Shown in pieces: positions 1-64,000 of a stretch of DNA of 64,000 nucleotides. The position numbers and the translations under genes were made by a program. Every line of letters begins with the position of its first letter. The stretch's first letter is position 1. The notes below the pieces were generated by a model. The model searched no databases. It was given only the letters and a program-made list of their open reading frames with translations, and was not told the origin of the DNA. The stretch spans positions 1,086,746 through 1,150,745 of the forward strand of contig JAGNLV010000001.1 of assembly GCA_017999435.1 (NCBI GenBank), read 5' to 3'. The stretch is from Candidatus Zixiibacteriota bacterium (GTDB taxonomy: Bacteria > Zixibacteria > MSB-5A5 > GN15 > FEB-12).

Positions 1-1988
1 CGCGCGCCGGCGACGTTGGCCTCCAGCTTGGCGAGGGCCGCGAACACCAGCACCGCCCCGATGGTCAGCGCGTAGAACTGCGGCCGGCCGCTCTGGAGGT
101 AGCGCAGGAGCCCGCCGAAGCCGCTGACCACCCAGCCTGCCCCGTTGACCGCCCCGTCGACAATCCACGTGTCGAACCACTGCTTGATGTCCGCCCACAG
201 AATCGTCAGCCAGGCTGTCCCGTTGACCGCCCCGTCGACTATCCCCGCATCGAACTTCCACAGGAGGCCGGCGAAGCGGCTGAGCGGGTTGACGATCGCC
301 GCGAAATAGAGCTCGTCGAAATACCACTTGTGGTACAGGAACGCGTGCACCGGCCGGACCGCGCGGACAACGCTGTCCGCGGAAATCTTCTTCCAGTAGT
401 ACATGGCGGCCGCCAGCCCGATCCCGGCCAGCCCCACCAGGAGCGACACCCCCATGAGCCAGTAGGCCGGCGTGTGGTGCTCCGGCGCCTCCGCTCCGAA
501 ATAGAGGAACGAGGCGATGCCATGCCCGGTCAGCCACTCCATCGGCAGCCCGACCCAGCCGGCCGAGACCGCGAGGACCGCGAGGAACACCAGCGGGTAG
601 GTCATGTTCGCCGGCGACTCGTGCGCGTGGGCGAAGCGGTGGGGGTCGCGCGGCTCGCCGAAAAACGTGAGGAAGCACAGCCGCCACATGTAGAACGCCG
701 TCATGAACGCAATGGCCAGGGTGAGGACGAAAAACACCGGGTGGTCCAGCGTCGCGGCCACGATCTCATCCTTCGACCAGAACCCCGCGAGCGGGAATAT
801 CCCCGCGATCGAGAGCGAGGCGATCATGAACGTGTACGACGTCCGGGGCATCTTCGTCCGCAGCCCGCCCATCTCCCGGATGTCGTTGGTGTGAACGGCG
901 TGGATCACCGAACCGGCCCCGAGGAAGAGCAGCCCCTTGAAGAAGGCGTGGGTCATGAGGTGGAACGTCCCGGCGTAGTACCCCACCGAGTGGCGGGCGT
1001 GGGCCGTGTCGTAGCCGAACAGCCCGAGCGCCATGATCATGTATCCGAGCTGGCTCACCGTCGAATAAGCCAGGATCCGTTTGATATCGAACTGGGTGAG
1101 AGCGATCGTCGCGGCGATGAACGAAGTGGTCAGCCCGATGATCGCCACGACCAGCGCGGCCTCGGCCGAGGCCGCGAAGAGCGCCATCGACCGCGCCACG
1201 AGGTAGACACCGGCCGCCACCATGGTCGCCGCATGGATGAGCGCCGAGACCGGCGTCGGACCCTCCATCGCGTCGGGCAGCCACACGTGGAGCGGGAACT
1301 GGGCCGATTTTCCGACCGCCCCGCAGAACACCCCCACCGCCGCGAGCGTGAGAATCCCCGCCGGGATCGTCCCCGACCCGGCCAGCGCGAACACCTCCCC
1401 GTAGTTGAACGTCCCGAAGTAGATCCCGATCGTGAGCAGCCCGACAATGAACCCGAGATCCCCCGTCCGCGTCGTCAGGAAGGCCTTCTTGCAGGCGTCC
1501 GCCGCCGACTTCTTCTCGAACCAGAACCCGATCAGCAGGTACGAGGTGAGCCCGACGAGCTCCCAGAAGATGAAGATCATGAAGAAGTTGTTCGCGAGCA
1601 CCAACCCGAGCATCGAGAACAAGAACAGCGACAGGTAGGCGAAAAACCGGCTGAACCGCGGATCGTTGTGCATGTACCCGAGCGAGTAGATTTGCACGCA
1701 GGCTCCCACGGTGGTCACGACCACGAGCATGATCGCCGTGAGGGCGTCGACCAGGATCCCGATCTGGAGATGGAAATTCGGGAAATCGAGGAAGCGGTAG
1801 GAGGCCTCGTAGGCCGCGCCGTGCCGCCCGATCGTCTCGATCAGCACGATCACCGACAGCAGGAACGAGGCGAGAATCATGGCGATCGAAAACAGCGACG
1901 AGAGCTTCTCGTTCCAGCGGAAGAAGAACACGATAAGGAGGAACGAGAGGAGCGGCAGCACGCAGATGAGAAATGAATACTCCGTCAT
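1..1988 (-). CDS. nuoL: NADH-quinone oxidoreductase subunit L, 3' end cut by window edge
   Basis: Antiporter-like proton-pumping subunit of the membrane arm of complex I. Reading back from the ATG at 1988 gives an open frame of about 662 residues to the window edge with no stop. It starts MTEYSFLICVLPLLSFLL and contains many membrane helices. It carries the family-typical stretches VTTVGACVQIYSLGYM, FWELVGLTSYLLIGFW, KSAQFPLHVWLPDAMEGPTP and FKGLLFLGAGSVIH. It lies 8 bases downstream of nuoK and is the last nuo gene visible; nuoM and nuoN would be expected further left. The C-terminal part contains VDGAVNG twice, about 26 residues apart. Identity is secure, and only the extreme C-terminus is missing. 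Confidence 0.95.
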   Translation of the reverse strand, partial: MTEYSFLICVLPLLSFLLIVFFFRWNEKLSSLFSIAMILASFLLSVIVLIETIGRHGAAYEASYRFLDFPNFHLQIGILVDALTAIMLVVVTTVGACVQIYSLGYMHNDPRFSRFFAYLSLFLFSMLGLVLANNFFMIFIFWELVGLTSYLLIGFWFEKKSAADACKKAFLTTRTGDLGFIVGLLTIGIYFGTFNYGEVFALAGSGTIPAGILTLAAVGVFCGAVGKSAQFPLHVWLPDAMEGPTPVSALIHAATMVAAGVYLVARSMALFAASAEAALVVAIIGLTTSFIAATIALTQFDIKRILAYSTVSQLGYMIMALGLFGYDTAHARHSVGYYAGTFHLMTHAFFKGLLFLGAGSVIHAVHTNDIREMGGLRTKMPRTSYTFMIASLSIAGIFPLAGFWSKDEIVAATLDHPVFFVLTLAIAFMTAFYMWRLCFLTFFGEPRDPHRFAHAHESPANMTYPLVFLAVLAVSAGWVGLPMEWLTGHGIASFLYFGAEAPEHHTPAYWLMGVSLLVGLAGIGLAAAMYYWKKISADSVVRAVRPVHAFLYHKWYFDELYFAAIVNPLSRFAGLLWKFDAGIVDGAVNGTAWLTILWADIKQWFDTWIVDGAVNGAGWVVSGFGGLLRYLQSGRPQFYALTIGAVLVFAALAKLEANVAGA

Positions 1989-1996
1989 AGCCTTCC

Positions 1997-2296
1997 CTAC
2001 CACTTCATGACGCTGTAGTGGTCGCTGTCGATACCGCGCCAGTTGCGGTAGATCAGCAGGACGATCGCGAGACCGACCACCGCCTCCGCCGCCGCAATGA
2101 CGATCACGAACATGGCGAACAACTGCCCGACCAAGGGGGTGGTCTCCACGAACCTGTTAAAGGTCACGAAATTGATGTTGGCCGCGTTGAACATGAGCTC
2201 GAGCGACATCAGGATCCCCACGGTGTTGCGCCGGGTGAGCACGCCGAACAGCCCGGTCGCGAACAGGATCATCGCCAGCACGAGGTAGGGCAGCAT
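1997..2296 (-). CDS. nuoK: NADH-quinone oxidoreductase subunit K
   Basis: Small membrane subunit of complex I (ND4L homologue), 99 residues with three membrane helices, the normal family length. The ATG at 2296 is chosen because it overlaps the nuoJ stop (TAATG) and gives MLPYLVLAMILFATG; the longer open frame upstream of it is a shadow of nuoJ. Helices 2 and 3 carry the two buried glutamates expected for proton transfer, in SLELMFNAANINF and AAAEAVVGLAIVLL. It is translationally coupled to nuoJ and followed at once by nuoL. Confidence 0.95.
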   Translation of the reverse strand: MLPYLVLAMILFATGLFGVLTRRNTVGILMSLELMFNAANINFVTFNRFVETTPLVGQLFAMFVIVIAAAEAVVGLAIVLLIYRNWRGIDSDHYSVMKW

Positions 2297-2817
2297 TACG
2301 ACCGCTCCTTCCGCGCCAGCACGATGGCCCCGATCATGGCCGCCACCAGCAGCACCGAGACGATTTCGAACGGGAGCGCGTACTCGGTCATGAGGTACTG
2401 CCCGAGCAGCTTGATGTTGTCGACCGTCAGATCCTTGGCCGCGTAGTGCCACACCCCCGCCGTCGTCGTCCCCCGGATGAGGAGCACCCCGGCGAACACG
2501 AACACGACGCTCACGAAGAACCCGACGAGGACGTTCTCATTGAGCTGGCGGATCCGCCGGGAGGCGAGATTGCCGGTGAGCATGATGGCGAAGATGATGA
2601 GGATCGCCACCGCCCCGACGTAGATCAGCACCTGGGCCGCCGCGAGAAACTCGGCCTCGAGGAGGAGGAAGATCCCGGCTACCGAGAACAGGCACAGGAT
2701 GAGAAAGAGGGCGCTGTGAAAGATGTTCTTCAGCGACACCACCATGAAGCCGGACACCAGGAGCACCGTGGCGATGATCCAGAAAACCGGCCCGACTCCT
2801 TCAAACAACTGTTCCAT
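2296..2817 (-). CDS. nuoJ: NADH-quinone oxidoreductase subunit J
   Basis: Membrane-arm subunit of complex I (ND6 homologue), 173 residues with five predicted helices. The ATG at 2817 overlaps the nuoI stop (TAATG) and gives MEQLFEGVGPVFWIIATVLL. The signature helix AAAQVLIYVGAVAILIIFAI, with the tyrosine and glycine that form the pi-bulge of ND6 proteins, is intact. The C-terminus ends KERS and its TAA overlaps the nuoK start by one base, so nuoI, nuoJ and nuoK are a coupled cassette. Confidence 0.95.
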   Translation of the reverse strand: MEQLFEGVGPVFWIIATVLLVSGFMVVSLKNIFHSALFLILCLFSVAGIFLLLEAEFLAAAQVLIYVGAVAILIIFAIMLTGNLASRRIRQLNENVLVGFFVSVVFVFAGVLLIRGTTTAGVWHYAAKDLTVDNIKLLGQYLMTEYALPFEIVSVLLVAAMIGAIVLARKERS

Positions 2818-3434
2818 TACTCCGCACCCTCCGCCGGCCGGCCCGGATCTTCCGGGGTCGTTTCGGTCGCGGCCTTGCGGGCCGCCGGCCGCGCCGGTTT
2901 GTCGTCCTCGTCGCCGCCCGTGTCGCGCGTCGTGTTGGCGCCTTCGGTCGCGGCCGCCGGGCCGATTTTCCGCACCGGGTTCTTGCGCCGCCGCGTGTCC
3001 TCGTAGGGCACGCCCTTGCCCCACTGCTGGAGCATGGCGATGTCGAACACCAGGTCCGCAGGCCGCCGCCGCGAGTACTCGTAGTTCGGCGCGAGCTTGA
3101 TCGCGCAGAAGTTGCACGCCTCCTCGCACATGCCGCAGAAGCAGCAGAGCGTGTGGTCGACGACGAACTGCGCGAGCTGCTTCTTCTTGTCCTCCCCCCG
3201 CGGCGCATCGATCGTAATCGCCCCCGTCGGACACGCCTTCTCGCACAGCAGGCAGGCGGTGCAGTTGAGCTCGCCGGTCTCTTTGTCCGACAGCAGGACC
3301 ACCATTCCGCGCGACCGCTCCGGGATCTCGTCCCGCTGCTCGGGGTACTGGATGGTCACGGCGTGGCGCCCGAGGTGCTTGCCCGCGATCTGCAGACCCT
3401 GGAGGAGCGCTTTGAGGTCGTTGAGAACTCCCAT
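2817..3434 (-). CDS. nuoI: NADH-quinone oxidoreductase subunit I, two 4Fe-4S clusters, extended C-terminus
   Basis: Hydrophilic ferredoxin-like subunit carrying clusters N6a and N6b of complex I, 205 residues. The ATG at 3434 gives MGVLNDLKALLQG; upstream codons in the same frame antisense nuoH and are rejected. First cluster motif: C58, C61, C64, C68 followed by proline. Second: C97, C100, C103, C107, but followed by asparagine (N108) instead of the usual proline, with extra cysteines at 98 and 110. After about residue 155 comes a charged, Ala/Pro/Thr-rich tail of about 50 residues that the core family lacks. Its stop overlaps the nuoJ start. Confidence 0.95.
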   Translation of the reverse strand: MGVLNDLKALLQGLQIAGKHLGRHAVTIQYPEQRDEIPERSRGMVVLLSDKETGELNCTACLLCEKACPTGAITIDAPRGEDKKKQLAQFVVDHTLCCFCGMCEEACNFCAIKLAPNYEYSRRRPADLVFDIAMLQQWGKGVPYEDTRRRKNPVRKIGPAAATEGANTTRDTGGDEDDKPARPAARKAATETTPEDPGRPAEGAE

Positions 3435-3451
3435 ACCGCGTTGTCCTTGCC

Positions 3452-4531
3452 CTACCAGTACCATCCGAGGTATTTGAACACGCCGGCCGCGATCAGATTG
3501 GCGAACGTCACCGGCACCAGAAACTTCCACGCAAACTCCATGAGCTGGTCGACGCGCAGCCGCGGATAGGTCCACCGGAACAGCATCAGCAGCAGCACCA
3601 TGACCAGCGTCTTGCCCAGAAACCAGATCCACGACGGCACCGCCGCCCAGCCGTTCCACCCACCGAAAAAGAGCGTCACCGCCACCGCCGACACCGTGAA
3701 CATGTTCACAAACTCGGCCAGGTAGAACATCGCGAACTTCATCCCCGAGTACTCGGTGCTGTACCCGGCGATGAGCTCCTGCTCGGCCTCGGGGATGTCG
3801 AACGGCGTCCGGTTGGCCTCCGCCGTCGCCGCCGTGATGAAAGTGAGGAAGGCGATCGGCCCGTAGGGGAGGCGGAAGATGAACCAGTTGAACACCAGCC
3901 CCGCCTGCGACGTCACAATATCGACCATCGAGAGCGAGCCGACGAAGATGATCACGGTGAGCACCGACACGACCATCGGCACCTCGTAGCTGACCACCTG
4001 GGCGGCCGAGCGCATCCCGCCGAGGAGGGCGTACTTGTTGTTGGACCCCCACCCGGCCATCAGGAGCGAGATCACCGTGAAGGTCGTCACCGCCATGATG
4101 TAGAGGATGCCGATGTTGAGGTCGGCGACGATGAGGTTGTCTCCCCAGGGGATCACGATGTAGGCGAGGAAGGCGGCCACGAAGCCGACCACCGGCGCCC
4201 AGAAGAACACCGCCCGGTCGCGCGTCGCCACCCGGATATCCTCTTTCTGCAGCAGTTTCAGCGCATCCATGACCGTCTGGTACCAGCCGTGCCAGCCGTG
4301 GCGCATCGGGCCGAAGCGCTGCTGGGTGTGGCCGGCGATCTTGCGCTCCCACCAGACGAGGAAGAGGGCCACCAGGCAGAGCACCCCGAACATCATCGCC
4401 CCGAGCGTCCCGTAGCGGACCGGGTCGATCATCCACCCCGGGAGGCCGAGGTCGTGCAGGCGCTCGCCCAGCCAGAAAAAGACCCGGTACAGCTCGAACA
4501 TCTCCAGCGCGAGCAGGGCCGGCAGAATCAT
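3452..4531 (-). CDS. nuoH: NADH-quinone oxidoreductase subunit H
   Basis: Membrane subunit at the junction of the two arms, lining the quinone-binding chamber. At 359 residues it has normal length, with about eight helices. Family stretches are present: WWERKIAGHTQQRFGP, DIPEAEQELIAGYSTEYSG and the C-terminal LFRWTYPRLRVDQLMEFAWK. The ATG at 4531 overlaps the nuoD stop (ATGA), so the two are coupled. In complex I operons with a peripheral NADH module, nuoEFG would sit between nuoD and nuoH; here there is no room for them. Confidence 0.96.
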   Translation of the reverse strand: MILPALLALEMFELYRVFFWLGERLHDLGLPGWMIDPVRYGTLGAMMFGVLCLVALFLVWWERKIAGHTQQRFGPMRHGWHGWYQTVMDALKLLQKEDIRVATRDRAVFFWAPVVGFVAAFLAYIVIPWGDNLIVADLNIGILYIMAVTTFTVISLLMAGWGSNNKYALLGGMRSAAQVVSYEVPMVVSVLTVIIFVGSLSMVDIVTSQAGLVFNWFIFRLPYGPIAFLTFITAATAEANRTPFDIPEAEQELIAGYSTEYSGMKFAMFYLAEFVNMFTVSAVAVTLFFGGWNGWAAVPSWIWFLGKTLVMVLLLMLFRWTYPRLRVDQLMEFAWKFLVPVTFANLIAAGVFKYLGWYW

Positions 4532-5637
4532 CGGTCGACCTCCGGCATGATGACATCGAGGGTGGCGAAAATCGCCACCAGGTCGGCGATGAGCACGTTG
4601 GTGGCGAAATGCGGCAGCGCCATGAGGGCGTTATAGGATCCCCCGCGCAGCTTCACCCGCACCGGCTTCTTCCCGCCGTCCGCCTGAATGTACGCCCCCA
4701 GCTCGCCGCGCGAATTCTCCACCCGGTGGTACACTTCGCCCGCCGGCGGCTTGTAGTTAACCGTGACCCCCTTCGCCATGATCTCCCCCTCCGGCAGTCC
4801 GTCGAGCGCCTGGTTCACGATCCGGATCGACTGCCGGATCTCGTCGAGCCGCAGCATGTAACGGTCGAAGCAGTCCCCGTTTGGCCGCGTGGCGACATTC
4901 CAGTCCAGCCGGTCGTATATGAGGTAGGGATCATTCCGGCGAATATCGTAGTTCACTCCCGAGGCCCGCAGGTTCGGTCCCGAAACTCCGTAGGCGATTG
5001 CCAGGTCCGCCGGCAGCACCCCGACCCCCTTCGTGCGGCGCAGCCAGATCGGATTCTCGTTCAGCAGCCCGGTGTAGTCGGACATCTTGGCGCTGATTAT
5101 CTTCAGCGCCTTGCGCGTCCCGTCGGCAAAATCCGGCCTGATGTCCTGCGACACCCCGCCGATCCGGATGTAATTGTAGGTCAGCCGCTGCCCGCAGGTC
5201 TCCTCGAACAGATCGATAATCAGCTCCCGTTCGCGCAGTCCGTAGAGGAAGGGGGTGTAGGCCCCGATATCCATCGCCGTCACCCCGTAAAACAGCAGGT
5301 GCGAGGCGATACGATTGAGCTCGAGCATGATCGTCCGAAGGTACTGCGCCCGGGGCGGGACCTCGATCCCCCCGAGTTTCTCGACCGCCCCCGCAAACAT
5401 GTACCCGCAGGACATGGCCGTGACGTACTCCACCCGGTCCATGAGCGGCACGCACTGGGCGAACGTCCGGTTCTCGCATATCTTTTCGATCGACCGGTGC
5501 AGGTAGCCGATCACCGGCTCGACCTTCATCACTTTCTCGCCGTCCATCGTCAACAGCAGCCGGCAGACGCCGTGCGTCGAGGGATGGACCGGGCCCATGT
5601 TGACGATGAACTCTTCTGTCCGCAGCGCGTTGGCCAT
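4528..5637 (-). CDS. nuoD: NADH-quinone oxidoreductase subunit D
   Basis: Quinone-site subunit (49 kDa homologue, related to the NiFe hydrogenase large subunit), 369 residues, not fused to NuoC. The N-terminal quinone-site loop is intact (NMGPVHPSTHGVCRL). PVIGYLHRSIEKICENRTF and ENPIWLRRTKGVG are also recognisable. It sits three bases after nuoC and overlaps nuoH by four bases. Without NuoEFG the electron donor of the complex cannot be read from this operon. Confidence 0.96.
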   Translation of the reverse strand: MANALRTEEFIVNMGPVHPSTHGVCRLLLTMDGEKVMKVEPVIGYLHRSIEKICENRTFAQCVPLMDRVEYVTAMSCGYMFAGAVEKLGGIEVPPRAQYLRTIMLELNRIASHLLFYGVTAMDIGAYTPFLYGLRERELIIDLFEETCGQRLTYNYIRIGGVSQDIRPDFADGTRKALKIISAKMSDYTGLLNENPIWLRRTKGVGVLPADLAIAYGVSGPNLRASGVNYDIRRNDPYLIYDRLDWNVATRPNGDCFDRYMLRLDEIRQSIRIVNQALDGLPEGEIMAKGVTVNYKPPAGEVYHRVENSRGELGAYIQADGGKKPVRVKLRGGSYNALMALPHFATNVLIADLVAIFATLDVIMPEVDR

Positions 5638-5640
5638 CGC

Positions 5641-6132
5641 TCACTTCTCCGGCATCCGGATAAAGTCCGGCGCATCCCAGTCCTTGCGCATCGGGAATCC
5701 CTGGTCCCAGTTGTCTGGCAGCAGAAACTGGCCCAGCTTGCCGTGGTTGCGCACATGAATCCCGTACAGCTCCCAGAACTCCCGCTCGAACCAGTCCGCC
5801 GCGGGCCAGACCGCCTGCAGCGAGTCCACCTCCGGCTTCTCGGCCGGCAGGGTGATTTTCAGATCGAGGCGGCAGCTGTGGCGGATCGAGGCCAGCGCGT
5901 AGTGGATCTCGAAGCGTTTCTCCGGGGCCGCGGCGGTGCCGGTGTCGATGGCCCCGGCGTTGCACAGGTAGTCCATCCGCAGCTGCTCGTCATCCCGCAG
6001 CGCCCGCGCCACCTCGAGCAGATCCGAAGCCCGGTTCACCAGGAACAGCGGATCGTACCGCCCGGTCGCCAGACGCGTGACCCGGTCGCCGAACTTACCG
6101 GCCACGTAGTTGCCGAGTTCTTCTCTCGTCAC
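5641..6132 (-). CDS. nuoC: NADH-quinone oxidoreductase subunit C
   Basis: Peripheral-arm structural subunit (30 kDa homologue), 163 residues. The start is taken as the GTG at 6132, which overlaps the nuoB stop (GTGA) and gives a protein beginning [15 protein letters not shown]; the longer frame upstream is antisense to nuoB content. Signature near the C-terminus: [19 protein letters not shown] followed by [16 protein letters not shown]. Order B-C-D with overlaps indicates one transcription and translation unit. Confidence 0.94.
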
Positions 6133-6647
6133 GCCGGCTTCTCCTGCCAATCGAGGAGCCGCTGCTTCTTGATTTTCTCCTGGAGGTGCAGGCACCCCTC
6201 GAGCAGCGATTCCGGCCGCGGCGGGCAGCCGGGGATGTAGATGTCCACGGGGATGATGTGGTCGATTCCTTTTTCGACCGCGTAGCAGTCGTAGTAGAAC
6301 GGCCCGCCCTTGATCGTGCACCCGCCCATGGCGATGACGTAGCGCGGCTCGGCCATCTGATCGTACAGCCGCCGGAGCCGCGGGGCCATTTTCTTGGTGA
6401 TGGTGCCGGCGGCGATGAGGAGGTCGGCCTGGCGCGGCGTCGACCGGAAGATCATCCCCAGGCGGTCAAAATCGTAGTGCGACGCCCCGGTGCACATGAG
6501 CTCGATCGCGCAGCAGGCGGTCCCGAACAGCAGGTACCACAGCGACTTCGCCTGGCTCTGGTGCAGCACCGTCTCCAGGTTCGTCAGCACCAGCGATCCG
6601 CCGGGGATGTGCTCAAGGTAGACGGGGAGTTTCCTTATGACACCCAT
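6129..6647 (-). CDS. nuoB: NADH-quinone oxidoreductase subunit B, cluster N2
   Basis: Carries the terminal 4Fe-4S cluster N2, which passes electrons to quinone. It has 172 residues from the ATG at 6647. The four ligands are visible: the tandem C45-C46 in [12 protein letters not shown]110 in MGGCTIKG and C141 in PGCPPRPE. The C-terminal helix ends DWQEKPA and the TGA overlaps the GTG of nuoC. The 5' end overlaps the 3' end of nuoA by 13 bases in another frame. Confidence 0.96.
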
Positions 6648-6991
6648 TTGAGCGCTCCCTTCCGCCAGGCATAGTAGAGACCGAAAAACAGGATGAGGAT
6701 AAACACCACCATCTCCACCAGTGCAAACAGCCCGAGTTGCCCGAACGCCACCGCCCACGGAAAGAGGAACACTACTTCCACATCGAACAGCACGAAAATG
6801 AGGGCGAAAATATAGAAGCGGTTATTGAACTGAATCCAGGCCCCGCCGATCGGTTCCTCCGCGCACTCGTAGTTCATGTCTTTGGCCGGGTACGGGTGGT
6901 GCGGGCGAACGAGCCGGGCCACGAAGAAGGTGATCAGGACAATGGCGATCCCGGCGGCGATGAACATCAGAATGGCGAGGTACTCCGACAT
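6635..6991 (-). CDS. nuoA: NADH-quinone oxidoreductase subunit A
   Basis: First gene of the operon: ND3-type membrane subunit, 118 residues with three helices. The long loop after helix 1 contains the family cysteine and glutamates ([14 protein letters not shown]), followed by [21 protein letters not shown] purine-rich AAGGTCAAGG stretch just before the ATG can serve as ribosome binding site. The 300 bases upstream lack genes and probably contain the operon promoter. Confidence 0.96.
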
Positions 6992-7293
6992 ATTCCTTGA
7001 CCTTTTTTAGCTGCCCTCTCCAACATTTGCGTCAGTCGGCGCATGTGACTGAATTCACAAAAGTTCGAGAGCGTAACAAATCTCTTTTTCCCCCCGTGTC
7101 AAGCGATTTTTGGGGCCATTTGCACCACCAAACCTGTTCCGCCACAATAGGAAACGAGAACCGTTCGGCGGCTCTATAGTGTTCGCCGAAACCGACTTAG
7201 AAAAGAGGACTCGAACGGTCGATTAACCCGAAAACGATACGATTCTGTATAAAATAACGAACTCTCATCCGGATTCGCCCGGCCGCGCGCTCG
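6992..7293. other. Intergenic region upstream of nuoA
   Basis: No gene seen in about 300 bases that are notably more AT-rich than the flanks. On the minus strand there is a perfect TTGACA at 7102-7097, but no good -10 at the usual spacing; TTGTTA at 7079-7074 is the closest. A 7-bp inverted repeat (TTCGGCG at 7164-7170, CGCCGAA at 7184-7190) could be a weak terminator stem for the cytochrome gene or an operator, but has no T-run. This is the likely nuo promoter region; the exact start is not resolvable. Confidence 0.4.
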
Positions 7294-8526
7294 CTACCTG
7301 AGCCGCCGTATCTTCAGCCACAGCGCGACCGCCAACACCGTAATGCACAGCGTCGCCAAACCCAGTCCCTTGCGCCGGAAGTAGTACTCGTCGACCAGCC
7401 GTTCGCCGGCCCCGATGGTGGCGCTGATGAGGGTGAACCCCTCGGCGGCTTTGGCCTCCGCCTGTTCGGCGCTGAGCGCGTGCACGGTTGTCCGCAGTTG
7501 AATGAGCGCCTGCCGGATATCCTGCAGCCCGAAGGCCGATTCGGTCGTGGCCATCCCGAGTCCGCGCGCCCGGGCCACCACCGCCTGAGCCGAGTCGTAC
7601 CCGGTCCGGAGCGAGTCGAGGTTGTGCGAGATGGCCGCGGCCACGGCAAAGGCCCGCGTCCCGTCGTCGCCGCTGTGGCACTGGATGCACACCGCCGGCT
7701 CGTCCGTTCCCACCCACTCGTCGGTCGGGTGTTCGATCCTGTGGTTGCCGTGGCATGTTTCGCACATGGGGAAGCCGGCCGCCGCAAACGCGGGGGCGTG
7801 GGGCGACTGGTTGAACAGCTCCATCTGGAAAGCGTGGCAGGTGCCGCACACGGCCGACAGACTCGCCACCCCCGGCGGGGCCGCCCCGTGGTTGCCGTGG
7901 CAGTCGTTGCACGCCGGCGCCCCGAGGTCCCCCTTGTCCAGCAGCGCCTGGCTGTGGACCGAGGCCGTGTAGTCGGCGACCTGATCGGTGGCGATGCCGT
8001 ACTCGGCCATGTAAGCCGCGTCCGCGTGGCACTTCCCGCAGGTCGCCGGGATATTCTGCGGGTGCGTGCGCGAGTGCGGCATCGCGGCATCCCCGATATC
8101 GTGCGCCCCGTGGCACGCTACGCAGTCGGCCACCTTGCCGTCTTTCTGCGCGAACAGCCGCTGGCCGTGGACCGAGGTCCGGTACTTCGCCAGCTGGTCA
8201 GTCGGCAGCCCCGGGTTGTGTTCGTGCATGTAGGCCGGGTCGGAATGGCAGCGCGCGCAGAACTCGGGAATCTCCAGGTGGCCCGGCACTCCCCGCCAGT
8301 TTTTGGCCCGGCGCACTTCGTCCATATCGTCCAGCGCCGGGTCGCCGCCGTGGCAGTCGTGGCACGAAATCCCGTTCTGCCCGTGCACCGACCGCGCCTC
8401 GGCGAACGAGGGTCCGTCCTCGGCCTCGAACGACTGGTGGCAGGCCACGCAGGCGCTCTCCTGGGCCGCCGCGATCCCCGGAATGACCGTCGCCCCGAGC
8501 CCGATGAGCAATGCCAGTGTCTTCAC
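7294..8526 (-). CDS. Membrane-anchored nonahaem c-type cytochrome
   Basis: Exported multihaem cytochrome, 410 residues, start GTG at 8526. It has a signal peptide ending near GIAAAQ. There are nine CxxCH haem motifs, at about residues 26, 55, 90, 135, 163, 206, 227, 255 and 280. A single C-terminal helix around residues 385-402, followed by IRRLR, should hold it in the membrane. Repeating units of the form SVHxxxL...CNDCHGNHG resemble cytochrome c3/c7-type families, so no enzymatic site is implied. It is the third gene after the Rieske protein and cytochrome b, 9 bases downstream. Most likely it is the electron acceptor or exit of that complex in place of cytochrome c1; this is inference from position. 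Confidence 0.88.
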   Translation of the reverse strand: MKTLALLIGLGATVIPGIAAAQESACVACHQSFEAEDGPSFAEARSVHGQNGISCHDCHGGDPALDDMDEVRRAKNWRGVPGHLEIPEFCARCHSDPAYMHEHNPGLPTDQLAKYRTSVHGQRLFAQKDGKVADCVACHGAHDIGDAAMPHSRTHPQNIPATCGKCHADAAYMAEYGIATDQVADYTASVHSQALLDKGDLGAPACNDCHGNHGAAPPGVASLSAVCGTCHAFQMELFNQSPHAPAFAAAGFPMCETCHGNHRIEHPTDEWVGTDEPAVCIQCHSGDDGTRAFAVAAAISHNLDSLRTGYDSAQAVVARARGLGMATTESAFGLQDIRQALIQLRTTVHALSAEQAEAKAAEGFTLISATIGAGERLVDEYYFRRKGLGLATLCITVLAVALWLKIRRLR

Positions 8527-8535
8527 CGCCGCCTC

Positions 8536-9657
8536 CTACTCCAGCAGGTATCCGAGGATGGTCATGACAATCATGAAAGCCGCCACCGCCGCACCGAAGG
8601 CGAGCGCTTTGGGCGACCGCCCGCCGCGCGCGGAGGGACGGTCGAGGAACGGGATCAGCGCCCAGATCACGCCGCCCGCCGTGAACACGAGAATGCCGAA
8701 CAGCTCCCCCTCGATAAACCCGATGTGCGCCGGGAGAAACTTCAGCGCCTGGAACGCGAACATGAAATACCACTCCGGCTTGATCGCTGCCGGCGCCGGG
8801 GCCAGCGGGTCCGCCTTCTCCCCCAGCGGCCAGTGGACGACCCCGATTCCATCCGGGAAGAGCACTGCCAGCACCGCCAGGATATTGAGCACGATCAGCC
8901 AGACCAGCAGATCCTTGAGCAGGAAATGGGGGAAGAACTTTTCGTACCGGCGCGCCTCGGCCGGAAGCGCCTGCCACGCGAGCGGCTCGCTCATGCCCTG
9001 GCGCTGGATGAAGATGAGGTGCGCCGCGAGCACCACGGTCGTGATCCCCGGGAGAATCGCGACGTGGAGGCCGAAGAACCGCCCGATGGTCGCCCCCGTT
9101 ACCTCCTCGCCCCCGCGCATGATCGTCAGCAGCGGGCCGCCGATCAACGGCACCGCCCCCGCCATCCCCGTCCCCACCCGGGTCGCAAAATAGGCCAGCT
9201 CGTTCCAGGGCAGCAGATACCCCGAGAACCCGAATGCCAAGGCCAGGCCGAGCAGCGCGATCCCCGACAGCCAGGTCAGCTCCCGCGGCTTGCGGTAGGA
9301 AGCCGAGAAGAACACGCTGAACATGTGAATGAAGACCGCGAGGATCATCAGGTTCGCCGACCACGAGTGGATCGACCGCATCAGCCAGCCGAACGGCACC
9401 TCCGCCACGATGTACTGCACCGACTCGTAGGCCGAGTCTGCGCCCGGCCGGTAGTACATGAGCAGCAGGAGGCCGGTGACGACCTGCACCGAAAACAGGA
9501 AGAGCGAGATCCCGCCGAAGTAGTACCAGAACGAGGCCCGGTGCTGCGGCACCTGCTTGTGGCCCATGTAGGCGACGAGGTTCTCGATCTCGTACCGCTC
9601 GTCGAGCCAGCGGTACACCCGCCCCCCCCGCGCCTTCGGCCCGGACCCGCCCCCCAT
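8536..9657 (-). CDS. Cytochrome b of a bc-type quinol oxidoreductase (fused, b6f-like spacing)
   Basis: Dihaem membrane subunit oxidising quinol, 373 residues from the ATG at 9657, which overlaps the Rieske stop (TGATG). Haem ligand pairs are H97/H111 (13 residues between) and H198/H213 (14 between). The 14-residue gap in helix D is the b6f pattern rather than the mitochondrial bc1 pattern. The subunit IV part is fused and has the PEWY quinol-site motif in AIKPEWYFMFAFQALK. The cysteine that binds the extra haem in true b6 is replaced (YYFGGI). About eight helices. It forms an operon with the Rieske and nonahaem genes. Confidence 0.92.
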   Translation of the reverse strand: MGGGSGPKARGGRVYRWLDERYEIENLVAYMGHKQVPQHRASFWYYFGGISLFLFSVQVVTGLLLLMYYRPGADSAYESVQYIVAEVPFGWLMRSIHSWSANLMILAVFIHMFSVFFSASYRKPRELTWLSGIALLGLALAFGFSGYLLPWNELAYFATRVGTGMAGAVPLIGGPLLTIMRGGEEVTGATIGRFFGLHVAILPGITTVVLAAHLIFIQRQGMSEPLAWQALPAEARRYEKFFPHFLLKDLLVWLIVLNILAVLAVLFPDGIGVVHWPLGEKADPLAPAPAAIKPEWYFMFAFQALKFLPAHIGFIEGELFGILVFTAGGVIWALIPFLDRPSARGGRSPKALAFGAAVAAFMIVMTILGYLLE

Positions 9658-10109
9658 CACGCCTCCTCCTTGCTCACGATGATCTCGCCGTCGATGATGT
9701 TCACCCGGTAGGGCGCCAGCGGCCGCGGCGGCGGGCCCGAGATGTTTCGGCCGTCGTAGCTGTACTTCCCGTTGTGGCAGGCGCACCACAGGATCCCCTC
9801 GTCCGGCCGGTTCTGCACCGTGCAGTCCAGGTGCGTGCAGGTCGCCGCGCACGCCCGCACTTCTCCCTTGTCGGTCACGAAGACGATCCCCAGGTCCCGC
9901 CCGAACTTGAAATACTTCTGCTTCTGCTCCGCCGCCTCCAGATCCGCCTGCGTGAACTCCAGCTTTTTCAGCGCGACATCCGTCTCCGCCACCGCCGGCG
10001 GCGTGATGTACTTGATGATGGGATAGATGATCGCCCCGAGCGTGGCGAGGGCGCTGCCCCCGAGGATCAGATTCAGAAAACCGCGACGGTCCGTGTTTTT
10101 CTCAGCCAC
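9657..10109 (-). CDS. Rieske 2Fe-2S protein of the bc-type complex
   Basis: Electron-transfer subunit, 150 residues from the GTG at 10109, chosen because GAGGTG lies just upstream and the N-terminus then has a twin-arginine-like DRRGFLN before a hydrophobic anchor (residues 13-33). Cluster ligands: C91 and H93 in CTHLDC, C109 and H112 in CACHNG, with the disulphide cysteines C96 and C111. A short PPPRPLAPY proline loop follows. First gene of the three-gene operon; its TGA overlaps the cytochrome b ATG. Confidence 0.93.
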   Translation of the reverse strand: MAEKNTDRRGFLNLILGGSALATLGAIIYPIIKYITPPAVAETDVALKKLEFTQADLEAAEQKQKYFKFGRDLGIVFVTDKGEVRACAATCTHLDCTVQNRPDEGILWCACHNGKYSYDGRNISGPPPRPLAPYRVNIIDGEIIVSKEEA

Positions 10110-10301
10110 GCTGCACCTCACCCGACTGTCGGCCCACCCGTAACTCCTCCATCTCTGCGCGCCGCCCATGAACCCCGGACATTCACCGAACGCCGGCGGC
10201 CGCGGCCGCGCCCGTCTCAGCGGAGACGAAAACGAAAGAGGGGCGAAATGTCAACAATAAATATCGAAACGGTCCCTGATCGGCGCCGCGGCGGCGCCCC
10301 C

Positions 10302-10685
10302 TCACACCACCGCGATCGCGTCGATCTCCACCTTCACATCCTTCGGCAGCCGCGCCACCTGGACCGTGGCCCGGGCCGGCGGGTTGGCCTCGAAATACGA
10401 TCCGTAGACCTCGTTGACGGCCGCGAAATCGTTCATGTCGGTCAGGTAGATGGTCGTCTTCACCACCGTGGAGAAATCCACGCCCGCGTCGGCCAGCAGG
10501 CCGAGAAGGTTCTCCATCACCTGCTTGCACTGCTCGGCCGCGGTCTTGCCGACCACCGTCCCCGTCTCGGGATCGAGCGGAATCTGCCCTGAGCAGAATA
10601 TCATCGTGCCGGCTGCCACCTTGATCGCCGGCGAGTACGGCCCGATCGCTTTCGGCGCCCGGCTGCTCTTGATCGCTTTGCGCAT
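10302..10685 (-). CDS. ridA: RidA family enamine/imine deaminase
   Basis: Small trimeric deaminase that removes reactive 2-aminoacrylate-type intermediates. At 127 residues it has the usual length. Family signatures: KAIGPYSPAIK, FCSGQIPLDPETG and the C-terminal PPARATVQVARLPKDVKVEI, which includes the substrate-binding arginine. A strong ribosome binding site (GGAGGAG) precedes the ATG. It stands alone; 190 bases separate it from the Rieske operon on the same strand. That gap contains a GC-rich stem (GGCGCCGC/GCGGCGCC) just after the stop but no T-run. Confidence 0.95.
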   Translation of the reverse strand: MRKAIKSSRAPKAIGPYSPAIKVAAGTMIFCSGQIPLDPETGTVVGKTAAEQCKQVMENLLGLLADAGVDFSTVVKTTIYLTDMNDFAAVNEVYGSYFEANPPARATVQVARLPKDVKVEIDAIAVV

Positions 10686-10802
10686 ATCTCCTCCGTAAGA
10701 GTCTTCGCACCCTATACCGTCGTTTTCGCCGCCCGAATATACCGCGGTCGCGGGCCCGGCCCAAGCGGTTATTCGGCGAGGGGTGGTGGAGTGGATTCGG
10801 CC

Positions 10803-10831
10803 TTGCCGATTCCGGCGCGCGTGCCTATATT
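10803..10831 (+). promoter_or_regulatory. Sigma70-like promoter for the secreted dockerin protein
   Basis: TTGCCG at 10803-10808, 17-base spacer, TATATT at 10826-10831. It would start transcription near 10838, leaving a leader of about 110 bases before the ATG at 10950. Read by eye; no experimental support. Confidence 0.5.
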
Positions 10832-10949
10832 ACAGGCGTCCACTTGAAAACCATTGCGAGGGCGGGTCGTTGCCGCGAGCGGCAGTCCCCGGAGTCCAGT
10901 TGCCGGGGGAACGCTGCAGGGCGCGCGCCCCTGCCCTCAGGAGAGAGTA

Positions 10950-12884
10950 ATGAAGCGCCTGGCCACCCTGCTGGTTCTTTGCCTGGCTGCGGCTATGGTC
11001 GCCGCCCCGGCGGCTGCCGCGGCCCTCGACCGGGCATACGCCCGCCACGCCGACACCTGGCTTGACTTCCCCGCTTTCTATGCCGGCTGGGACTCCGACG
11101 ACAGCGCCCGCTGCCTGGGCGCCTCGCACGCGCTCCACCCGGCGGTGGTCTTCTCGCCCCGCGGCTTCCTCGGCTACCGCTTCTGGATGGCCTACACGCC
11201 CATCTGCATCTCCGAGTCGGACGAGAACCCGCACCTTGCCGTATCGAATGACGGCCGGGAGTGGGCGGAATTCACCGCCGCCTCCGGCTGTCTGGCCAAC
11301 CCCGTGTTCGACCGATCCCTCTTCCGCGCTATCCACCTCTCCGACGCCGACCTGCTGCTCGAGGGTGATTCCATCCTGTACCTCCTCTTTCGCGCCACCT
11401 GGGAAATCGCCGGCGTCGACAGCAACGCCCTGTACGCAAGCGCGACGGTCGACGGTCTGGTGTGGACGCCGCCGGTCAAGATCCTCTCCGACGGCCTCCT
11501 CGGACAGCCCCGGCAGTCGGCCTTCGTCTCCCCCGCGCTCGCCTCCGAGGGGGACTCGGTTTTCATCCTCTGGGTGGTGGAGCCCCGCGCCGATGGAGTC
11601 TCTTCTCTGGACACCTCGCGCATGGTTGAGTACCGCGCCCCCCACCCGTTCGGTCCCTGGGCGCTCGTCGACACGTGCGCGGTCGCTCTGCCCTCCGACT
11701 CGCTGAAAATCTGGCACCTGGAGGTTCTCGCGGACACCCTTTTCGGCCGCACCGCCCTGCTCAACCTCTCGCCCAACAGCGGCCTCAACGGCGGCGACTC
11801 CGCCGATCTATATATGGCGGCCTACGATGAGGCGGCCGCCCTGTGGACCGTCGCCGCCGAACCCGTGCTTACCTGGCGGAGCGACACCTCGGCCTGGTAC
11901 GGTCGCCGCATCTACCGGGCGAGCGGGGTCTGGATGACCACTCCCGCCGACACCATCCTCTGGCTCTACTACAGCGCCTACGCCCGCCGCGCCAACGCCG
12001 GCGGGGCCGGGACCGGGTGGCAGACCGGCCTGACCTGGGCCGCCTTTGACTCCGCGCTCGGCCCCTTCTGCCTGGCCCCGTCGCTGCGCCACGAACCGAA
12101 CCTGGAGCACGTCGTCGGCCTCTCCCCCACGTTCCAATGGCTCTCCGCCGATCCCGCCCTGCACCGCCCGCAGGACGAGGTCAGCCTCGAGTTGATCGAT
12201 TGCACCGGCGGTGACAGCGTTGCCGTCTGGTCGGTCTGCGTGTCCGGCGGCGGGGGCGCCTTTTGCCCCGATTCTTTCGAACTCTCACCGGGCCACACCT
12301 GCGTCCTCCGCCTGCGGAGCCGCCACGGCGCCGCCTGGTCCCCATGGACCGCCCTTGAGTTCCGCACCAATGCCGCCCCCTCCCCGCCGGCGTGTCTCTA
12401 TCCTCCCGATCAACCCGCGCTCCCTCTCTACGACCTGACCCCCGCTTTCTTCTGGTCGGAGGCGATCGATCCCGATCCCGGCGATCCTGTGCGCTACCGT
12501 TTCGCCCTCTGCATCGCCGACACCTGCGCCGACTCGACCGACATAGTGACCGACGGCATTTCGCTGACGCTCGCCGACTCCCTTTCGGTCGCCACGGCGT
12601 ACCGCTGGACGGTCGCCTCCTGCGACACCTTCGGCGCCTGCTGCCCGGCGGGTCCGCCCGCGCAGTTCCGGACCTTTCTCCCCGGCGACATGACCGCCGA
12701 TTTCAGGCTCGGCATCGCCGATCTCACCGGCCTGGTCGACATCCTCTTCCGGGGCGGCAGCCTGTCGGTTCCGATGATCGGGGCGGAGATGGATGGCCGC
12801 TGCGGGCTGACCGTGGCCGACCTGACCGTCCTCATGGCCCACCTCTTCCGAGGCGGTGCTCCCCCTCCCCCCGGCTGCCGCTGA
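10950..12884 (+). CDS. Secreted protein with propeller-like N-terminus and C-terminal dockerin repeats
   Basis: 644 residues from the ATG at 10950 (GGAGAGAG just upstream); the open frame runs further up but the signal peptide starts here (MKRLATLLVLCLAAAMVAAP). Residues about 30-400 contain sialidase/GH43-like strands such as YRFWMAYTP, NPHLAVSNDGREWAEF and WYGRRIYRASGVW, suggesting a beta-propeller, but no catalytic residues could be assigned. Then come one or two fibronectin-like segments, the second with PAFFWSEAIDPDPGDPVRYR. The last 65 residues are a dockerin pair: GDMTADFRLGIADLTGLVDI and CGLTVADLTVLMAHLFRGG. Probably exported and surface-associated; substrate unknown. Confidence 0.8.
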   Translation: MKRLATLLVLCLAAAMVAAPAAAAALDRAYARHADTWLDFPAFYAGWDSDDSARCLGASHALHPAVVFSPRGFLGYRFWMAYTPICISESDENPHLAVSNDGREWAEFTAASGCLANPVFDRSLFRAIHLSDADLLLEGDSILYLLFRATWEIAGVDSNALYASATVDGLVWTPPVKILSDGLLGQPRQSAFVSPALASEGDSVFILWVVEPRADGVSSLDTSRMVEYRAPHPFGPWALVDTCAVALPSDSLKIWHLEVLADTLFGRTALLNLSPNSGLNGGDSADLYMAAYDEAAALWTVAAEPVLTWRSDTSAWYGRRIYRASGVWMTTPADTILWLYYSAYARRANAGGAGTGWQTGLTWAAFDSALGPFCLAPSLRHEPNLEHVVGLSPTFQWLSADPALHRPQDEVSLELIDCTGGDSVAVWSVCVSGGGGAFCPDSFELSPGHTCVLRLRSRHGAAWSPWTALEFRTNAAPSPPACLYPPDQPALPLYDLTPAFFWSEAIDPDPGDPVRYRFALCIADTCADSTDIVTDGISLTLADSLSVATAYRWTVASCDTFGACCPAGPPAQFRTFLPGDMTADFRLGIADLTGLVDILFRGGSLSVPMIGAEMDGRCGLTVADLTVLMAHLFRGGAPPPPGCR

Positions 12885-13003
12885 CCCGCCGGCAGTCGGC
12901 GGTCTCGGTTCGGCAGCCGAAAACCCGTTGCCCCGCGGACGGCGGCCCGCTATCATTCCCCTGGAATCAGATTGACCGCCGACCCCTAACGGCAGGAGGG
13001 ATT

Positions 13004-13288
13004 ATGCCCACCTTTATCATGGCCATGAGTATTGTGCCCTCGGCCAAGAAGACCCACCCGGAGCTCTCGCATGATATCAATCGCTCCCTCGAAGTCTTCC
13101 ACGCCAACAAAGTGAAAGTGCACAGCCTCTACGCGACCCTCGGCCGCTACGACTACATCGCCGTTTTCGACTGCGATGACCAGACGTGCGCCTTCCGCGT
13201 CGCCACCGGCATCAACGATCTCGGCGTTCTCGATACCGAGACCTGGCCGGTCATCCCGTACGAGGAGTTCACGCAGTTGCTGCAGTAG
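13004..13288 (+). CDS. GYD-domain small protein
   Basis: 94-residue cytoplasmic protein with the fold of the GYD / dimeric ferredoxin-like family. It carries LGRYDYIAVFDCDD, the GxYD signature, and ends with a strand that includes TETWPVIPYEEF. GGCAGGAGGG lies just before the ATG. It probably forms dimers; substrate and role of this family are not established. A 10-bp hairpin begins at the stop codon. The last 136 bases are antisense-overlapped by the neighbouring minus-strand dockerin gene. Confidence 0.8.
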   Translation: MPTFIMAMSIVPSAKKTHPELSHDINRSLEVFHANKVKVHSLYATLGRYDYIAVFDCDDQTCAFRVATGINDLGVLDTETWPVIPYEEFTQLLQ

Positions 13289-14268
13289 ACGCCGCCGGGG
13301 GCGGCGTCTCCGGGACACGCGGCCGGCGCGGGCCCGCCGCGGAAGACGTACGCGATGAGGAACGTGATGTCGGCAACCGCCAACTTCCCGTCTGCTGTTA
13401 CATCCGCCTCCTCAAAGCAGTCAGGCTGAGGCCCGCCGCGGAAAACATGGTTGATCAGAAACGTGATATCCGCCACCGTTACCGCTCCCGCCGCATCGAA
13501 GTTGACATTCCCCCTGGTTCCATTGCAGCATTTGGTCCAGGAAGCCAAATACCCCGACACCTTGCCGCCCGCCGTGGTGAATGGTCCCCCCGCGATGAGG
13601 TTGCCGTCGTACACGGTCAGGGCACGGATCGTGCCATCTGTTCCAGATCCCAGCGGCCTCCAGGTGGAGCCGTTCCAAGAAGCGATGTTGGAGGCGATCA
13701 CATCGCCTGCGACCCGAAAGGACCCTCCGACAACGAGATTGCCGTCGTAGACGATAGCCACGTACACGGGGCCGGCGACGCCGGGAACGGATGGGGAGAT
13801 GCTGTCGTCCCAATAAACGTCGTCAGGATCATCCTGTGGTGATCCCTGCAGCTTGGCTGTAAGAACCGGCTCACCGGTCACGGGGTCACGATCGATGTCA
13901 AAACCGTCCAGATCAAGACTTCCCTCATAACCGGAGCGACGCACCTCCTCCAGATCGAAGCGGCCATCGGGTGTCAGGAAGCGCCCGACGCTCTCCCCTT
14001 TATTCGGAACCTCAGGAGGCGTAATCCCGTCGTCAAGCTTCGGCAGTTCGAGCGGCAATTTCCCGGCCGGCGCAGTCTCTACCGGTTCACCGGCCAGGGC
14101 ATTTAACCGAACGGCATTCGAAGGCTGGCCTTGACATGCGATTGAAACAACGGGTATCGACGGCAGCAACTGCGAAGTCGATGCCGGCTGCCGCACATCA
14201 CCCTCCGCAGACAACGTCGCGCTGCTCAGAAGCGCAGCGGCAACACACACCATAATGATAGCTCGCAT
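13153..14268 (-). CDS. Secreted dockerin protein with a two-blade propeller remnant and run-on C-terminus
   Basis: 371 residues from the ATG at 14268 (AGGGAGAG upstream), with signal peptide MRAIIMVCVAAALLSSATLSA. The middle has two beta-propeller-like repeats of about 48 residues (VYVAIVYDGNLVVGGSF and IRALTVYDGNLIAGGPF, each with a W-rich partner such as SWNGSTWRPLGSG). It lacks the five to seven blades a closed propeller needs. Next is a dockerin pair with GNVNFD and VADITFLI..FRGG twice. After FRGGPAPAACP, where sister proteins stop, the frame continues 46 more residues through a hairpin and antisense to the GYD gene. Stop-codon loss is likely. The upstream in-frame extension to 14568 looks non-coding. 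Confidence 0.7.
   Translation of the reverse strand: MRAIIMVCVAAALLSSATLSAEGDVRQPASTSQLLPSIPVVSIACQGQPSNAVRLNALAGEPVETAPAGKLPLELPKLDDGITPPEVPNKGESVGRFLTPDGRFDLEEVRRSGYEGSLDLDGFDIDRDPVTGEPVLTAKLQGSPQDDPDDVYWDDSISPSVPGVAGPVYVAIVYDGNLVVGGSFRVAGDVIASNIASWNGSTWRPLGSGTDGTIRALTVYDGNLIAGGPFTTAGGKVSGYLASWTKCCNGTRGNVNFDAAGAVTVADITFLINHVFRGGPQPDCFEEADVTADGKLAVADITFLIAYVFRGGPAPAACPGDAAPGGVYCSNCVNSSYGMTGQVSVSRTPRSLMPVATRKAHVWSSQSKTAM
13287..13309. terminator. Hairpin between convergent genes
   Basis: Perfect 10-bp stem AGACGCCGCC / GGCGGCGTCT with a GGG loop. Its first arm overlaps the stop of the GYD gene. No T-run follows on either strand, so it may pause rather than terminate. It lies where the opposing dockerin gene would normally have ended. 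Confidence 0.5.
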
Positions 14269-14863
14269 GATACTCTCCCTAAGACTAATGGCGCCAATTA
14301 CGCCGCCAATCCTCAGGCAACGAATTTGGGCCTGCTGCGTAGGCATAATATGCACCCGACTCCCCAATCGGACAGGAACATTCGGCCGGCGCGGCCGGGC
14401 GTCGGAACCGAAGGGATAGCCCTCCGGCCATGGGGCCTGATTTTCTGCGCAAGGCAGCGGCTCGTGATAGACTATCGCAGTATCTTCGAATCGACTCCGC
14501 GCCCCGGTTTCAGCGCTGACACCGTCCGCAATCAACCGCATTAGGAGAATTGACAGGTTGCGGACCAAGCGTACGATGGAGCCCCCGGCCGGGCCGGTTC
14601 AACACGCTGTTTGGGCAGAGCTTCTGGGCGCGGGGCACAGCCCTCATTCGGACAGGTGACCGGGAGGGGCACGGGTTCGACCGTAACTGGCTAGCGAGCA
14701 CTTTCGAGGACCGAAGGCGGGGCAGGGCGACCGGCCGGCTGAGTTGACCGTAAGATTCGGTTTTCCGGGTTGGGGAATTCGGGCCCCGATGGCCCCCTAG
14801 CGGCACGCCCGGCCCCCGGTCCGAGAGCCGTCCCGGCGGACCTTCCCCTCGGCAAGGAAGGCG
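14269..14863. other. Intergenic region with no recognisable gene
   Basis: About 600 bases between the dockerin gene start and the HD-GYP gene end. The only open frames are short, lack ribosome binding sites and have no recognisable content. The promoter of the dockerin gene must be here, but no convincing -35/-10 pair was seen; a TATTAT on the minus strand near 14345 is the best -10 candidate. Confidence 0.5.
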
Positions 14864-15844
14864 CTAGTCCGCCAGACCCGTCGGCCCCATCAGTTCCACG
14901 AACGCCTTCAGGAAATCGTCGCGGTACGCGGTCTGGAGAGAGAACATGATTTTCAGCGCCGGAAAAGTGTCCATTGCTTTCTGGTACACGCGCTCGGTCG
15001 TCATGGCGTCGAACGAGTCCGCAATGGCGACAATCTGCGAGTAGACGTGCATTTCATCGAGCCGCAGTCCGTTGGGATACCCCCGCCGGTCCCCGCGCTC
15101 GTGGTGCTGGAGCACCGGGTAGTAGCAGGCGGCGGCGATCTGGTCGGTCTCTTCGAGAATCTCCGCCCCCCACTGCGGATGGCGCTTCATGATCTCGAAC
15201 TCGGTCGGGTTGAGGGGGGCCCGCTTGTTGAGAATCCGCTCCGACACCCGCGATTTCCCCACGTCGTGCAGCAGCGCCCCGACGCCGAGCTCGTTGAGAA
15301 ACGTCTCATCTCCGTACCCCAGCTGCTGCGCCAGGGCCAGCGAGAACGTGCAGACATTGACCGAATGGGTGTAGGTGTAGTAGTCGAAGGAGGTGATCTT
15401 GAGCAGGGTGTGAAAGGCCTCTTTCCCCTGCAGGATGAACTCGACGGTGTTTGTCACCAGGTCCTTTGTCCGCTGGATGTTCTCGCCGTAGGTGGGGTTC
15501 GCCAGCACTTCTTTGACGAGGTTGGTCGAGGTGTCGTAGAGGATGTTCGCTTTCTTCTCCTCCCGGATCCCGGGATCGGTCATGATCTTGGGGAGGTTGC
15601 GCTCGATGTAGCGCTGGTAGCGGGACCGGTTGTCGTCGGTGATGAAGAGCCGGTCGACCCGGTTGTCCAGGAGGGTGCGGCGGGTGCGGTCGGTGAAGGG
15701 GAGGTCGGCCGACCGGTACAGCACCATGTTGCCGTTGACTGTCAGGTACAGGTCAAAGTCGAGGACGGAGTCGACCCGCAGCGAGTCCAGGAGGATCGGC
15801 AGGTACTGCGGCGTGACGGTAATTTTGGCGGTGCCGGAAGCCAT
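14864..15844 (-). CDS. HD-GYP domain protein, probable cyclic-di-GMP phosphodiesterase
   Basis: 326 residues. Residues 1-130 form an unknown N-terminal domain that begins with beta strands (ITVTPQYLPILLDSLRVDSV). Residues 140-320 are an HD-GYP domain: H160, the HD pair H193-D194 in LLHDVGKSRV, H222, HHE at 247-249, GYP at 255-257 and D276 in IADSFDAMTTERVY. The DG of the usual HHExxDGxGYP box reads DR. Metal ligands look complete, so hydrolysis of cyclic dinucleotides is plausible. AAGGAGAA precedes the ATG. It stands alone behind a terminator. Confidence 0.88.
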   Translation of the reverse strand: MASGTAKITVTPQYLPILLDSLRVDSVLDFDLYLTVNGNMVLYRSADLPFTDRTRRTLLDNRVDRLFITDDNRSRYQRYIERNLPKIMTDPGIREEKKANILYDTSTNLVKEVLANPTYGENIQRTKDLVTNTVEFILQGKEAFHTLLKITSFDYYTYTHSVNVCTFSLALAQQLGYGDETFLNELGVGALLHDVGKSRVSERILNKRAPLNPTEFEIMKRHPQWGAEILEETDQIAAACYYPVLQHHERGDRRGYPNGLRLDEMHVYSQIVAIADSFDAMTTERVYQKAMDTFPALKIMFSLQTAYRDDFLKAFVELMGPTGLAD

Positions 15845-15934
15845 AATCGGAGAGTTCTCCTTGTCGCCCGGGCGCGGCTGCCCGATTTCGGGCGGCCGCG
15901 CGTTCGGTTAGTTTATCGGCACCCGGCCGGAGAG

Positions 15935-15970
15935 GATTTAAAAAAACCCTCCGGCCGGGCGGCCGGAGGG
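15935..15970 (-). terminator. Rho-independent terminator
   Basis: On the minus strand, CCCTCCGGCC / GGCCGGAGGG with a 4-base loop is followed by TTTTTT. It lies 40 bases after the stop of the 206-residue protein gene and ends that transcript before the HD-GYP gene. Confidence 0.9.
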
Positions 15971-16009
15971 CACCGTAGGAGGGATGCATGAGAAAACATG
16001 GTTCGCGGG

Positions 16010-16630
16010 TCACGAACCATAATTCTTGATTGTCCCGAGCACCGAATTCAGCGAGGTCGTGATGTCGCTCAGGATCTGGCTGTACCGCTTGAGCAGCTCC
16101 GAATACTGCCACCGCATCTGGAAGGCCTTCTCGGGGAAATCGAACAGCTCGAGCAGAGCCGCCTTGTGAATCTCGTCGAGATAGCGGATCGTGTAGTAGG
16201 GATAGTCCGGGATATTCGGATCCTCCACCTCGCCCCGGCTGAGCCGCTCCCGGTAGACCTCGAGCTTCTCCAGCACCACGGTCCCGAAGCACCAGGGGCT
16301 CATGACGACGCCGAAGTTGCCGCCGTCCGTATAGAACCGGATGATTGTCTGCATCAGGAGGTCGACAATCACGCCGCGCGCCCGGTAGTAGGCGATCAGC
16401 TCGCTCTGCTCCGGCGCCGTCGTGAACAGTCGCTCATCCAGCCGCGACCGCTCCGCCCTGGCCTTGGCGTATGTCCGTTCGAGGAACCGATAGAAATCCT
16501 CGAAATACACCTTGGTGTTCTCCGACAGCGACATCAGGAAATATCCCCGGCTGTCTTTGCGGACCCGGGGTTCCTGAATGGCGGCCAGGCGCTCCTGCGA
16601 GAATCCTCGGCGATATCGGTTGTCCAACAT
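16010..16630 (-). CDS. Conserved-looking protein of unknown function, 206 residues
   Basis: I do not recognise this protein. It is soluble and mostly helical, with no signal peptide or membrane segment. Notable stretches are VRKDSRGYFLMSLSENTKVYF near the N-terminus (Arg/Lys-rich start), an aromatic and glycine-rich middle (RFYTDGGNFGVVMSPWCFG), and PDYPYYTIRYLDEI. The end (LSDITTSLNSVLGTIKNYGS) is a weakly amphipathic helix. A good ribosome binding site (AAGGAG) and a clear terminator 40 bases after the stop show it is a real monocistronic gene. It lies upstream of the HD-GYP gene on the same strand. Confidence 0.7.
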   Translation of the reverse strand: MLDNRYRRGFSQERLAAIQEPRVRKDSRGYFLMSLSENTKVYFEDFYRFLERTYAKARAERSRLDERLFTTAPEQSELIAYYRARGVIVDLLMQTIIRFYTDGGNFGVVMSPWCFGTVVLEKLEVYRERLSRGEVEDPNIPDYPYYTIRYLDEIHKAALLELFDFPEKAFQMRWQYSELLKRYSQILSDITTSLNSVLGTIKNYGS

Positions 16631-16969
16631 GCTGTCTCCTTCGGTAACCTCGTCTGGGAGTGGGTAGAGCGAAGTTTGTGCCGTCCCCGCGGCGAACCCT
16701 CAGGCCCCTGTCTCGGCATGTTATTTCGTTGTCAATCAGCAGATTAGTCGGCAATTGGCGCGGTGGCGGTGTCACCGGGGTGGTTGTGCAGTTGCTTACA
16801 TCTGCTTGCACCCATGACGATTACGGTCATTCGTATGAAAATCGCTGCATAGTCATCCCCACCCGGATCCTGGTCACGGACGCGGGCGGGGATAAAAGTC
16901 CGGTCCCCCCTCGCCGATATCTAGGCTGAAGGTGCACATCTGCGATTCTCTTAGTTCTCTGGAGGCAGC
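16631..16969. other. Divergent intergenic region
   Basis: About 340 bases between the divergent 206-residue protein gene and the small basic protein gene. The minus strand has TTGACA at 16735-16730 but no matching -10. The plus strand has GATAAAAGT near 16890 as a weak -10. No supported gene. Confidence 0.4.
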
Positions 16970-17179
16970 ATGCGCGACGAGGCGCAGCGCGGAAAACACA
17001 CATCTTCCCGCATGAAACGTAAAGGTCGGCCGGGGCAGCGCCCCGCACGGCATTTCCGCGGCGGATCCGATGAAGCCGGCCGGCGCCCTGACCGGCGCCG
17101 CCAACTCGAACAACTGGCGGAAACCGAAGCGGAGGAAATGCTCCGGCAGGACGAGTCCGACGAGTTTTCCCCGTCGTGA
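16970..17179 (+). CDS. Small highly charged protein, 69 residues
   Basis: Not recognised. The first two thirds are very basic (RMKRKGRPGQRPARHF, RRPDRRRQLEQL); the C-terminus is acidic (AETEAEEMLRQDESDEF). No signal or membrane segment. Support for expression comes from GGAGG five bases before the ATG and a perfect rho-independent terminator 27 bases after the stop. The pattern suggests a nucleic-acid- or ribosome-associated small protein; that is inference only. Confidence 0.6.
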   Translation: MRDEAQRGKHTSSRMKRKGRPGQRPARHFRGGSDEAGRRPDRRRQLEQLAETEAEEMLRQDESDEFSPS

Positions 17180-17206
17180 TTCACTCTCCTGACCACCGAT
17201 CCGACA

Positions 17207-17235
17207 AACGCAGACGGTCTCGTCTGCGTTTTTTT
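17207..17235 (+). terminator. Rho-independent terminator
   Basis: AACGCAGACG / CGTCTGCGTT stem of 10 bp, loop GTCT, followed by five further T residues. It ends the short transcript of the 69-residue protein. Confidence 0.92.
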
Positions 17236-17286
17236 GTAGCGCGCGGATCCGGCCGCTGCGGGGAGCGGCGGAAACGGCGAAATCGC

Positions 17287-17315
17287 TTGACAGCCAAGCA
17301 GGTCCGGCGTAAGTT
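17287..17315 (+). promoter_or_regulatory. Sigma70-like promoter for the Ycf48-like lipoprotein
   Basis: Consensus TTGACA at 17287-17292, 17-base spacer, TAAGTT at 17310-17315. The expected transcription start near 17322 leaves a 40-base leader with GGGAGGA before the ATG at 17365. Confidence 0.65.
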
Positions 17316-17364
17316 CCGCAATCTGAAGGAACGTGTGATAACCTCGTAAGGGAGGACTAACGAC

Positions 17365-19503
17365 ATGAAGTGCCGCTGTTTGCCAGACCTGCATTGCGCC
17401 TCTGCGGCGGCGATTACTCTTGCGTTCTTGGCTCTGGTGATTGCCGGTTGCAGCGACGACGAGACCACTGGACCGGGCGGCGGCGGCGGCGGCGCCTGGA
17501 CGCTCGTGTCGCCGACCACCGAAGGAAATCTGTATCGGGGCGCCTGCTTCGTCGATGCCACCACCGGCTGGCTGGTCGGGGTGGACGGCCGCATTGTGAA
17601 GACGACCGACGGCGGCACGACCTGGATTGAGCAGGCCAGTCAGACCAACCGGACGCTTCGCGCTGTGGACTTCGTCAGTCGCCAGGACGGCTGGGTGGTC
17701 GGTGATGACGGCCGCGTGCGCCGTACCGAAGACGGCGGGACCACCTGGAGCCTGCCGCTGCTGGCGGTAACCGATCGCTCTCTGTCCGCGGTCGAGGGCG
17801 TCACCGCGCGGCGGGTTTTCGCGGTCGGCGAGGAAGGCATTCTCTACTACTCGCTGGACGCCGGGCGGCGCTTTTCGGCGGTCCCGCTGGAAGACGCCGG
17901 GCCCCTTCGCGACATCGTGGTCTTCGATACGAGCGCGGTAGCGGTGGGCGACGACGGATTCATCGCCCGGTTCTTCAACTACGATTGGGAAATCGAACGC
18001 CTCACGGCCGACACGACGGTCGACACGCTCCCGGTGGATCCGGACACTCTGCCTGATGACTTTCCCGCCGACACCGTGATCGACACCACGTTCGTGCCGG
18101 GAGATACGATTGTTGACACGACTTACTGGTGGCCGGACACGCTCGTGGACACCACCTACTTTACGGTCGACACGATCTGGTCCGGATTCGAGACGGTCAC
18201 GGCGGAGGTCGACGACAACCTTCTCGGGGTCGCCTATGCCGGCGGCAATTCTCTCTGGGCGGTCGGTGAGAACGGCGTCTTTCTGAGTTCCGACGACCGG
18301 GGCGCTAGCTGGGAGGTCGTAGACCTGGGCGTGACCGCGCACCTCACGTCGGTTGCCAGCGACGGCGCCGGCGGCGGAATCATCACCGGTCTCAACGGCA
18401 CCGTCCTGGTCACGAGCGACAACGGCGCGACATGGGCGGCGGCGCAATCGGGGTATGCCCTCGATCTCTATGCTTCGTCGTCTCCGGCGGCCGACAACTT
18501 CTGGGCCTCCGGCGATGCCGCCGTCTTTCGGTCCGCTGATGCCGGGGAGACCTGGGAGCAGCGCGTGACCGGGACGAGCTTGCTGCCGACGCTGACGGAT
18601 ATTGTTTTTGTCAGCCCCGACTCCGGTTTTGCCGTGGGCTATACCGGCACCATTCTGCGGACGACCGATGCCGGACAGACGTGGGTAACGGTGCGGCAGG
18701 GGTCGGCCTTTGCCCCGGCCGAGTGGTTCTCAGCGGCGGCGTTCACCGACAATCTGCACGTGTGGGCGGTCGGGCGCACGGGGCTGCCCCCTTACTACTT
18801 GTTGGTGGTGCGGACGAGCGACGGCGGGGAATCGTGGGAGCGCTTTGAGTTCCCCGACAACCCGCCCGACCCGGACAACCCGGCGCCGGACACGGCCTGG
18901 GGCAAGAACGTCGTCTTCCTCGATGATCTGACCGGCTACATCTGCGCCGGCGACAGCATCCTCTACACGACCACGGGAGGCGCGAGCTGGGTCAAGCAGG
19001 CCAGCCCCGACACCGTGACCCCGCCGCGAACCATCCACGACCTGAGTTTCGCGGACGCGACCCACGCCTGGGCGGTCGGCAAGAACGGCCTGATTCTGCA
19101 GACGACCGACGGGCTGACCTGGGAGATTCCGACGGATACGGTCAAGACCACCCTGTGGGCCGTCGACTGCTTTGACGCCAACGGCGTGGTGGCGGTCGGC
19201 AACGGCGGCGAGATCTGGCGGACCACCGACGGCGGGACCACCTGGAGCAAGGTTTCATCGCCGACGAAAAGCACGTTGATCGACGTGAGTTTTGTCGACG
19301 CCCAGTCGGGCAAGGCGGTCGGGCAGAACGGAACCGTTCTGAGCACCGGCGACGGCGGCCGCACATGGACCGTCCAGGCTTCCCCCACCGCCGAGACGCT
19401 CATCGGGGTGGAGATGATCGATCGCAATGTCGGCTGGATTGTCGGCGGACACGCTCCCGATGCCTCCGGGGTGATGCTGCGCACGACGACCGGCGGCAAC
19501 TGA
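17365..19503 (+). CDS. Ycf48/BNR-repeat lipoprotein
   Basis: 712 residues. The N-terminal signal ends in a lipobox (LALVIAGC), so the mature protein should be lipid-anchored, followed by a Gly-rich linker. The rest is a series of about 45-residue propeller units with the pattern VGxxGxIxxTTDGGxTW, as in the photosystem assembly factor Ycf48 and BNR/sialidase-type propellers. Enough repeats are present for two propellers. Residues about 216-272 interrupt the series with an unusual Asp/Thr/Val-rich insert in which DTxVDTT recurs. No catalytic residues recognised; an adhesive or scaffold role is plausible. Own promoter and own terminator. Confidence 0.85.
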   Translation: MKCRCLPDLHCASAAAITLAFLALVIAGCSDDETTGPGGGGGGAWTLVSPTTEGNLYRGACFVDATTGWLVGVDGRIVKTTDGGTTWIEQASQTNRTLRAVDFVSRQDGWVVGDDGRVRRTEDGGTTWSLPLLAVTDRSLSAVEGVTARRVFAVGEEGILYYSLDAGRRFSAVPLEDAGPLRDIVVFDTSAVAVGDDGFIARFFNYDWEIERLTADTTVDTLPVDPDTLPDDFPADTVIDTTFVPGDTIVDTTYWWPDTLVDTTYFTVDTIWSGFETVTAEVDDNLLGVAYAGGNSLWAVGENGVFLSSDDRGASWEVVDLGVTAHLTSVASDGAGGGIITGLNGTVLVTSDNGATWAAAQSGYALDLYASSSPAADNFWASGDAAVFRSADAGETWEQRVTGTSLLPTLTDIVFVSPDSGFAVGYTGTILRTTDAGQTWVTVRQGSAFAPAEWFSAAAFTDNLHVWAVGRTGLPPYYLLVVRTSDGGESWERFEFPDNPPDPDNPAPDTAWGKNVVFLDDLTGYICAGDSILYTTTGGASWVKQASPDTVTPPRTIHDLSFADATHAWAVGKNGLILQTTDGLTWEIPTDTVKTTLWAVDCFDANGVVAVGNGGEIWRTTDGGTTWSKVSSPTKSTLIDVSFVDAQSGKAVGQNGTVLSTGDGGRTWTVQASPTAETLIGVEMIDRNVGWIVGGHAPDASGVMLRTTTGGN

Positions 19504-19554
19504 TTCCCGACCGTCCGGCCGCTTGCGGCGGCCGGCGCACGGAGTGAAATGACC

Positions 19555-19585
19555 AAGGCGGGCCCGATGGCCCGCCTTCTCTTTT
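19555..19585 (+). terminator. Rho-independent terminator
   Basis: AAGGCGGGCC / GGCCCGCCTT stem of 10 bp with a CGAT loop, then CTCTTTT. It lies after the lipoprotein stop and before the convergent TolB-like gene. Confidence 0.85.
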
Positions 19586-19612
19586 GAATATGTGCGCCTC
19601 CGCCGGGCGCGT

Positions 19613-20689
19613 TCAATCCTTCCAGTCGGCGATGAAGACGTTGGTCTCGCCCGGGACCGCGTTGTCGCGGTTCGAACAGAACACCAGCGTCCGGCCGTCC
19701 CGCGAGAACATCGGAAAACCGTCGAATGTCTCGTTGTAGGTGATCCGTTCGACAGTCTTGGTGGCGACCTCGACCATGAACAGGTCGAAGTTGCGCCCGC
19801 CGGGGTCGGCCAGATTCGAGCAGAAGATGACGCGGCGGCCGTCGGGGTGGAAATACGGCGCGAAGTTGGCGGCGCCGTTGTCGGTCACCTGGATGGGTGT
19901 GCGGTCGGCCAGATTCATCACATAGATCTCAAGCTTGCCGGGCCGGATGAGTCCCTGGGCGAGGAGCCGCTGATAGTCGGCCAGGGCCTCGCCCTCCGGG
20001 CGCGAGGCCCGCCACACGATCCACTCCCCGTCGGCCGAGAAAAACCCGCCGCCGTCATACCCCGGCGCGTGCGTGAGCTGTTCGACACGGCCGCCGTCGG
20101 GATCCATCATGTACAGCTCGAGGTCGCCCGAGCGCACCGAGGTGAACAGGATCTTGTCCCCCTTCGGCGAATAGACGCACTCGGCGTCGTACCCCGGCGT
20201 GTCGGTCAGCCGCACCGGGTCGGAACCGTCGGCGTTAGCCCGGAAAATGTCGTAGGTCTCATGGAGCGCCCAGACGTACCCCTGCGACATGTCCGGTTTG
20301 GGCGGACAGGTGTCGCCCCCGAGGTGGGTCGAGGCGTAGATGATGTGGCGGCCGTCCGGCGAGAGGAAGGAGCAGGTCGTGGCCCCCTTCCCCGTCGACA
20401 CCATCCGCACCTCGGAACCGTCAACATTCATCGTGAAAATCTGATCGCACGACATGGTGTCCCGCATCGACTGGAAGCAGAGCCTGGTGGCGTCGGCGTT
20501 GAAATAGGCTTCGGCGTTCTGGCCGCCGAAAGTGAGCTGGCGGATGCGGTCGAGATGCCGCTCGCCCCGGAAGTGGGTGGCGTAGGTGAGCGTGTCGGCC
20601 GCCGTTTTCGGAGCGGCGCTCCGGTCCACCTCTTTCACACACCCCGCCGCCAAAACGAGAGCCGCGAGCACTGCGAAGATTCCTTTCAC
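19613..20689 (-). CDS. TolB-like WD40/PD40 beta-propeller lipoprotein
   Basis: The GTG at 20689 is preferred because GGAGG lies six bases upstream and it gives a compact lipoprotein signal (VKGIFAVLAALVLAAGC); two starts 12 and 15 bases earlier are possible. The protein is 358 residues. Mature part: repeated PD40 units such as YSPKGDKILFTSVRSGDLEL, FSADGEWIVWRASR, FHPDGRRVIFCSN and FSRDGRTLVFCSNRDN, as in the TolB C-terminal propeller. No TolB N-terminal domain and no Tol-Pal genes nearby, so it is a stand-alone envelope propeller. Confidence 0.85.
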   Translation of the reverse strand: MKGIFAVLAALVLAAGCVKEVDRSAAPKTAADTLTYATHFRGERHLDRIRQLTFGGQNAEAYFNADATRLCFQSMRDTMSCDQIFTMNVDGSEVRMVSTGKGATTCSFLSPDGRHIIYASTHLGGDTCPPKPDMSQGYVWALHETYDIFRANADGSDPVRLTDTPGYDAECVYSPKGDKILFTSVRSGDLELYMMDPDGGRVEQLTHAPGYDGGGFFSADGEWIVWRASRPEGEALADYQRLLAQGLIRPGKLEIYVMNLADRTPIQVTDNGAANFAPYFHPDGRRVIFCSNLADPGGRNFDLFMVEVATKTVERITYNETFDGFPMFSRDGRTLVFCSNRDNAVPGETNVFIADWKD

Positions 20690-20710
20690 CCGGTCCTCCA
20701 TCAAATGCTG

Positions 20711-20739
20711 TTGCCAATGAAGAGGTTATGCTGCATATA
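20711..20739 (+). promoter_or_regulatory. Possible promoter for the GGDDxY-repeat protein
   Basis: TTGCCA at 20711-20716, 17-base spacer, CATATA at 20734-20739, in the short gap between two divergent genes. The -10 is imperfect. Confidence 0.35.
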
Positions 20740-20773
20740 TGTCTAAGAAAAATCAACCGGGAGCCAAAGTACA

Positions 20774-22975
20774 ATGAGAATTACGCTCTTTGTCATGGTC
20801 CTGTCACTGGCGATCGGAACCGCCGCGGGGGAGTCCGAAACCGACGTCCTCGGCCGAATCCTCGGCGAAGTGGGATTCACGCGCGCGGATCTCGGCTACC
20901 ACCCCGCGGGCTACTGGAACCGCTTCCCGCTTGACGTTCCCTACCGGCTGACCTCGTTCGATGCGCTCTTTGCCGAACCGCTGAAGCTGTACGACTACGC
21001 CACAACCATGGGGAACGCCGTCGAGCTGTACCTTGATCCAACCTACGCCGACACGGCTTCCGACGGTCTCTACCAGTTGGTGTACAACCTGGGGGTCGAC
21101 AGAAAACTGGGGGGCTTCCGCTCCTACTCGGCGAACCTGCGGCCGGCCCCGGCGGGGGAAGAGCCGCTGGTCGACGCGGTGGAGGGGCTCTACGCGCTGG
21201 CCGGCCGCGACACCGAGTTCTACACCTTCGGCAACCGCGCCGAATCGCCCGACATGACCGCGGAGATCCGACAGAAAACCGCGCGTCTCCCGGACTCGGT
21301 GCAGGTTGTCCTCGCGGGGCTGATTGTGAATCTCACGGATGCGATTCGCTGGCGCGCGACGGCGCTGCGCAACTGCGACGTTGCGGACCTCGAGGCTGCG
21401 CTGGCGATCCGCGACCTGGCGAGCACGCAGGGGGACGGGATGGTGTACTACCCGGAGCTGGACGATATCGCCGCCGCGATCGATCTTCCCTCGATGCACT
21501 ACGCCGCCTTGAAGACGGCGGCCGCAGCCGAGAGCGCCGAGCGCGCCCTGCGCCGATTCGCCCGCGCGGTCCCCGACGATTTCACCGCGGAACTCCCCAC
21601 GCCTTTCGGGACGATCGCCCTGTTCTCTTCGGTCGCCCGGTCCGAGCGGATGGCCCCGCCCCGCCTCTTCGGCGAACTGCGCGCCTCGCTCCCGCAGTGG
21701 ACGGAGTATGATGCGACCAACACGCTCCTCGTCGTCGATTTCGGCCGCCGGATGATCTACCAGGGGACGCCGGGCGCGGCGGCGTCGCTGGGAAACCCCG
21801 TGTCGGTGGTGATCGATCTCGGCGGCGACGATTACTACGGCCGCGAGCGCGCCCAGTACCCGCCTGCGGCCGGTGTCGGGCTGTGCGGGGTCGGCCTGGT
21901 GATCGACAGCGAGGGGGACGACCGCTACGAAGGCTCCACCTATGCCCAGGGGGCCGGGCTGTTCGGAGTGGGCGTGCTGCTCGACCGCGCGGGGAATGAC
22001 GAGTACCGCGCCGAACTGTCGAGCCAGGGAGCCGGGTATTTCGGGATCGGGCTCTGCCTCGACGGCGTCGGCGACGACACCTACTACCTGTGCGGCGACG
22101 GCCAGGGGATGGGCGGGGTTGGCGGAGGGGTGGGCGTGTGCGCCTCCTTCGGCGGCGACGACCGCTACACCGCCGAACCGCTGGCTGAGAAATACAACCG
22201 CGGCGACTACCACTCCCAGAACAAGATCAACGGCAACAACGCCCAGGGGGCCGGGTTCGGACGGCGCGGCGACGGTTCCGACGGCCATGCGTGGGCCGGC
22301 GGCCTCGGCGCGCTCATCGATATCAACGGCGACGACCGCTACTACTCCGGCAACTGGACGCTCGGGATCGGCTACTGGTTCGCCACCGGGATCGCGTACG
22401 ACAAACGCGGCGACGACCTCTACGAATCCTGCTACTTCACCCAGGGTTCGGGAGCCCACTACTGCAACGGCATCCTCATCGATGAAGGCGGGAACGACCG
22501 GCACGAACTGTACGAGACGGCCGGGGCGGGGCTCGGATTCGGCTGGGATTTCACCAACGCCCTCCTCGTCAACAAGGGCGGCAACGACGTCTACCGGGCG
22601 AAGATGATCTCGATGGGGCTGGCCCAGATCCGCTCCAACGCCTTCCTCATCGACATTGGCGGCGACGATGCGTACTATCTAGGACAAGGGACGCCCGGTC
22701 TGGGCGAAGCCACGTTCCGCGAGGGGTACGACCGGCCCGGCCGGCTGACGACCTACTACGCCTACGCCTCGTCCTTCGGCGGTTTCATCGACATCGGCGG
22801 CCGCGACCGGTACGTGTCGTTTACGGACAGCGGGGAGACGACACATCCGTGGGCGGCCGACGATACGCTCTGGTTTCGGCCGGCCCGCACGGATTCGCTC
22901 TTCGGACACAACAACTACGGCGTTGGAGTGGACGCAGAAGCCGGGGCGGTTCCGGAACTGGAGAAGTGGAAGTGA
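20774..22975 (+). CDS. Exported protein with eleven GGDDxY-type repeats
   Basis: 733 residues with a signal peptide (MRITLFVMVLSLAIGTAAG). Residues about 30-340 are an unrecognised, mainly helical domain. From about residue 350 to 680 there are eleven units built around (G/E/A)G(D/N)DxY, each preceded by a hydrophobic strand (such as VGVLLDRAG) and alternating with QGAG or GxGxG turns. The pattern recalls calcium-binding RTX-like beta-rolls or a parallel beta-helix, but the spacing of about 27-30 residues is longer than the RTX nonapeptide. The last 60 residues are not repetitive. CGGGAG precedes the ATG. Function unknown; probably periplasmic or secreted, with metal binding as an inference from Asp clusters. 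Confidence 0.75.
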   Translation: MRITLFVMVLSLAIGTAAGESETDVLGRILGEVGFTRADLGYHPAGYWNRFPLDVPYRLTSFDALFAEPLKLYDYATTMGNAVELYLDPTYADTASDGLYQLVYNLGVDRKLGGFRSYSANLRPAPAGEEPLVDAVEGLYALAGRDTEFYTFGNRAESPDMTAEIRQKTARLPDSVQVVLAGLIVNLTDAIRWRATALRNCDVADLEAALAIRDLASTQGDGMVYYPELDDIAAAIDLPSMHYAALKTAAAAESAERALRRFARAVPDDFTAELPTPFGTIALFSSVARSERMAPPRLFGELRASLPQWTEYDATNTLLVVDFGRRMIYQGTPGAAASLGNPVSVVIDLGGDDYYGRERAQYPPAAGVGLCGVGLVIDSEGDDRYEGSTYAQGAGLFGVGVLLDRAGNDEYRAELSSQGAGYFGIGLCLDGVGDDTYYLCGDGQGMGGVGGGVGVCASFGGDDRYTAEPLAEKYNRGDYHSQNKINGNNAQGAGFGRRGDGSDGHAWAGGLGALIDINGDDRYYSGNWTLGIGYWFATGIAYDKRGDDLYESCYFTQGSGAHYCNGILIDEGGNDRHELYETAGAGLGFGWDFTNALLVNKGGNDVYRAKMISMGLAQIRSNAFLIDIGGDDAYYLGQGTPGLGEATFREGYDRPGRLTTYYAYASSFGGFIDIGGRDRYVSFTDSGETTHPWAADDTLWFRPARTDSLFGHNNYGVGVDAEAGAVPELEKWK

Positions 22976-23373
22976 ATGACATCCGGCCTAATCACGGCGG
23001 GAGTGGACATCCAAATCAATAGACACCCCGGGCAGGCACCCGGCCAGGGTCGGTTTCCTGCCCCGCGAGTGTATTTTCGCGAGCGCGCCGGATTTCGCCT
23101 TCCGGCGAGAGGGAGGGATCGGGGAGGATCCCGATCGGGCCGTGTCGGTTTGCCCATACCTTGTGCTTCATGTCATCGGTGAACAGCTATCGGCAGCGGC
23201 TTTCCCGGCGCTCTCCCGTAGCTCGGTCCCGTCCCCGATGGCCGATCCGGACAGGCCGAACATGAATCTTTCTCGGTGGTGATCAGACCGAGGCCGAAGC
23301 TGGACCCGCCCATCTCAAGATTGGCAAATCGCAGCACACGTCCCTTAGAGGCGGGATTGGCCGCCGGCTCAAC
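22976..23373. other. Intergenic region between convergent genes
   Basis: About 400 bases between the GGDDxY-repeat gene and the 3' end of mfd. GGGCAGG and CCTGCCC form a loose inverted repeat near 23027-23065. A short open stretch on the minus strand (about 23180-23345) lacks a start codon and is not recognisable; it could be a decayed gene. Confidence 0.4.
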
Positions 23374-26814
<3,441 letters not shown>

Positions 26815-26856
26815 GCGCTGTAGCTGCTTTCGTTCCCGCGGGCGGTCAGGCCCGCG

Positions 26857-26892
26857 CCAAACACAAAAACCCCTGGCCGTCGCCGACCGGGG
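26857..26892 (-). terminator. Rho-independent terminator after motB
   Basis: Read on the minus strand: CCCC GGTC, loop GGCGAC, GGCC (one bulged A) GGGG, then TTTTTGTGT. It separates the motAB transcript from mfd on the same strand. Confidence 0.7.
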
Positions 26893-26957
26893 AGGGTGGT
26901 TCACTCGTCGCTGGTATTATACACCGCCGGCGGGGCGGATGCCAGTTTTTTGCGCGC

Positions 26958-27824
26958 TCACTCCTGCGCTTCGGCCAGCGCCATCAGGTCGGCGCCCACT
27001 TCCATCTGATCGTACGCCATTGAGGCGTGTTCATAGAGCACGACGATCGTCACGCGGCGGTTGCGGGCGTCGGCCGGGTTGTCGGCGATCATCGGGAACT
27101 GCTCGGCGAACCCGCGCACCTCGCGCACCTGGCCGTCCCACAGCCCGTGCGCTTCCAGCAGTTCGCGGGCGGCGTTGGCCCGGTCGGCCGACAGCTCCCA
27201 GTTGGTATAGAGGAGGTCGCCGGTGTAGGCGGCGTCGGTGTGCCCTTCGAGCACAATCCGGTTCTGAAGGTGCCCGAGCTCCCCGGCGATCGTCATGAGA
27301 ATCACCGCGCTCTGGCGCAGGAGTTTGGCCGAGCCGGGTTCGAAGAACGCCGGAGACTCGGCCGACTCATTGAGGATGATCCGCAGCCCCTCGGAGGTCA
27401 ACTGCATCTTGACGTTGTCGCGGAGGCGGTGGAAAGCCTCCTGCTGCTCAAGCTGGCTGATGATCTTGAGGGCGGCCTCTTTCATCTGCTTCTTCTCCAT
27501 TTCGGAGGGGCCGCCGCCGGATTTGTCGCTTTCGTTCTTGAGCATCCCGGAGGGGGTATCTTTCTCGGTGATGGCGGAGCGCGAGCCTTTCAGGACGCCG
27601 GCGCCCCCCTGCTCGAGGTATTTGCCGGGATCGCGGAAGTAGCCGCCGACCGCTTCCCGCACCTCGGGTTTCTGCCCGACCAGCCACATGACCAGGAAGA
27701 AGGCCATCATGGCGGTCATGAAGTCGGCGAAGGCGACTTTCCAGGCCCCGCCGTGGTGCCCGCCGTGCACGTGCTTCTTGCGCCGTATGATGATCGGTTG
27801 TTCGTCGGCCATGGCTGCCGTCAC
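26958..27824 (-). CDS. motB: MotB-type flagellar stator protein
   Basis: Peptidoglycan-anchored stator subunit, 288 residues. Start taken as the GTG at 27824, which overlaps the MotA stop (GTGA); the in-frame ATG at 27812 is an alternative. A basic N-terminus (RRKKHVHGGHHGG) precedes one helix, KVAFADFMTAMMAFFLVMW, containing the proton-carrying aspartate. The C-terminal OmpA-like domain has LEGHTDAAYTGDLLYTNWEL and NPADARNRRVTIVVLY. No flagellin or export genes are in the window, so whether it drives a flagellum or another rotary or energised system cannot be told here. Confidence 0.92.
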   Translation of the reverse strand: MTAAMADEQPIIIRRKKHVHGGHHGGAWKVAFADFMTAMMAFFLVMWLVGQKPEVREAVGGYFRDPGKYLEQGGAGVLKGSRSAITEKDTPSGMLKNESDKSGGGPSEMEKKQMKEAALKIISQLEQQEAFHRLRDNVKMQLTSEGLRIILNESAESPAFFEPGSAKLLRQSAVILMTIAGELGHLQNRIVLEGHTDAAYTGDLLYTNWELSADRANAARELLEAHGLWDGQVREVRGFAEQFPMIADNPADARNRRVTIVVLYEHASMAYDQMEVGADLMALAEAQE

Positions 27825-28678
27825 CGCTTCTTGGTCTCGTTACAGGCTTTCTCGAGTTCGAGAAACGCGGGCCGGACCTCGGCGTAGAGGGAGCGGCGGG
27901 CGAACTCGACGGCGATGACGCCGGCAACGCCCTTGTGAAAGGACAGGAGCGCGTGCTTCATGCAACCGAGATACTGGCGCATGTCGTTGGTCCGGTGTTT
28001 GAGACTCGAAGAGAGAGGTCCGACGAAACCGTAAGCGCTCAGGATGCCGAGGAAGGTGCCGACGAGCGCGGCGGCGACCTTGTGCCCGATGACCTCCGGC
28101 GGACCGTCGATCGCGGCCATGGTGATCACCACGCCGAGCACGGCGGCGACAATACCGAGACCGGGGAGAGCGTCGGCAATCGCACCCAGGGCGGTCGACG
28201 GCCGCAGCTCCTCTTCGTGGAGGGTCTCGATGTCGGCGTCCATGAGGTCTTCGAGATCGTGCGGTTGGACGGCTCCGGAGATGATCACGCGCATGGTGTC
28301 GGTGAAGAACGCGACCGCATGGTGGTTCTTCAGAAACCCGGGATAGCGCTTGAATATCTCGCTCTCCTCCGGATGCTCGACGTGGCTCTCCAGGCCGATG
28401 AGGCCGTCTTTGCGCGCCACGTTGAAGATCTCGAACATCATGACCAGCAGGCTGAGGTAATCTTTCTTCTTGAGGCCGCCCCCGAGCGCCTGCTTGAGCT
28501 GCGCGAAGATGCCCCTGACCACGGGAAGCGGGGTGGAAATCAGCAGCGAGCCGAGGGCGGCGCCGCCGATGATGAGGAGTTCGGAGGGCTGGTTGAGGGC
28601 GAGGATTTTGCCCCCGTGGATGGTGTAACCGCCGAGGACACCGCCGAGGACGATCAGGGCACCAATGAATATGAACAT
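27821..28678 (-). CDS. motA: MotA-type stator proton channel
   Basis: Four-helix stator subunit, 285 residues. Two N-terminal helices (MFIFIGALIVLGGVLGGYTI and a second around residues 34-50), a cytoplasmic domain with charged residues (KDGLIGLESHVEHPEESEIF), and the channel helices beginning ALPGLGIVAAVLGVVITMAA with the conserved prolines. Four-base overlap with motB. No clear ribosome binding site before the ATG and no resolved promoter in the 230-base divergent gap upstream. Confidence 0.93.
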   Translation of the reverse strand: MFIFIGALIVLGGVLGGYTIHGGKILALNQPSELLIIGGAALGSLLISTPLPVVRGIFAQLKQALGGGLKKKDYLSLLVMMFEIFNVARKDGLIGLESHVEHPEESEIFKRYPGFLKNHHAVAFFTDTMRVIISGAVQPHDLEDLMDADIETLHEEELRPSTALGAIADALPGLGIVAAVLGVVITMAAIDGPPEVIGHKVAAALVGTFLGILSAYGFVGPLSSSLKHRTNDMRQYLGCMKHALLSFHKGVAGVIAVEFARRSLYAEVRPAFLELEKACNETKKR

Positions 28679-28908
28679 AGCGCGTTGTCCCTGTGTAAGT
28701 TATGGGTCATTGGCCGACTGCCGGTTCTTGTACATTATCGTCACGTCGGCGGCAAAGCTGAAGGGCGGCGCGGAGCACGGGCGGGGCGGGGGCGATCGAG
28801 CAGCGGCCGGCCGGGGGCTGGACCGTCCGCCAGCCCGCAGCGCGCCGTTGGGCCGGACGCGGCAACTTTCCTGCATCAAAAATGGGACTCTGCCTGTATA
28901 TTATGTGT

Positions 28909-29694
28909 ATGCGGTTTTTTGGCGCAGTACTCCCCCCTCGACGGGGGTTGGCGGCCGGCCGGCTGGCCGGGTTTGTGGGCCTCGCGGCGCTGCTCGCGGG
29001 ACTGCTTCTCCCCCGCGCCTCCCTGTCTCAGCCGACGATCGACCTCTCCCGGCAGCGGATGCCGCAGGCGATGCCTGGCCGGGGCGCCAACCCGAACCCT
29101 TCGGCGCTGAAGGTCGCCCGCCTCCACTACTCCGGCGGCGGCGACTGGTACTGGGGGAGCTCAGCGCTCCCCAATTTCCTAACATACCTGAACCGGCAGA
29201 CCGATTTCCCGGTCGACACGATGGAGCGGGTGGTGACGATCATGGATGCCGACCTGTTCCGCTACCCCTTCCTGTTCGCGACCGGCCACGGGGTGATCCG
29301 GTTTGAGGCCGAGGAGCGGGAACGTCTGCGCCGGTATCTCGAGGGGGGCGGGTTTCTGTTCGTGAACGATTCCTACGGCATGGAGGAGACGTTCAAGAAG
29401 GAGATGGCGGAGCTGTTCCCGGAGCGGGAACCGGTGGCGGTGCCGTTCGACCATCCGATTTACCGCTGTTTCTACGATTTTCCCAACGGTCCGCCGAAGA
29501 TCCACGAGCACGACGGCCAGCCCCCGCGGGCGTGGGCGATCATTCTCCACGGCCGGATCGTGCTGTATTTCCTGGTGGAATCGGACATCGGGGATGGCTG
29601 GGAGGATCCGCAGGTGCACAATGACCCGCCGGAACTGCGGGAACAGGCGTTCCGGATGGGCGTGAACCTGGTGACCTACGCCTTGTTGTACTAG
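28909..29694 (+). CDS. DUF4159-family exported protein
   Basis: 261 residues from the ATG at 28909; an in-frame ATG at 28882 is possible, but neither has a ribosome binding site. A TATATTAT stretch ends only five bases before 28909, so a leaderless transcript is conceivable. Signal peptide (GFVGLAALLAGLLLPRASLS), then a DUF4159 domain: PFLFATGHGVIRFEAEERERL, EGGGFLFVNDSYGMEETF, FDHPIYRCFYDFPNGPPKI and SDIGDGWEDPQVHNDPPELR. In other bacteria this family lies beside MoxR/DUF58/VWA aerotolerance-type clusters; here the DUF4175-like gene follows 110 bases later. Molecular function unknown. Confidence 0.8.
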   Translation: MRFFGAVLPPRRGLAAGRLAGFVGLAALLAGLLLPRASLSQPTIDLSRQRMPQAMPGRGANPNPSALKVARLHYSGGGDWYWGSSALPNFLTYLNRQTDFPVDTMERVVTIMDADLFRYPFLFATGHGVIRFEAEERERLRRYLEGGGFLFVNDSYGMEETFKKEMAELFPEREPVAVPFDHPIYRCFYDFPNGPPKIHEHDGQPPRAWAIILHGRIVLYFLVESDIGDGWEDPQVHNDPPELREQAFRMGVNLVTYALLY

Positions 29695-29752
29695 TCGGGC
29701 TGCGCGAGATTACCTGCCGGGCCGGCGGCCTACCTGTCGATAGAAAGAATGC

Positions 29753-29774
29753 GCGGCTTCGCCGGCGAAGCCGC
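29753..29774. repeat. 22-base perfect palindrome between the DUF4159 and DUF4175-like genes
   Basis: GCGGCTTCGCC immediately followed by GGCGAAGCCGC. It can form an 11-bp cruciform or RNA hairpin. It lacks a T-run, so it is more likely a processing, attenuation or protein-binding site than a terminator. Confidence 0.6.
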
Positions 29775-29804
29775 CGCCTGAGACCGAACACCGAGGGTAT
29801 CGCT

Positions 29805-32800
29805 ATGACCGAGTTGACCTCCCGCCGCGCGCTCCTTGCCAAGCTCACCGGGGTGCTGGTGCGCCAGCGCGCAGTGCTGTTTGTATCCGGCGTCATGTTG
29901 ACGGCCGCCGCGGTGACGGCGGCGGCGATCGGGCTGTCGCTGTGGGCGAACGTGATGATTCTGCCGGTGGCGGTGAAGCTCCCGGTCCTGATCGCGGTCG
30001 GGGCGGGAACGCTCTATCTGTTCGGGCGGTACGCGGTCGCCCGGCTGTTTTCGGGGTCGATCGATGCGGTGGCGGTCGCGCTGGAGGAGCGGAACCCCGA
30101 GCTCAAGGGGCGGCTGATCGCGGCCATTCAGTTTGCGCGGATGAAAGACGCGGGGTGCTACTCGGCGGCCCTGATCGAGGCGACCGAGCGCCAGGCGCTC
30201 GCGCGGGCCCAGGGAGTGAATTTCAACCAGGCGCTCTCGTTCTACCCGGTGCTGCGCAGCGGGCGGTATTTCGCGACCGCGGCCGCCGCGGCCCTCCTGG
30301 TCGTGGCCCTCCTGCCGGGGATGTTCCGCTACTCGTTCCTCGTGTTCTCCAACCCGACGACCGAAATCGCCCCTCCCCTGGCCTACAAGGTGGTGCCGTT
30401 CCCCGGGACGACCGAGTGGGTGAAGTACCGGGACATCGAAATCGGGGCCTCCATTTTCGGTGAACGGCTCCCGGAAAGCGCGGTCATTCACCACCGGCTG
30501 GTCGACGGGAACTGGCAGGAGACGGAGATCGACTTGCGGAAGGTGCGGCGGGCGCCGATGGTCAACGGCGACTCGGTGCGGATTGCGACCACTCTCCGCC
30601 AGATCAACCGGTCGTTCGACTACTATGTCGAGGCGGGCCGGGTCGCCACCCCGGTCCAGCAGGTGAGCGTGGTCGACCGCCCGAGGGTCAACGGCCTCAA
30701 GCTGTCGATCTTCTACCCCGACTACACCGGGCTGGCCCCGACTGTGATCGACGAGAACAACGGCTCGTTCTCGGCCGTGGTCGGGTCGCGGGTGAACCTG
30801 GCGGTCGAGACCAACCTCCCGGTCGCGCGGGCCGAGCTGGTGTTTGACGATTCCAGCCGGACGCCGCTGGAGGTCGACGGGCGGCAGGCGGAAACGGCGC
30901 TCCGCGTGGACAAGTCGCTCGGCTACCATGTCCGCCTGATCGACGGCCTGGGCGAGGAAAACCCCGACCCGATCCAGTACCACATCACGGCCGTGCCCGA
31001 CGAATACCCCTCGATCGACGTCCTCTTCCCCGGCGTCAACGTCAACCTGAGCGACGAAATGGTGCTGCCGCTGAAGGTGCGGATATTCGACGACTACGGG
31101 TTTACCTCGCTGGTGCTGAAATACACGGTGGTGGCGCACGGACAGGCGAGCGAGGAGAACGTGGCCGTGCTCCATTTCTCCGACCGGATCAAGACCGAAG
31201 GGGAGATCGCCTTCAACTGGGACATGGACAAGCTCAACATGTACCCGGGGGATTACACGATCTATCGCTTCGAGGTGGCCGACAACGACGTGAACTCGGG
31301 GCCGAAAGTGACGGCGTCGCGGCAGTACGTGGCGCGGATCCCCTCGCTGGAGGAAATCATCGCCGAGGCGGAGGGGGAAAGCTCGCGGCGCGTGGACAAC
31401 ACCCGGCAACTGCTCCAGCAGGGGGAGGACCTGTCGGAGCGGTTCAAGAACATGGCGCGCAAGCTCAAGGCGCAGAACCGCGACGAGATGAAGGCGGAGT
31501 GGCAGCACCAGAAGGAGATGGAGGCGCTCGCCGCCCAGAACCAGGAGCTCATCGAGAATATCGAGAAAATGGCCGAGGAGATGGACAAGTCGGTCGAGAA
31601 GCTCGCCGACAACGCCCAGATGAGCCGCGAGATTGTCGAAAAACTCCAGCAGATCCAGAAGCTGTTCGAGGAAGTCGCCACGCCGGAAATGAAGGAGGCC
31701 CAGAAGAAGCTGATGGAGGCGCTCCAGAAAATGGACCGCAACGAGATCCAGAAAGCCATGGAGCAGTTCCAGCTCTCCCAGGAGGAAATGCTCCAGCGGC
31801 TGGAGCGGACGCTGGCCCTCTTGAAACAGATGCAGGTCGAGCAGAAGATGCAGGCAATGATGCGGCAGGCGGAGCGGCTGCTCGAACAGCAGAACCAGGT
31901 CAACCAGGCGACCGACAGCAGCGCCCAGAGCGCGCTGCCGCCCTTGGCCGAACGCGAAACGGACCTGAAAAAAGATCTCGAGTCGCTCAAAAAGGAGACC
32001 GCCGACCTTCGCAAGCTGATGGACGAGGCGCAGATGAACCAGAGCGAGGAGGCGCGGAAATTCGCCGAGGCGGTCGAGCAGACCGACGCCGACCGGAACA
32101 TGGAAAAGATGAGCGGCGCGCTCGCCCAACAGCAGCAGCAGCCGGCCGCCGCCGAGGGAAAACAGGCCTCGGCCAAGCTCGCCCAGATGCTCAGCTCCAT
32201 GCAGCAGCAGCTCGCCGCCATGAACAGCGGCCAGAACGAAGCGCTCCGCAAGATGATGCGGCTGGCGATCGACGACGCCAACTACCTGTCGCAGTCGCAG
32301 GAAGAGCTGCTCAAGCGGGCGGCCGAGGTCACCACCCAGTCGGATATCCTGCGCGAGCTCGCCCAGTCCCAGCAGGATCTCATGACCGCGTGCAGCGGGC
32401 TGAAGGGCCGGATCGCGGAGCTGGCCAAGGAGTCGCCCTTTGTCGCCTCCGAACTGGGGCAGATCATGAACCAGGCGACGGCGCAGATGGACATGGCCAT
32501 GCTGGGGCTGGGCGACCGGCAGGGACCGCAGGCGATCGCCCTCCAGCGCGACGCCATGACCAACCTCAACAAGGTGTCGCTGTACCTCATGGAGGCGATG
32601 AACCAGCAGAACCAGTGCGACAAGGGGGGCAGCTGCGACAAGAACATGGCCAAGCTGCAGTCGATGTGCAACAAGCAGAACCAGGTGAACCAGGAGACGC
32701 AGCAGACCTGCAACAACCCGTCGTTCAACCCGGCCAGCCAGGGCCAGCAGACGCGCGAGGCGCTCCAGCGGCTGGCGGGCGAGCAGGGTGCGATCCGCAA

Positions 32801-33209
32801 GTCGATGGAAGAGCTGGCGCAGGAGTTCGGCGACTCCCGCCAGGTGCTCGGGCGGCTCGAGGACATCGCCGACGAAATGAGGGAAATCGAGGAGGCGCTG
32901 GCGGAAGGCGAGGCCGGACCGGAAACGATCGAACGACAGCTCCGCGTTTACTCCCGCATGCTGCAGGCCTCGCGCTCGCTCCAGCGCAAGGATTTCACCG
33001 AGCAGCGCAAGGCGGTCACGGCGGAGGAGCAGATCTACCAGGTGCCGCCGGCGCTCCCGGCCGAGCTGCTCAACGACCGGACCAATCTCGAGGACCGGCT
33101 GCGGCAATATCTCGGCGAGCACTACCCTCGGCAGTACGAGGAACAGGTGAAAGCGTATTTCAAGGCGCTGCTGCAAACGGAGGCGGCGCCGCAGGAGGGC
33201 GGGCGGTGA
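29805..33209 (+). CDS. DUF4175-like giant membrane protein with long coiled-coil region
   Basis: 1134 residues. Two or three N-terminal helices (about 23-47, 50-68 and 148-165). Residues about 195-510 form beta-sandwich modules (VVPFPGTTEWVKYRDIEIG, LKLSIFYPDYTGLAPTVIDE). From about 520 to 1115 there is an uninterrupted helical, Gln/Met/Glu-rich coiled coil (EALRKMMRLAIDDANYLSQS) with a Cys-containing patch around 940-975 (CDKGGSCDKN). The layout matches DUF4175-type proteins. It probably spans the periplasm from an inner-membrane anchor. The TGA overlaps the GTG of the TPR gene, so the two are co-translated. No catalytic motif seen. Confidence 0.78.
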   Translation: MTELTSRRALLAKLTGVLVRQRAVLFVSGVMLTAAAVTAAAIGLSLWANVMILPVAVKLPVLIAVGAGTLYLFGRYAVARLFSGSIDAVAVALEERNPELKGRLIAAIQFARMKDAGCYSAALIEATERQALARAQGVNFNQALSFYPVLRSGRYFATAAAAALLVVALLPGMFRYSFLVFSNPTTEIAPPLAYKVVPFPGTTEWVKYRDIEIGASIFGERLPESAVIHHRLVDGNWQETEIDLRKVRRAPMVNGDSVRIATTLRQINRSFDYYVEAGRVATPVQQVSVVDRPRVNGLKLSIFYPDYTGLAPTVIDENNGSFSAVVGSRVNLAVETNLPVARAELVFDDSSRTPLEVDGRQAETALRVDKSLGYHVRLIDGLGEENPDPIQYHITAVPDEYPSIDVLFPGVNVNLSDEMVLPLKVRIFDDYGFTSLVLKYTVVAHGQASEENVAVLHFSDRIKTEGEIAFNWDMDKLNMYPGDYTIYRFEVADNDVNSGPKVTASRQYVARIPSLEEIIAEAEGESSRRVDNTRQLLQQGEDLSERFKNMARKLKAQNRDEMKAEWQHQKEMEALAAQNQELIENIEKMAEEMDKSVEKLADNAQMSREIVEKLQQIQKLFEEVATPEMKEAQKKLMEALQKMDRNEIQKAMEQFQLSQEEMLQRLERTLALLKQMQVEQKMQAMMRQAERLLEQQNQVNQATDSSAQSALPPLAERETDLKKDLESLKKETADLRKLMDEAQMNQSEEARKFAEAVEQTDADRNMEKMSGALAQQQQQPAAAEGKQASAKLAQMLSSMQQQLAAMNSGQNEALRKMMRLAIDDANYLSQSQEELLKRAAEVTTQSDILRELAQSQQDLMTACSGLKGRIAELAKESPFVASELGQIMNQATAQMDMAMLGLGDRQGPQAIALQRDAMTNLNKVSLYLMEAMNQQNQCDKGGSCDKNMAKLQSMCNKQNQVNQETQQTCNNPSFNPASQGQQTREALQRLAGEQGAIRKSMEELAQEFGDSRQVLGRLEDIADEMREIEEALAEGEAGPETIERQLRVYSRMLQASRSLQRKDFTEQRKAVTAEEQIYQVPPALPAELLNDRTNLEDRLRQYLGEHYPRQYEEQVKAYFKALLQTEAAPQEGGR

Positions 33210-35077
33210 AGCGCACCCTCGGGCGGCTGATCGCGGCGCTCGCGCTGGCCGCAGGACTTCTGGGCGCGGCCCTCGCGCAAGCGGCGGAGGAACCGAAAGA
33301 GGTCACCCGGCCGCCGGGCGGACTCCGCCTGTACACCCCGCAGGATCAGCAGGCGCAGGACCAGCAAATGCTGAACATGGTGCGGGAGATGATGCGCAGC
33401 AAGAACTACGAGGGAGCGGTCGGCCTCCTCGAAGCTATCGACCGCCGCGACCGCGGGAACATGGTGGTGATGAACCTCCTGCGCACATGCTACGACCAGC
33501 TCGGGCAGCCGGGGAGCTCGGAGGTGGTGATCCGGCGCATGCTCGAGATCACCCCGAACAGCCACGTCCTGCATGTCTACCTGGCGGAGGCGCTGGTGCG
33601 CCAGGAGGACACGGCCGCGGGGCGGCAGGAGTACGCGACCGCGCTTGAGCTGGTGCCGGAGAAGACCAACCCGGGCATGCTGTCGCAGGTGGTCGTGAGC
33701 ATGCAGGAGGTGGGGCTGAGCCGCGACGTCCTCGCTCTCATCGAGCGCCTGCGGAGAGAGCTCGGCTCCCCGCGGCTGTTCGCCAAGGAAGCGGGCGAGA
33801 TATTCGAGGCCCGCGAGGAGTACCGCCGCGCGGCCGAGGAGTTCTACGCGGCCACCGCCGATACCTCGCGGACAGGGATCGAGGCCGAGACCAAGCTGCA
33901 GATGATGCTCCAGTTCCCCAAGTCGGCGCCGGCCGCGCTTGGGGTTCTTCGGGAGCACACCGCGGACACCCTGGCGACGGCGAAAGCGGCGCAGATTCTC
34001 GCCGGCCACTACCTCCAAGCGGGCGACATGGACCAGGCGATGCACTACACGCTGCTGCGCGATTCGCTCGCGGGGACCAACGGGACGGTGCTGCTGTGGT
34101 TCATGCACATCTGCAGCGAGCGGGGTCTGTACGCGCAGACGACCGTGGTGGGGGCGGAAATCCTGCGGCGCTACGGCGCCAGCCCGCTGGTGGCCGAGGC
34201 CCGCTACCTCTACGCCGAGGCGCTCACGAGGCTGGGACGGTACGCCGAGGCGGTCGCCGTGTACGATTCGATCGTGGCGGCCTACCCGCGCGTCCAGGAC
34301 AAGGCCGAGGCGGCCTGCCGGATCGGGCAGATATATCTCAACTACCTCAACGAGCCGCGGCGGGCGCTGCGGCTGTTCGATTCCGTGGCGGCCGCCTACC
34401 CCGGGGGGCTGGGGTATTTGCGGGCCCTCCTGGCGGCGCCCGACGCCTACCTTCGCCTCGGCGAACTGGACAGCGCCCGGACGGCACTCGGGCGGCTGGC
34501 GCAGCGGCCGCTCATAGAAGAAGCGGCCGAGGAAGCGGCCTTCAAGCTGGCCAAGATCGATTTCTACGAGAAGCGGTTCGACACGGCGCGGGCGGGCTTC
34601 AACAAACTCCTCGTGGCCTACCCCAAGGGGTTCTATGTCAACGACGCGCTGCAAATGATGCTGCTGATCGACGAGGCGGGGTCGGAACCGCTCCTGTCCG
34701 AGTTCTCCGACGCCCTCCTCTTCGAGGAGCGGCGCGAGTACGATTCCTGCCGGGCGGAGCTGGAGCGGATTGCCGGGGCGGACCACCCGGCGCTCAGCGA
34801 CGACGCGCTCTACCGGCTGGCCGATTTGAGCATCGCCCGGTTCGATTCCGCGGCCGCGCTGGAGTATATCGAGCGGCTGGCCGGGCAGTATCCCGAGTCA
34901 TACTTCGCCCCGTGGGGACTGAAGCTCAAGGGGGACATGCTCACGGCCGACCCCCGGCGGCGGGAGGAGGGCAAGGCGATCTACCGCCGGCTGCTCGAGG
35001 AGAACGCGAACTACCCGTTCACCTCGGACGTGCGCAAGCGGCTCCGCGAGCTCGAGGTCGATCCGCGGACGGGCTGA
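33206..35077 (+). CDS. Exported TPR-repeat protein
   Basis: 623 residues from the GTG at 33206, which overlaps the previous stop (GTGA). Signal peptide (LIAALALAAGLLGAALAQAA). The mature protein is nearly all tetratricopeptide-like helical pairs, for example NYEGAVGLLEAIDRRDRGN, YRRAAEEFYAATADTSRTG, RYAEAVAVYDSIVAAYPRV and ARAGFNKLLVAYPKGFYVND. TPR arrays are protein-binding scaffolds; coupling to the DUF4175-like gene suggests a periplasmic partner. No terminator visible in the 18 bases before the convergent small gene. Confidence 0.85.
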   Translation: MKRTLGRLIAALALAAGLLGAALAQAAEEPKEVTRPPGGLRLYTPQDQQAQDQQMLNMVREMMRSKNYEGAVGLLEAIDRRDRGNMVVMNLLRTCYDQLGQPGSSEVVIRRMLEITPNSHVLHVYLAEALVRQEDTAAGRQEYATALELVPEKTNPGMLSQVVVSMQEVGLSRDVLALIERLRRELGSPRLFAKEAGEIFEAREEYRRAAEEFYAATADTSRTGIEAETKLQMMLQFPKSAPAALGVLREHTADTLATAKAAQILAGHYLQAGDMDQAMHYTLLRDSLAGTNGTVLLWFMHICSERGLYAQTTVVGAEILRRYGASPLVAEARYLYAEALTRLGRYAEAVAVYDSIVAAYPRVQDKAEAACRIGQIYLNYLNEPRRALRLFDSVAAAYPGGLGYLRALLAAPDAYLRLGELDSARTALGRLAQRPLIEEAAEEAAFKLAKIDFYEKRFDTARAGFNKLLVAYPKGFYVNDALQMMLLIDEAGSEPLLSEFSDALLFEERREYDSCRAELERIAGADHPALSDDALYRLADLSIARFDSAAALEYIERLAGQYPESYFAPWGLKLKGDMLTADPRRREEGKAIYRRLLEENANYPFTSDVRKRLRELEVDPRTG

Positions 35078-35095
35078 CGGCGCGCGTTGCCGGCC

Positions 35096-35344
35096 TCAGT
35101 AGGTCTCCAGCTTCTTGCGCCCCTCTTCGAGCGTGCGGACGCGGCGCTCCAACTGGAACACCTTGTCCTGGTAGCTCTCCACCTTCTTCTCCTTCATCTT
35201 GGTCGTCGTGCGCACCAGGAGCGCGAGCGACACGAGCATGAAGAAGACGGAATTGACCTGGCGGAAGATCATGCCCATGTTGAACACGGAATCCAGAAAG
35301 GCCAGGATTCCCAGCACGAAGAGCAAACTGCACCATACAAACAT
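35096..35344 (-). CDS. Small membrane protein with C-terminal coiled coil
   Basis: 82 residues, unrecognised. Two short hydrophobic helices (VWCSLLFVLGILAFLDSVF and VNSVFFMLVSLALLV) are followed by a basic, heptad-patterned helix (KVFQLERRVRTLEEGRKKLE). GGAGG precedes the ATG by five bases. It converges on the TPR gene with an 18-base gap. The shape is typical of small scaffold or regulator proteins of the inner membrane; no function assigned. Confidence 0.7.
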   Translation of the reverse strand: MFVWCSLLFVLGILAFLDSVFNMGMIFRQVNSVFFMLVSLALLVRTTTKMKEKKVESYQDKVFQLERRVRTLEEGRKKLETY

Positions 35345-35401
35345 ACGTGCCTCCGAATGCGGCCCGGGTCCCGCGGCCGGTCCCGGGCGTAAAATTAGAG
35401 G

Positions 35402-35429
35402 TTGTGCCCGGCAGGGCCGCCGTTATATT
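35402..35429 (+). promoter_or_regulatory. Sigma70-like promoter for the DUF2723 gene
   Basis: TTGTGC at 35402-35407, 16-base spacer, TATATT at 35424-35429. The predicted start near 35436 coincides with the palindrome at 35438-35454. Confidence 0.5.
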
Positions 35430-35437
35430 TACCTTTT

Positions 35438-35454
35438 CAAGGGACGGTCCCTTG
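35438..35454. repeat. Operator-like inverted repeat at the DUF2723 transcription start
   Basis: CAAGGGAC / GTCCCTTG, 8-bp arms with a one-base centre. It lies just downstream of the -10, where a repressor could bind, or it could form a 5' hairpin in the message. Confidence 0.55.
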
Positions 35455-35500
35455 CCTCTAGTGTATCGGTAAGCCGAGAGGACTCGTTTAGGAGGAGACG

Positions 35501-38269
35501 GTGGCTGACTTATCTCTGACGGACCCGGACAAGTTCGACCGGACGAACGCCGTGGCGGCGGGGGCGGTGTTTCTGGTGTCGTTCATTACGTACGCGCTGA
35601 CGGTGCAGCCGACGTTTTCATTCTGGGATTGCGGCGAATTCATTGCAACGTCGTACATTCTGGGGATCCCGCACCCGCCGGGGACCCCCCTGTTTATCCT
35701 CCTGGGACGGATCTTCTCGGTCATCCCCTTTGTGGAAGATATTTCCCACCGGATCAACTACATCTCCGTGATTACGTCGGCGTTCACGGCTATGTTCAGC
35801 TACCTGCTGACGGTCCGGCTGGTGCAGTACTTTTTCGGGGAGCAGCGGCGGGAGTTGCTCAACCGGGTGATTTCGTACGTGGGCGGCGTGGTCGGCGGGC
35901 TGTTCGTGGCCTTCTCGCGGACCAACTGGGGGAATTCGGTCGAGGCGGAGGTGTACGGAGCGGCCCTGGCCCTTTCGGTCATGATCATCTGGCTGGCCGT
36001 GCAGTACCACGACGCCCGCGGAACCTCGAAAGGGATCCGGCTGCTCATCTTGATCTTCTATCTGGCGATGCTGGGGATCGGGCTGCACATGACGGTGTTT
36101 CTGGTGGTGCCGGTGGCCGCCTTCTTCCTTCTGTTCAACCGGGACGCGGTGCCCCGCGACTACGCCTATCTGGCGGCCTTTGTGGGACTCGAGCTGCTGC
36201 TGATTGTGCTCTTTTCGGGCGACCGGGGCGGGCCGGTGGCGTTCTACCTGACCACGGTGCTGTTGGCGGCGCTGCTGGTGGTCCTGCTGTACCGCAAGAT
36301 CAACTGGGCGATCCTGATTGCGCTGGCGGCGGTGTCGACGGTGATGATCAGTTTCTCGCTGTTCATGGAGGCGCTGCCGTTTTTCGTGGTGCTGATGATT
36401 GGGCTGGCGGTGGCGGCGCACCGGCGCGGCTGGCGGTTCCAGTGGTTGACCGGGCTGGGGCTGATCGTGGTGGCGGTGCTGGGGATTTCGGTCCACGCCT
36501 TCATCCCGATTCGCTCGGCCCACAACCCGCGGATTGACGAGAACAACCCCTCACGCAACTGGTCGACCTTCGTGAAGTTCCTCGACCGCAAGCAGTACGG
36601 ATCGGAGTCGATGGTCGACCGGATGTTCCACCGCCGCGGCACCTGGGAGAACCAGTTCGGCCACCACCCCCACATGGGGTTCTTCTCCTACTTCGAGGAG
36701 CAGTACTCGCCGAAAGACTGGGGGTTCGTGCCGTTTCTCGGGCTGGGACTGCTCGGGGTGATTGTCGCCGTGCGCAAGCGCCAGGAAATCGGGCTGCCCT
36801 ACCTCGTGCTGCTGGTGGTGACCTCGGCCGGGCTGATCCTGTACATGAATTTCGCCGACGGCACGCAGTACGATCCGCGGACCGGGGACGCCTACCTCGA
36901 GGTGCGCGACCGGGATTACTTTTTCACGCCCGCGTTCGTCTTTTTCGGCATCGCGATCGGCATGGGAGTGTCGGCGCTGATGATGCTCGTGCGGGAGGCG
37001 CTGGCGCGGCGCAATCCGGCGATCGAGCGGACGGCGGTGTACGCGATGACGGCGCTGGTGTTGCTGCCGGCGGTGCCGCTGGCCCACAACTACCACGCCA
37101 ACGACCGCTCCGACAACTACCTCCCCTACAACTATGCGGCCAACCTGCTCGATTCCGTCGACAAGAACGCCATCCTCTTCACCTCGGGCGACAACGACAC
37201 TTTCCCCCTCTGGGCGATCCAGGAGGTGTACAACTACCGCAAGGACGTCCGGGTGGTCAACCTCTCGCTGCTCAACACCGACTGGTACGTCTACCAGATG
37301 AAGCACTTCTACAATGTCCCGATCTCGCTGGAGGACGACCAGATCCTCTGGGAGGACGTGGAGGTGCGGCCGGGGCTGACGCTGCCGATGCCGGTGAAGG
37401 AATTCCGGGACCGTCCGCGCAACCGGACGACCTGGCTGGCGGCCGTGGAGCCGTACAACGGGCAGATGGTCAAAGTGCAGGACATGATGGTCGACGAGAT
37501 CGTGGTCGAGAACAGGTGGAAGGATCCGATCTTTTTCTCCAGCCAACCCTATGATTCTCCGCTGGATCTGCAGAAGCGAACGGCGGCGGTGGGCGTGGTC
37601 TACCGCCTGGACCGCACCCCGCCCGAGCGGCTGATCGACGCCGGGCGCGGCTACGACCTCTTCATGCACACCTACCGCTTCCAGGGGTACGAGGACTCGA
37701 AAGTGTACCGGGACGAGAACGCGACCGGCGTGTTTATCGGCTACGGCATCAACGCCGTGCGGCTCTGGGATGAATTCGAGAAGCGCGGGCAGCTGGACTC
37801 GGCCATGGCCATTGCGGACAAGATCATGAAGGAGTACCCCGAGTACGCGCAGATGTACATGATCGTGTCGAACGAACTGCGCCAGCAGGGCGACACGGCG
37901 GCGGCCGATTCGCTTCTGCGCCAGGCGCACGACACGCTCACCGCGTTCTGCCGCTCCAACCCGGAAAACCTGTTCTACCTGAGCGACCTCGGGCTCATCA
38001 AAGTCAGCATCGGCTCGATCTCCGGGCGCCAGGATCTGCTCGACGACGGGCTCGCTCTCATGTGGGAGGCGTTCCGGGCCAACCCCGAAAGCGGCACGGC
38101 CTTCCGGAAACTCTTCTACGCCCTCAGCGACCAGCGGCGCTACGCGGAAATCCAGGAGGCGGCCCGCCTGCATGCCTCGTATCCGCGCAATCTCGAGGAT
38201 CCGTTCCTGCAGCAGCTCCTCGGCCTGACCCAGTCCACCCCCCGCATCCCCCCGGGGGCGGGCCAGTAG
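35501..38269 (+). CDS. DUF2723 (GT117-like) membrane glycosyltransferase with TPR tail
   Basis: 922 residues, GTG start at 35501 with GGAGGAG upstream. The N-terminus is the DUF2723 signature: FITYALTVQPTFSFWDCGEF followed by ATSYILGIPHPPGTPLF, with the Asp/Glu of the first loop as the expected GT-C catalytic site. About twelve membrane helices to residue 560, then a periplasmic part (FTSGDNDTFPLWAIQEVYNY) and TPR-like helices near the C-terminus (EYAQMYMIVSNELRQQGDTA). Relatives include human TMEM260, an O-mannosyltransferase placed in GT117. A role in protein or surface glycosylation is likely; donor and target unknown. Confidence 0.85.
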   Translation: MADLSLTDPDKFDRTNAVAAGAVFLVSFITYALTVQPTFSFWDCGEFIATSYILGIPHPPGTPLFILLGRIFSVIPFVEDISHRINYISVITSAFTAMFSYLLTVRLVQYFFGEQRRELLNRVISYVGGVVGGLFVAFSRTNWGNSVEAEVYGAALALSVMIIWLAVQYHDARGTSKGIRLLILIFYLAMLGIGLHMTVFLVVPVAAFFLLFNRDAVPRDYAYLAAFVGLELLLIVLFSGDRGGPVAFYLTTVLLAALLVVLLYRKINWAILIALAAVSTVMISFSLFMEALPFFVVLMIGLAVAAHRRGWRFQWLTGLGLIVVAVLGISVHAFIPIRSAHNPRIDENNPSRNWSTFVKFLDRKQYGSESMVDRMFHRRGTWENQFGHHPHMGFFSYFEEQYSPKDWGFVPFLGLGLLGVIVAVRKRQEIGLPYLVLLVVTSAGLILYMNFADGTQYDPRTGDAYLEVRDRDYFFTPAFVFFGIAIGMGVSALMMLVREALARRNPAIERTAVYAMTALVLLPAVPLAHNYHANDRSDNYLPYNYAANLLDSVDKNAILFTSGDNDTFPLWAIQEVYNYRKDVRVVNLSLLNTDWYVYQMKHFYNVPISLEDDQILWEDVEVRPGLTLPMPVKEFRDRPRNRTTWLAAVEPYNGQMVKVQDMMVDEIVVENRWKDPIFFSSQPYDSPLDLQKRTAAVGVVYRLDRTPPERLIDAGRGYDLFMHTYRFQGYEDSKVYRDENATGVFIGYGINAVRLWDEFEKRGQLDSAMAIADKIMKEYPEYAQMYMIVSNELRQQGDTAAADSLLRQAHDTLTAFCRSNPENLFYLSDLGLIKVSIGSISGRQDLLDDGLALMWEAFRANPESGTAFRKLFYALSDQRRYAEIQEAARLHASYPRNLEDPFLQQLLGLTQSTPRIPPGAGQ

Positions 38270-38283
38270 CGGACCCGGCCGCC

Positions 38284-38330
38284 GGAAAACAAAAACCTCC
38301 CGCACGCCCGTGCGGGAGGTTGTTTCTTTC
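38284..38330. terminator. Bidirectional rho-independent terminator
   Basis: 13-bp perfect stem AACCTCCCGCACG / CGTGCGGGAGGTT with a CC loop (38294-38321). The plus strand continues GTTTCTTT and the minus strand continues TTTGTTTTCC, so it can end both the DUF2723 gene and the convergent regulator gene. Confidence 0.93.
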
Positions 38331-38345
38331 ACGCAACCGGCCGGC

Positions 38346-38828
38346 CTATTCGGAGAGCTTGTAACCGGCGCTGCGGCGGAGCCTCCCCCCCACCTGCTCC
38401 ATCATGTGTTCCTCGAGGAAATCGGTGCGCACGGCGACCGGGTCCTCGTTGAACCGGGAAATGACCCGGTTGACCTCGTGATCCTCGTAGAGCCGGTTCG
38501 GTTCAAACTGGGCGAGAATGTACTCGAGGAGGTATTTCCGTTTGGTGCGGCGGCTTGGCGGCACCGTCTCGGTTTCGGCCGAGCGCTTGAGACGGATATT
38601 CCGGCGGGGGGCCGGGGCGGCCGCAGCCCCGTTGCGGTTGGAGCGCTGCTGCAGCCACTCGTACACGGACTGCTCCGGGATGCGCCAGTCTTTCCCGATC
38701 TTGTAGGCGGTGATTTCGCCGGCCTGGACTTTGCGCGTGATGACCTGGACGTTCATCTTCAGCTTGTCGGCCAGCTCGGTGGTGGTGAAGAACTCGGTGT
38801 TCTTTATGACGCCCTCGTAGTAGTCCAC
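38346..38828 (-). CDS. Excisionase/MerR-type HTH regulator with DUF2087 C-terminal domain
   Basis: 160 residues, GTG start at 38828 with GGAGAG upstream. Residues about 12-62 are an HTH_17-type DNA-binding domain (FFTTTELADKLKMNVQVITR, KIGKDWRIPEQSVYEWLQQR). A Pro/Arg-rich linker joins this to a DUF2087 winged helix (LLEYILAQFEPNRLYEDHEV, then VNRVISRFNEDPVAVRTDFL). DUF2087 is usually found in transcription regulators. A 7-bp-arm inverted repeat 54 bases upstream may be its own operator. Target genes unknown. Confidence 0.85.
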   Translation of the reverse strand: MDYYEGVIKNTEFFTTTELADKLKMNVQVITRKVQAGEITAYKIGKDWRIPEQSVYEWLQQRSNRNGAAAAPAPRRNIRLKRSAETETVPPSRRTKRKYLLEYILAQFEPNRLYEDHEVNRVISRFNEDPVAVRTDFLEEHMMEQVGGRLRRSAGYKLSE

Positions 38829-38881
38829 TTGCGCTCTCCATCATCTTTAGGCGTTGCGGAACGTGTCATATCCTCGCACAG

Positions 38882-38902
38882 AGTAGTGTAGTTCGCACTA
38901 CT
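38882..38902. promoter_or_regulatory. Candidate operator upstream of the HTH-DUF2087 gene
   Basis: AGTAGTG, 7 bases, CACTACT: a perfect inverted repeat with 14-bp centre-to-centre arm spacing, about 1.4 helical turns. It sits 54 bases before the regulator start in an AT-richer stretch. Suggests autoregulation; not proven. Confidence 0.5.
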
Positions 38903-39132
38903 TTTCGGTAATAACGGATCGGCGGAGGGCAATTCAACAAAAACTCTCGGAAAAACCGAGGCCCATCCGCGCGGATGCCGCGGTCGCGAAGAGCCGGCAG
39001 ACCGCCCGATGGTCGGCATCGACCAAAATGGTCGATGTAACATGCTGAAAAACAACAGCTTGGCGCCTCCCTGACGGCCGCGGGGAGCTCGCGGGAAGGC
39101 GGGGCGGGGACGTTTTTTTTTGCCGATTACCG

Positions 39133-39162
39133 TTGCTCGGGATTCGAATCGATGCGTATATT
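39133..39162 (+). promoter_or_regulatory. Sigma70-like promoter for the KamA-family gene
   Basis: TTGCTC at 39133-39138, 18-base spacer, TATATT at 39157-39162. Leaves a leader of about 165 bases before the ATG at 39335. Confidence 0.5.
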
Positions 39163-39334
39163 TTTTGAGAAGCCAGGCCTTTTCGATTCGAGGTGATTCC
39201 GGCGGTATCCCGCCGGTTGCGGTTCACGCGCTGGACCCGACCAGATCGATTTCGAACCTTCCGATTGCGGCTGCACGCGGCACGGCCTGGCTGACATCCT
39301 CCGTCTGGAGGCAATCGTGAAAGGAGAGCCGACC

Positions 39335-40522
39335 ATGGCAGCGATGCAAATGGGAGCACGGGCCCCGGGGCAGCAGGGGAAGCGCACACGGGTCAAGTAC
39401 ATCCTCTCCATCGACAAACTCACGCAATTATCCGAGGCCGAGCGCACCGCGCTCAAGGAAGTGGCGCGGCGTTACGCCTTCCGCACCAACGACTACTACC
39501 TCGGCCTGATCGACTGGTCGGATCCGCATGATCCCATCCGCCGGTTGGTCATTCCGGCCGTCGGGGAGTTGCGACAGTGGGGTCATCTGGACGCCTCCAG
39601 GGAGGGGAAGGTCACGGTGCGCAAGGGGGTTCAGCACAAGTACAGCAGCACGGTGCTTCTCCTCGTCAACGAGGTATGCGGCTCCTTCTGCCGGTACTGC
39701 TTTCGCAAACGGCTGTTCATGAACGGAAATGACGAGGCGGCGTACGACATCCGCCCGGGGATCGAGTACCTCCGCACCCGCCCGGAAGTCAACAACGTCC
39801 TGCTGAGCGGGGGTGACCCGATGATACTTTCGACGCCGCAGTTGGACGGGATTCTCACCGCGCTGCGGAGCATCGCGCACATCCGCATCATTCGGATCGG
39901 GTCAAAGATGCCGGCCTTCAATCCTTACCGGTTCCTCGACGACGATGAGTTGTTCGCGATGCTCCGGCGCCATTCGCAACCTGACCGCCGCATCTACCTC
40001 GTATGCCATTTCGACCATCCGCGCGAGCTGACGCCCGAGGCGCGCGAGGCGGTCCGGCGCGCTATCGAGGCCGGCCTCATCTGCGTCAACCAGAACCCCA
40101 TCATTCGGGGGGTGTCGGATGATCCGGAGGTGATGGCGGAGTTGTGGAACGAGTTGTCCTACATGGGGATCCCCCAGTACTACGTATTCCAGGGCCGTCC
40201 GACCGCCGGCAATGAGCCGTACGAGGTCCCGCTGGTCGAGGCGTACTGCAGCATCGAGAGGGCGAAGAGGAAATGCTCGGGGCTCGCCAAGCGCATCAAA
40301 TTCTGCATGTCGCACGAATCGGGCAAGGTCGAAATCATCGGGGTCGACCACCGGCATGTCTATCTGAAATATCACCGGGCCAAACATTACCGCGACGAAC
40401 AGCGCCTGCTCGTGTGCCACCGCAACGACCAGGCGTACTGGCTCGATCAACTGAAGCCGGTCGAGGGATACCGGAACGAGTACTACTCCGATCAGGGATT
40501 GCGGCTGTACGGCTTTTCGTAG
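39335..40522 (+). CDS. KamA-family radical SAM protein (lysine 2,3-aminomutase-like)
   Basis: 395 residues from the ATG at 39335 (AAGGAGAG six bases upstream); an upstream GTG at 39317 is less likely. The radical SAM cluster ligands are C115, C119 and C122 in CGSFCRYC, with the KamA-type continuation FRKRLF, the GGDP motif (NVLLSGGDPMIL) and PLP/lysine-site stretches such as IRIGSK and NQNPIIRGVSDDPEV. It carries a distinctive C-terminal extension (KYHRAKHYRDEQRLLVCHRN). It could act on free lysine or on an EF-P-type protein lysine; neither a lysine fermentation operon nor efp is adjacent. Monocistronic with its own promoter and terminator-like hairpin. Confidence 0.87.
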   Translation: MAAMQMGARAPGQQGKRTRVKYILSIDKLTQLSEAERTALKEVARRYAFRTNDYYLGLIDWSDPHDPIRRLVIPAVGELRQWGHLDASREGKVTVRKGVQHKYSSTVLLLVNEVCGSFCRYCFRKRLFMNGNDEAAYDIRPGIEYLRTRPEVNNVLLSGGDPMILSTPQLDGILTALRSIAHIRIIRIGSKMPAFNPYRFLDDDELFAMLRRHSQPDRRIYLVCHFDHPRELTPEAREAVRRAIEAGLICVNQNPIIRGVSDDPEVMAELWNELSYMGIPQYYVFQGRPTAGNEPYEVPLVEAYCSIERAKRKCSGLAKRIKFCMSHESGKVEIIGVDHRHVYLKYHRAKHYRDEQRLLVCHRNDQAYWLDQLKPVEGYRNEYYSDQGLRLYGFS

Positions 40523-40555
40523 GGCCACCCATCCCCATCGCGGATCCCGTGAATG

Positions 40556-40587
40556 ACGGCTGTCGCAGGGCAGCCGTTCTGCTTTGG
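40556..40587 (+). terminator. Terminator-like hairpin after the KamA-family gene
   Basis: ACGGCTG / CAGCCGT with an 8-base loop, followed by a weak T-rich stretch (TCTGCTTT). Moderate strength. Confidence 0.5.
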
Positions 40588-40607
40588 CCGGAGAGCGTGC
40601 TTTCCCC

Positions 40608-40637
40608 TTGGTGTTCGCGCTAAAATAGGTATCTTTG
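40608..40637 (+). promoter_or_regulatory. FCB-type promoter candidate
   Basis: TTG at 40608-40610, 19 bases, then TATCTTTG at 40630-40637. This fits the Bacteroidetes-style TTG / TAnnTTTG arrangement. It precedes the fibre-like gene by 87 bases. Confidence 0.4.
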
Positions 40638-40724
40638 TCTGGCATTACAGCCTGATGAACAACAGGTTCCCTGCCGAAGCTGAACATATGCAGCAGGATC
40701 AAGCTCTCAACATTGAGGTGTAGT

Positions 40725-43028
40725 ATGCGCAGAGGTCTCGTCTCCTGGGCGGCGCTGCTGTGCGCGGGCATCATCGCCGGCCGCGCGGCGGCGGTTCCAC
40801 CCACGATCAGCTACCAGGGCCGTCTCACCGACGGCGGTGCGCCGGTGCCGGACAATACGTATGAAATCGTCTTTCGCATCTACGCAGCCGACGCCGGCGG
40901 CAGCCCCCTGTGGCTTGAGACACAGGAAGTGGCGACCGCGGACGGGCTGTTCACCGTGCTCCTCGGTTCGGTCGCGCCGATCGGCGAGGGCGTGTTCGAC
41001 GGATCGGTGCGGTATCTCACCATGCAGCAGGAGGGCGCGGCCGAATCGGCGCCGCGCATCCCGATAGTCAGCGTGCCGTACGCGATGACGGCCGGGAGCG
41101 TGGAGGGAGCGGCAGCCGACTGCAGCGACTGCGACACGATCTTCCTCAACGCGATCGGGCCGGACGAACTCCGGGCCGCGGTCGACACGGCGCTCAAGGT
41201 GACCGACACCGGCGCGGCGGCGCGGGTGGGCCTGCGGGCTCGCCTGGAGACGTCCACGACCGACACGGTGTCCGCCATTCGGGGGATCGCCTACAACGGC
41301 GGCTCCGGGCGAACGCAGGCGGCGTCGTTCGACGCCACGGGCGAAGGCGGGGGACCGGTGCACGGAATCAACGTGCAGGCGACGGGGAACGGCAGCAGCT
41401 ACACGACCATGGGTGTGACGGCGCAGGCGACTAATGACGCCGCCGGGACGGCGCGCGGCGGGTACTTTGCGGCGACGAACGACGGCTTCGGCGATCATGT
41501 CGGAGCGATCGGGCAGAGTTACAGCCCCAACACGAGCGCTGCCAAGAGCATCGGACTATGGGGCAATGCCCGGCATTACGGGATAGGCCGGTGTGTCGGG
41601 GGAATGTTCGCCGCCGCCGACGGCGCCAACACGTTCGGGGTGGATGCCTCGGCCACGTCGGCCAATGCCGACTCGACGTGCGCTGTCCGCGGCTACGCCA
41701 AGAATTCGGCGACCGGAGGGACGTCCGATGCGATCGGGGGAGTCTTCATCGCCGACTCGGCCGGAACGGCATGGAAATGGGGGTCGATTGGCTTGGCCTA
41801 CGGCGGCAGCAGAGAAGCCACCGGCGTGTACGGCTGGGCTGAGACAAACGCGACTGTATCCAGGGCCACAGGAGTCTTCGGGCAAGCTTCGAACACCGGT
41901 CCCGGGGACACACAGGGAGGTTACTTCTGGGGACACGGCGAGTCCGGCGACACCTATGGGGCGAAGACTTTTGGCTACTCTACGACGGGCAGTGTCTCTG
42001 GCCTCTACGCACACGGATCCGTCACCGACAACGTCTACCCTGTCTACGGCGTGTATGGCCGGGTCGACAATTACAGCTCCGGCAGCTTCAACTCCGAGGC
42101 CTACGCCGGGTATTTCGAGAACTGTGTCTACAACGCCTCCAACGCCTACGGGCTGTACGGCCATGTCTACGACGTCCAAGGCATCTACGCCTGTTACGGG
42201 GTCGTCGGCCGCACAGCCCACACTGGCTCCGGCTCCAGCATTGCCGGCAGTTTCGAGACCGACTCGACGGGAACAGGAACAGCTTACGGCGTGCGGGCCA
42301 GCGGCCTGTCCAAAGGTTCGGCGCCGGCCTACGGCGTGTATGGCTCGGTGGCCAGCCGGGGGAACGGCAATCTCTACGCCGGCTACTTCAAGGTCTCCGA
42401 CTACGGCACCGGATTGCGCTACGGGGTGTACGCGAGTTCCAGCGTCTCCGGATACGCCGGCTACTTCAGCGGCGACGTCCGGGTGACCGGCGACCAGGTG
42501 GTGGTCGGGTCCAAGAGCGCGGCGGTGGAGGTGGAACCGGAGGATTATCGGCTGGTCTACTCGCAGGAGTCGCCCGAGTGCTGGTTCGAGGATTTCGGCG
42601 AGGGGCAACTGGTCAACGGCCGGACCCATGTGGAGCTGGATCCGGTATTTCTGCGGACAGTCACGGTCAGCGCGCAGCACCCGATGAAAGTGTTCATCCA
42701 GTTGAACGACCCGGACTGCAACGGCACGGCCGTGGTGCGGGGGATGACCGGGTTCGATGTAATCGAACTGCAAAACGGGCAGGGGAGTGCTTCGTTCACC
42801 TACCGCGTGGTAGCCAAGCGCAAAGGGTACGAAGACGTGCGGCTGGCGCAGATGCCCGGGCAGACGCCGGAGGAGGTGGAGGCGGAGGCGAAGCAGGCGG
42901 AAGCCCGGCTGCAGACCGAGGAGGAACAGGCGGCGCAGAGGGAAATTGCCGAAAGGGATCGGCTCGCCCAGATCCGGCAGGAAGAAAGGGAGCGGCAGGA
43001 AGCGCGGCCGTTCGGGGATCGCGATTAG
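40725..43028 (+). CDS. Exported fibre-like protein with GVYG/AGYF repeats
   Basis: 767 residues from the ATG at 40725 (GAGGTG upstream). Signal peptide (LVSWAALLCAGIIAGRAAA). Residues 28-125 form a tail-fibre-like module (ISYQGRLTDGGAPVPDNTYE ... PYAMTAGS). Residues about 170-600 contain many short repeats, GVYG or GVxA alternating with GGYF/AGYF about 20-25 residues apart, as in trimeric beta-structured fibres. After SGYAGYFSGDVRVTGDQ comes a C-terminal module (SPECWFEDFGEGQLVNG, TYRVVAKRKGYEDVRLAQ) found at the ends of similar surface proteins, then a charged helix (EEQAAQREIAERDRLAQIRQ). Probably a surface fibre or adhesin; self-trimerisation is inference. Confidence 0.78.
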   Translation: MRRGLVSWAALLCAGIIAGRAAAVPPTISYQGRLTDGGAPVPDNTYEIVFRIYAADAGGSPLWLETQEVATADGLFTVLLGSVAPIGEGVFDGSVRYLTMQQEGAAESAPRIPIVSVPYAMTAGSVEGAAADCSDCDTIFLNAIGPDELRAAVDTALKVTDTGAAARVGLRARLETSTTDTVSAIRGIAYNGGSGRTQAASFDATGEGGGPVHGINVQATGNGSSYTTMGVTAQATNDAAGTARGGYFAATNDGFGDHVGAIGQSYSPNTSAAKSIGLWGNARHYGIGRCVGGMFAAADGANTFGVDASATSANADSTCAVRGYAKNSATGGTSDAIGGVFIADSAGTAWKWGSIGLAYGGSREATGVYGWAETNATVSRATGVFGQASNTGPGDTQGGYFWGHGESGDTYGAKTFGYSTTGSVSGLYAHGSVTDNVYPVYGVYGRVDNYSSGSFNSEAYAGYFENCVYNASNAYGLYGHVYDVQGIYACYGVVGRTAHTGSGSSIAGSFETDSTGTGTAYGVRASGLSKGSAPAYGVYGSVASRGNGNLYAGYFKVSDYGTGLRYGVYASSSVSGYAGYFSGDVRVTGDQVVVGSKSAAVEVEPEDYRLVYSQESPECWFEDFGEGQLVNGRTHVELDPVFLRTVTVSAQHPMKVFIQLNDPDCNGTAVVRGMTGFDVIELQNGQGSASFTYRVVAKRKGYEDVRLAQMPGQTPEEVEAEAKQAEARLQTEEEQAAQREIAERDRLAQIRQEERERQEARPFGDRD

Positions 43029-43061
43029 CGTTCGGCGATTGACGGGCAGGACGGAGGCAAG

Positions 43062-43095
43062 ACGCGGCCGGCGATAACGCCGGCCGCGTTGTCGT
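43062..43095 (+). terminator. Terminator-like hairpin after the fibre-like gene
   Basis: Perfect 12-bp stem ACGCGGCCGGCG / CGCCGGCCGCGT, loop ATAA, then TGTCGTC. Strong stem, weak T-run. Confidence 0.65.
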
Positions 43096-43154
43096 CAGGA
43101 GCGGCTCGCTAAGTCGAGCGGGCAAAGAAGACCGAGCTATTCGTCCCTTTTCGC

Positions 43155-43182
43155 TTGGCGGGGGGCTGAAATGGGGTATACC
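43155..43182 (+). promoter_or_regulatory. Sigma70-like promoter for the C39-like/dockerin gene
   Basis: TTGGCG at 43155-43160, 16-base spacer, TATACC at 43177-43182. It overlaps an upstream in-frame ATG (43171), which argues that translation starts later, at 43273. Confidence 0.5.
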
Positions 43183-43272
43183 TTTAATTGTCATCAGTTC
43201 ATCTATCCGGGACGTGTCCTCATGGCCGTTACAGAAGCTGTCGGTTTTCCGATGGCTGTTCGGAGGTGCACG

Positions 43273-44973
43273 ATGAACCAACGCAGGTGTCGATTCGCGT
43301 ATGCGGAGACGATCTCCGCGCTCTTGGCCGTGATTTTCGCGGTCGCCCCAGTATTCGCCCAGCAGAGCACAACCGGCCCCGAACCGCCGCCCGGCATCGA
43401 TCGCGGGCTGGCGCCGCCCGTACGGGGGACGGTGGTGCTGGACGTAACGGCGTACCTCTGGCACCACGGGTGCGGCCCGACAGCCGCCGGCATGGTGATG
43501 GGGTACTGGTCGATGAACGGGTACGAACAGCTGGTCAAATATGGCGTGCCGGCTATGATTGCCGGCGATCACGGGGATTCGGTGTGCGGCGCTCCGATCG
43601 GCGACCACTACCACGATTACTCATGCCCGATCGACGGCGGGAGTCCGATTCCGGACATGTCGGAGCTCGGGGGGGCGCATACGAGCGACTGCATCGCGGA
43701 CTTCATGAGAACATCCTGGAGCGCCGCCTACAACCTGTACGGGTGGAGCTGGTTTGTGGACGTGGGGCAGGCGCTGCTGGCTTACCCTCCGTACGCGGAT
43801 CCGACCTACACGCATTTTCGGATGCGGGAGCTGGATTTCTCGAGCGTGTCGTTTACCGACTACAAGGCGGAGATCGACGCGGGGCGACCGACCGTATTCC
43901 TGGTGGACACCGACGGCAACGGGGTGACGGATCACTTCGTGACCGGAATTGGCTACTCGGAAGACCCGCCGAAGTATGGGGTGCACGACACGTGGGACCA
44001 GTCGATCCACTGGTACTTGTGGCGTGCCATTGCCCCCGGCGTGAGCTGGGGAATATACGGCATGCATTTTTTCGGCCCGGCTGTCAGTTTCTCCGCTGCC
44101 CCGCGCTTCGGGGATATCTCGCTCGAGGTCCAGTTCACGGGGCAATCGTTTGATCCGCCAGATTCATGGCAGTGGGATTTCGGCGATGGCCAGTCCTCCT
44201 CGGTGCGATCCCCCAGCCATCAGTTCACCGCCCCGGGGATTTACGATGTCTCGCTCACGGCAACCTTCGCCGGCGAGCCGATTTCCTCTCTGCGCGAGGA
44301 TTTCATTATTGCCTTGGCCGACTCGCTTGCCGGTCAGGATCAATTGGTCGAGGGCGGCAGCGAAGTCGAAGTCGTGATTTCGGCCTCGAACACGGTCCCG
44401 CTCAAGGAGATACTGATTCCCCTGTCGTACGCGGGGACACTCGACCTGACCCTGGTGTCGTTCTCGACTGCGGGTTGTCGGACAGACTATTTCGAATCGA
44501 CCGGCTATTTTGATTTCGCGCCGGGACGGGATCAGGCGACGATCTACCTCATCAGTTCAACCGCAGGTACTTCGCCGGAGCTTGCAGGCGGGAGTGGCCC
44601 CGTGGTCAGGCTCACGTTTTCCACCGGCTCGGCGGGGCCGGGGGATTCGGCGGTTATAAGTATGTCCGGGTATTCGACGTACTCTCCGCGATTCTCCGGT
44701 TCTCTGCTGGCCTACACGCCGAAGACCTTATCCCCGGTCCTCAGGTATGCGGAGTGCTGCGTAGGTGAACGTGGCGATGTGGACGGCGACGGGTCAGTCA
44801 AGATTTCCGATGTCACCGCCCTGGTCTCGTACTTCTTCCGGGATGGAGAACCGCCGGCGTGCAATGACGAGGCGGACAGTGACGGCAGCGGAGTTCTGAA
44901 CATCGCCGACCTCACGTATCTGATCGGCTACCTGTTTCGGGGCGGACCCGTACCGGCGCTGTGTCCGAGATGA
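43273..44973 (+). CDS. Secreted C39-like peptidase with PKD, cohesin-like and dockerin domains
   Basis: 566 residues from the ATG at 43273, preceded by GGAGGTG; the frame is open to 43171 but that start falls inside the promoter. Signal peptide ends near VFAQQ. Residues about 50-260: C39/papain-like domain with C67 in HHGCGPTAAGMVMGYW, H221 in TDHFVTGIGY and an Asp in VHDTWDQ. Residues about 280-345: PKD domain (WQWDFGDGQSSSVRSPSHQF). About 350-490: cohesin-like beta-sandwich (VEVVISASNTVPLKEILIPL). C-terminus: dockerin pair (GDVDGDGSVKISDVTALVSY, NIADLTYLIGYLFRGG). Exported; substrate unknown. A cohesin-like and a dockerin domain on one chain could mediate assembly. Confidence 0.82.
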   Translation: MNQRRCRFAYAETISALLAVIFAVAPVFAQQSTTGPEPPPGIDRGLAPPVRGTVVLDVTAYLWHHGCGPTAAGMVMGYWSMNGYEQLVKYGVPAMIAGDHGDSVCGAPIGDHYHDYSCPIDGGSPIPDMSELGGAHTSDCIADFMRTSWSAAYNLYGWSWFVDVGQALLAYPPYADPTYTHFRMRELDFSSVSFTDYKAEIDAGRPTVFLVDTDGNGVTDHFVTGIGYSEDPPKYGVHDTWDQSIHWYLWRAIAPGVSWGIYGMHFFGPAVSFSAAPRFGDISLEVQFTGQSFDPPDSWQWDFGDGQSSSVRSPSHQFTAPGIYDVSLTATFAGEPISSLREDFIIALADSLAGQDQLVEGGSEVEVVISASNTVPLKEILIPLSYAGTLDLTLVSFSTAGCRTDYFESTGYFDFAPGRDQATIYLISSTAGTSPELAGGSGPVVRLTFSTGSAGPGDSAVISMSGYSTYSPRFSGSLLAYTPKTLSPVLRYAECCVGERGDVDGDGSVKISDVTALVSYFFRDGEPPACNDEADSDGSGVLNIADLTYLIGYLFRGGPVPALCPR

Positions 44974-45105
44974 TCGGAAACTCGCTGATCGTTGGCCGCG
45001 GACGCTCTGTCCGGATCGCCGCTCGCCGCGAGGCGGGGCCGGACGGTGCGACCTTGATCGGATATTTCAGTGTAGTGACCTCTGCAGTGAGAGTTTGCGG
45101 CGAAG

Positions 45106-45867
45106 TTATTCCCTGTGAATCAGGTTAGCTGATGCCTGGGCCGATGGCAGGATGAGCACGTCGGCAACGGTGACGTGGGGCGGGCGATCGGCGACCCAGA
45201 CAACCGCCTCCGCAACATCATCGCCGCTCAGCGGCGTGAACCCCTGGTAGACCTTGGCGGCTCGCTCGGTGTCGCCGTGGAAGCGGACCTCGGAGAACTC
45301 GGTGCGGACGGCGCCGGGGTCGACGGTCGAGACCCGGATGGGGGTGTCGACCAGATCGAGGCGCAGTCCCTTGGTGAGGGCATCGACGGCGAATTTGGTG
45401 GCGCAGTAGACGTTGCCGTTCGGGTAGACCTCGCGGCCGGCGATTGACCCTATATTAATGAGGTGGCCGCGCCTGCGGGCGACCATACCGGGGATGACCG
45501 CCCGGCTGACCCACAGGAGGCCTTTCACGTTGGTGTCGATCATCTCCTCCCAGTCCCGGTAATCCCCCTCGTGCAGTTTGTCCAGGCCGCGGCTGAGGCC
45601 GGCGTTGTTGACCAGAATGTCAATTTCCGACCACGGATGAGGGAGGCCGGCGATCGCCGCGTTGACGGCTGTCCGGTCCCGAACGTCGAGTTCCAGCACA
45701 TGCACATCGGTTCCGAGCCGGGAGACAAGTTGTCTGAGCCGGTCGACGCGCCGGGCGGCCAGCACGAGGCGGGCGTGGCGGGCGGCAAATTTACGGGCGC
45801 AAGCCTCGCCGATCCCGGACGAAGCGCCGGTAACCAGCACGATCTTGCCGGTGAGATCCTGAGACAT
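45106..45867 (-). CDS. Short-chain dehydrogenase/reductase (YdfG-like)
   Basis: NAD(P)-dependent oxidoreductase of the classical SDR family, 253 residues. Cofactor motif TGASSGIGEA, structural NNAG, catalytic Ser in NIGSIAG and YxxxK in VYCATKFAVDAL, with the PG motif STVDPGAVRTEF. An arginine after beta-2 (LAARRVDRL) suggests NADPH preference. Closest in style to serine/3-hydroxy acid dehydrogenases, but the substrate cannot be told. AGGAGTTCT precedes the ATG. Monocistronic, convergent with the peptidase gene. Confidence 0.93.
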   Translation of the reverse strand: MSQDLTGKIVLVTGASSGIGEACARKFAARHARLVLAARRVDRLRQLVSRLGTDVHVLELDVRDRTAVNAAIAGLPHPWSEIDILVNNAGLSRGLDKLHEGDYRDWEEMIDTNVKGLLWVSRAVIPGMVARRRGHLINIGSIAGREVYPNGNVYCATKFAVDALTKGLRLDLVDTPIRVSTVDPGAVRTEFSEVRFHGDTERAAKVYQGFTPLSGDDVAEAVVWVADRPPHVTVADVLILPSAQASANLIHRE

Positions 45868-46209
45868 AGAACTCCTCGCAAGCAGATGGTGTCAATCCTC
45901 CGCAATGTAGGTGTCCGGTCGGGGAACGTCAATGCCCCCACCGGCGGATTCGGGGGCGGATAGGGGGCGAAAAGCGATTCGGTATCGGGGGAAAGCCACA
46001 GCGGCCGAGGAGACCGTCTCGCCAAACGATTATTAAGTTATTATCTAATAATGTTTTAATTCTGACGAAGAGTTTGTGGCCGGAGGGAATCGTTGGCAAG
46101 GCTTATGCGCAGAAGGAACCGGAAAAGAGTGAATTCAAGTCCGTTTCAACCCGATACATGATATGTGGACCGGTCTCGGGTGGACGGATGCAACCGGGAG
46201 ACTGGCGCC
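45868..46209. other. AT-rich divergent intergenic region with palindrome
   Basis: About 340 bases between the divergent SDR and 52-residue protein genes. Around 46027-46062 the sequence is far more AT-rich than the surroundings and contains TTATTA TC TAATAA (palindromic, 14 bases), which may hold a promoter -10 or a protein-binding site. No gene seen. Confidence 0.5.
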
Positions 46210-46368
46210 ATGACACAGAACAGCACGAGCGCGAAGAAGCGGTCGGTACGGAACGGTTTGCCGAAGAAGACGTACTGGCACCTGTACAGCCTGCAGAGCC
46301 TGGAGTCGGACAAGCTGGCGAAGATTGTGAACAAAATCCTGAGTCGGGAATATGTGCTGATTAAGTGA
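46210..46368 (+). CDS. Small basic protein, 52 residues
   Basis: Unrecognised. Starts at the ATG at 46210 with CGGGAG nine bases upstream; an in-frame GTG 45 bases earlier is less likely. The N-terminal third is basic (TSAKKRSVRNGLPKK), followed by an aromatic helix (TYWHLYSLQSLESDK) and KIVNKILSREYVLIK. No membrane segment. Codon use is like that of the neighbours. Possibly a small regulatory or ribosome-associated protein; this is a guess. Confidence 0.5.
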   Translation: MTQNSTSAKKRSVRNGLPKKTYWHLYSLQSLESDKLAKIVNKILSREYVLIK

Positions 46369-46377
46369 GATTTTAGC

Positions 46378-46406
46378 TTGACGCGGTCGCAAGGCGGGAG
46401 TAGTTT
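46378..46406 (+). promoter_or_regulatory. Sigma70-like promoter for the M23 peptidase gene
   Basis: TTGACG at 46378-46383, 17-base spacer, TAGTTT at 46401-46406, 90 bases before the ATG at 46496. Confidence 0.5.
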
Positions 46407-46495
46407 CGAAACTTATCGAGGATCAGACGCCCCGCTGTCCTCAGATACCCGACAACAGGATGCAGGACTTTGCAGCATGAGTGGATTGCGACAGC

Positions 46496-47401
46496 ATGTT
46501 TAAGAAGAAACTAACGTTCATGCTCATACCCCATTCGATGGGGATATCGCGGCAGGTACGGATACCGGTCGCGGCCATTTACCTGGCGGTCGGCGGCGTG
46601 ATGCTGCTGGTGTTCGCCAGTTTCTTTTTGTCGGCGGAGTTTTTTGCCGACAAGGTGGACGCCCGGGAGCTGGCCCGGCTGCGGGCCGAAAACGCGGCCC
46701 TGCACCGGCAGTTCGAGCAGTTGAAATGGAACCTCACCGAGGTGGAGACACGGTTCAGCCAGCTGGTGGACCGCGAGGTGAAGATCCGGTCGCTCTTCAG
46801 CTTACCCGAAATCGACCCGGCCGAGCGGCAACTGGGTGTCGGCGGTCCGGCGCCGCCCTCGGCGGCGATGATGTCGAATGTCCAGCGTGAGGCGACGGTG
46901 ACGGGCCAGCAGATCGACCGCCTCCTCACGCTCTCCAGTTTCGAGCTGGAGAAGTTCAACGAGGTCGAGGATGAGCTTCTGAAGCTCAGGGACCGCCTCG
47001 ACCACACGCCTTCGATCTGGCCCACCAACGGCTGGCTCTCCCGAGGATTCGGCATGAAATTCGACCCGTTCACGGGCATGAAGCAGATGCACCGCGGGCT
47101 GGATATCGCCAACCGGACCGGCACCAAGGTGATCGCGCCGGCGGCCGGCCGCGTCAAGTTTGTCGGGCAGAACGGCGGGATGGGCAACACGGTGGTGATC
47201 GACCACGGGTACGGTTTCGAGACGCGCTACGCACACCTATCGGATTTCCGGGTTAAGCGGGGGCAGCGGGTGGAGCGGGGCGACGTGGTCGGGCTGATGG
47301 GTTCGACCGGGTATTCGACGGGTCCGCACCTGCACTACGAGGTCCTCCGCAACGGCAAACACCTTGATCCGCGCGTGTTTATCCTGAACGACAACAGTTG
47401 A
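46496..47401 (+). CDS. M23-family membrane-anchored peptidoglycan endopeptidase
   Basis: 301 residues from the ATG at 46496. One N-terminal helix (VAAIYLAVGGVMLLVFASFF) anchors it in the inner membrane, followed by a coiled coil (LARLRAENAALHRQFEQL). The C-terminal LytM/M23 domain has intact zinc ligands: H199 and D203 in HRGLDIA and H280 in HLHYEV, with H278 as the other catalytic histidine. It therefore looks active, not an EnvC-type degenerate activator. It cuts peptide crosslinks in the cell wall. Followed directly by a strong terminator. Confidence 0.92.
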   Translation: MFKKKLTFMLIPHSMGISRQVRIPVAAIYLAVGGVMLLVFASFFLSAEFFADKVDARELARLRAENAALHRQFEQLKWNLTEVETRFSQLVDREVKIRSLFSLPEIDPAERQLGVGGPAPPSAAMMSNVQREATVTGQQIDRLLTLSSFELEKFNEVEDELLKLRDRLDHTPSIWPTNGWLSRGFGMKFDPFTGMKQMHRGLDIANRTGTKVIAPAAGRVKFVGQNGGMGNTVVIDHGYGFETRYAHLSDFRVKRGQRVERGDVVGLMGSTGYSTGPHLHYEVLRNGKHLDPRVFILNDNS

Positions 47402-47424
47402 TCGGCGGTCCCCGGCAAGCGAGG

Positions 47425-47451
47425 AGGCGTCCGGAGCCGGGCGCCTTTTTT
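47425..47451 (+). terminator. Rho-independent terminator
   Basis: Nine-bp stem (AGGCGTCCG / CGGGCGCCT, one G-T pair) with GAGC loop, then six T residues. Ends the M23 transcript. Confidence 0.9.
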
Positions 47452-47558
47452 CGTGGCCGATTGAACCGGGAACCGTCCCCTCCCCGCTCCTTCGCCGGCA
47501 CTCATGGAACTTTGGCCGGGGCATGCGGTTATACCTGACAAAGCGTACGGAGCAAGGC

Positions 47559-48197
47559 ATGAAACGAAATCCGGCGATCCCGCACCATCTCCGCGAAGCG
47601 ATCCCCCCGCCGGATGAACGCGATGAAGAGCGGGTCAAAGAACTAATCCGGGAAATCAAGCGCGGCAACCAACTGGCCTTTGCCGAACTGGTGCGCCGCT
47701 ACCGGGTGCAGGTCGCGGCGCTCGCCTACAAGATGGTCGGCGACTACGACGAGGCGGCCGATATCGCGCAAAACGTGTTCGTCAAAATGTCCCGCAACAT
47801 CTGGCGGTACGATGAGCGGCGGAAGTTCTACACCTGGCTGTACCGGATCACGGTCAACGCTTCAATCGACTATATCCGCAAGCACAGCCGCCACCGCCAC
47901 GAGCCGCTGGAGAATTTCGAGAACGTGGTCGAGCAGGCGGACCGACGCCCGGATGCATCGTACCACCGGCGGCAGATCGATGATTACATCCGGGAGGCAA
48001 CCGCGTCGCTCACCGACAAGCAGCGCTCGGCGTTCGTGCTGCGCGATGTGGAGGGGTGCCGAATCGACGACGTCGCCGACATCATGAACATGCCGGAAGC
48101 AACCGTGCGCTGGTACCTGCACCGGGCGCGGACGAAGATCCGGCGGGAGCTGCTTCGGAAGTGCCCGCACCTGCTCGCGCTGTTCGGGATCAGATGA
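47559..48197 (+). CDS. ECF-type sigma factor
   Basis: 212 residues from the ATG at 47559 (GGAGCAAGG upstream); an in-frame ATG at 47523 would add 12 residues but has a poor ribosome binding site. Sigma region 2: LAFAELVRRYRVQVAALAYK, DYDEAADIAQNVFVKMSRN and the -10-recognition helix WLYRITVNASIDYIRKHS. Region 4: LTDKQRSAFVLRDVEGCRID followed by NMPEATVRWYLHRARTKIRR. No anti-sigma gene follows; the next gene is a copper-type ATPase about 100 bases on. Confidence 0.93.
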   Translation: MKRNPAIPHHLREAIPPPDERDEERVKELIREIKRGNQLAFAELVRRYRVQVAALAYKMVGDYDEAADIAQNVFVKMSRNIWRYDERRKFYTWLYRITVNASIDYIRKHSRHRHEPLENFENVVEQADRRPDASYHRRQIDDYIREATASLTDKQRSAFVLRDVEGCRIDDVADIMNMPEATVRWYLHRARTKIRRELLRKCPHLLALFGIR

Positions 48198-48293
48198 CGC
48201 GCCCGCGAGCCTTACCGTACCTTTTCTGTTGGCGAACAACGATCTTAAGGCCGGAGAGCGGGCTTTTGGCCCGAGGTTTGGAAGGACCGGTGG

Positions 48294-50501
48294 ATGGCCC
48301 AGACCGAAGAACTTCAGGTAAACATCGACGGGATGCACTGCGCCGGGTGCGCCGCGAACATCGAGCGCGGTCTCGGAGCGCTGGCGGGGGTGGCGGAGTG
48401 CCGGGTGAATCTGGCGACCCGCTCGGCGGTCGTCGCGTACGACCGGGACGAGACGAGCGCGGGGGCGATTCTCCGGACGATCGAGAAACTCGGCTACGGA
48501 GCGCGGGTCGGCGCGCCGGACGTACTCACCGCCAACCGGAAAGAATTGAGCGCCGCGATCCGGCGGTTCTGGCCGGCCCTGGGGCTGAGTCTCCCCCTGA
48601 TGGCGCTGGCGATGGGGCCGATGGTCGGTCTCGGCGGGATCCTGGCGCCGGCGGCCGACGGGATCGCGCAGGCGCTGCTGGCGGGGGGAATTCTGTTCGG
48701 CGCCGGTCGGGCGATACTCGGCGACGCTTTCGCACAGGCCCGGCGAAGGGCGGCCAACATGAACACGCTGATCGCGCTCGGCACACTCACCGCCTACGGA
48801 TGGAGTCTGTATGCGCTGATTGCGAATCTCGCGAAAGGCGGGGCCGAGCCGCTCTTTTTCGATTCGGCCGGGATGATCATCACGCTGATTCTCCTGGGGC
48901 GGTTGCTGGAGGCGAAATCGAAGGGGCGGGCGGGCGAGGCGATCCGGTCCCTGGTTCAACTGCAGCCGGCCAAGACGACCGCGATCATCGGCGGCACGGA
49001 GGTCGAAATCGACGCCGCCGCCGCGCAGCCGGGAATGCTCCTGCGGGTGCGGCCGGGCGAGCGGATAGCGGCCGACGGCCGGGTGGTGGAGGGAACGCCC
49101 GCGGTCGATGAGTCGATGCTGACCGGGGAGTCGCTGCCGGTCGAGAAGCAGCCGGGGGATGCAGTGATCGGCGGGTCGCTCAACGGCCACAGCGTGTTCA
49201 CGTTTCAGGTGACGGCGGCCGGCGCGGACTCGGTCCTGGCGAAGATTATCGCGCTCGTATCGGAGGCGCAGGGGAAAAAAGCGCCGGTGCAGAAGCTCGC
49301 CGACCGGGTGGCGGCGGTCTTTGTGCCGATCGTGCTCGGGCTGGCGGCGCTCACGCTCGCGCTCTGGCTTTTGTTCGCACCCGGAAACGACGTCATGATG
49401 CGGAGCGTCATCTCCGTCCTGATCATCGCCTGCCCCTGTGCGCTTGGGCTGGCGACCCCGACAGCCATCCTCGTCGGGACGGGGCGGGCGGCCCGCGAAG
49501 GAATCATCATCCGGGGCGGAGATGTGCTCGAACGGATCACGACAGTCGACACGGTCCTTTTCGACAAGACCGGCACGCTGACCCACGGGGAGCTTCAGGC
49601 GACCGGCGTGACCGCGCTTAACGGATACCGCGAGGAGGAGTTGATCGCGCTCGTGGGCGGGGCCGAAAGTATGTCGGAGCACCCGATCGGCCGGGCGCTT
49701 GCCCGGCTGCGCGAAGAGCGGGGGATCCCGCCGGCGGAGGTGCGCAAAGTTGAAGCCCGGCCCGGGTTCGGCCTGATCGGACAGAGCGAGGGGGGGCGAC
49801 TCGTGATCGGCAACCAGGCACTGCTCGAGCAGGAAAATGTCGCTCTGGCCGGCCACCAGGAGGCTATCGAGCGGACGACCGCCGCCGGCCACACCGCCGT
49901 GCTCGCTGGATTGGACGGCAAGCTGATCGGCCTGTTCGGCATCGCCGACCGAGTCCGCCCGGAGGCGGCGGAAGTAGTCAGAGAACTTCAGAAGACCAAG
50001 CAGGTGGCGATGATCTCCGGGGACACCCGGCGTACGGCCGAGAAAGTTGCGCGGCTGGCGGGGGTCGAGCATTTCGAGGCGGAGATCAAGCCGGACCAGA
50101 AACGACTGCTGGTCGATTCCTACCGCCGGGCGGGGGGCACGGTGGCGATGGTGGGAGACGGGATCAACGATGCCCCTGCTCTGGCGGCGGCCGATGTGGG
50201 CGTGGCGGTCGGGTCGGGGACGGACGTGGCGGTCGAGACGGCCGACGTGGTGCTCGTACGGCCGGACCTGCGCGGGGTGCCGAAGATGTTTCTGGCGGCG
50301 GCGTGGACGATGCGGGTGATCCGCCAGAACCTGTTCTGGGCCTTTGCCTACAATGTGCTGGCGATTCCGATTGCGGCCGGGGCGCTCTATCCGGCATTCG
50401 GGCTGACGCTGACGCCAATGATCGCGGCGGCAGCGATGGCGTTCTCCTCGGTCTTTGTCGTTCTGAACTCGCTCCGTCTCAACCGCGTGCGGTTCCGCTA
50501 G
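48294..50501 (+). CDS. copA: Copper-translocating P1B-type ATPase
   Basis: 735 residues. N-terminal heavy-metal-associated domain with C16 and C19 in GMHCAGCA. Membrane metal site CPC in [13 protein letters not shown] (about residue 380), actuator TGES (about 277), phosphorylation site DKTGTLTHG (about 424), SEHPIGRAL (the HP of P1B ATPases, about 462) and [10 protein letters not shown] (about 622). CPC plus SEHP typify Cu+ exporters. No copper regulator or chaperone gene adjoins it. A strong terminator lies 85 bases after the stop. Confidence 0.94.
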
Positions 50502-50585
50502 CCTCCTCCTCTCAACCTCTCCCCCGTCCCGGCCGATACTAACGGTGTCCCGGCGCCCGCACGGCCGGGGTCAGGGTTGATTGCG

Positions 50586-50613
50586 AATGCCGGCGGCCGC
50601 CGGCATTTTTTTG
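50586..50613 (+). terminator. Rho-independent terminator
   Basis: 11-bp palindromic stem AATGCCGGCGG / CCGCCGGCATT followed by a run of T residues. Ends the copA transcript ahead of the two-component operon. Confidence 0.92.
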
Positions 50614-50647
50614 TCTTCGCCCGGCCGCCGATTTCTCCTTTCTACTT

Positions 50648-50676
50648 TTGCCAATCCGACCGCGGGGTGTTAGATT
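50648..50676 (+). promoter_or_regulatory. Sigma70-like promoter for the two-component operon
   Basis: TTGCCA at 50648-50653, 17-base spacer, TAGATT at 50671-50676. Predicted start about 18 bases before the GTG of the histidine kinase. Confidence 0.6.
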
Positions 50677-50700
50677 GGTCCGACGAAGGAGCGAGGTTGC

Positions 50701-51705
50701 GTGGCTCGACTGCATCTGACACCCAAAGGGGCGCTCATCGCGTTTATCGTGCTCGCCGCGACGGCCGTGGCGCAGATGGTCTGGTGGATCATCCTCATGG
50801 CCCACCTGGTCGATGCGCAGGTGGAGGTGGCCCGCCGGGTCGGGGCCGACCCGGTGCTGATCGAACAACTGCACCGCGAGGAAGTCCGGCGACAGGTGAT
50901 GGTCGGTCTGGAGGGAGTGTTTTTCCTGGTGCTCATTATCGGTGGAGCCTGGTTGATCTACCGGTCTCTGGTGCGGACGGAGCAGCTCAAGTTTCACCAG
51001 CAGAATTTCCTCATGGCGGTGACGCATGAGCTCAAGACGCCGCTGGCCTCGATCAAACTCTACATCGATACCCTGAAGTCGCCCAAAATACCGGAGGAAA
51101 AGAAGGCCGGGGTCCTGCCCCGGATGCGGGAGGATCTCGACCGGCTGGAGCGGCTGGTGGACAACATCCTCGAGGCGGGGCGGTTCGAGCGGAGCGGGTA
51201 CAAACTGCACCGCCAGCCGACCGATCTCGGCCGATTGGTGGAACGCCGCCTGGGCGCCCTGGAGCGGACCCCGAAACACAAGCCGCTGCACGTAACCTTG
51301 GACCTGGCGGCGGGCGTGATAGTCAATGTCGACTGTTCGGCGCTGGAACGGGCAATTGACGCGGTGCTTGAAAACAGCCTGAAGTATAACGACAAGGCGG
51401 CCGTGGACCTGGCGGTCAGTCTGGCGCGGCGGGAGGGCGCGGTGCACCTGGTGTTCGCCGACAACGGGATCGGGTTGGAACGGGGGGACTTGAACGCGAT
51501 CTTCGAGCGCTTCTATCGGGTTGGATCGGAGGTGAGCCGCCGACATCCGGGGTCAGGCCTGGGGTTGTATCTCGCGCGCGAGTTTGTCCGGGCCCACGGC
51601 GGGGAGATGGCGGCGGAGTCGGAGGGACCGGGGTTGGGGGCGCGGTTTGTCATAACCATGGAAACGGAGCCGGAGAATGAAGAAGATCCTGCTGGTGGAG
51701 GATGA
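50701..51705 (+). CDS. Sensor histidine kinase
   Basis: Membrane sensor kinase, 334 residues, GTG start at 50701 with GGAGCGAGG upstream. Two helices (about 11-33 and 69-88) flank a short external loop of about 35 residues, too small for a known sensor fold. HisKA: phospho-accepting H109 in AVTHELKTPLASIKL. ATPase: N box LENSLKYND, G1 DNGIGLE, F box FERFYRV and G2 GSGLGLYLAREF. It overlaps the response regulator by 29 bases, so they are partners. The signal sensed is unknown. Confidence 0.94.
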   Translation: MARLHLTPKGALIAFIVLAATAVAQMVWWIILMAHLVDAQVEVARRVGADPVLIEQLHREEVRRQVMVGLEGVFFLVLIIGGAWLIYRSLVRTEQLKFHQQNFLMAVTHELKTPLASIKLYIDTLKSPKIPEEKKAGVLPRMREDLDRLERLVDNILEAGRFERSGYKLHRQPTDLGRLVERRLGALERTPKHKPLHVTLDLAAGVIVNVDCSALERAIDAVLENSLKYNDKAAVDLAVSLARREGAVHLVFADNGIGLERGDLNAIFERFYRVGSEVSRRHPGSGLGLYLAREFVRAHGGEMAAESEGPGLGARFVITMETEPENEEDPAGGG

Positions 51706-52375
51706 TCCGAATCTCGCCGACGGGTTGGTGATGAACCTTGAGGCGGAGGGTTACGAGGTTGTGTCGATTGCCAACGGCAGCGAGGCGCTCGACGAGTTCC
51801 GACGGGGGAGTTTCGATATCGTGCTGCTGGACATCATGTTGCCGGGAATGGACGGGCTGGCGATCTGCAAGCGGCTGCGGGCCGAGGGGTATCGGGTGCC
51901 GATTTTGTTCATCACCGCGCGCGGGCAAACGGAGGATCGGATCGAGGGGCTGGTGGCGGGCGGCGACGACTACATCACCAAACCGTTCGATGTGGCGGAG
52001 CTGCTGGCGCGGGTGCAGGGGATTTTCCGCCGCCAGGCATGGCTCGCCGCAGGCGATGACCAGCTAGGCGAGGTGTACGAGTTCGACGGGCGACGGATCA
52101 ATTTCAAAACGTTCGAGGCGACCGGGCCCGGAGGCATGGCGCCGCTGACCCACAAAGAGTGCATGGTCATGAAGTACCTGATCGAGCGGGCCGGCGAGGT
52201 GGTCAGCCGGGATCAACTGCTCGACGCGGTCTGGGGATACCATACCTTCCCGACCAACCGAACAATCGACAACTTCATTCTCAAGCTGCGCAAGGTGCTC
52301 GAGGACGACCCGAAAAATCCCCGCTATATCGAGACGATCCGGGGAGTGGGATACCGGTTCTCGCGGCGGAATTAG
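51677..52375 (+). CDS. OmpR/PhoB-family response regulator
   Basis: 232 residues. Receiver domain with the acidic pocket EDD (residues 8-10), phospho-acceptor D52 in VLLDIMLPGMDG, T in FITARGQ and K in YITKPFD. C-terminal winged-helix DNA-binding domain with LTHKECMVMKYLIERAGEVV, DAVWGYHTFPTNRTIDNFIL and YIETIRGVGYRF. Translated with the kinase (29-base overlap). Target genes not evident; the pirin gene 65 bases downstream may share the transcript. Confidence 0.95.
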   Translation: MKKILLVEDDPNLADGLVMNLEAEGYEVVSIANGSEALDEFRRGSFDIVLLDIMLPGMDGLAICKRLRAEGYRVPILFITARGQTEDRIEGLVAGGDDYITKPFDVAELLARVQGIFRRQAWLAAGDDQLGEVYEFDGRRINFKTFEATGPGGMAPLTHKECMVMKYLIERAGEVVSRDQLLDAVWGYHTFPTNRTIDNFILKLRKVLEDDPKNPRYIETIRGVGYRFSRRN

Positions 52376-52440
52376 CCGCCGGTCGGACGCGCGAACCGCC
52401 GGGAACCGCCGGCGGTTCTATCGGGAAAAGGAGGCGACCG

Positions 52441-53145
52441 ATGGTAACAGTGCGCAGAGCGGAAGAGCGCGGCCATTTCGATCACGGCTGGCTGGACACC
52501 TACCACACTTTCTCCTTCGACCGCTACCATGACCCGAACCACATGGGGTTCAGATCGTTGCGGGTGATCAACGAAGACCGGATCGCGCCGGGGACCGAGT
52601 TCCCCATGCACCCGCACCGGGACATGGAGATTATCACCTATGTCCTGGAGGGGGCGCTGTCGCACGAGGACAGCATGGGCAACGGAACGGTGATCCGGCC
52701 GGGTGAGGTACAGAAAATGACCGCGGGGCGGGGCGTGTTCCACAGCGAACGCAATGACCTGCCAAACGGTCGGACCCACCTCCTCCAGATCTGGATCCGG
52801 CCGTCGGAGAACGGCCTGACACCCGGTTACGAGCAGATTAGGTTCGATGACGAGGCGCGCCGCAATCGGCTGCTGTTGATCGGGACATCGGACCGCTCCA
52901 CCGACGGGAAGGCGGTGCACATCAACCAGGATGCGCGGCTGTACACCTGCCGGCTCGATGCGGGCAATGCGGTACGCGAACCGCTGGCGCAAGGGCGGTA
53001 TGCCTGGGTGCAGGTCATTCGCGGGAAGCTGTTGGTTAACGGCCATGAACTCAGGACCGGGGACGGGGCGGCTCTCAGCGGGGAACGGGAGGTGGCGGTG
53101 GAGGCGGCCGAGGGGAGCGAGTTCCTCTTATTTGACCTGGCGTAG
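52441..53145 (+). CDS. Pirin family protein (YhhW-like)
   Basis: Bicupin iron-binding protein, 234 residues from the ATG at 52441 with AAGGAGG upstream. N-terminal pirin signature: RAEERGHFDHGWLDTYHTFS and FPMHPHRDMEIITYVLEGAL, with metal ligands HPH, the Glu in MEII, and a later His in VFHSE. Relatives have quercetin 2,3-dioxygenase activity or act as redox sensors; which applies here cannot be read. It lies 65 bases after the response regulator. Confidence 0.92.
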   Translation: MVTVRRAEERGHFDHGWLDTYHTFSFDRYHDPNHMGFRSLRVINEDRIAPGTEFPMHPHRDMEIITYVLEGALSHEDSMGNGTVIRPGEVQKMTAGRGVFHSERNDLPNGRTHLLQIWIRPSENGLTPGYEQIRFDDEARRNRLLLIGTSDRSTDGKAVHINQDARLYTCRLDAGNAVREPLAQGRYAWVQVIRGKLLVNGHELRTGDGAALSGEREVAVEAAEGSEFLLFDLA

Positions 53146-53313
53146 GATGGCGCCGACCCGGCGGACAGGATTCTAGATGCCGGATGGCGGCCGACTCCCC
53201 GAAGGGTGGGAACCGGCATCCCGCACATTGGCCGGATCAGCTCCTCTCTCTGTTCGTATCATGTTGCAGGGTCCTCTCTTGACCGATAAGGTGAAGGAGG
53301 AGACAGGAGTGGA

Positions 53314-54972
53314 ATGGGTCACCTGAAACGCTACCGACAAATCGCCGGCGCACTGGTAAGGCACGGGCTGCACTACCTGGTGGGAGTGTTCGGCCTGGAG
53401 CGGTTTGTGCCGTTTCACAAGGGGATGCTGGCCCGGGGCCGCCCGAGCCCGGGGCACACGCCGGCCGAACATGTGCGGATGGCCCTGGAGGATCTGGGAG
53501 CCACTTTCGTCAAACTCGGGCAAATCCTGTCGACCCGGCCGGATCTGGTGCCGCCGGAGTATCTCAAAGAGCTGGCCCGGCTCCAAGATGACGCCGCGCC
53601 GATCCCCGGCGACGAGGCGGAGGGGATCGTGGCGGAGGAGCTCGGGGCGCCGGTGGCGGAGCTGTTTCTCTCGTTCGAGCGGGCGCCGCTGGCCGCCGCC
53701 TCGATCGGCCAGGCCCATGCGGCGGTGCTGCGCAGCGGCGAGGAAGTGGTGGTCAAGGTGCGCCGCCCGGGGGTGGTCGAGCAGGTGACCGAGGATATCG
53801 AGATTGTCCGCAATCTCGCGCTGGTGGCCAGCCGGAGACTCGGCCCGGCCGAGCACTACGATCTGATTGGGCTGGCCGAGGAATTCGCCGAGACGCTGCG
53901 CGGCGAATTGGACTACCTTCGCGAGGGACGCAACGCCGAGCGGTTCGCCGAGCATTTCCGGGGGGATCCGGAAGTGCGGATCCCGCGGGTGTACTGGGAG
54001 CAATCGACTGCCAGCGTGCTGACGCTCGAGCGAATTCGGGGAATCAAGGTCGACGACACGGCGGCGCTCGACGGGGCGGGGATCGACCGCAGGCAACTGG
54101 CGCGGCGGATCGCGCGCGTGCTCCTGAAAATGATCCTGGAGGACGGCTTCTTCCACGCCGACCCGCACCCGGGAAATTTCTTCGTGGAACCCGACGGGCG
54201 GCTCGGGGTGATGGATTTCGGCATGGTCGGGGTGATCGACGAGGCGGGGCGGGAGCGGCTGGCGATGCTCCTGGGGGCGCTGACCTCGGGGGACGCCGAG
54301 CGGCTGGTTGACACGGTGCTCGATATGAGCGCCGGCCGGGGGCGGGTCGACCGGGAGGAACTCAAGCGGGACATCCAGCGTCTGCTGACCCGCTACTATG
54401 AACTGCCGCTGGGGCAGATTCCCCTCGGGCGGATGCTCGAAGAGGCGCTGGCCGCAGTCCGTCGGCACCGCCTCCAATTGCCCTCGAGCCTGGCGCTGTT
54501 GTTCCGGGCGCTGATCGTGAGCGAGGGACTGGGGCTGCGCCTCGATCCCGATTTCAGCCTCGGTCCGGTGCTCAAACCATTCGCCGAGCGGCTGCTCCTG
54601 CAACGCTACTCGCCGCTGCGCTGGGCGCAGCGGATGGGGCGGGCCATGATCGACACCGACCACCTGCTCTCCGAACTGCCGCGGCGGCTCCACCGCGCGC
54701 TCAAGATGCTCGACCGGGGGGGATTCGAGTTCGGCCTGCGGCGGGAGAGTCTCGAACCGATGGCCGACCGGCTCGAGCGGCTGGCCAACCGGATCGTGCT
54801 CGGGATGATCACGGCCGCGTTTATCATCGCGCTGTCGGTGCTGATGCTCGTCTACCCGCCGGGGGGCGGGGAAGGGCACTGGGGCGGGACGGTGTTCGCC
54901 GTAGGGTTGGTGGCGGCAGCGGGCCTGGGGGTGTACCTGGCCTGGCGGATTATCCGCACCGGCCGGGGGTAA
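53314..54972 (+). CDS. AarF/UbiB/ABC1-family protein kinase-like protein
   Basis: 552 residues. KxGQ motif in FVKLGQILSTRPDLVPPEYL, nucleotide-binding ASIGQAHAAVLRSGEEVVVK, catalytic HADPHPGNFFV and the metal-binding DFG in GVMDFGMVG. Two C-terminal helices (MITAAFIIALSVLMLVYP and VFAVGLVAAAGLGVYLAWRI) anchor it. The family supports quinone biosynthesis or lipid homeostasis as an ATPase; no ubi or men genes adjoin. GGAGTGGA just before the ATG. A plausible partner of the quinone-using complexes at the left of the window. Confidence 0.93.
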   Translation: MGHLKRYRQIAGALVRHGLHYLVGVFGLERFVPFHKGMLARGRPSPGHTPAEHVRMALEDLGATFVKLGQILSTRPDLVPPEYLKELARLQDDAAPIPGDEAEGIVAEELGAPVAELFLSFERAPLAAASIGQAHAAVLRSGEEVVVKVRRPGVVEQVTEDIEIVRNLALVASRRLGPAEHYDLIGLAEEFAETLRGELDYLREGRNAERFAEHFRGDPEVRIPRVYWEQSTASVLTLERIRGIKVDDTAALDGAGIDRRQLARRIARVLLKMILEDGFFHADPHPGNFFVEPDGRLGVMDFGMVGVIDEAGRERLAMLLGALTSGDAERLVDTVLDMSAGRGRVDREELKRDIQRLLTRYYELPLGQIPLGRMLEEALAAVRRHRLQLPSSLALLFRALIVSEGLGLRLDPDFSLGPVLKPFAERLLLQRYSPLRWAQRMGRAMIDTDHLLSELPRRLHRALKMLDRGGFEFGLRRESLEPMADRLERLANRIVLGMITAAFIIALSVLMLVYPPGGGEGHWGGTVFAVGLVAAAGLGVYLAWRIIRTGRG

Positions 54973-55119
54973 GGACTTGCCGGTCAATCCTCTCCCCCCG
55001 CGGTCCGATCGACGCGCCCGGAGCCGCGCGGCGGAGAAGCCTTCTTCCCGGCCGCCGGGATGCCGGAATGGGACCGGCCGGGCCGGAAAAAGGTCACACG
55101 CGCACAATCACATAATCTG

Positions 55120-55147
55120 TTGACTTTGGGGCGGGATAGGGTATAAT
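55120..55147 (+). promoter_or_regulatory. Sigma70 promoter for the pth-ribosomal operon
   Basis: TTGACT at 55120-55125, 16-base spacer, consensus TATAAT at 55142-55147. Transcription would start near 55154, 22 bases before pth. The strongest promoter by eye in the window. Confidence 0.75.
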
Positions 55148-55175
55148 TGTCTGCTTTGCCGGAAACGGCAGCCCT

Positions 55176-55751
55176 ATGATTTCGCTTGTTGTCGGACTCG
55201 GGAATATCGGCCGGCGCTATGCGGGCACCCGGCACAACCTCGGATTCGAAGTGCTCGACCGGGCTGCCGCGGCGCTCGGAGCGCCGCGGGCGACGAGAAC
55301 GGGTCTGGACGAGCGCACCGTGTGCCGGCGCGGCGACCGGACAATCGTGCTGGCCTGGCCGAGGACATACATGAACCGGTCGGGGGACGCGGTCGCGGCT
55401 CTTTTACAGGATTACGGTCTCCGTCCGGCCGAGGTGCTGGTGGTGGTCGATGATTTCAATCTGCCGCTCGGGCGGGTGCGCCTGCGGACGGGGGGCAGCG
55501 ACGGCGGCCACAACGGCCTGGCCTCGATCATCGCGACCCTCGAGACCCAGCGGTTCCCCCGGCTGCGGTTGGGGATCGGACCGGCGCCCGAGGGGGTCGA
55601 CCCGGCGGATTTCGTGCTCGCGAAGTTCGAGAAAAGCGAGCGCACGCCGGCGGCCGAGATGATCGACACCGCCGCCGAGGCGGTTCTGTACAGCATAGAC
55701 CATCGCTTCGAAGAAGCGATGAACATATTTAACGCGAACCCTGCCCGGTAG
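55176..55751 (+). CDS. pth: Peptidyl-tRNA hydrolase
   Basis: Releases tRNA from prematurely dropped peptidyl-tRNA, 191 residues, normal length. N-terminus VGLGNIGRRYAGTRHNLGFE contains the catalytic His20; also TYMNRSGDAV, the catalytic Asp in VVVDDFNLPLG, and RTGGSDGGHNGLASII. First gene of the operon that continues with rpsF, rpsR and rplI, as in many bacteria. Weak ribosome binding site (GGAAACGG). Confidence 0.96.
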   Translation: MISLVVGLGNIGRRYAGTRHNLGFEVLDRAAAALGAPRATRTGLDERTVCRRGDRTIVLAWPRTYMNRSGDAVAALLQDYGLRPAEVLVVVDDFNLPLGRVRLRTGGSDGGHNGLASIIATLETQRFPRLRLGIGPAPEGVDPADFVLAKFEKSERTPAAEMIDTAAEAVLYSIDHRFEEAMNIFNANPAR

Positions 55752-55821
55752 GCCGCCCCCCGGCGGACCATACCGAGCCGTTTGTTGAACCTTAAACTAA
55801 CGACCGAAGGGAGTTCAGTGA

Positions 55822-56310
55822 ATGCGCGTTTACGAAACGACATTTATTGTCAATCCCCAGACCGATGATGCCACGATCGACCAACAGGTGGTGGCGATTT
55901 CCGATCTCATCACCCGCCACGGCGGGCGCATCCTGGAAGAAGAGCGGGTGGGCACACGGCGGCTGGCCTACCCGATCCGCAAGTTGACCCAGGGGTACTA
56001 CCACTCGTTCGTCTACGAGGCGCCCCAGCAGTTGCTTCCGGATCTCGACCGCTATTTCCGTCTCAACGAGTCGTACCTGCGGTTCATGACGATCGCGTTC
56101 GAGGGCGACGTGGAGGCAGTGCGGCGGCGGGCGGCGGAACGCCCGGCCGATATGCGCGAGCCGGCCAAGACGACGGCCGAACCGGCGGCCGCCGCGGAAC
56201 CGGCCGCGGCCGCCGAACCGGCGGCGATCGAGAATGGCGAAGGCGCCGGTACCGACGACCTGGACGACGACTTCGATGAAGATGCGGATGAGGAGTACCG
56301 CGGGCGGTAG
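55822..56310 (+). CDS. rpsF: Ribosomal protein bS6 with acidic AEP-repeat tail
   Basis: Small-subunit ribosomal protein, 162 residues. Core residues 1-95: MRVYETTFIVNPQTDDATID, GTRRLAYPIRKLTQGYYHSF and YLRFMTIAFEG. After residue 110 an extension not in the usual bS6 has repeated AEPAAA units and an acidic end (TDDLDDDFDEDADEEYRGR). E. coli bS6 also has a glutamate tail, so an acidic end is not without precedent. 70 bases downstream of pth. Partners with bS18, encoded next. Confidence 0.95.
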   Translation: MRVYETTFIVNPQTDDATIDQQVVAISDLITRHGGRILEEERVGTRRLAYPIRKLTQGYYHSFVYEAPQQLLPDLDRYFRLNESYLRFMTIAFEGDVEAVRRRAAERPADMREPAKTTAEPAAAAEPAAAAEPAAIENGEGAGTDDLDDDFDEDADEEYRGR

Positions 56311-56335
56311 GCCGCGGCAGTGAGAAGGTGTAATT

Positions 56336-56563
56336 ATGCGTACGATGAGACGGAAGAAATTCTGCTTTTTCTGCGAGAACAAGCTGGCCGGGGCGGACTA
56401 CCGGGATGAGCGGTCGCTGCGCCGCTTCGTAAACGAGCGCGGCAAGATCATCCCGCGCCGCATTTCCGGCAACTGCGCGCTGCACCAGCGCCGCCTGACG
56501 ATTGCGATCAAGCGGGCGCGGATGCTGGCGATTCTGGCGTTCGAGAGCGAATCGTTCCGCTAG
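56336..56563 (+). CDS. rpsR: Ribosomal protein bS18, zinc-binding form
   Basis: 75 residues. Contains C10 and C13 in KFCFFCENK and the later C and H in NCALHQRRLTIAIKRARM, which together make a four-ligand zinc site; many bS18 proteins have lost these cysteines. AAGGTG precedes the ATG. The ssb gene that often lies between rpsF and rpsR is absent. Confidence 0.95.
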   Translation: MRTMRRKKFCFFCENKLAGADYRDERSLRRFVNERGKIIPRRISGNCALHQRRLTIAIKRARMLAILAFESESFR

Positions 56564-56594
56564 GCGGGACGGCTCGGGCACGAGGACGGCGACC

Positions 56595-57596
56595 ATGGAC
56601 GCGGCGCACACGCGCGGGACGACGGCGACGGTGGCGGCGGCTCTGCTGTTTTACGCGGCGCTGCTGTACGCCGGGATGGCGGACCACGGGCGCCCGCTGG
56701 CGGTGCTGGCGGCGGCGCCGGTCATGTATTTCACCGCCATGTACCTCTACTACGGCCTGACCCGGCTGGCGTTCGCCCGCCGGCAGTGGGCGCTGTGGGG
56801 GTCGGCGGTCGCCGCGGTCGCGGTCAGCTACCTGCTGCTGGGCGGATCGCACCTCTGGATGCTGGTGTTCGGCTGGGGCATGCTGCTGGTGACGGCGGTG
56901 CTCACGGGACGGCTGACCTCGGGCGGCTACCGCCCGCGGACGGTCTATATCGCGGCCGTCCTGTCGCTCGTCGCGTTCGGCAGCGCCCTCTACCTGCCCC
57001 TCTGGCTCGACCTTGTCCGGGCGATGCCCAAGAGCATCGAGACGGTGGTCGACGCGGCCCGCGAGCGGCTGGCGGCGGCGGGCGAGAGCGACGTGCAGGT
57101 GGAGCAGTTGACGGAGGCGTTCCGGCGGCTGGCGACGGTGGTGCTCCGGCTGGCGCCGGCGGCCATGCTCCTGTCGGCCGTGGTGCAGTTCAGCGTCGGC
57201 TACCTGCTCTTTGTCAAGTGGGTGGACCGCTGCCAGGCGGGGCGGCCGCAGTACGAGCCGTTCCATTTCTGGCGGATGCCGTACGGGTTTGTGCCGGTGA
57301 CGGCGGCGGCGGCGGCGGTGCGCCTTCTGGGCGGCGCCGCGGTGCAGCTGGCGGCCGACAACGCGCTGGCGTTCCTGGCGGTCTTCTACTGCCTGACCGG
57401 GTTGTCGTTCGTGGAGTTCTACCTGCGGCGCGTGCAGTTTACACGCTTTATGAAAGTGCTGTTCTATGTGTTCCTCGCGCTGCTGCCGCTGGTGTATCCG
57501 GTGGTCGGGGTGATCGCGTTCGGCGCGATCGCCCTGGTCGGCTTTGCCGACAGCTTCGCCGACTGGCGGCGCCTCCGGCTGCGCGAATTTGAATGA
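56595..57596 (+). CDS. DUF2232-like polytopic membrane protein
   Basis: 333 residues from the ATG at 56595. About eight helices; the N-terminal half is Ala/Leu/Val-rich (ATVAAALLFYAALLYAGMA), then a soluble loop (IETVVDAARERLAAAGESDV) and VQFSVGYLLFVKWVDRCQAG. Helices and the position between rpsR and rplI match the YybS/DUF2232 family, which occupies the same place in Firmicutes. Function unknown. Confidence 0.75.
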   Translation: MDAAHTRGTTATVAAALLFYAALLYAGMADHGRPLAVLAAAPVMYFTAMYLYYGLTRLAFARRQWALWGSAVAAVAVSYLLLGGSHLWMLVFGWGMLLVTAVLTGRLTSGGYRPRTVYIAAVLSLVAFGSALYLPLWLDLVRAMPKSIETVVDAARERLAAAGESDVQVEQLTEAFRRLATVVLRLAPAAMLLSAVVQFSVGYLLFVKWVDRCQAGRPQYEPFHFWRMPYGFVPVTAAAAAVRLLGGAAVQLAADNALAFLAVFYCLTGLSFVEFYLRRVQFTRFMKVLFYVFLALLPLVYPVVGVIAFGAIALVGFADSFADWRRLRLREFE

Positions 57597-57635
57597 GATC
57601 AATATCCGTTGCATAGGTGTGAGAAAGGGTGTACC

Positions 57636-58085
57636 ATGAAAGTGATACTGCGTCAGGACGTGCCGGATGTGGGAGCGGCGGGGCAGACGGTGGAGGTGAA
57701 GACCGGGTTCGGCCGGAACTACCTCATCCCCCGCAACCTCGCGATTCCGGCGACCAAGGCCAGTCTTCGGGCGATCGATGAGATCCGCAAGCAGACGGAG
57801 ATCCGGGAGAAGAAAGCCCGGCGCGAGGCCGAAGTGGTCAAAGACCGGATCGAGAAAGTATCCTTGACGCACGAGGTGCTGGTCGGCGAAGACGACCGGC
57901 TTTACGGCAGCGTCACCAACGCCGACATCGCCGAACGGCTGGCGGCCGAGGGGATCACGGTGGACAAGCGCGCCATTCAGCTGGACACGCCGATCAAGGT
58001 GCTCGGCATTTACACGGTGCCGGTCAAGATCGCCAAGGATGTGACGGCGAATTTGAAGCTGGTGGTGGTGAAGAAAAGCGAATGA
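57636..58085 (+). CDS. rplI: Ribosomal protein bL9
   Basis: 149 residues from the ATG at 57636 with AAAGGGTG upstream (an in-frame ATG 9 codons earlier is unlikely). N-terminal domain KVILRQDVPDVGAAGQTVEV, GFGRNYLIPRNLAIPATKAS, then the long helix (REKKARREAEVVKDRIEKVS) and C-terminal domain (DDRLYGSVTNADIAERL). Normal length. Stop overlaps the next start (ATGA). Confidence 0.97.
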   Translation: MKVILRQDVPDVGAAGQTVEVKTGFGRNYLIPRNLAIPATKASLRAIDEIRKQTEIREKKARREAEVVKDRIEKVSLTHEVLVGEDDRLYGSVTNADIAERLAAEGITVDKRAIQLDTPIKVLGIYTVPVKIAKDVTANLKLVVVKKSE

Positions 58086-58597
58086 CGTTTCTCGAAGTGA
58101 AAGTGGACGGTCTGGCGCTGGACATGACCACCAATTCCCCGGTGGTCATCCTGTCCCCGGCCGGCCTCAACAAGGTGCTGCCGATCTGGATCGGCCACGC
58201 CGAGGCGTGGGGCATCGCGATGGAGCTGTCGGGCGTGAAACCGAAGCGGCCGATGACGTACGACCTGATGAAGGTGATGCTCGCGACGGTGGCGGTGACG
58301 ATCGACCGGGTCGAGGTGACGGAGCTGCGGGAGCAGACGTTCTACGCGCGCATCCACCTGCGGCGCAACGGTCAGGTGTTCGAGGTGGACGCCCGGCCCT
58401 CGGATTCGATTGCGATGGCGCTGAAGACGGGTGCGAAGATTTTCGTCAACGAGCAGCTGTTCAATCTCGAGGCGACGGCGGAGTCGGGCGGCGGCGAGGA
58501 GTCGCCGGAGGCGCCGCCGATGTCGACCGACCCGGAGTCGCTGCGCGAGCGGCTGAGAAGAATCAACCCGGAAGATTTCGGGAACTACTCGCTCTGA
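58082..58597 (+). CDS. Bifunctional nuclease family protein (DUF151)
   Basis: 171 residues. DUF151/BFN domain: PVVILSPAGLNKVLPIWIGH, AEAWGIAMELSGVKPKRPMT and FEVDARPSDSIAMALKTGAK. The C-terminal 40 residues (TDPESLRERLRRINPEDFG) are a short UVR-like or linker helix. BFN proteins have reported DNase/RNase activity and roles in stress; catalytic residues are not settled. Overlaps rplI by four bases and its TGA overlaps the next ATG. Confidence 0.88.
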   Translation: MTFLEVKVDGLALDMTTNSPVVILSPAGLNKVLPIWIGHAEAWGIAMELSGVKPKRPMTYDLMKVMLATVAVTIDRVEVTELREQTFYARIHLRRNGQVFEVDARPSDSIAMALKTGAKIFVNEQLFNLEATAESGGGEESPEAPPMSTDPESLRERLRRINPEDFGNYSL

Positions 58598-60366
58598 TGC
58601 CTGCGCGGATAGCGTGGTACGTGCTGCTGGCCGCGGCCCTGTGGTCGGCGACCGGCCGGGCGGCCGAGCCGCCGGTCGACCCGCCCGCGGCGGCCGGCGA
58701 TTGGGAGCAGGGGCAGCGCCTGCTGCGGAGTGGCGACTACGCCGGGGCGGCCCGGCTCTTCGAGCAACTGGCCGCGCAGCACCCCGCCTCCCCCGCGCTG
58801 CCGCTGTTTGTCTTTTCGCGGGCCAAAGCCAACTACTACGGCGGCGAGTATGCCAAGGCGGCGGCCGGGTTCTCACAACTGCTGTCGCGCTTTCCCCGGG
58901 CGCCGGAGGTTCCCTACGCGCATTTCTTCCTCGGCAACACCGCCTGCCGGCGCGGCGATCTTGACCGCGCGCTGCACGACTACCTCGAGGCCTACCGTCT
59001 GTCGACCGACGACCGGCTGGACAAGCTGGCGCAGGAGTCGGTCCGGGCGCTGCTGAGCGGCGATGGCGCGGTGACGGTCACTGCGGCGGATTTCCTCAAC
59101 ATCCCGGAGACGCGGCGCTGCCGGCTGATCGACGATCTCGAGGAGCCGCTGCGGCGGCGCGGCGAGGCGGGCGTCGCGGCCGAACTCATGGCCTCGTGCG
59201 GGTGGACCCTCGACACCGCCGGGATCGACCGGTCGGACGCCGGCGCCGACGCCATCGAAGTGGCGGTCGTGCTGCCGCTCTCGGGCGAGCTGCAGGAATT
59301 CGGCAACGAGATCTACCGCGGGGCGCTCGTCGGGGCCTCGATGTACGCCGCCCAGAGCGGCCGGCAAGTAGTGCTGGCGCCCTATGATACAGAGGGGGAC
59401 GCGATCGCCGCGGCCCGGCTGGTCGGCGAGCTGGCGGGCGGCACGGCGGACGGCGTGATCGGACCGCTCACGAGCGAGGAGGCGGCGGTGGCGGCGGCCC
59501 GGCTGCACGGCGCCGATCTGCCGCTGGTCATCCCGGCGGCCACCGACGCAGGGCTCACCCGCCTCTCGGAATCCTCGTTCCAGCTCTCCCCCAACATCGA
59601 GCTTCAGGCCGTGCGGATGGCCGACTACGCGATCGACGTGCTGCGGGCGGCGACGGCGGCGATCATCGCCCCGGCCGGCGGCGAACACCAGCGGATGGCG
59701 GAGCGGTTCGCCGAGCGCTTCCGGCAGCGGGGCGGCGCGGTGGCGGCGAGCGAGTACTACGGCCCGCGCGACAGGGACTACGGGCCCTGCCTCCGCGACC
59801 TCAAGGGGGCGCTCCTCGGCGAGGTCGCGGATTCATCGGTCTGGCTGGACAACCGCGGCGACACAATCGAAGCCGACGGGATTGCGGCGGAGGTGGACGT
59901 GCTCTACCTCCCGGGGCGGGCGGAACAGATCCGCATGCTGCTCCCGCAGCTCCGGTTCCACAACCTGCGGGGGAGGTATCTCGGGTCGGACGGATGGGGG
60001 GATGAAGAGATCTTCCGGCTCGGCGACGACGTAACACAGCACGCGGTGTTTCCCTCGCCGTTCTTGCCGGCGCCGCCGTCCGAGGAAGCGATGCGGTTTG
60101 CGGCGGCCTACGACGAGCGGTACGGAGCGGAACCGGAGCGCCTGGCCCGGCTGGGCTACGACGCGATGCAGCTGATTGTGCGGGCGGTCGAGCGGGGGCG
60201 CGACTCGCGCCGCGAGACGGCGCGCCTGCTGGCCGCGGTACGCGACTACGCGGGCGCGGCGGGGGCGGTGACGTTCGGCGAACAGCGCGAGAACGTGGCG
60301 ATCCCGCTTTACCGCATCGCCGACGGCGCGGCGGTGCCGCTTGCTGAACCGGCGCCCGCGGAGTGA
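58597..60366 (+). CDS. TPR plus periplasmic-binding-protein-like lipid or wall factor (LpoA-like layout)
   Basis: 589 residues from the ATG at 58597 (TGATG overlap). Signal peptide (WYVLLAAALWSATGRAAEP). Residues about 35-170 are TPR-like (QRLLRSGDYAGAARLFEQLA, YAHFFLGNTACRRGDLDRAL). Residues about 218-580 have the type I periplasmic binding fold (VAVVLPLSGELQEFGNEIYR, DGVIGPLTSEEAAVAAARLH, YLGSDGWGDEEIFRLGDD). TPR followed by this fold is the layout of the penicillin-binding-protein activator LpoA, but no lipobox cysteine is present. Ligand binding versus a protein-interaction role is unresolved. Confidence 0.78.
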   Translation: MPARIAWYVLLAAALWSATGRAAEPPVDPPAAAGDWEQGQRLLRSGDYAGAARLFEQLAAQHPASPALPLFVFSRAKANYYGGEYAKAAAGFSQLLSRFPRAPEVPYAHFFLGNTACRRGDLDRALHDYLEAYRLSTDDRLDKLAQESVRALLSGDGAVTVTAADFLNIPETRRCRLIDDLEEPLRRRGEAGVAAELMASCGWTLDTAGIDRSDAGADAIEVAVVLPLSGELQEFGNEIYRGALVGASMYAAQSGRQVVLAPYDTEGDAIAAARLVGELAGGTADGVIGPLTSEEAAVAAARLHGADLPLVIPAATDAGLTRLSESSFQLSPNIELQAVRMADYAIDVLRAATAAIIAPAGGEHQRMAERFAERFRQRGGAVAASEYYGPRDRDYGPCLRDLKGALLGEVADSSVWLDNRGDTIEADGIAAEVDVLYLPGRAEQIRMLLPQLRFHNLRGRYLGSDGWGDEEIFRLGDDVTQHAVFPSPFLPAPPSEEAMRFAAAYDERYGAEPERLARLGYDAMQLIVRAVERGRDSRRETARLLAAVRDYAGAAGAVTFGEQRENVAIPLYRIADGAAVPLAEPAPAE

Positions 60367-60626
60367 CCCCCGCCCCTGCGCCGCAAACGAAACCTGTAAC
60401 GGACGGACTGGAGTCGGAAGTGGAAGAACGGAAGTACGCGCTCAAGATGGTGGTCAACGGCAAGGAACGCGAGGTGTCGTTCGAGGAGCTGGCGCTGTCG
60501 AACAACCTCGCCCAGGAGGCGCTCGTCCGGCTGCTCATCGAAAAGAAAGTGTTTCAGCCGGAGGAGATGCTGCGGATGCTGGAGAAGGTGAAGGACGAGC
60601 GGTACCGTTCGCCCGATCAGCGGTAG
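60363..60626 (+). CDS. Small charged protein, 87 residues
   Basis: Start as GTG at 60363 overlapping the previous stop (GTGA); an alternative GTG near 60420 follows GGAGTCGGAA and would give a more compact protein. Predicted helix-rich with KYALKMVVNGKEREVSFEEL then ALVRLLIEKKVFQPEEMLRM. No signal. Unknown; the C-terminal helix pair resembles small protein-interaction modules. Confidence 0.6.
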   Translation: MTPAPAPQTKPVTDGLESEVEERKYALKMVVNGKEREVSFEELALSNNLAQEALVRLLIEKKVFQPEEMLRMLEKVKDERYRSPDQR

Positions 60627-60627
60627 T

Positions 60628-61125
60628 ATGGACGGCGGAGCAAACACCCCGGCCGAACGCGCCGGCGGGACGCAAGCGGTCCCGGCGGACGGCCCGGCGA
60701 TGGAGTGGCGGGTACACCCGGCGACGAGGCGGCCGTGGCTGACGGCGGCGGTGAGCCTGTTCATCCTCGCCGTGAGCTTCCTTGTCCTCGTGACCACCGA
60801 TTCGCGCTGGTTCTCGTTCTTCGCCCTCGTGGTGCTGTTCGCCTCGCTGGCCAAGTTCTATTTCCCCACGAGCTACCGCATGGACGGGCGCGGGGTGACG
60901 ATCAAGACGACGACGCAGACGCTGCTCAAGGAGTGGCGGCTTTTCCGGAGCTACTATCCCGACCGCAACGGCGTGCTCCTCTCCCCCTTCCCGCAGCCGT
61001 CGCGGCTGGAGAATTTCCGCGGGCTGTACGTGCTGTTCGGGGGGAACCGGGAGGACGTGGTGGCCTTCGTGAGCCGGCACGTAGGGGCGGCGGCGCCGGC
61101 CGGAGACAAGGAGGCGACGCCGTGA
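60628..61125 (+). CDS. Membrane protein with two helices and soluble tail, unknown
   Basis: 165 residues, one base after the previous stop. Disordered start (TPAERAGGTQAVPADG), two adjacent helices (LTAAVSLFILAVSFLVLVTT and FFALVVLFASLAKFYF), then a PH-like beta-rich part (YRMDGRGVTIKTTTQTLLKE, WRLFRSYYPDRNGVLLSP). The last part resembles bPH-type small membrane domains. Unknown role. Overlaps the next gene by four bases. Confidence 0.65.
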   Translation: MDGGANTPAERAGGTQAVPADGPAMEWRVHPATRRPWLTAAVSLFILAVSFLVLVTTDSRWFSFFALVVLFASLAKFYFPTSYRMDGRGVTIKTTTQTLLKEWRLFRSYYPDRNGVLLSPFPQPSRLENFRGLYVLFGGNREDVVAFVSRHVGAAAPAGDKEATP

Positions 61126-61601
61126 GTTTCTTCGGCGGATCAACGGAGTTTCCGAAAGGGGAAGCGGCGCTGGCCGAGGACGAAGCGGCGGTGCTGGACA
61201 AGCTCGCTCTGAAGGTGGTGGACTGGCAGATGACGGCGCCGGCGATCATTTTCCTGGAGTCGATCAAACCGCTCAATTTCATCGGGTCGCAGGCCATGGT
61301 GTTTTTCGAACCGATCATCCAGAGCGTGTTCGCCTTCAAAGATTACGATACCCTCCGCACGGCGCTCGAGAAGCGGTCGGCGATCGAAGTGCTCCTCCAG
61401 CGGATCGAGGCGCACGACGCGGTGGCCAAAGCGCGCGAGCAGCGGATCAAGAAGTACCGCCGGGAGCAGAAGAAGACCTGGAAGTGGTACCAGCGCTACC
61501 TGGGAGTTTTGCAGCCGCGCCTTACGTACCCCGATGACGTGCTCTACGGGGAGGAGGGGAAGAAACCGGGGGACGCGGGACGGGAAGCGGAGAAACCGTA
61601 G
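61122..61601 (+). CDS. Protein of unknown function with amphipathic segment
   Basis: 159 residues, GTG start at 61122 overlapping the previous stop, with AAGGAGG upstream. A moderately hydrophobic stretch (MTAPAIIFLESIKPLNFIGS, QAMVFFEPIIQSVFAF) may lie at the membrane surface; the C-terminus is basic (KKYRREQKKTWKWYQRYLGV). It resembles the bacterial envelope proteins that associate with outer-membrane export clusters only in general shape. Unrecognised; last gene of the operon. Confidence 0.62.
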   Translation: MSFFGGSTEFPKGEAALAEDEAAVLDKLALKVVDWQMTAPAIIFLESIKPLNFIGSQAMVFFEPIIQSVFAFKDYDTLRTALEKRSAIEVLLQRIEAHDAVAKAREQRIKKYRREQKKTWKWYQRYLGVLQPRLTYPDDVLYGEEGKKPGDAGREAEKP

Positions 61602-61666
61602 GGGGCCGTCATCCGGCGCGAGTTCAGGCGGCCACGTCCCGGCGCCGCCGGCGTCAGAACAACCCG

Positions 61667-61783
61667 TCAGTCCTTCTTGACCTTGGCCCAGGACCGGGCG
61701 AAGTCCTCCTCGTCGAGCGTGGCGAGCCACACAATCACGGCGAGGAGGACGAGGATGAGCACGCACCAACCGCTGATTTTCAC
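61667..61783 (-). CDS. 38-residue single-pass membrane protein
   Basis: GTG start at 61783 with a perfect GGAGGTG nearby upstream. Sequence: one helix (WCVLILVLLAVIVWLA) followed by a charged tail (DEEDFARSWAKVKKD). Too short for general gene finders. The strong ribosome binding site makes translation likely. It converges on the ribosomal operon end. No function known. Confidence 0.5.
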   Translation of the reverse strand: MKISGWCVLILVLLAVIVWLATLDEEDFARSWAKVKKD

Positions 61784-61878
61784 CGTACACCTCCGAGTTG
61801 GGTTACAGGATTAATATACGGCGCCGCGCCGGGGAAGGGAGGATTCTTTCCGGGGCGGAGAGCGGGCGGGCCCACGGC

Positions 61879-61900
61879 CGGGCCGGCGCAGGCCGGCCCG
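61879..61900. terminator. Hairpin downstream of gyrB
   Basis: CGGGCCGGC / GCCGGCCCG, 9-bp stem with GCAG loop, 27 bases after the gyrB stop. No T-run, so termination is uncertain. Confidence 0.4.
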
Positions 61901-61927
61901 CGAACCGGTGCTCGCGCGCGGCCGGGA

Positions 61928-64000
<2,073 letters not shown>

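What the first reader, a model, noticed from the sequence alone, without database searches (positions are those of the whole stretch)
28909..35077. DUF4159 - DUF4175-like - TPR envelope operon
Three exported or membrane proteins of largely unknown function are consecutive; the last two are translationally coupled. A giant inner-membrane coiled coil plus a periplasmic TPR partner looks like a trans-envelope structure. It lies divergent from motAB, without the MoxR/DUF58/VWA genes usually nearby.
Basis: partly seen in the sequence, partly recalled or inferred. Interest (0 to 1): 0.58.

Follow-up and report, generated by a model that had tools for sequence, protein, structure and literature searches.

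The report
Conserved envelope gene trio of Zixibacteria
Three neighbouring genes for proteins of the bacterial cell envelope are nearly always kept together in this phylum and recur in related phyla, often with a fourth protein; the motility genes next to them here are probably only neighbours by accident, and what the set does is still unknown.

Summary
DUF4159 (28909-29694), DUF4175 (29805-33209) and an exported TPR protein (33206-35077, 4-bp GTGA overlap) are consecutive; DUF4159 and DUF4175 are single-copy. The host is a Candidatus Zixiibacteriota bacterium. DUF4159 is in 119 and DUF4175 in 117 of 132 genomes of the phylum. In 78 neighbourhoods I fetched, DUF4175 follows DUF4159 in 78, TPR follows in 67, motAB is in 0 and MoxR/DUF58/Bat in 0. 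SecF lies upstream in 39 of 78; in this genome SecDF sits 42 kb away in mirror-image order, so the motAB neighbour looks like the product of a rearrangement. A full MoxR-DUF58-Bat cluster lies elsewhere. The trio recurs, often with 4-bp overlaps, in 22 of 41 non-Zixibacterial loci; there a fourth conserved exported protein ('LKAYG') often follows, also present in 117 of 132 Zixibacteria. DUF4159 has a class-I glutamine-amidotransferase-like fold without the cysteine. I read it as a widespread inner-membrane/periplasmic envelope module. The mechanism is inferred, not shown.

The parts
28909..29694 (+). DUF4159 protein, 261 aa (270 aa from ATG 28882); one N-terminal hydrophobic stretch, then a class-I glutamine-amidotransferase-like domain without catalytic Cys
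29805..33209 (+). DUF4175 protein, 1134 aa: three predicted membrane helices, Ig-like beta domains (about 194-511), long multi-helix region (about 515-1127)
33206..35077 (+). exported TPR protein, 623 aa, GTG start overlapping the DUF4175 stop by 4 bp
35096..35344 (-). small convergent gene, 82 aa, two hydrophobic stretches and a charged tail; matched in 59 of 78 loci
35501..38269 (+). conserved downstream neighbour, DUF2723 / TMEM260-like protein O-mannosyl-transferase family (PF11028), in 51 of 78 loci; own transcription unit likely
27821..28678 (-). motA (neighbour, not part of the unit)
26958..27824 (-). motB (neighbour, not part of the unit)

Best explanation
The trio is the window's copy of a widespread cell-envelope module found in Zixibacteria and related phyla. 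Shown: conservation, order, overlaps and domain make-up. Predicted: the fold of DUF4159 and the topology. Inferred: DUF4175 sits in the inner membrane by three helices and holds an Ig-like and helical scaffold in the periplasm; the TPR protein is exported and docks on this scaffold as an adaptor; DUF4159 is an exported ligand- or metal-binding subunit with a pseudo-amidotransferase fold; the 'LKAYG' protein, encoded elsewhere in this genome, is a fourth and possibly catalytic subunit. Most likely the module helps exported proteins or envelope layers to be built or kept intact just after Sec export, and does not move flagella. It carries no ATPase of its own, so energy, if needed, would come from elsewhere (SecDF or MoxR in trans).
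For: DUF4159 119 of 132, DUF4175 117 of 132, LKAYG 117 of 132 genomes of the phylum. DUF4175 next after DUF4159 in 78 of 78 fetched loci, TPR next in 67 of 78, exact 4-bp overlap DUF4175/TPR in 20. In 22 of 41 non-Zixibacterial loci DUF4175 follows DUF4159, with exact 4-bp overlap in 15 of the 22; TPR follows in 20 of these 22. 13 of 13 chosen outgroup genomes hold DUF4175 and 13 of 13 the LKAYG protein; DUF4175 in 210 of 296 Bacteroidota. Export context: secF upstream on the same strand in 39 of 78 loci, within 1 kb in 26; three PpiC/SurA-type prolyl isomerase genes precede DUF4159 in the KSB1 locus annotated. Topology and fold. Invariant pocket residues in DUF4159: TGHG His, ND Asp and both His of HxH in 158 of 158 sequences. 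Literature: in Rhodobacter sphaeroides a TIGR02302 protein (the alphaproteobacterial DUF4175 relative; that link is recalled) and a MoxR gene are directly activated by the envelope regulator CenR with tol and mlaC (PMC9275681, passages).
Against: No interaction, localisation or phenotype was tested. secDF linkage is seen in only half of the loci, and the rest have varied upstream genes. TPR was not found on the same strand after DUF4175 in 11 of 78 loci, among them all five f19 loci; L081 ends at the contig end and L039 has a cut DUF4175. In the three Bacteroidota loci DUF4159 and DUF4175 are unlinked, and the neighbours of DUF4175 in the one locus annotated (ybeY, mnmG) say nothing on function. 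One 98% complete genome, G123, lacks both DUFs, so the module is not indispensable. The NCBIfam scan of the window DUF4175 gave no family, TIGR02302 included. The DUF4175 model has pTM 0.38.
Confidence: 0.5

Rival explanations
1. The module is the substrate or output arm of the MoxR-DUF58-Bat system and acts with it in trans: MoxR and DUF58 remodel or assemble the DUF4175/DUF4159 complex.
For: In Poribacteria (L139) DUF4159 stands in one close-packed run DUF58 - BatA/VWA - GATase1-like - 255 aa - DUF4159, while DUF4175-TPR-LKAYG stand together on another contig of that genome. DUF58 is in 125 of 132 genomes of the phylum, and the window's genome has a full MoxR-DUF58-Bat cluster. MoxR and TIGR02302 genes are both CenR targets in Rhodobacter (PMC9275681, passages). 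The Rhizobium RL3499-RL3502 mutant has envelope defects (known only from citing passages).
Against: No MoxR/DUF58/Bat gene near the trio in 78 of 78 loci. Both sets are near-universal in the phylum, so co-occurrence does not discriminate. G123 keeps DUF58 but lacks both DUFs.
Confidence: 0.22
2. The module serves the type IX secretion system typical of these phyla.
For: SprA is in 117 of 132 genomes of the phylum. The gene upstream of DUF4175-TPR-LKAYG in Poribacteria has a Por_Secre_tail domain. The Bacteroides control genome gave no match for DUF4159, DUF4175 or SprA.
Against: G123 has SprA but neither DUF; G011, G041 and G068 have both DUFs but no SprA match. DUF4159 also occurs in Caulobacter and Haliangium (4i66). 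No T9SS gene was identified near the trio in Zixibacteria, though most neighbours were not annotated.
Confidence: 0.12
3. The trio belongs to motility, as a partner of the divergent motAB stator.
For: motAB is directly divergent in the window.
Against: motA and motB match 0 of 78 other loci. The window arrangement is explained by a rearrangement: secF-secD and further genes lie 42 kb away in mirror-image order, while relatives keep secD-secF-DUF4159.
Confidence: 0.01
4. The trio is a client of the neighbouring TMEM260-like O-mannosyl-transferase, which would modify the Ig-like domains of DUF4175.
For: The transferase gene lies just downstream in 51 of 78 loci; it matches PF11028 with 166.5 bits; DUF4175 has predicted Ig-like domains.
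Against: It is a separate unit behind a convergent gene and was not found near the trio in the non-Zixibacterial loci beyond a weak hit in L135. Substrates of the bacterial enzyme are unknown to me.
Confidence: 0.05

Closest known systems
DUF4159 family (PF13709), solved member Hoch_4089 of Haliangium ochraceum (PDB 4i66)
   Same: Sequence profile hit 6.6e-15; model superposes with Z 24.6, rmsd 1.8 over 185 residues
   Different: 4i66 is deposited as an uncharacterised protein; residues invariant in Zixibacteria (HxH, ESDxGDGWED) are not kept in it in the alignment
DUF4175 family (PF13779)
   Same: 82.2 bits over profile 176-757 of 825
   Different: Only the Ig-like and helical part is covered; NCBIfam gives no hit
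MoxR-DUF58-Bat (aerotolerance) operons and Rhizobium RL3499-RL3502
   Same: Envelope proteins with Ig-like and TPR parts; DUF4159 joins such an operon in Poribacteria
   Different: No AAA+ ATPase, DUF58 or VWA gene at the trio in 78 of 78 loci; the window's genome has that cluster separately
Class-I glutamine amidotransferases (HisH, GMP synthetase) and the IFT52 N-terminal domain
   Same: Fold of the DUF4159 model (Z about 8-10)
   Different: No Cys at the nucleophile position; Asp is invariant there

Membership tests
DUF4159 (PF13709) | match above the curated cut-off over the whole domain | tested here: met
   209.9 bits, cut-off 25.9, profile 2-202/202
DUF4175 (PF13779) | match above the curated cut-off | tested here: met
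   82.2 bits, cut-off 27.3, profile 176-757/825
TIGR02302 (alphaproteobacterial DUF4175-like family) | NCBIfam model match | tested here: not met
   0 NCBIfam families at E up to 1 for the DUF4175 protein
Active class-I glutamine amidotransferase | fold | tested here: met
   model of DUF4159, Z about 8-10 to HisH and GMP synthetase
Active class-I glutamine amidotransferase | Cys nucleophile after the central strand | tested here: not met
   NDSY at that place; Asp in 158 of 158 and no invariant Cys in the alignment
MoxR-DUF58-Bat operon | MoxR, DUF58 and VWA genes at the locus | tested here: not met
   none in 78 of 78 loci; separate cluster in the own genome
Type IX secretion system part | occurs only with SprA and is needed for secretion | tested here: inconclusive
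   co-occurrence near-universal; single exceptions both ways; need not testable here
Flagellar stator accessory | conserved linkage to motAB | tested here: not met
   0 of 78 loci
Trans-envelope complex | physical association of the three proteins across the periplasm | not testable with these tools
   no complex prediction available; topology only

The most novel reading that the evidence does not exclude
DUF4159, DUF4175, TPR and the LKAYG protein form a so far undescribed envelope machine of several related phyla, working directly behind the Sec exit: the DUF4175 scaffold and TPR adaptor hold newly exported proteins while the LKAYG enzyme (Cys, His and Glu kept in 31 of 31 rows) modifies them, and DUF4159 senses a ligand or metal through its invariant His/Asp pocket.
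Probability: 0.2. Interest if true: 0.75.

Novelty: new variant of a known kind. Interest (0 to 1): 0.5.

Why it matters
A gene set kept in nearly all members of a phylum and in several related phyla, made wholly of exported or membrane proteins without a known function, points to a basic envelope task outside the model Gram-negatives. No paper in the held library names DUF4159, and one names DUF4175. The phyletic pattern and the extra LKAYG partner make the question testable in culturable Bacteroidota or Gemmatimonadota.

Tried and rejected
Motility link: rejected. Redundancy with a second DUF4159/DUF4175 set: rejected, single copies. Foldseek of the DUF4175 model gave only generic Ig-like chains with low TM-scores, no helpful relative; a profile search of solved structures gave only weak coiled-coil and helical-bundle matches. 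AdvA of Acinetobacter carries a reported DUF4175 domain (PMC7481262, passages); I did not compare it and do not treat it as an orthologue. Plasmid collection: one DUF4159 hit in Corynebacterium, one DUF4175 hit in Gemmatirosa; not informative. The hairpin between DUF4159 and DUF4175 is a perfect palindrome, but the region does not fold better than shuffles. Promoter scan: none found. A search for TMEM260 with O-mannosyl and bacteria listed 4 papers, read as a listing only; a search for Zixibacteria papers was likewise read as a listing.
Full report
What is there. The window carries DUF4159 (28909-29694; first in-frame ATG 28882), DUF4175 (29805-33209) and a TPR protein (33206-35077) on the + strand. 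The first gap is 110 bp; the last two genes overlap by the 4 bases GTGA. Pfam confirms DUF4159 (209.9 bits), DUF4175 (82.2 bits) and TPR repeats. In the own genome DUF4159 has one place, and DUF4175 has two matched stretches in the same frame of one gene, so both are single-copy.

Whose genome. A scan of GTDB genomes with a DUF4159 alignment returned mostly Candidatus Zixiibacteriota records as the nearest, so the window's phylum is taken as Zixibacteriota.

Conservation. In 132 genomes of the phylum DUF4159 is found in 119 (75 of 78 of the better ones) and DUF4175 in 117 (73 of 78). I fetched 78 neighbourhoods from other genomes. DUF4175 follows DUF4159 on the same strand in 78 of 78, within 700 bp in 75; a TPR gene of the same family follows in 67 of 78, with exactly 4 bases of overlap in 20. 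The convergent 82-aa gene is matched in 59 of 78 and the DUF2723/TMEM260-like gene in 51 of 78.

motAB is accidental. MotA and MotB of the window have no match in any of the 78 loci in the ORF comparison; one weak MotB stretch appeared in L081 by tblastn. SecF lies upstream on the same strand in 39 of 78 loci, within 1 kb in 26. In the own genome secF-secD lie at C1:1073769-1076439 on the minus strand, followed by the same further families (8, 10, 48, 38, 29) that flank secDF in relatives, in mirror-image order; DUF4159 starts 42 kb away. One rearrangement, most simply an inversion with a breakpoint between secF and DUF4159, explains this; a translocation is not excluded.

MoxR/DUF58/VWA. The own genome has two DUF58 genes. 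One stands in a full cluster: MoxR, DUF58, two proteins without a Pfam family, BatA, VWA, TPR, BatD, TPR, without DUF4159 or DUF4175. DUF58 is in 125 of 132 genomes. No MoxR, DUF58 or Bat gene was found in the 78 loci. In Poribacteria (L139), however, DUF4159 follows DUF58 and BatA genes, while DUF4175-TPR-LKAYG lie on another contig; this is the best link between the two systems.

Beyond the phylum. Of the 80 loci I counted 41 as not Zixibacterial by title: DUF4175 follows DUF4159 in 22, 2 lack room, 17 lack it; TPR follows in 20 of the 22; DUF4159/DUF4175 overlap exactly 4 bases in 15 of 22 and DUF4175/TPR in 13 of 20. The 13 genomes that I picked from these all hold DUF4175. In a sample of 296 Bacteroidota 210 hold it. 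In KSB1, Gemmatimonadota and others a gene of about 420 aa follows TPR. This 'LKAYG' family (my name) is in 13 of 13 of those genomes and in 117 of 132 Zixibacteria, 76 of 78 of the better ones, in the own genome at C1:853509-854735, far from the trio. Its Cys, His and Glu motifs are kept in 31 of 31 rows, which are 26 distinct genes by my count.

Context clues. KSB1 (L137): mfd and three PpiC/SurA-type genes before DUF4159. UBP1 (L133) and Krumholzibacteriota (L158): a histidine kinase of about 1600 aa directly before DUF4159, with secF 6-8 kb upstream. These fit an envelope role; none gives a function.

Structure. The DUF4159 model (pLDDT 84.3) matches 4i66 (Z 24.6) and then class-I amidotransferases (Z about 8-10). 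The nucleophile place reads NDSY; the Asp and three His are invariant in 158 of 158 sequences, which fits a metal or ligand pocket better than a Cys enzyme (inference). The DUF4175 model (pLDDT 77.8, pTM 0.38) has membrane helices, Ig-like domains and many helices; the two parts counted as cytoplasmic carry 5 and 7 Lys/Arg against 1 and 7 Asp/Glu, so N-in with the bulk in the periplasm is likely but not certain.

Literature. No held paper contains DUF4159; one contains DUF4175, on Acinetobacter AdvA (passages). In Rhodobacter sphaeroides RSP_0730 (TIGR02302) and RSP_1024 (MoxR) are direct CenR targets, both listed as non-essential (PMC9275681, passages). That TIGR02302 is the alphaproteobacterial counterpart of DUF4175 is recalled, and the window protein does not match that model. 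Vanderlinde 2011 on RL3499-RL3502 was not held and is known from citing passages only (PMC5118466, PMC3893208, PMC5700661); its gene content in terms of DUF4159/DUF4175 was not verified.

Verdict. The mechanism remains inference.

Noticed in passing
window 29753-29774: Perfect 22-base palindrome between DUF4159 and DUF4175, the only copy of its 16-base core in the window; T-rich after it on the minus strand, no better folding than shuffles.
   Followed up: partly
window 35096-35344, minus strand: 82-aa protein with two hydrophobic stretches and a charged tail, convergent to TPR and matched in 59 of 78 loci.
   Followed up: partly
window 35501-38269: TMEM260-like O-mannosyl-transferase family gene conserved just downstream in 51 of 78 loci.
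   Followed up: partly
L133:2992-7806 and L158:2907-7775: Histidine kinases of 1604 and 1622 aa with large N-terminal parts lie directly before DUF4159.
   Followed up: no
genome G123: 98% complete Zixibacterial genome without DUF4159 and DUF4175 matches but with LKAYG, DUF58 and SprA.
   Followed up: no
L039 (G025): DUF4175 frame is cut to 498 aa and followed by unrelated genes, possibly disrupted.
   Followed up: no
L188:7911-8528 (NZ_CP015623.1): A DUF4159 gene on a Corynebacterium crudilactis resistance plasmid, 46% identical over 67% of the query.
   Followed up: no
window 23374-26904, minus strand: mfd (transcription-repair coupling factor) next to motB; mfd also precedes DUF4159 in KSB1, possibly by chance.
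   Followed up: no
window 43171-44973: Protein with PKD and dockerin domains and a C39-like stretch.
   Followed up: no
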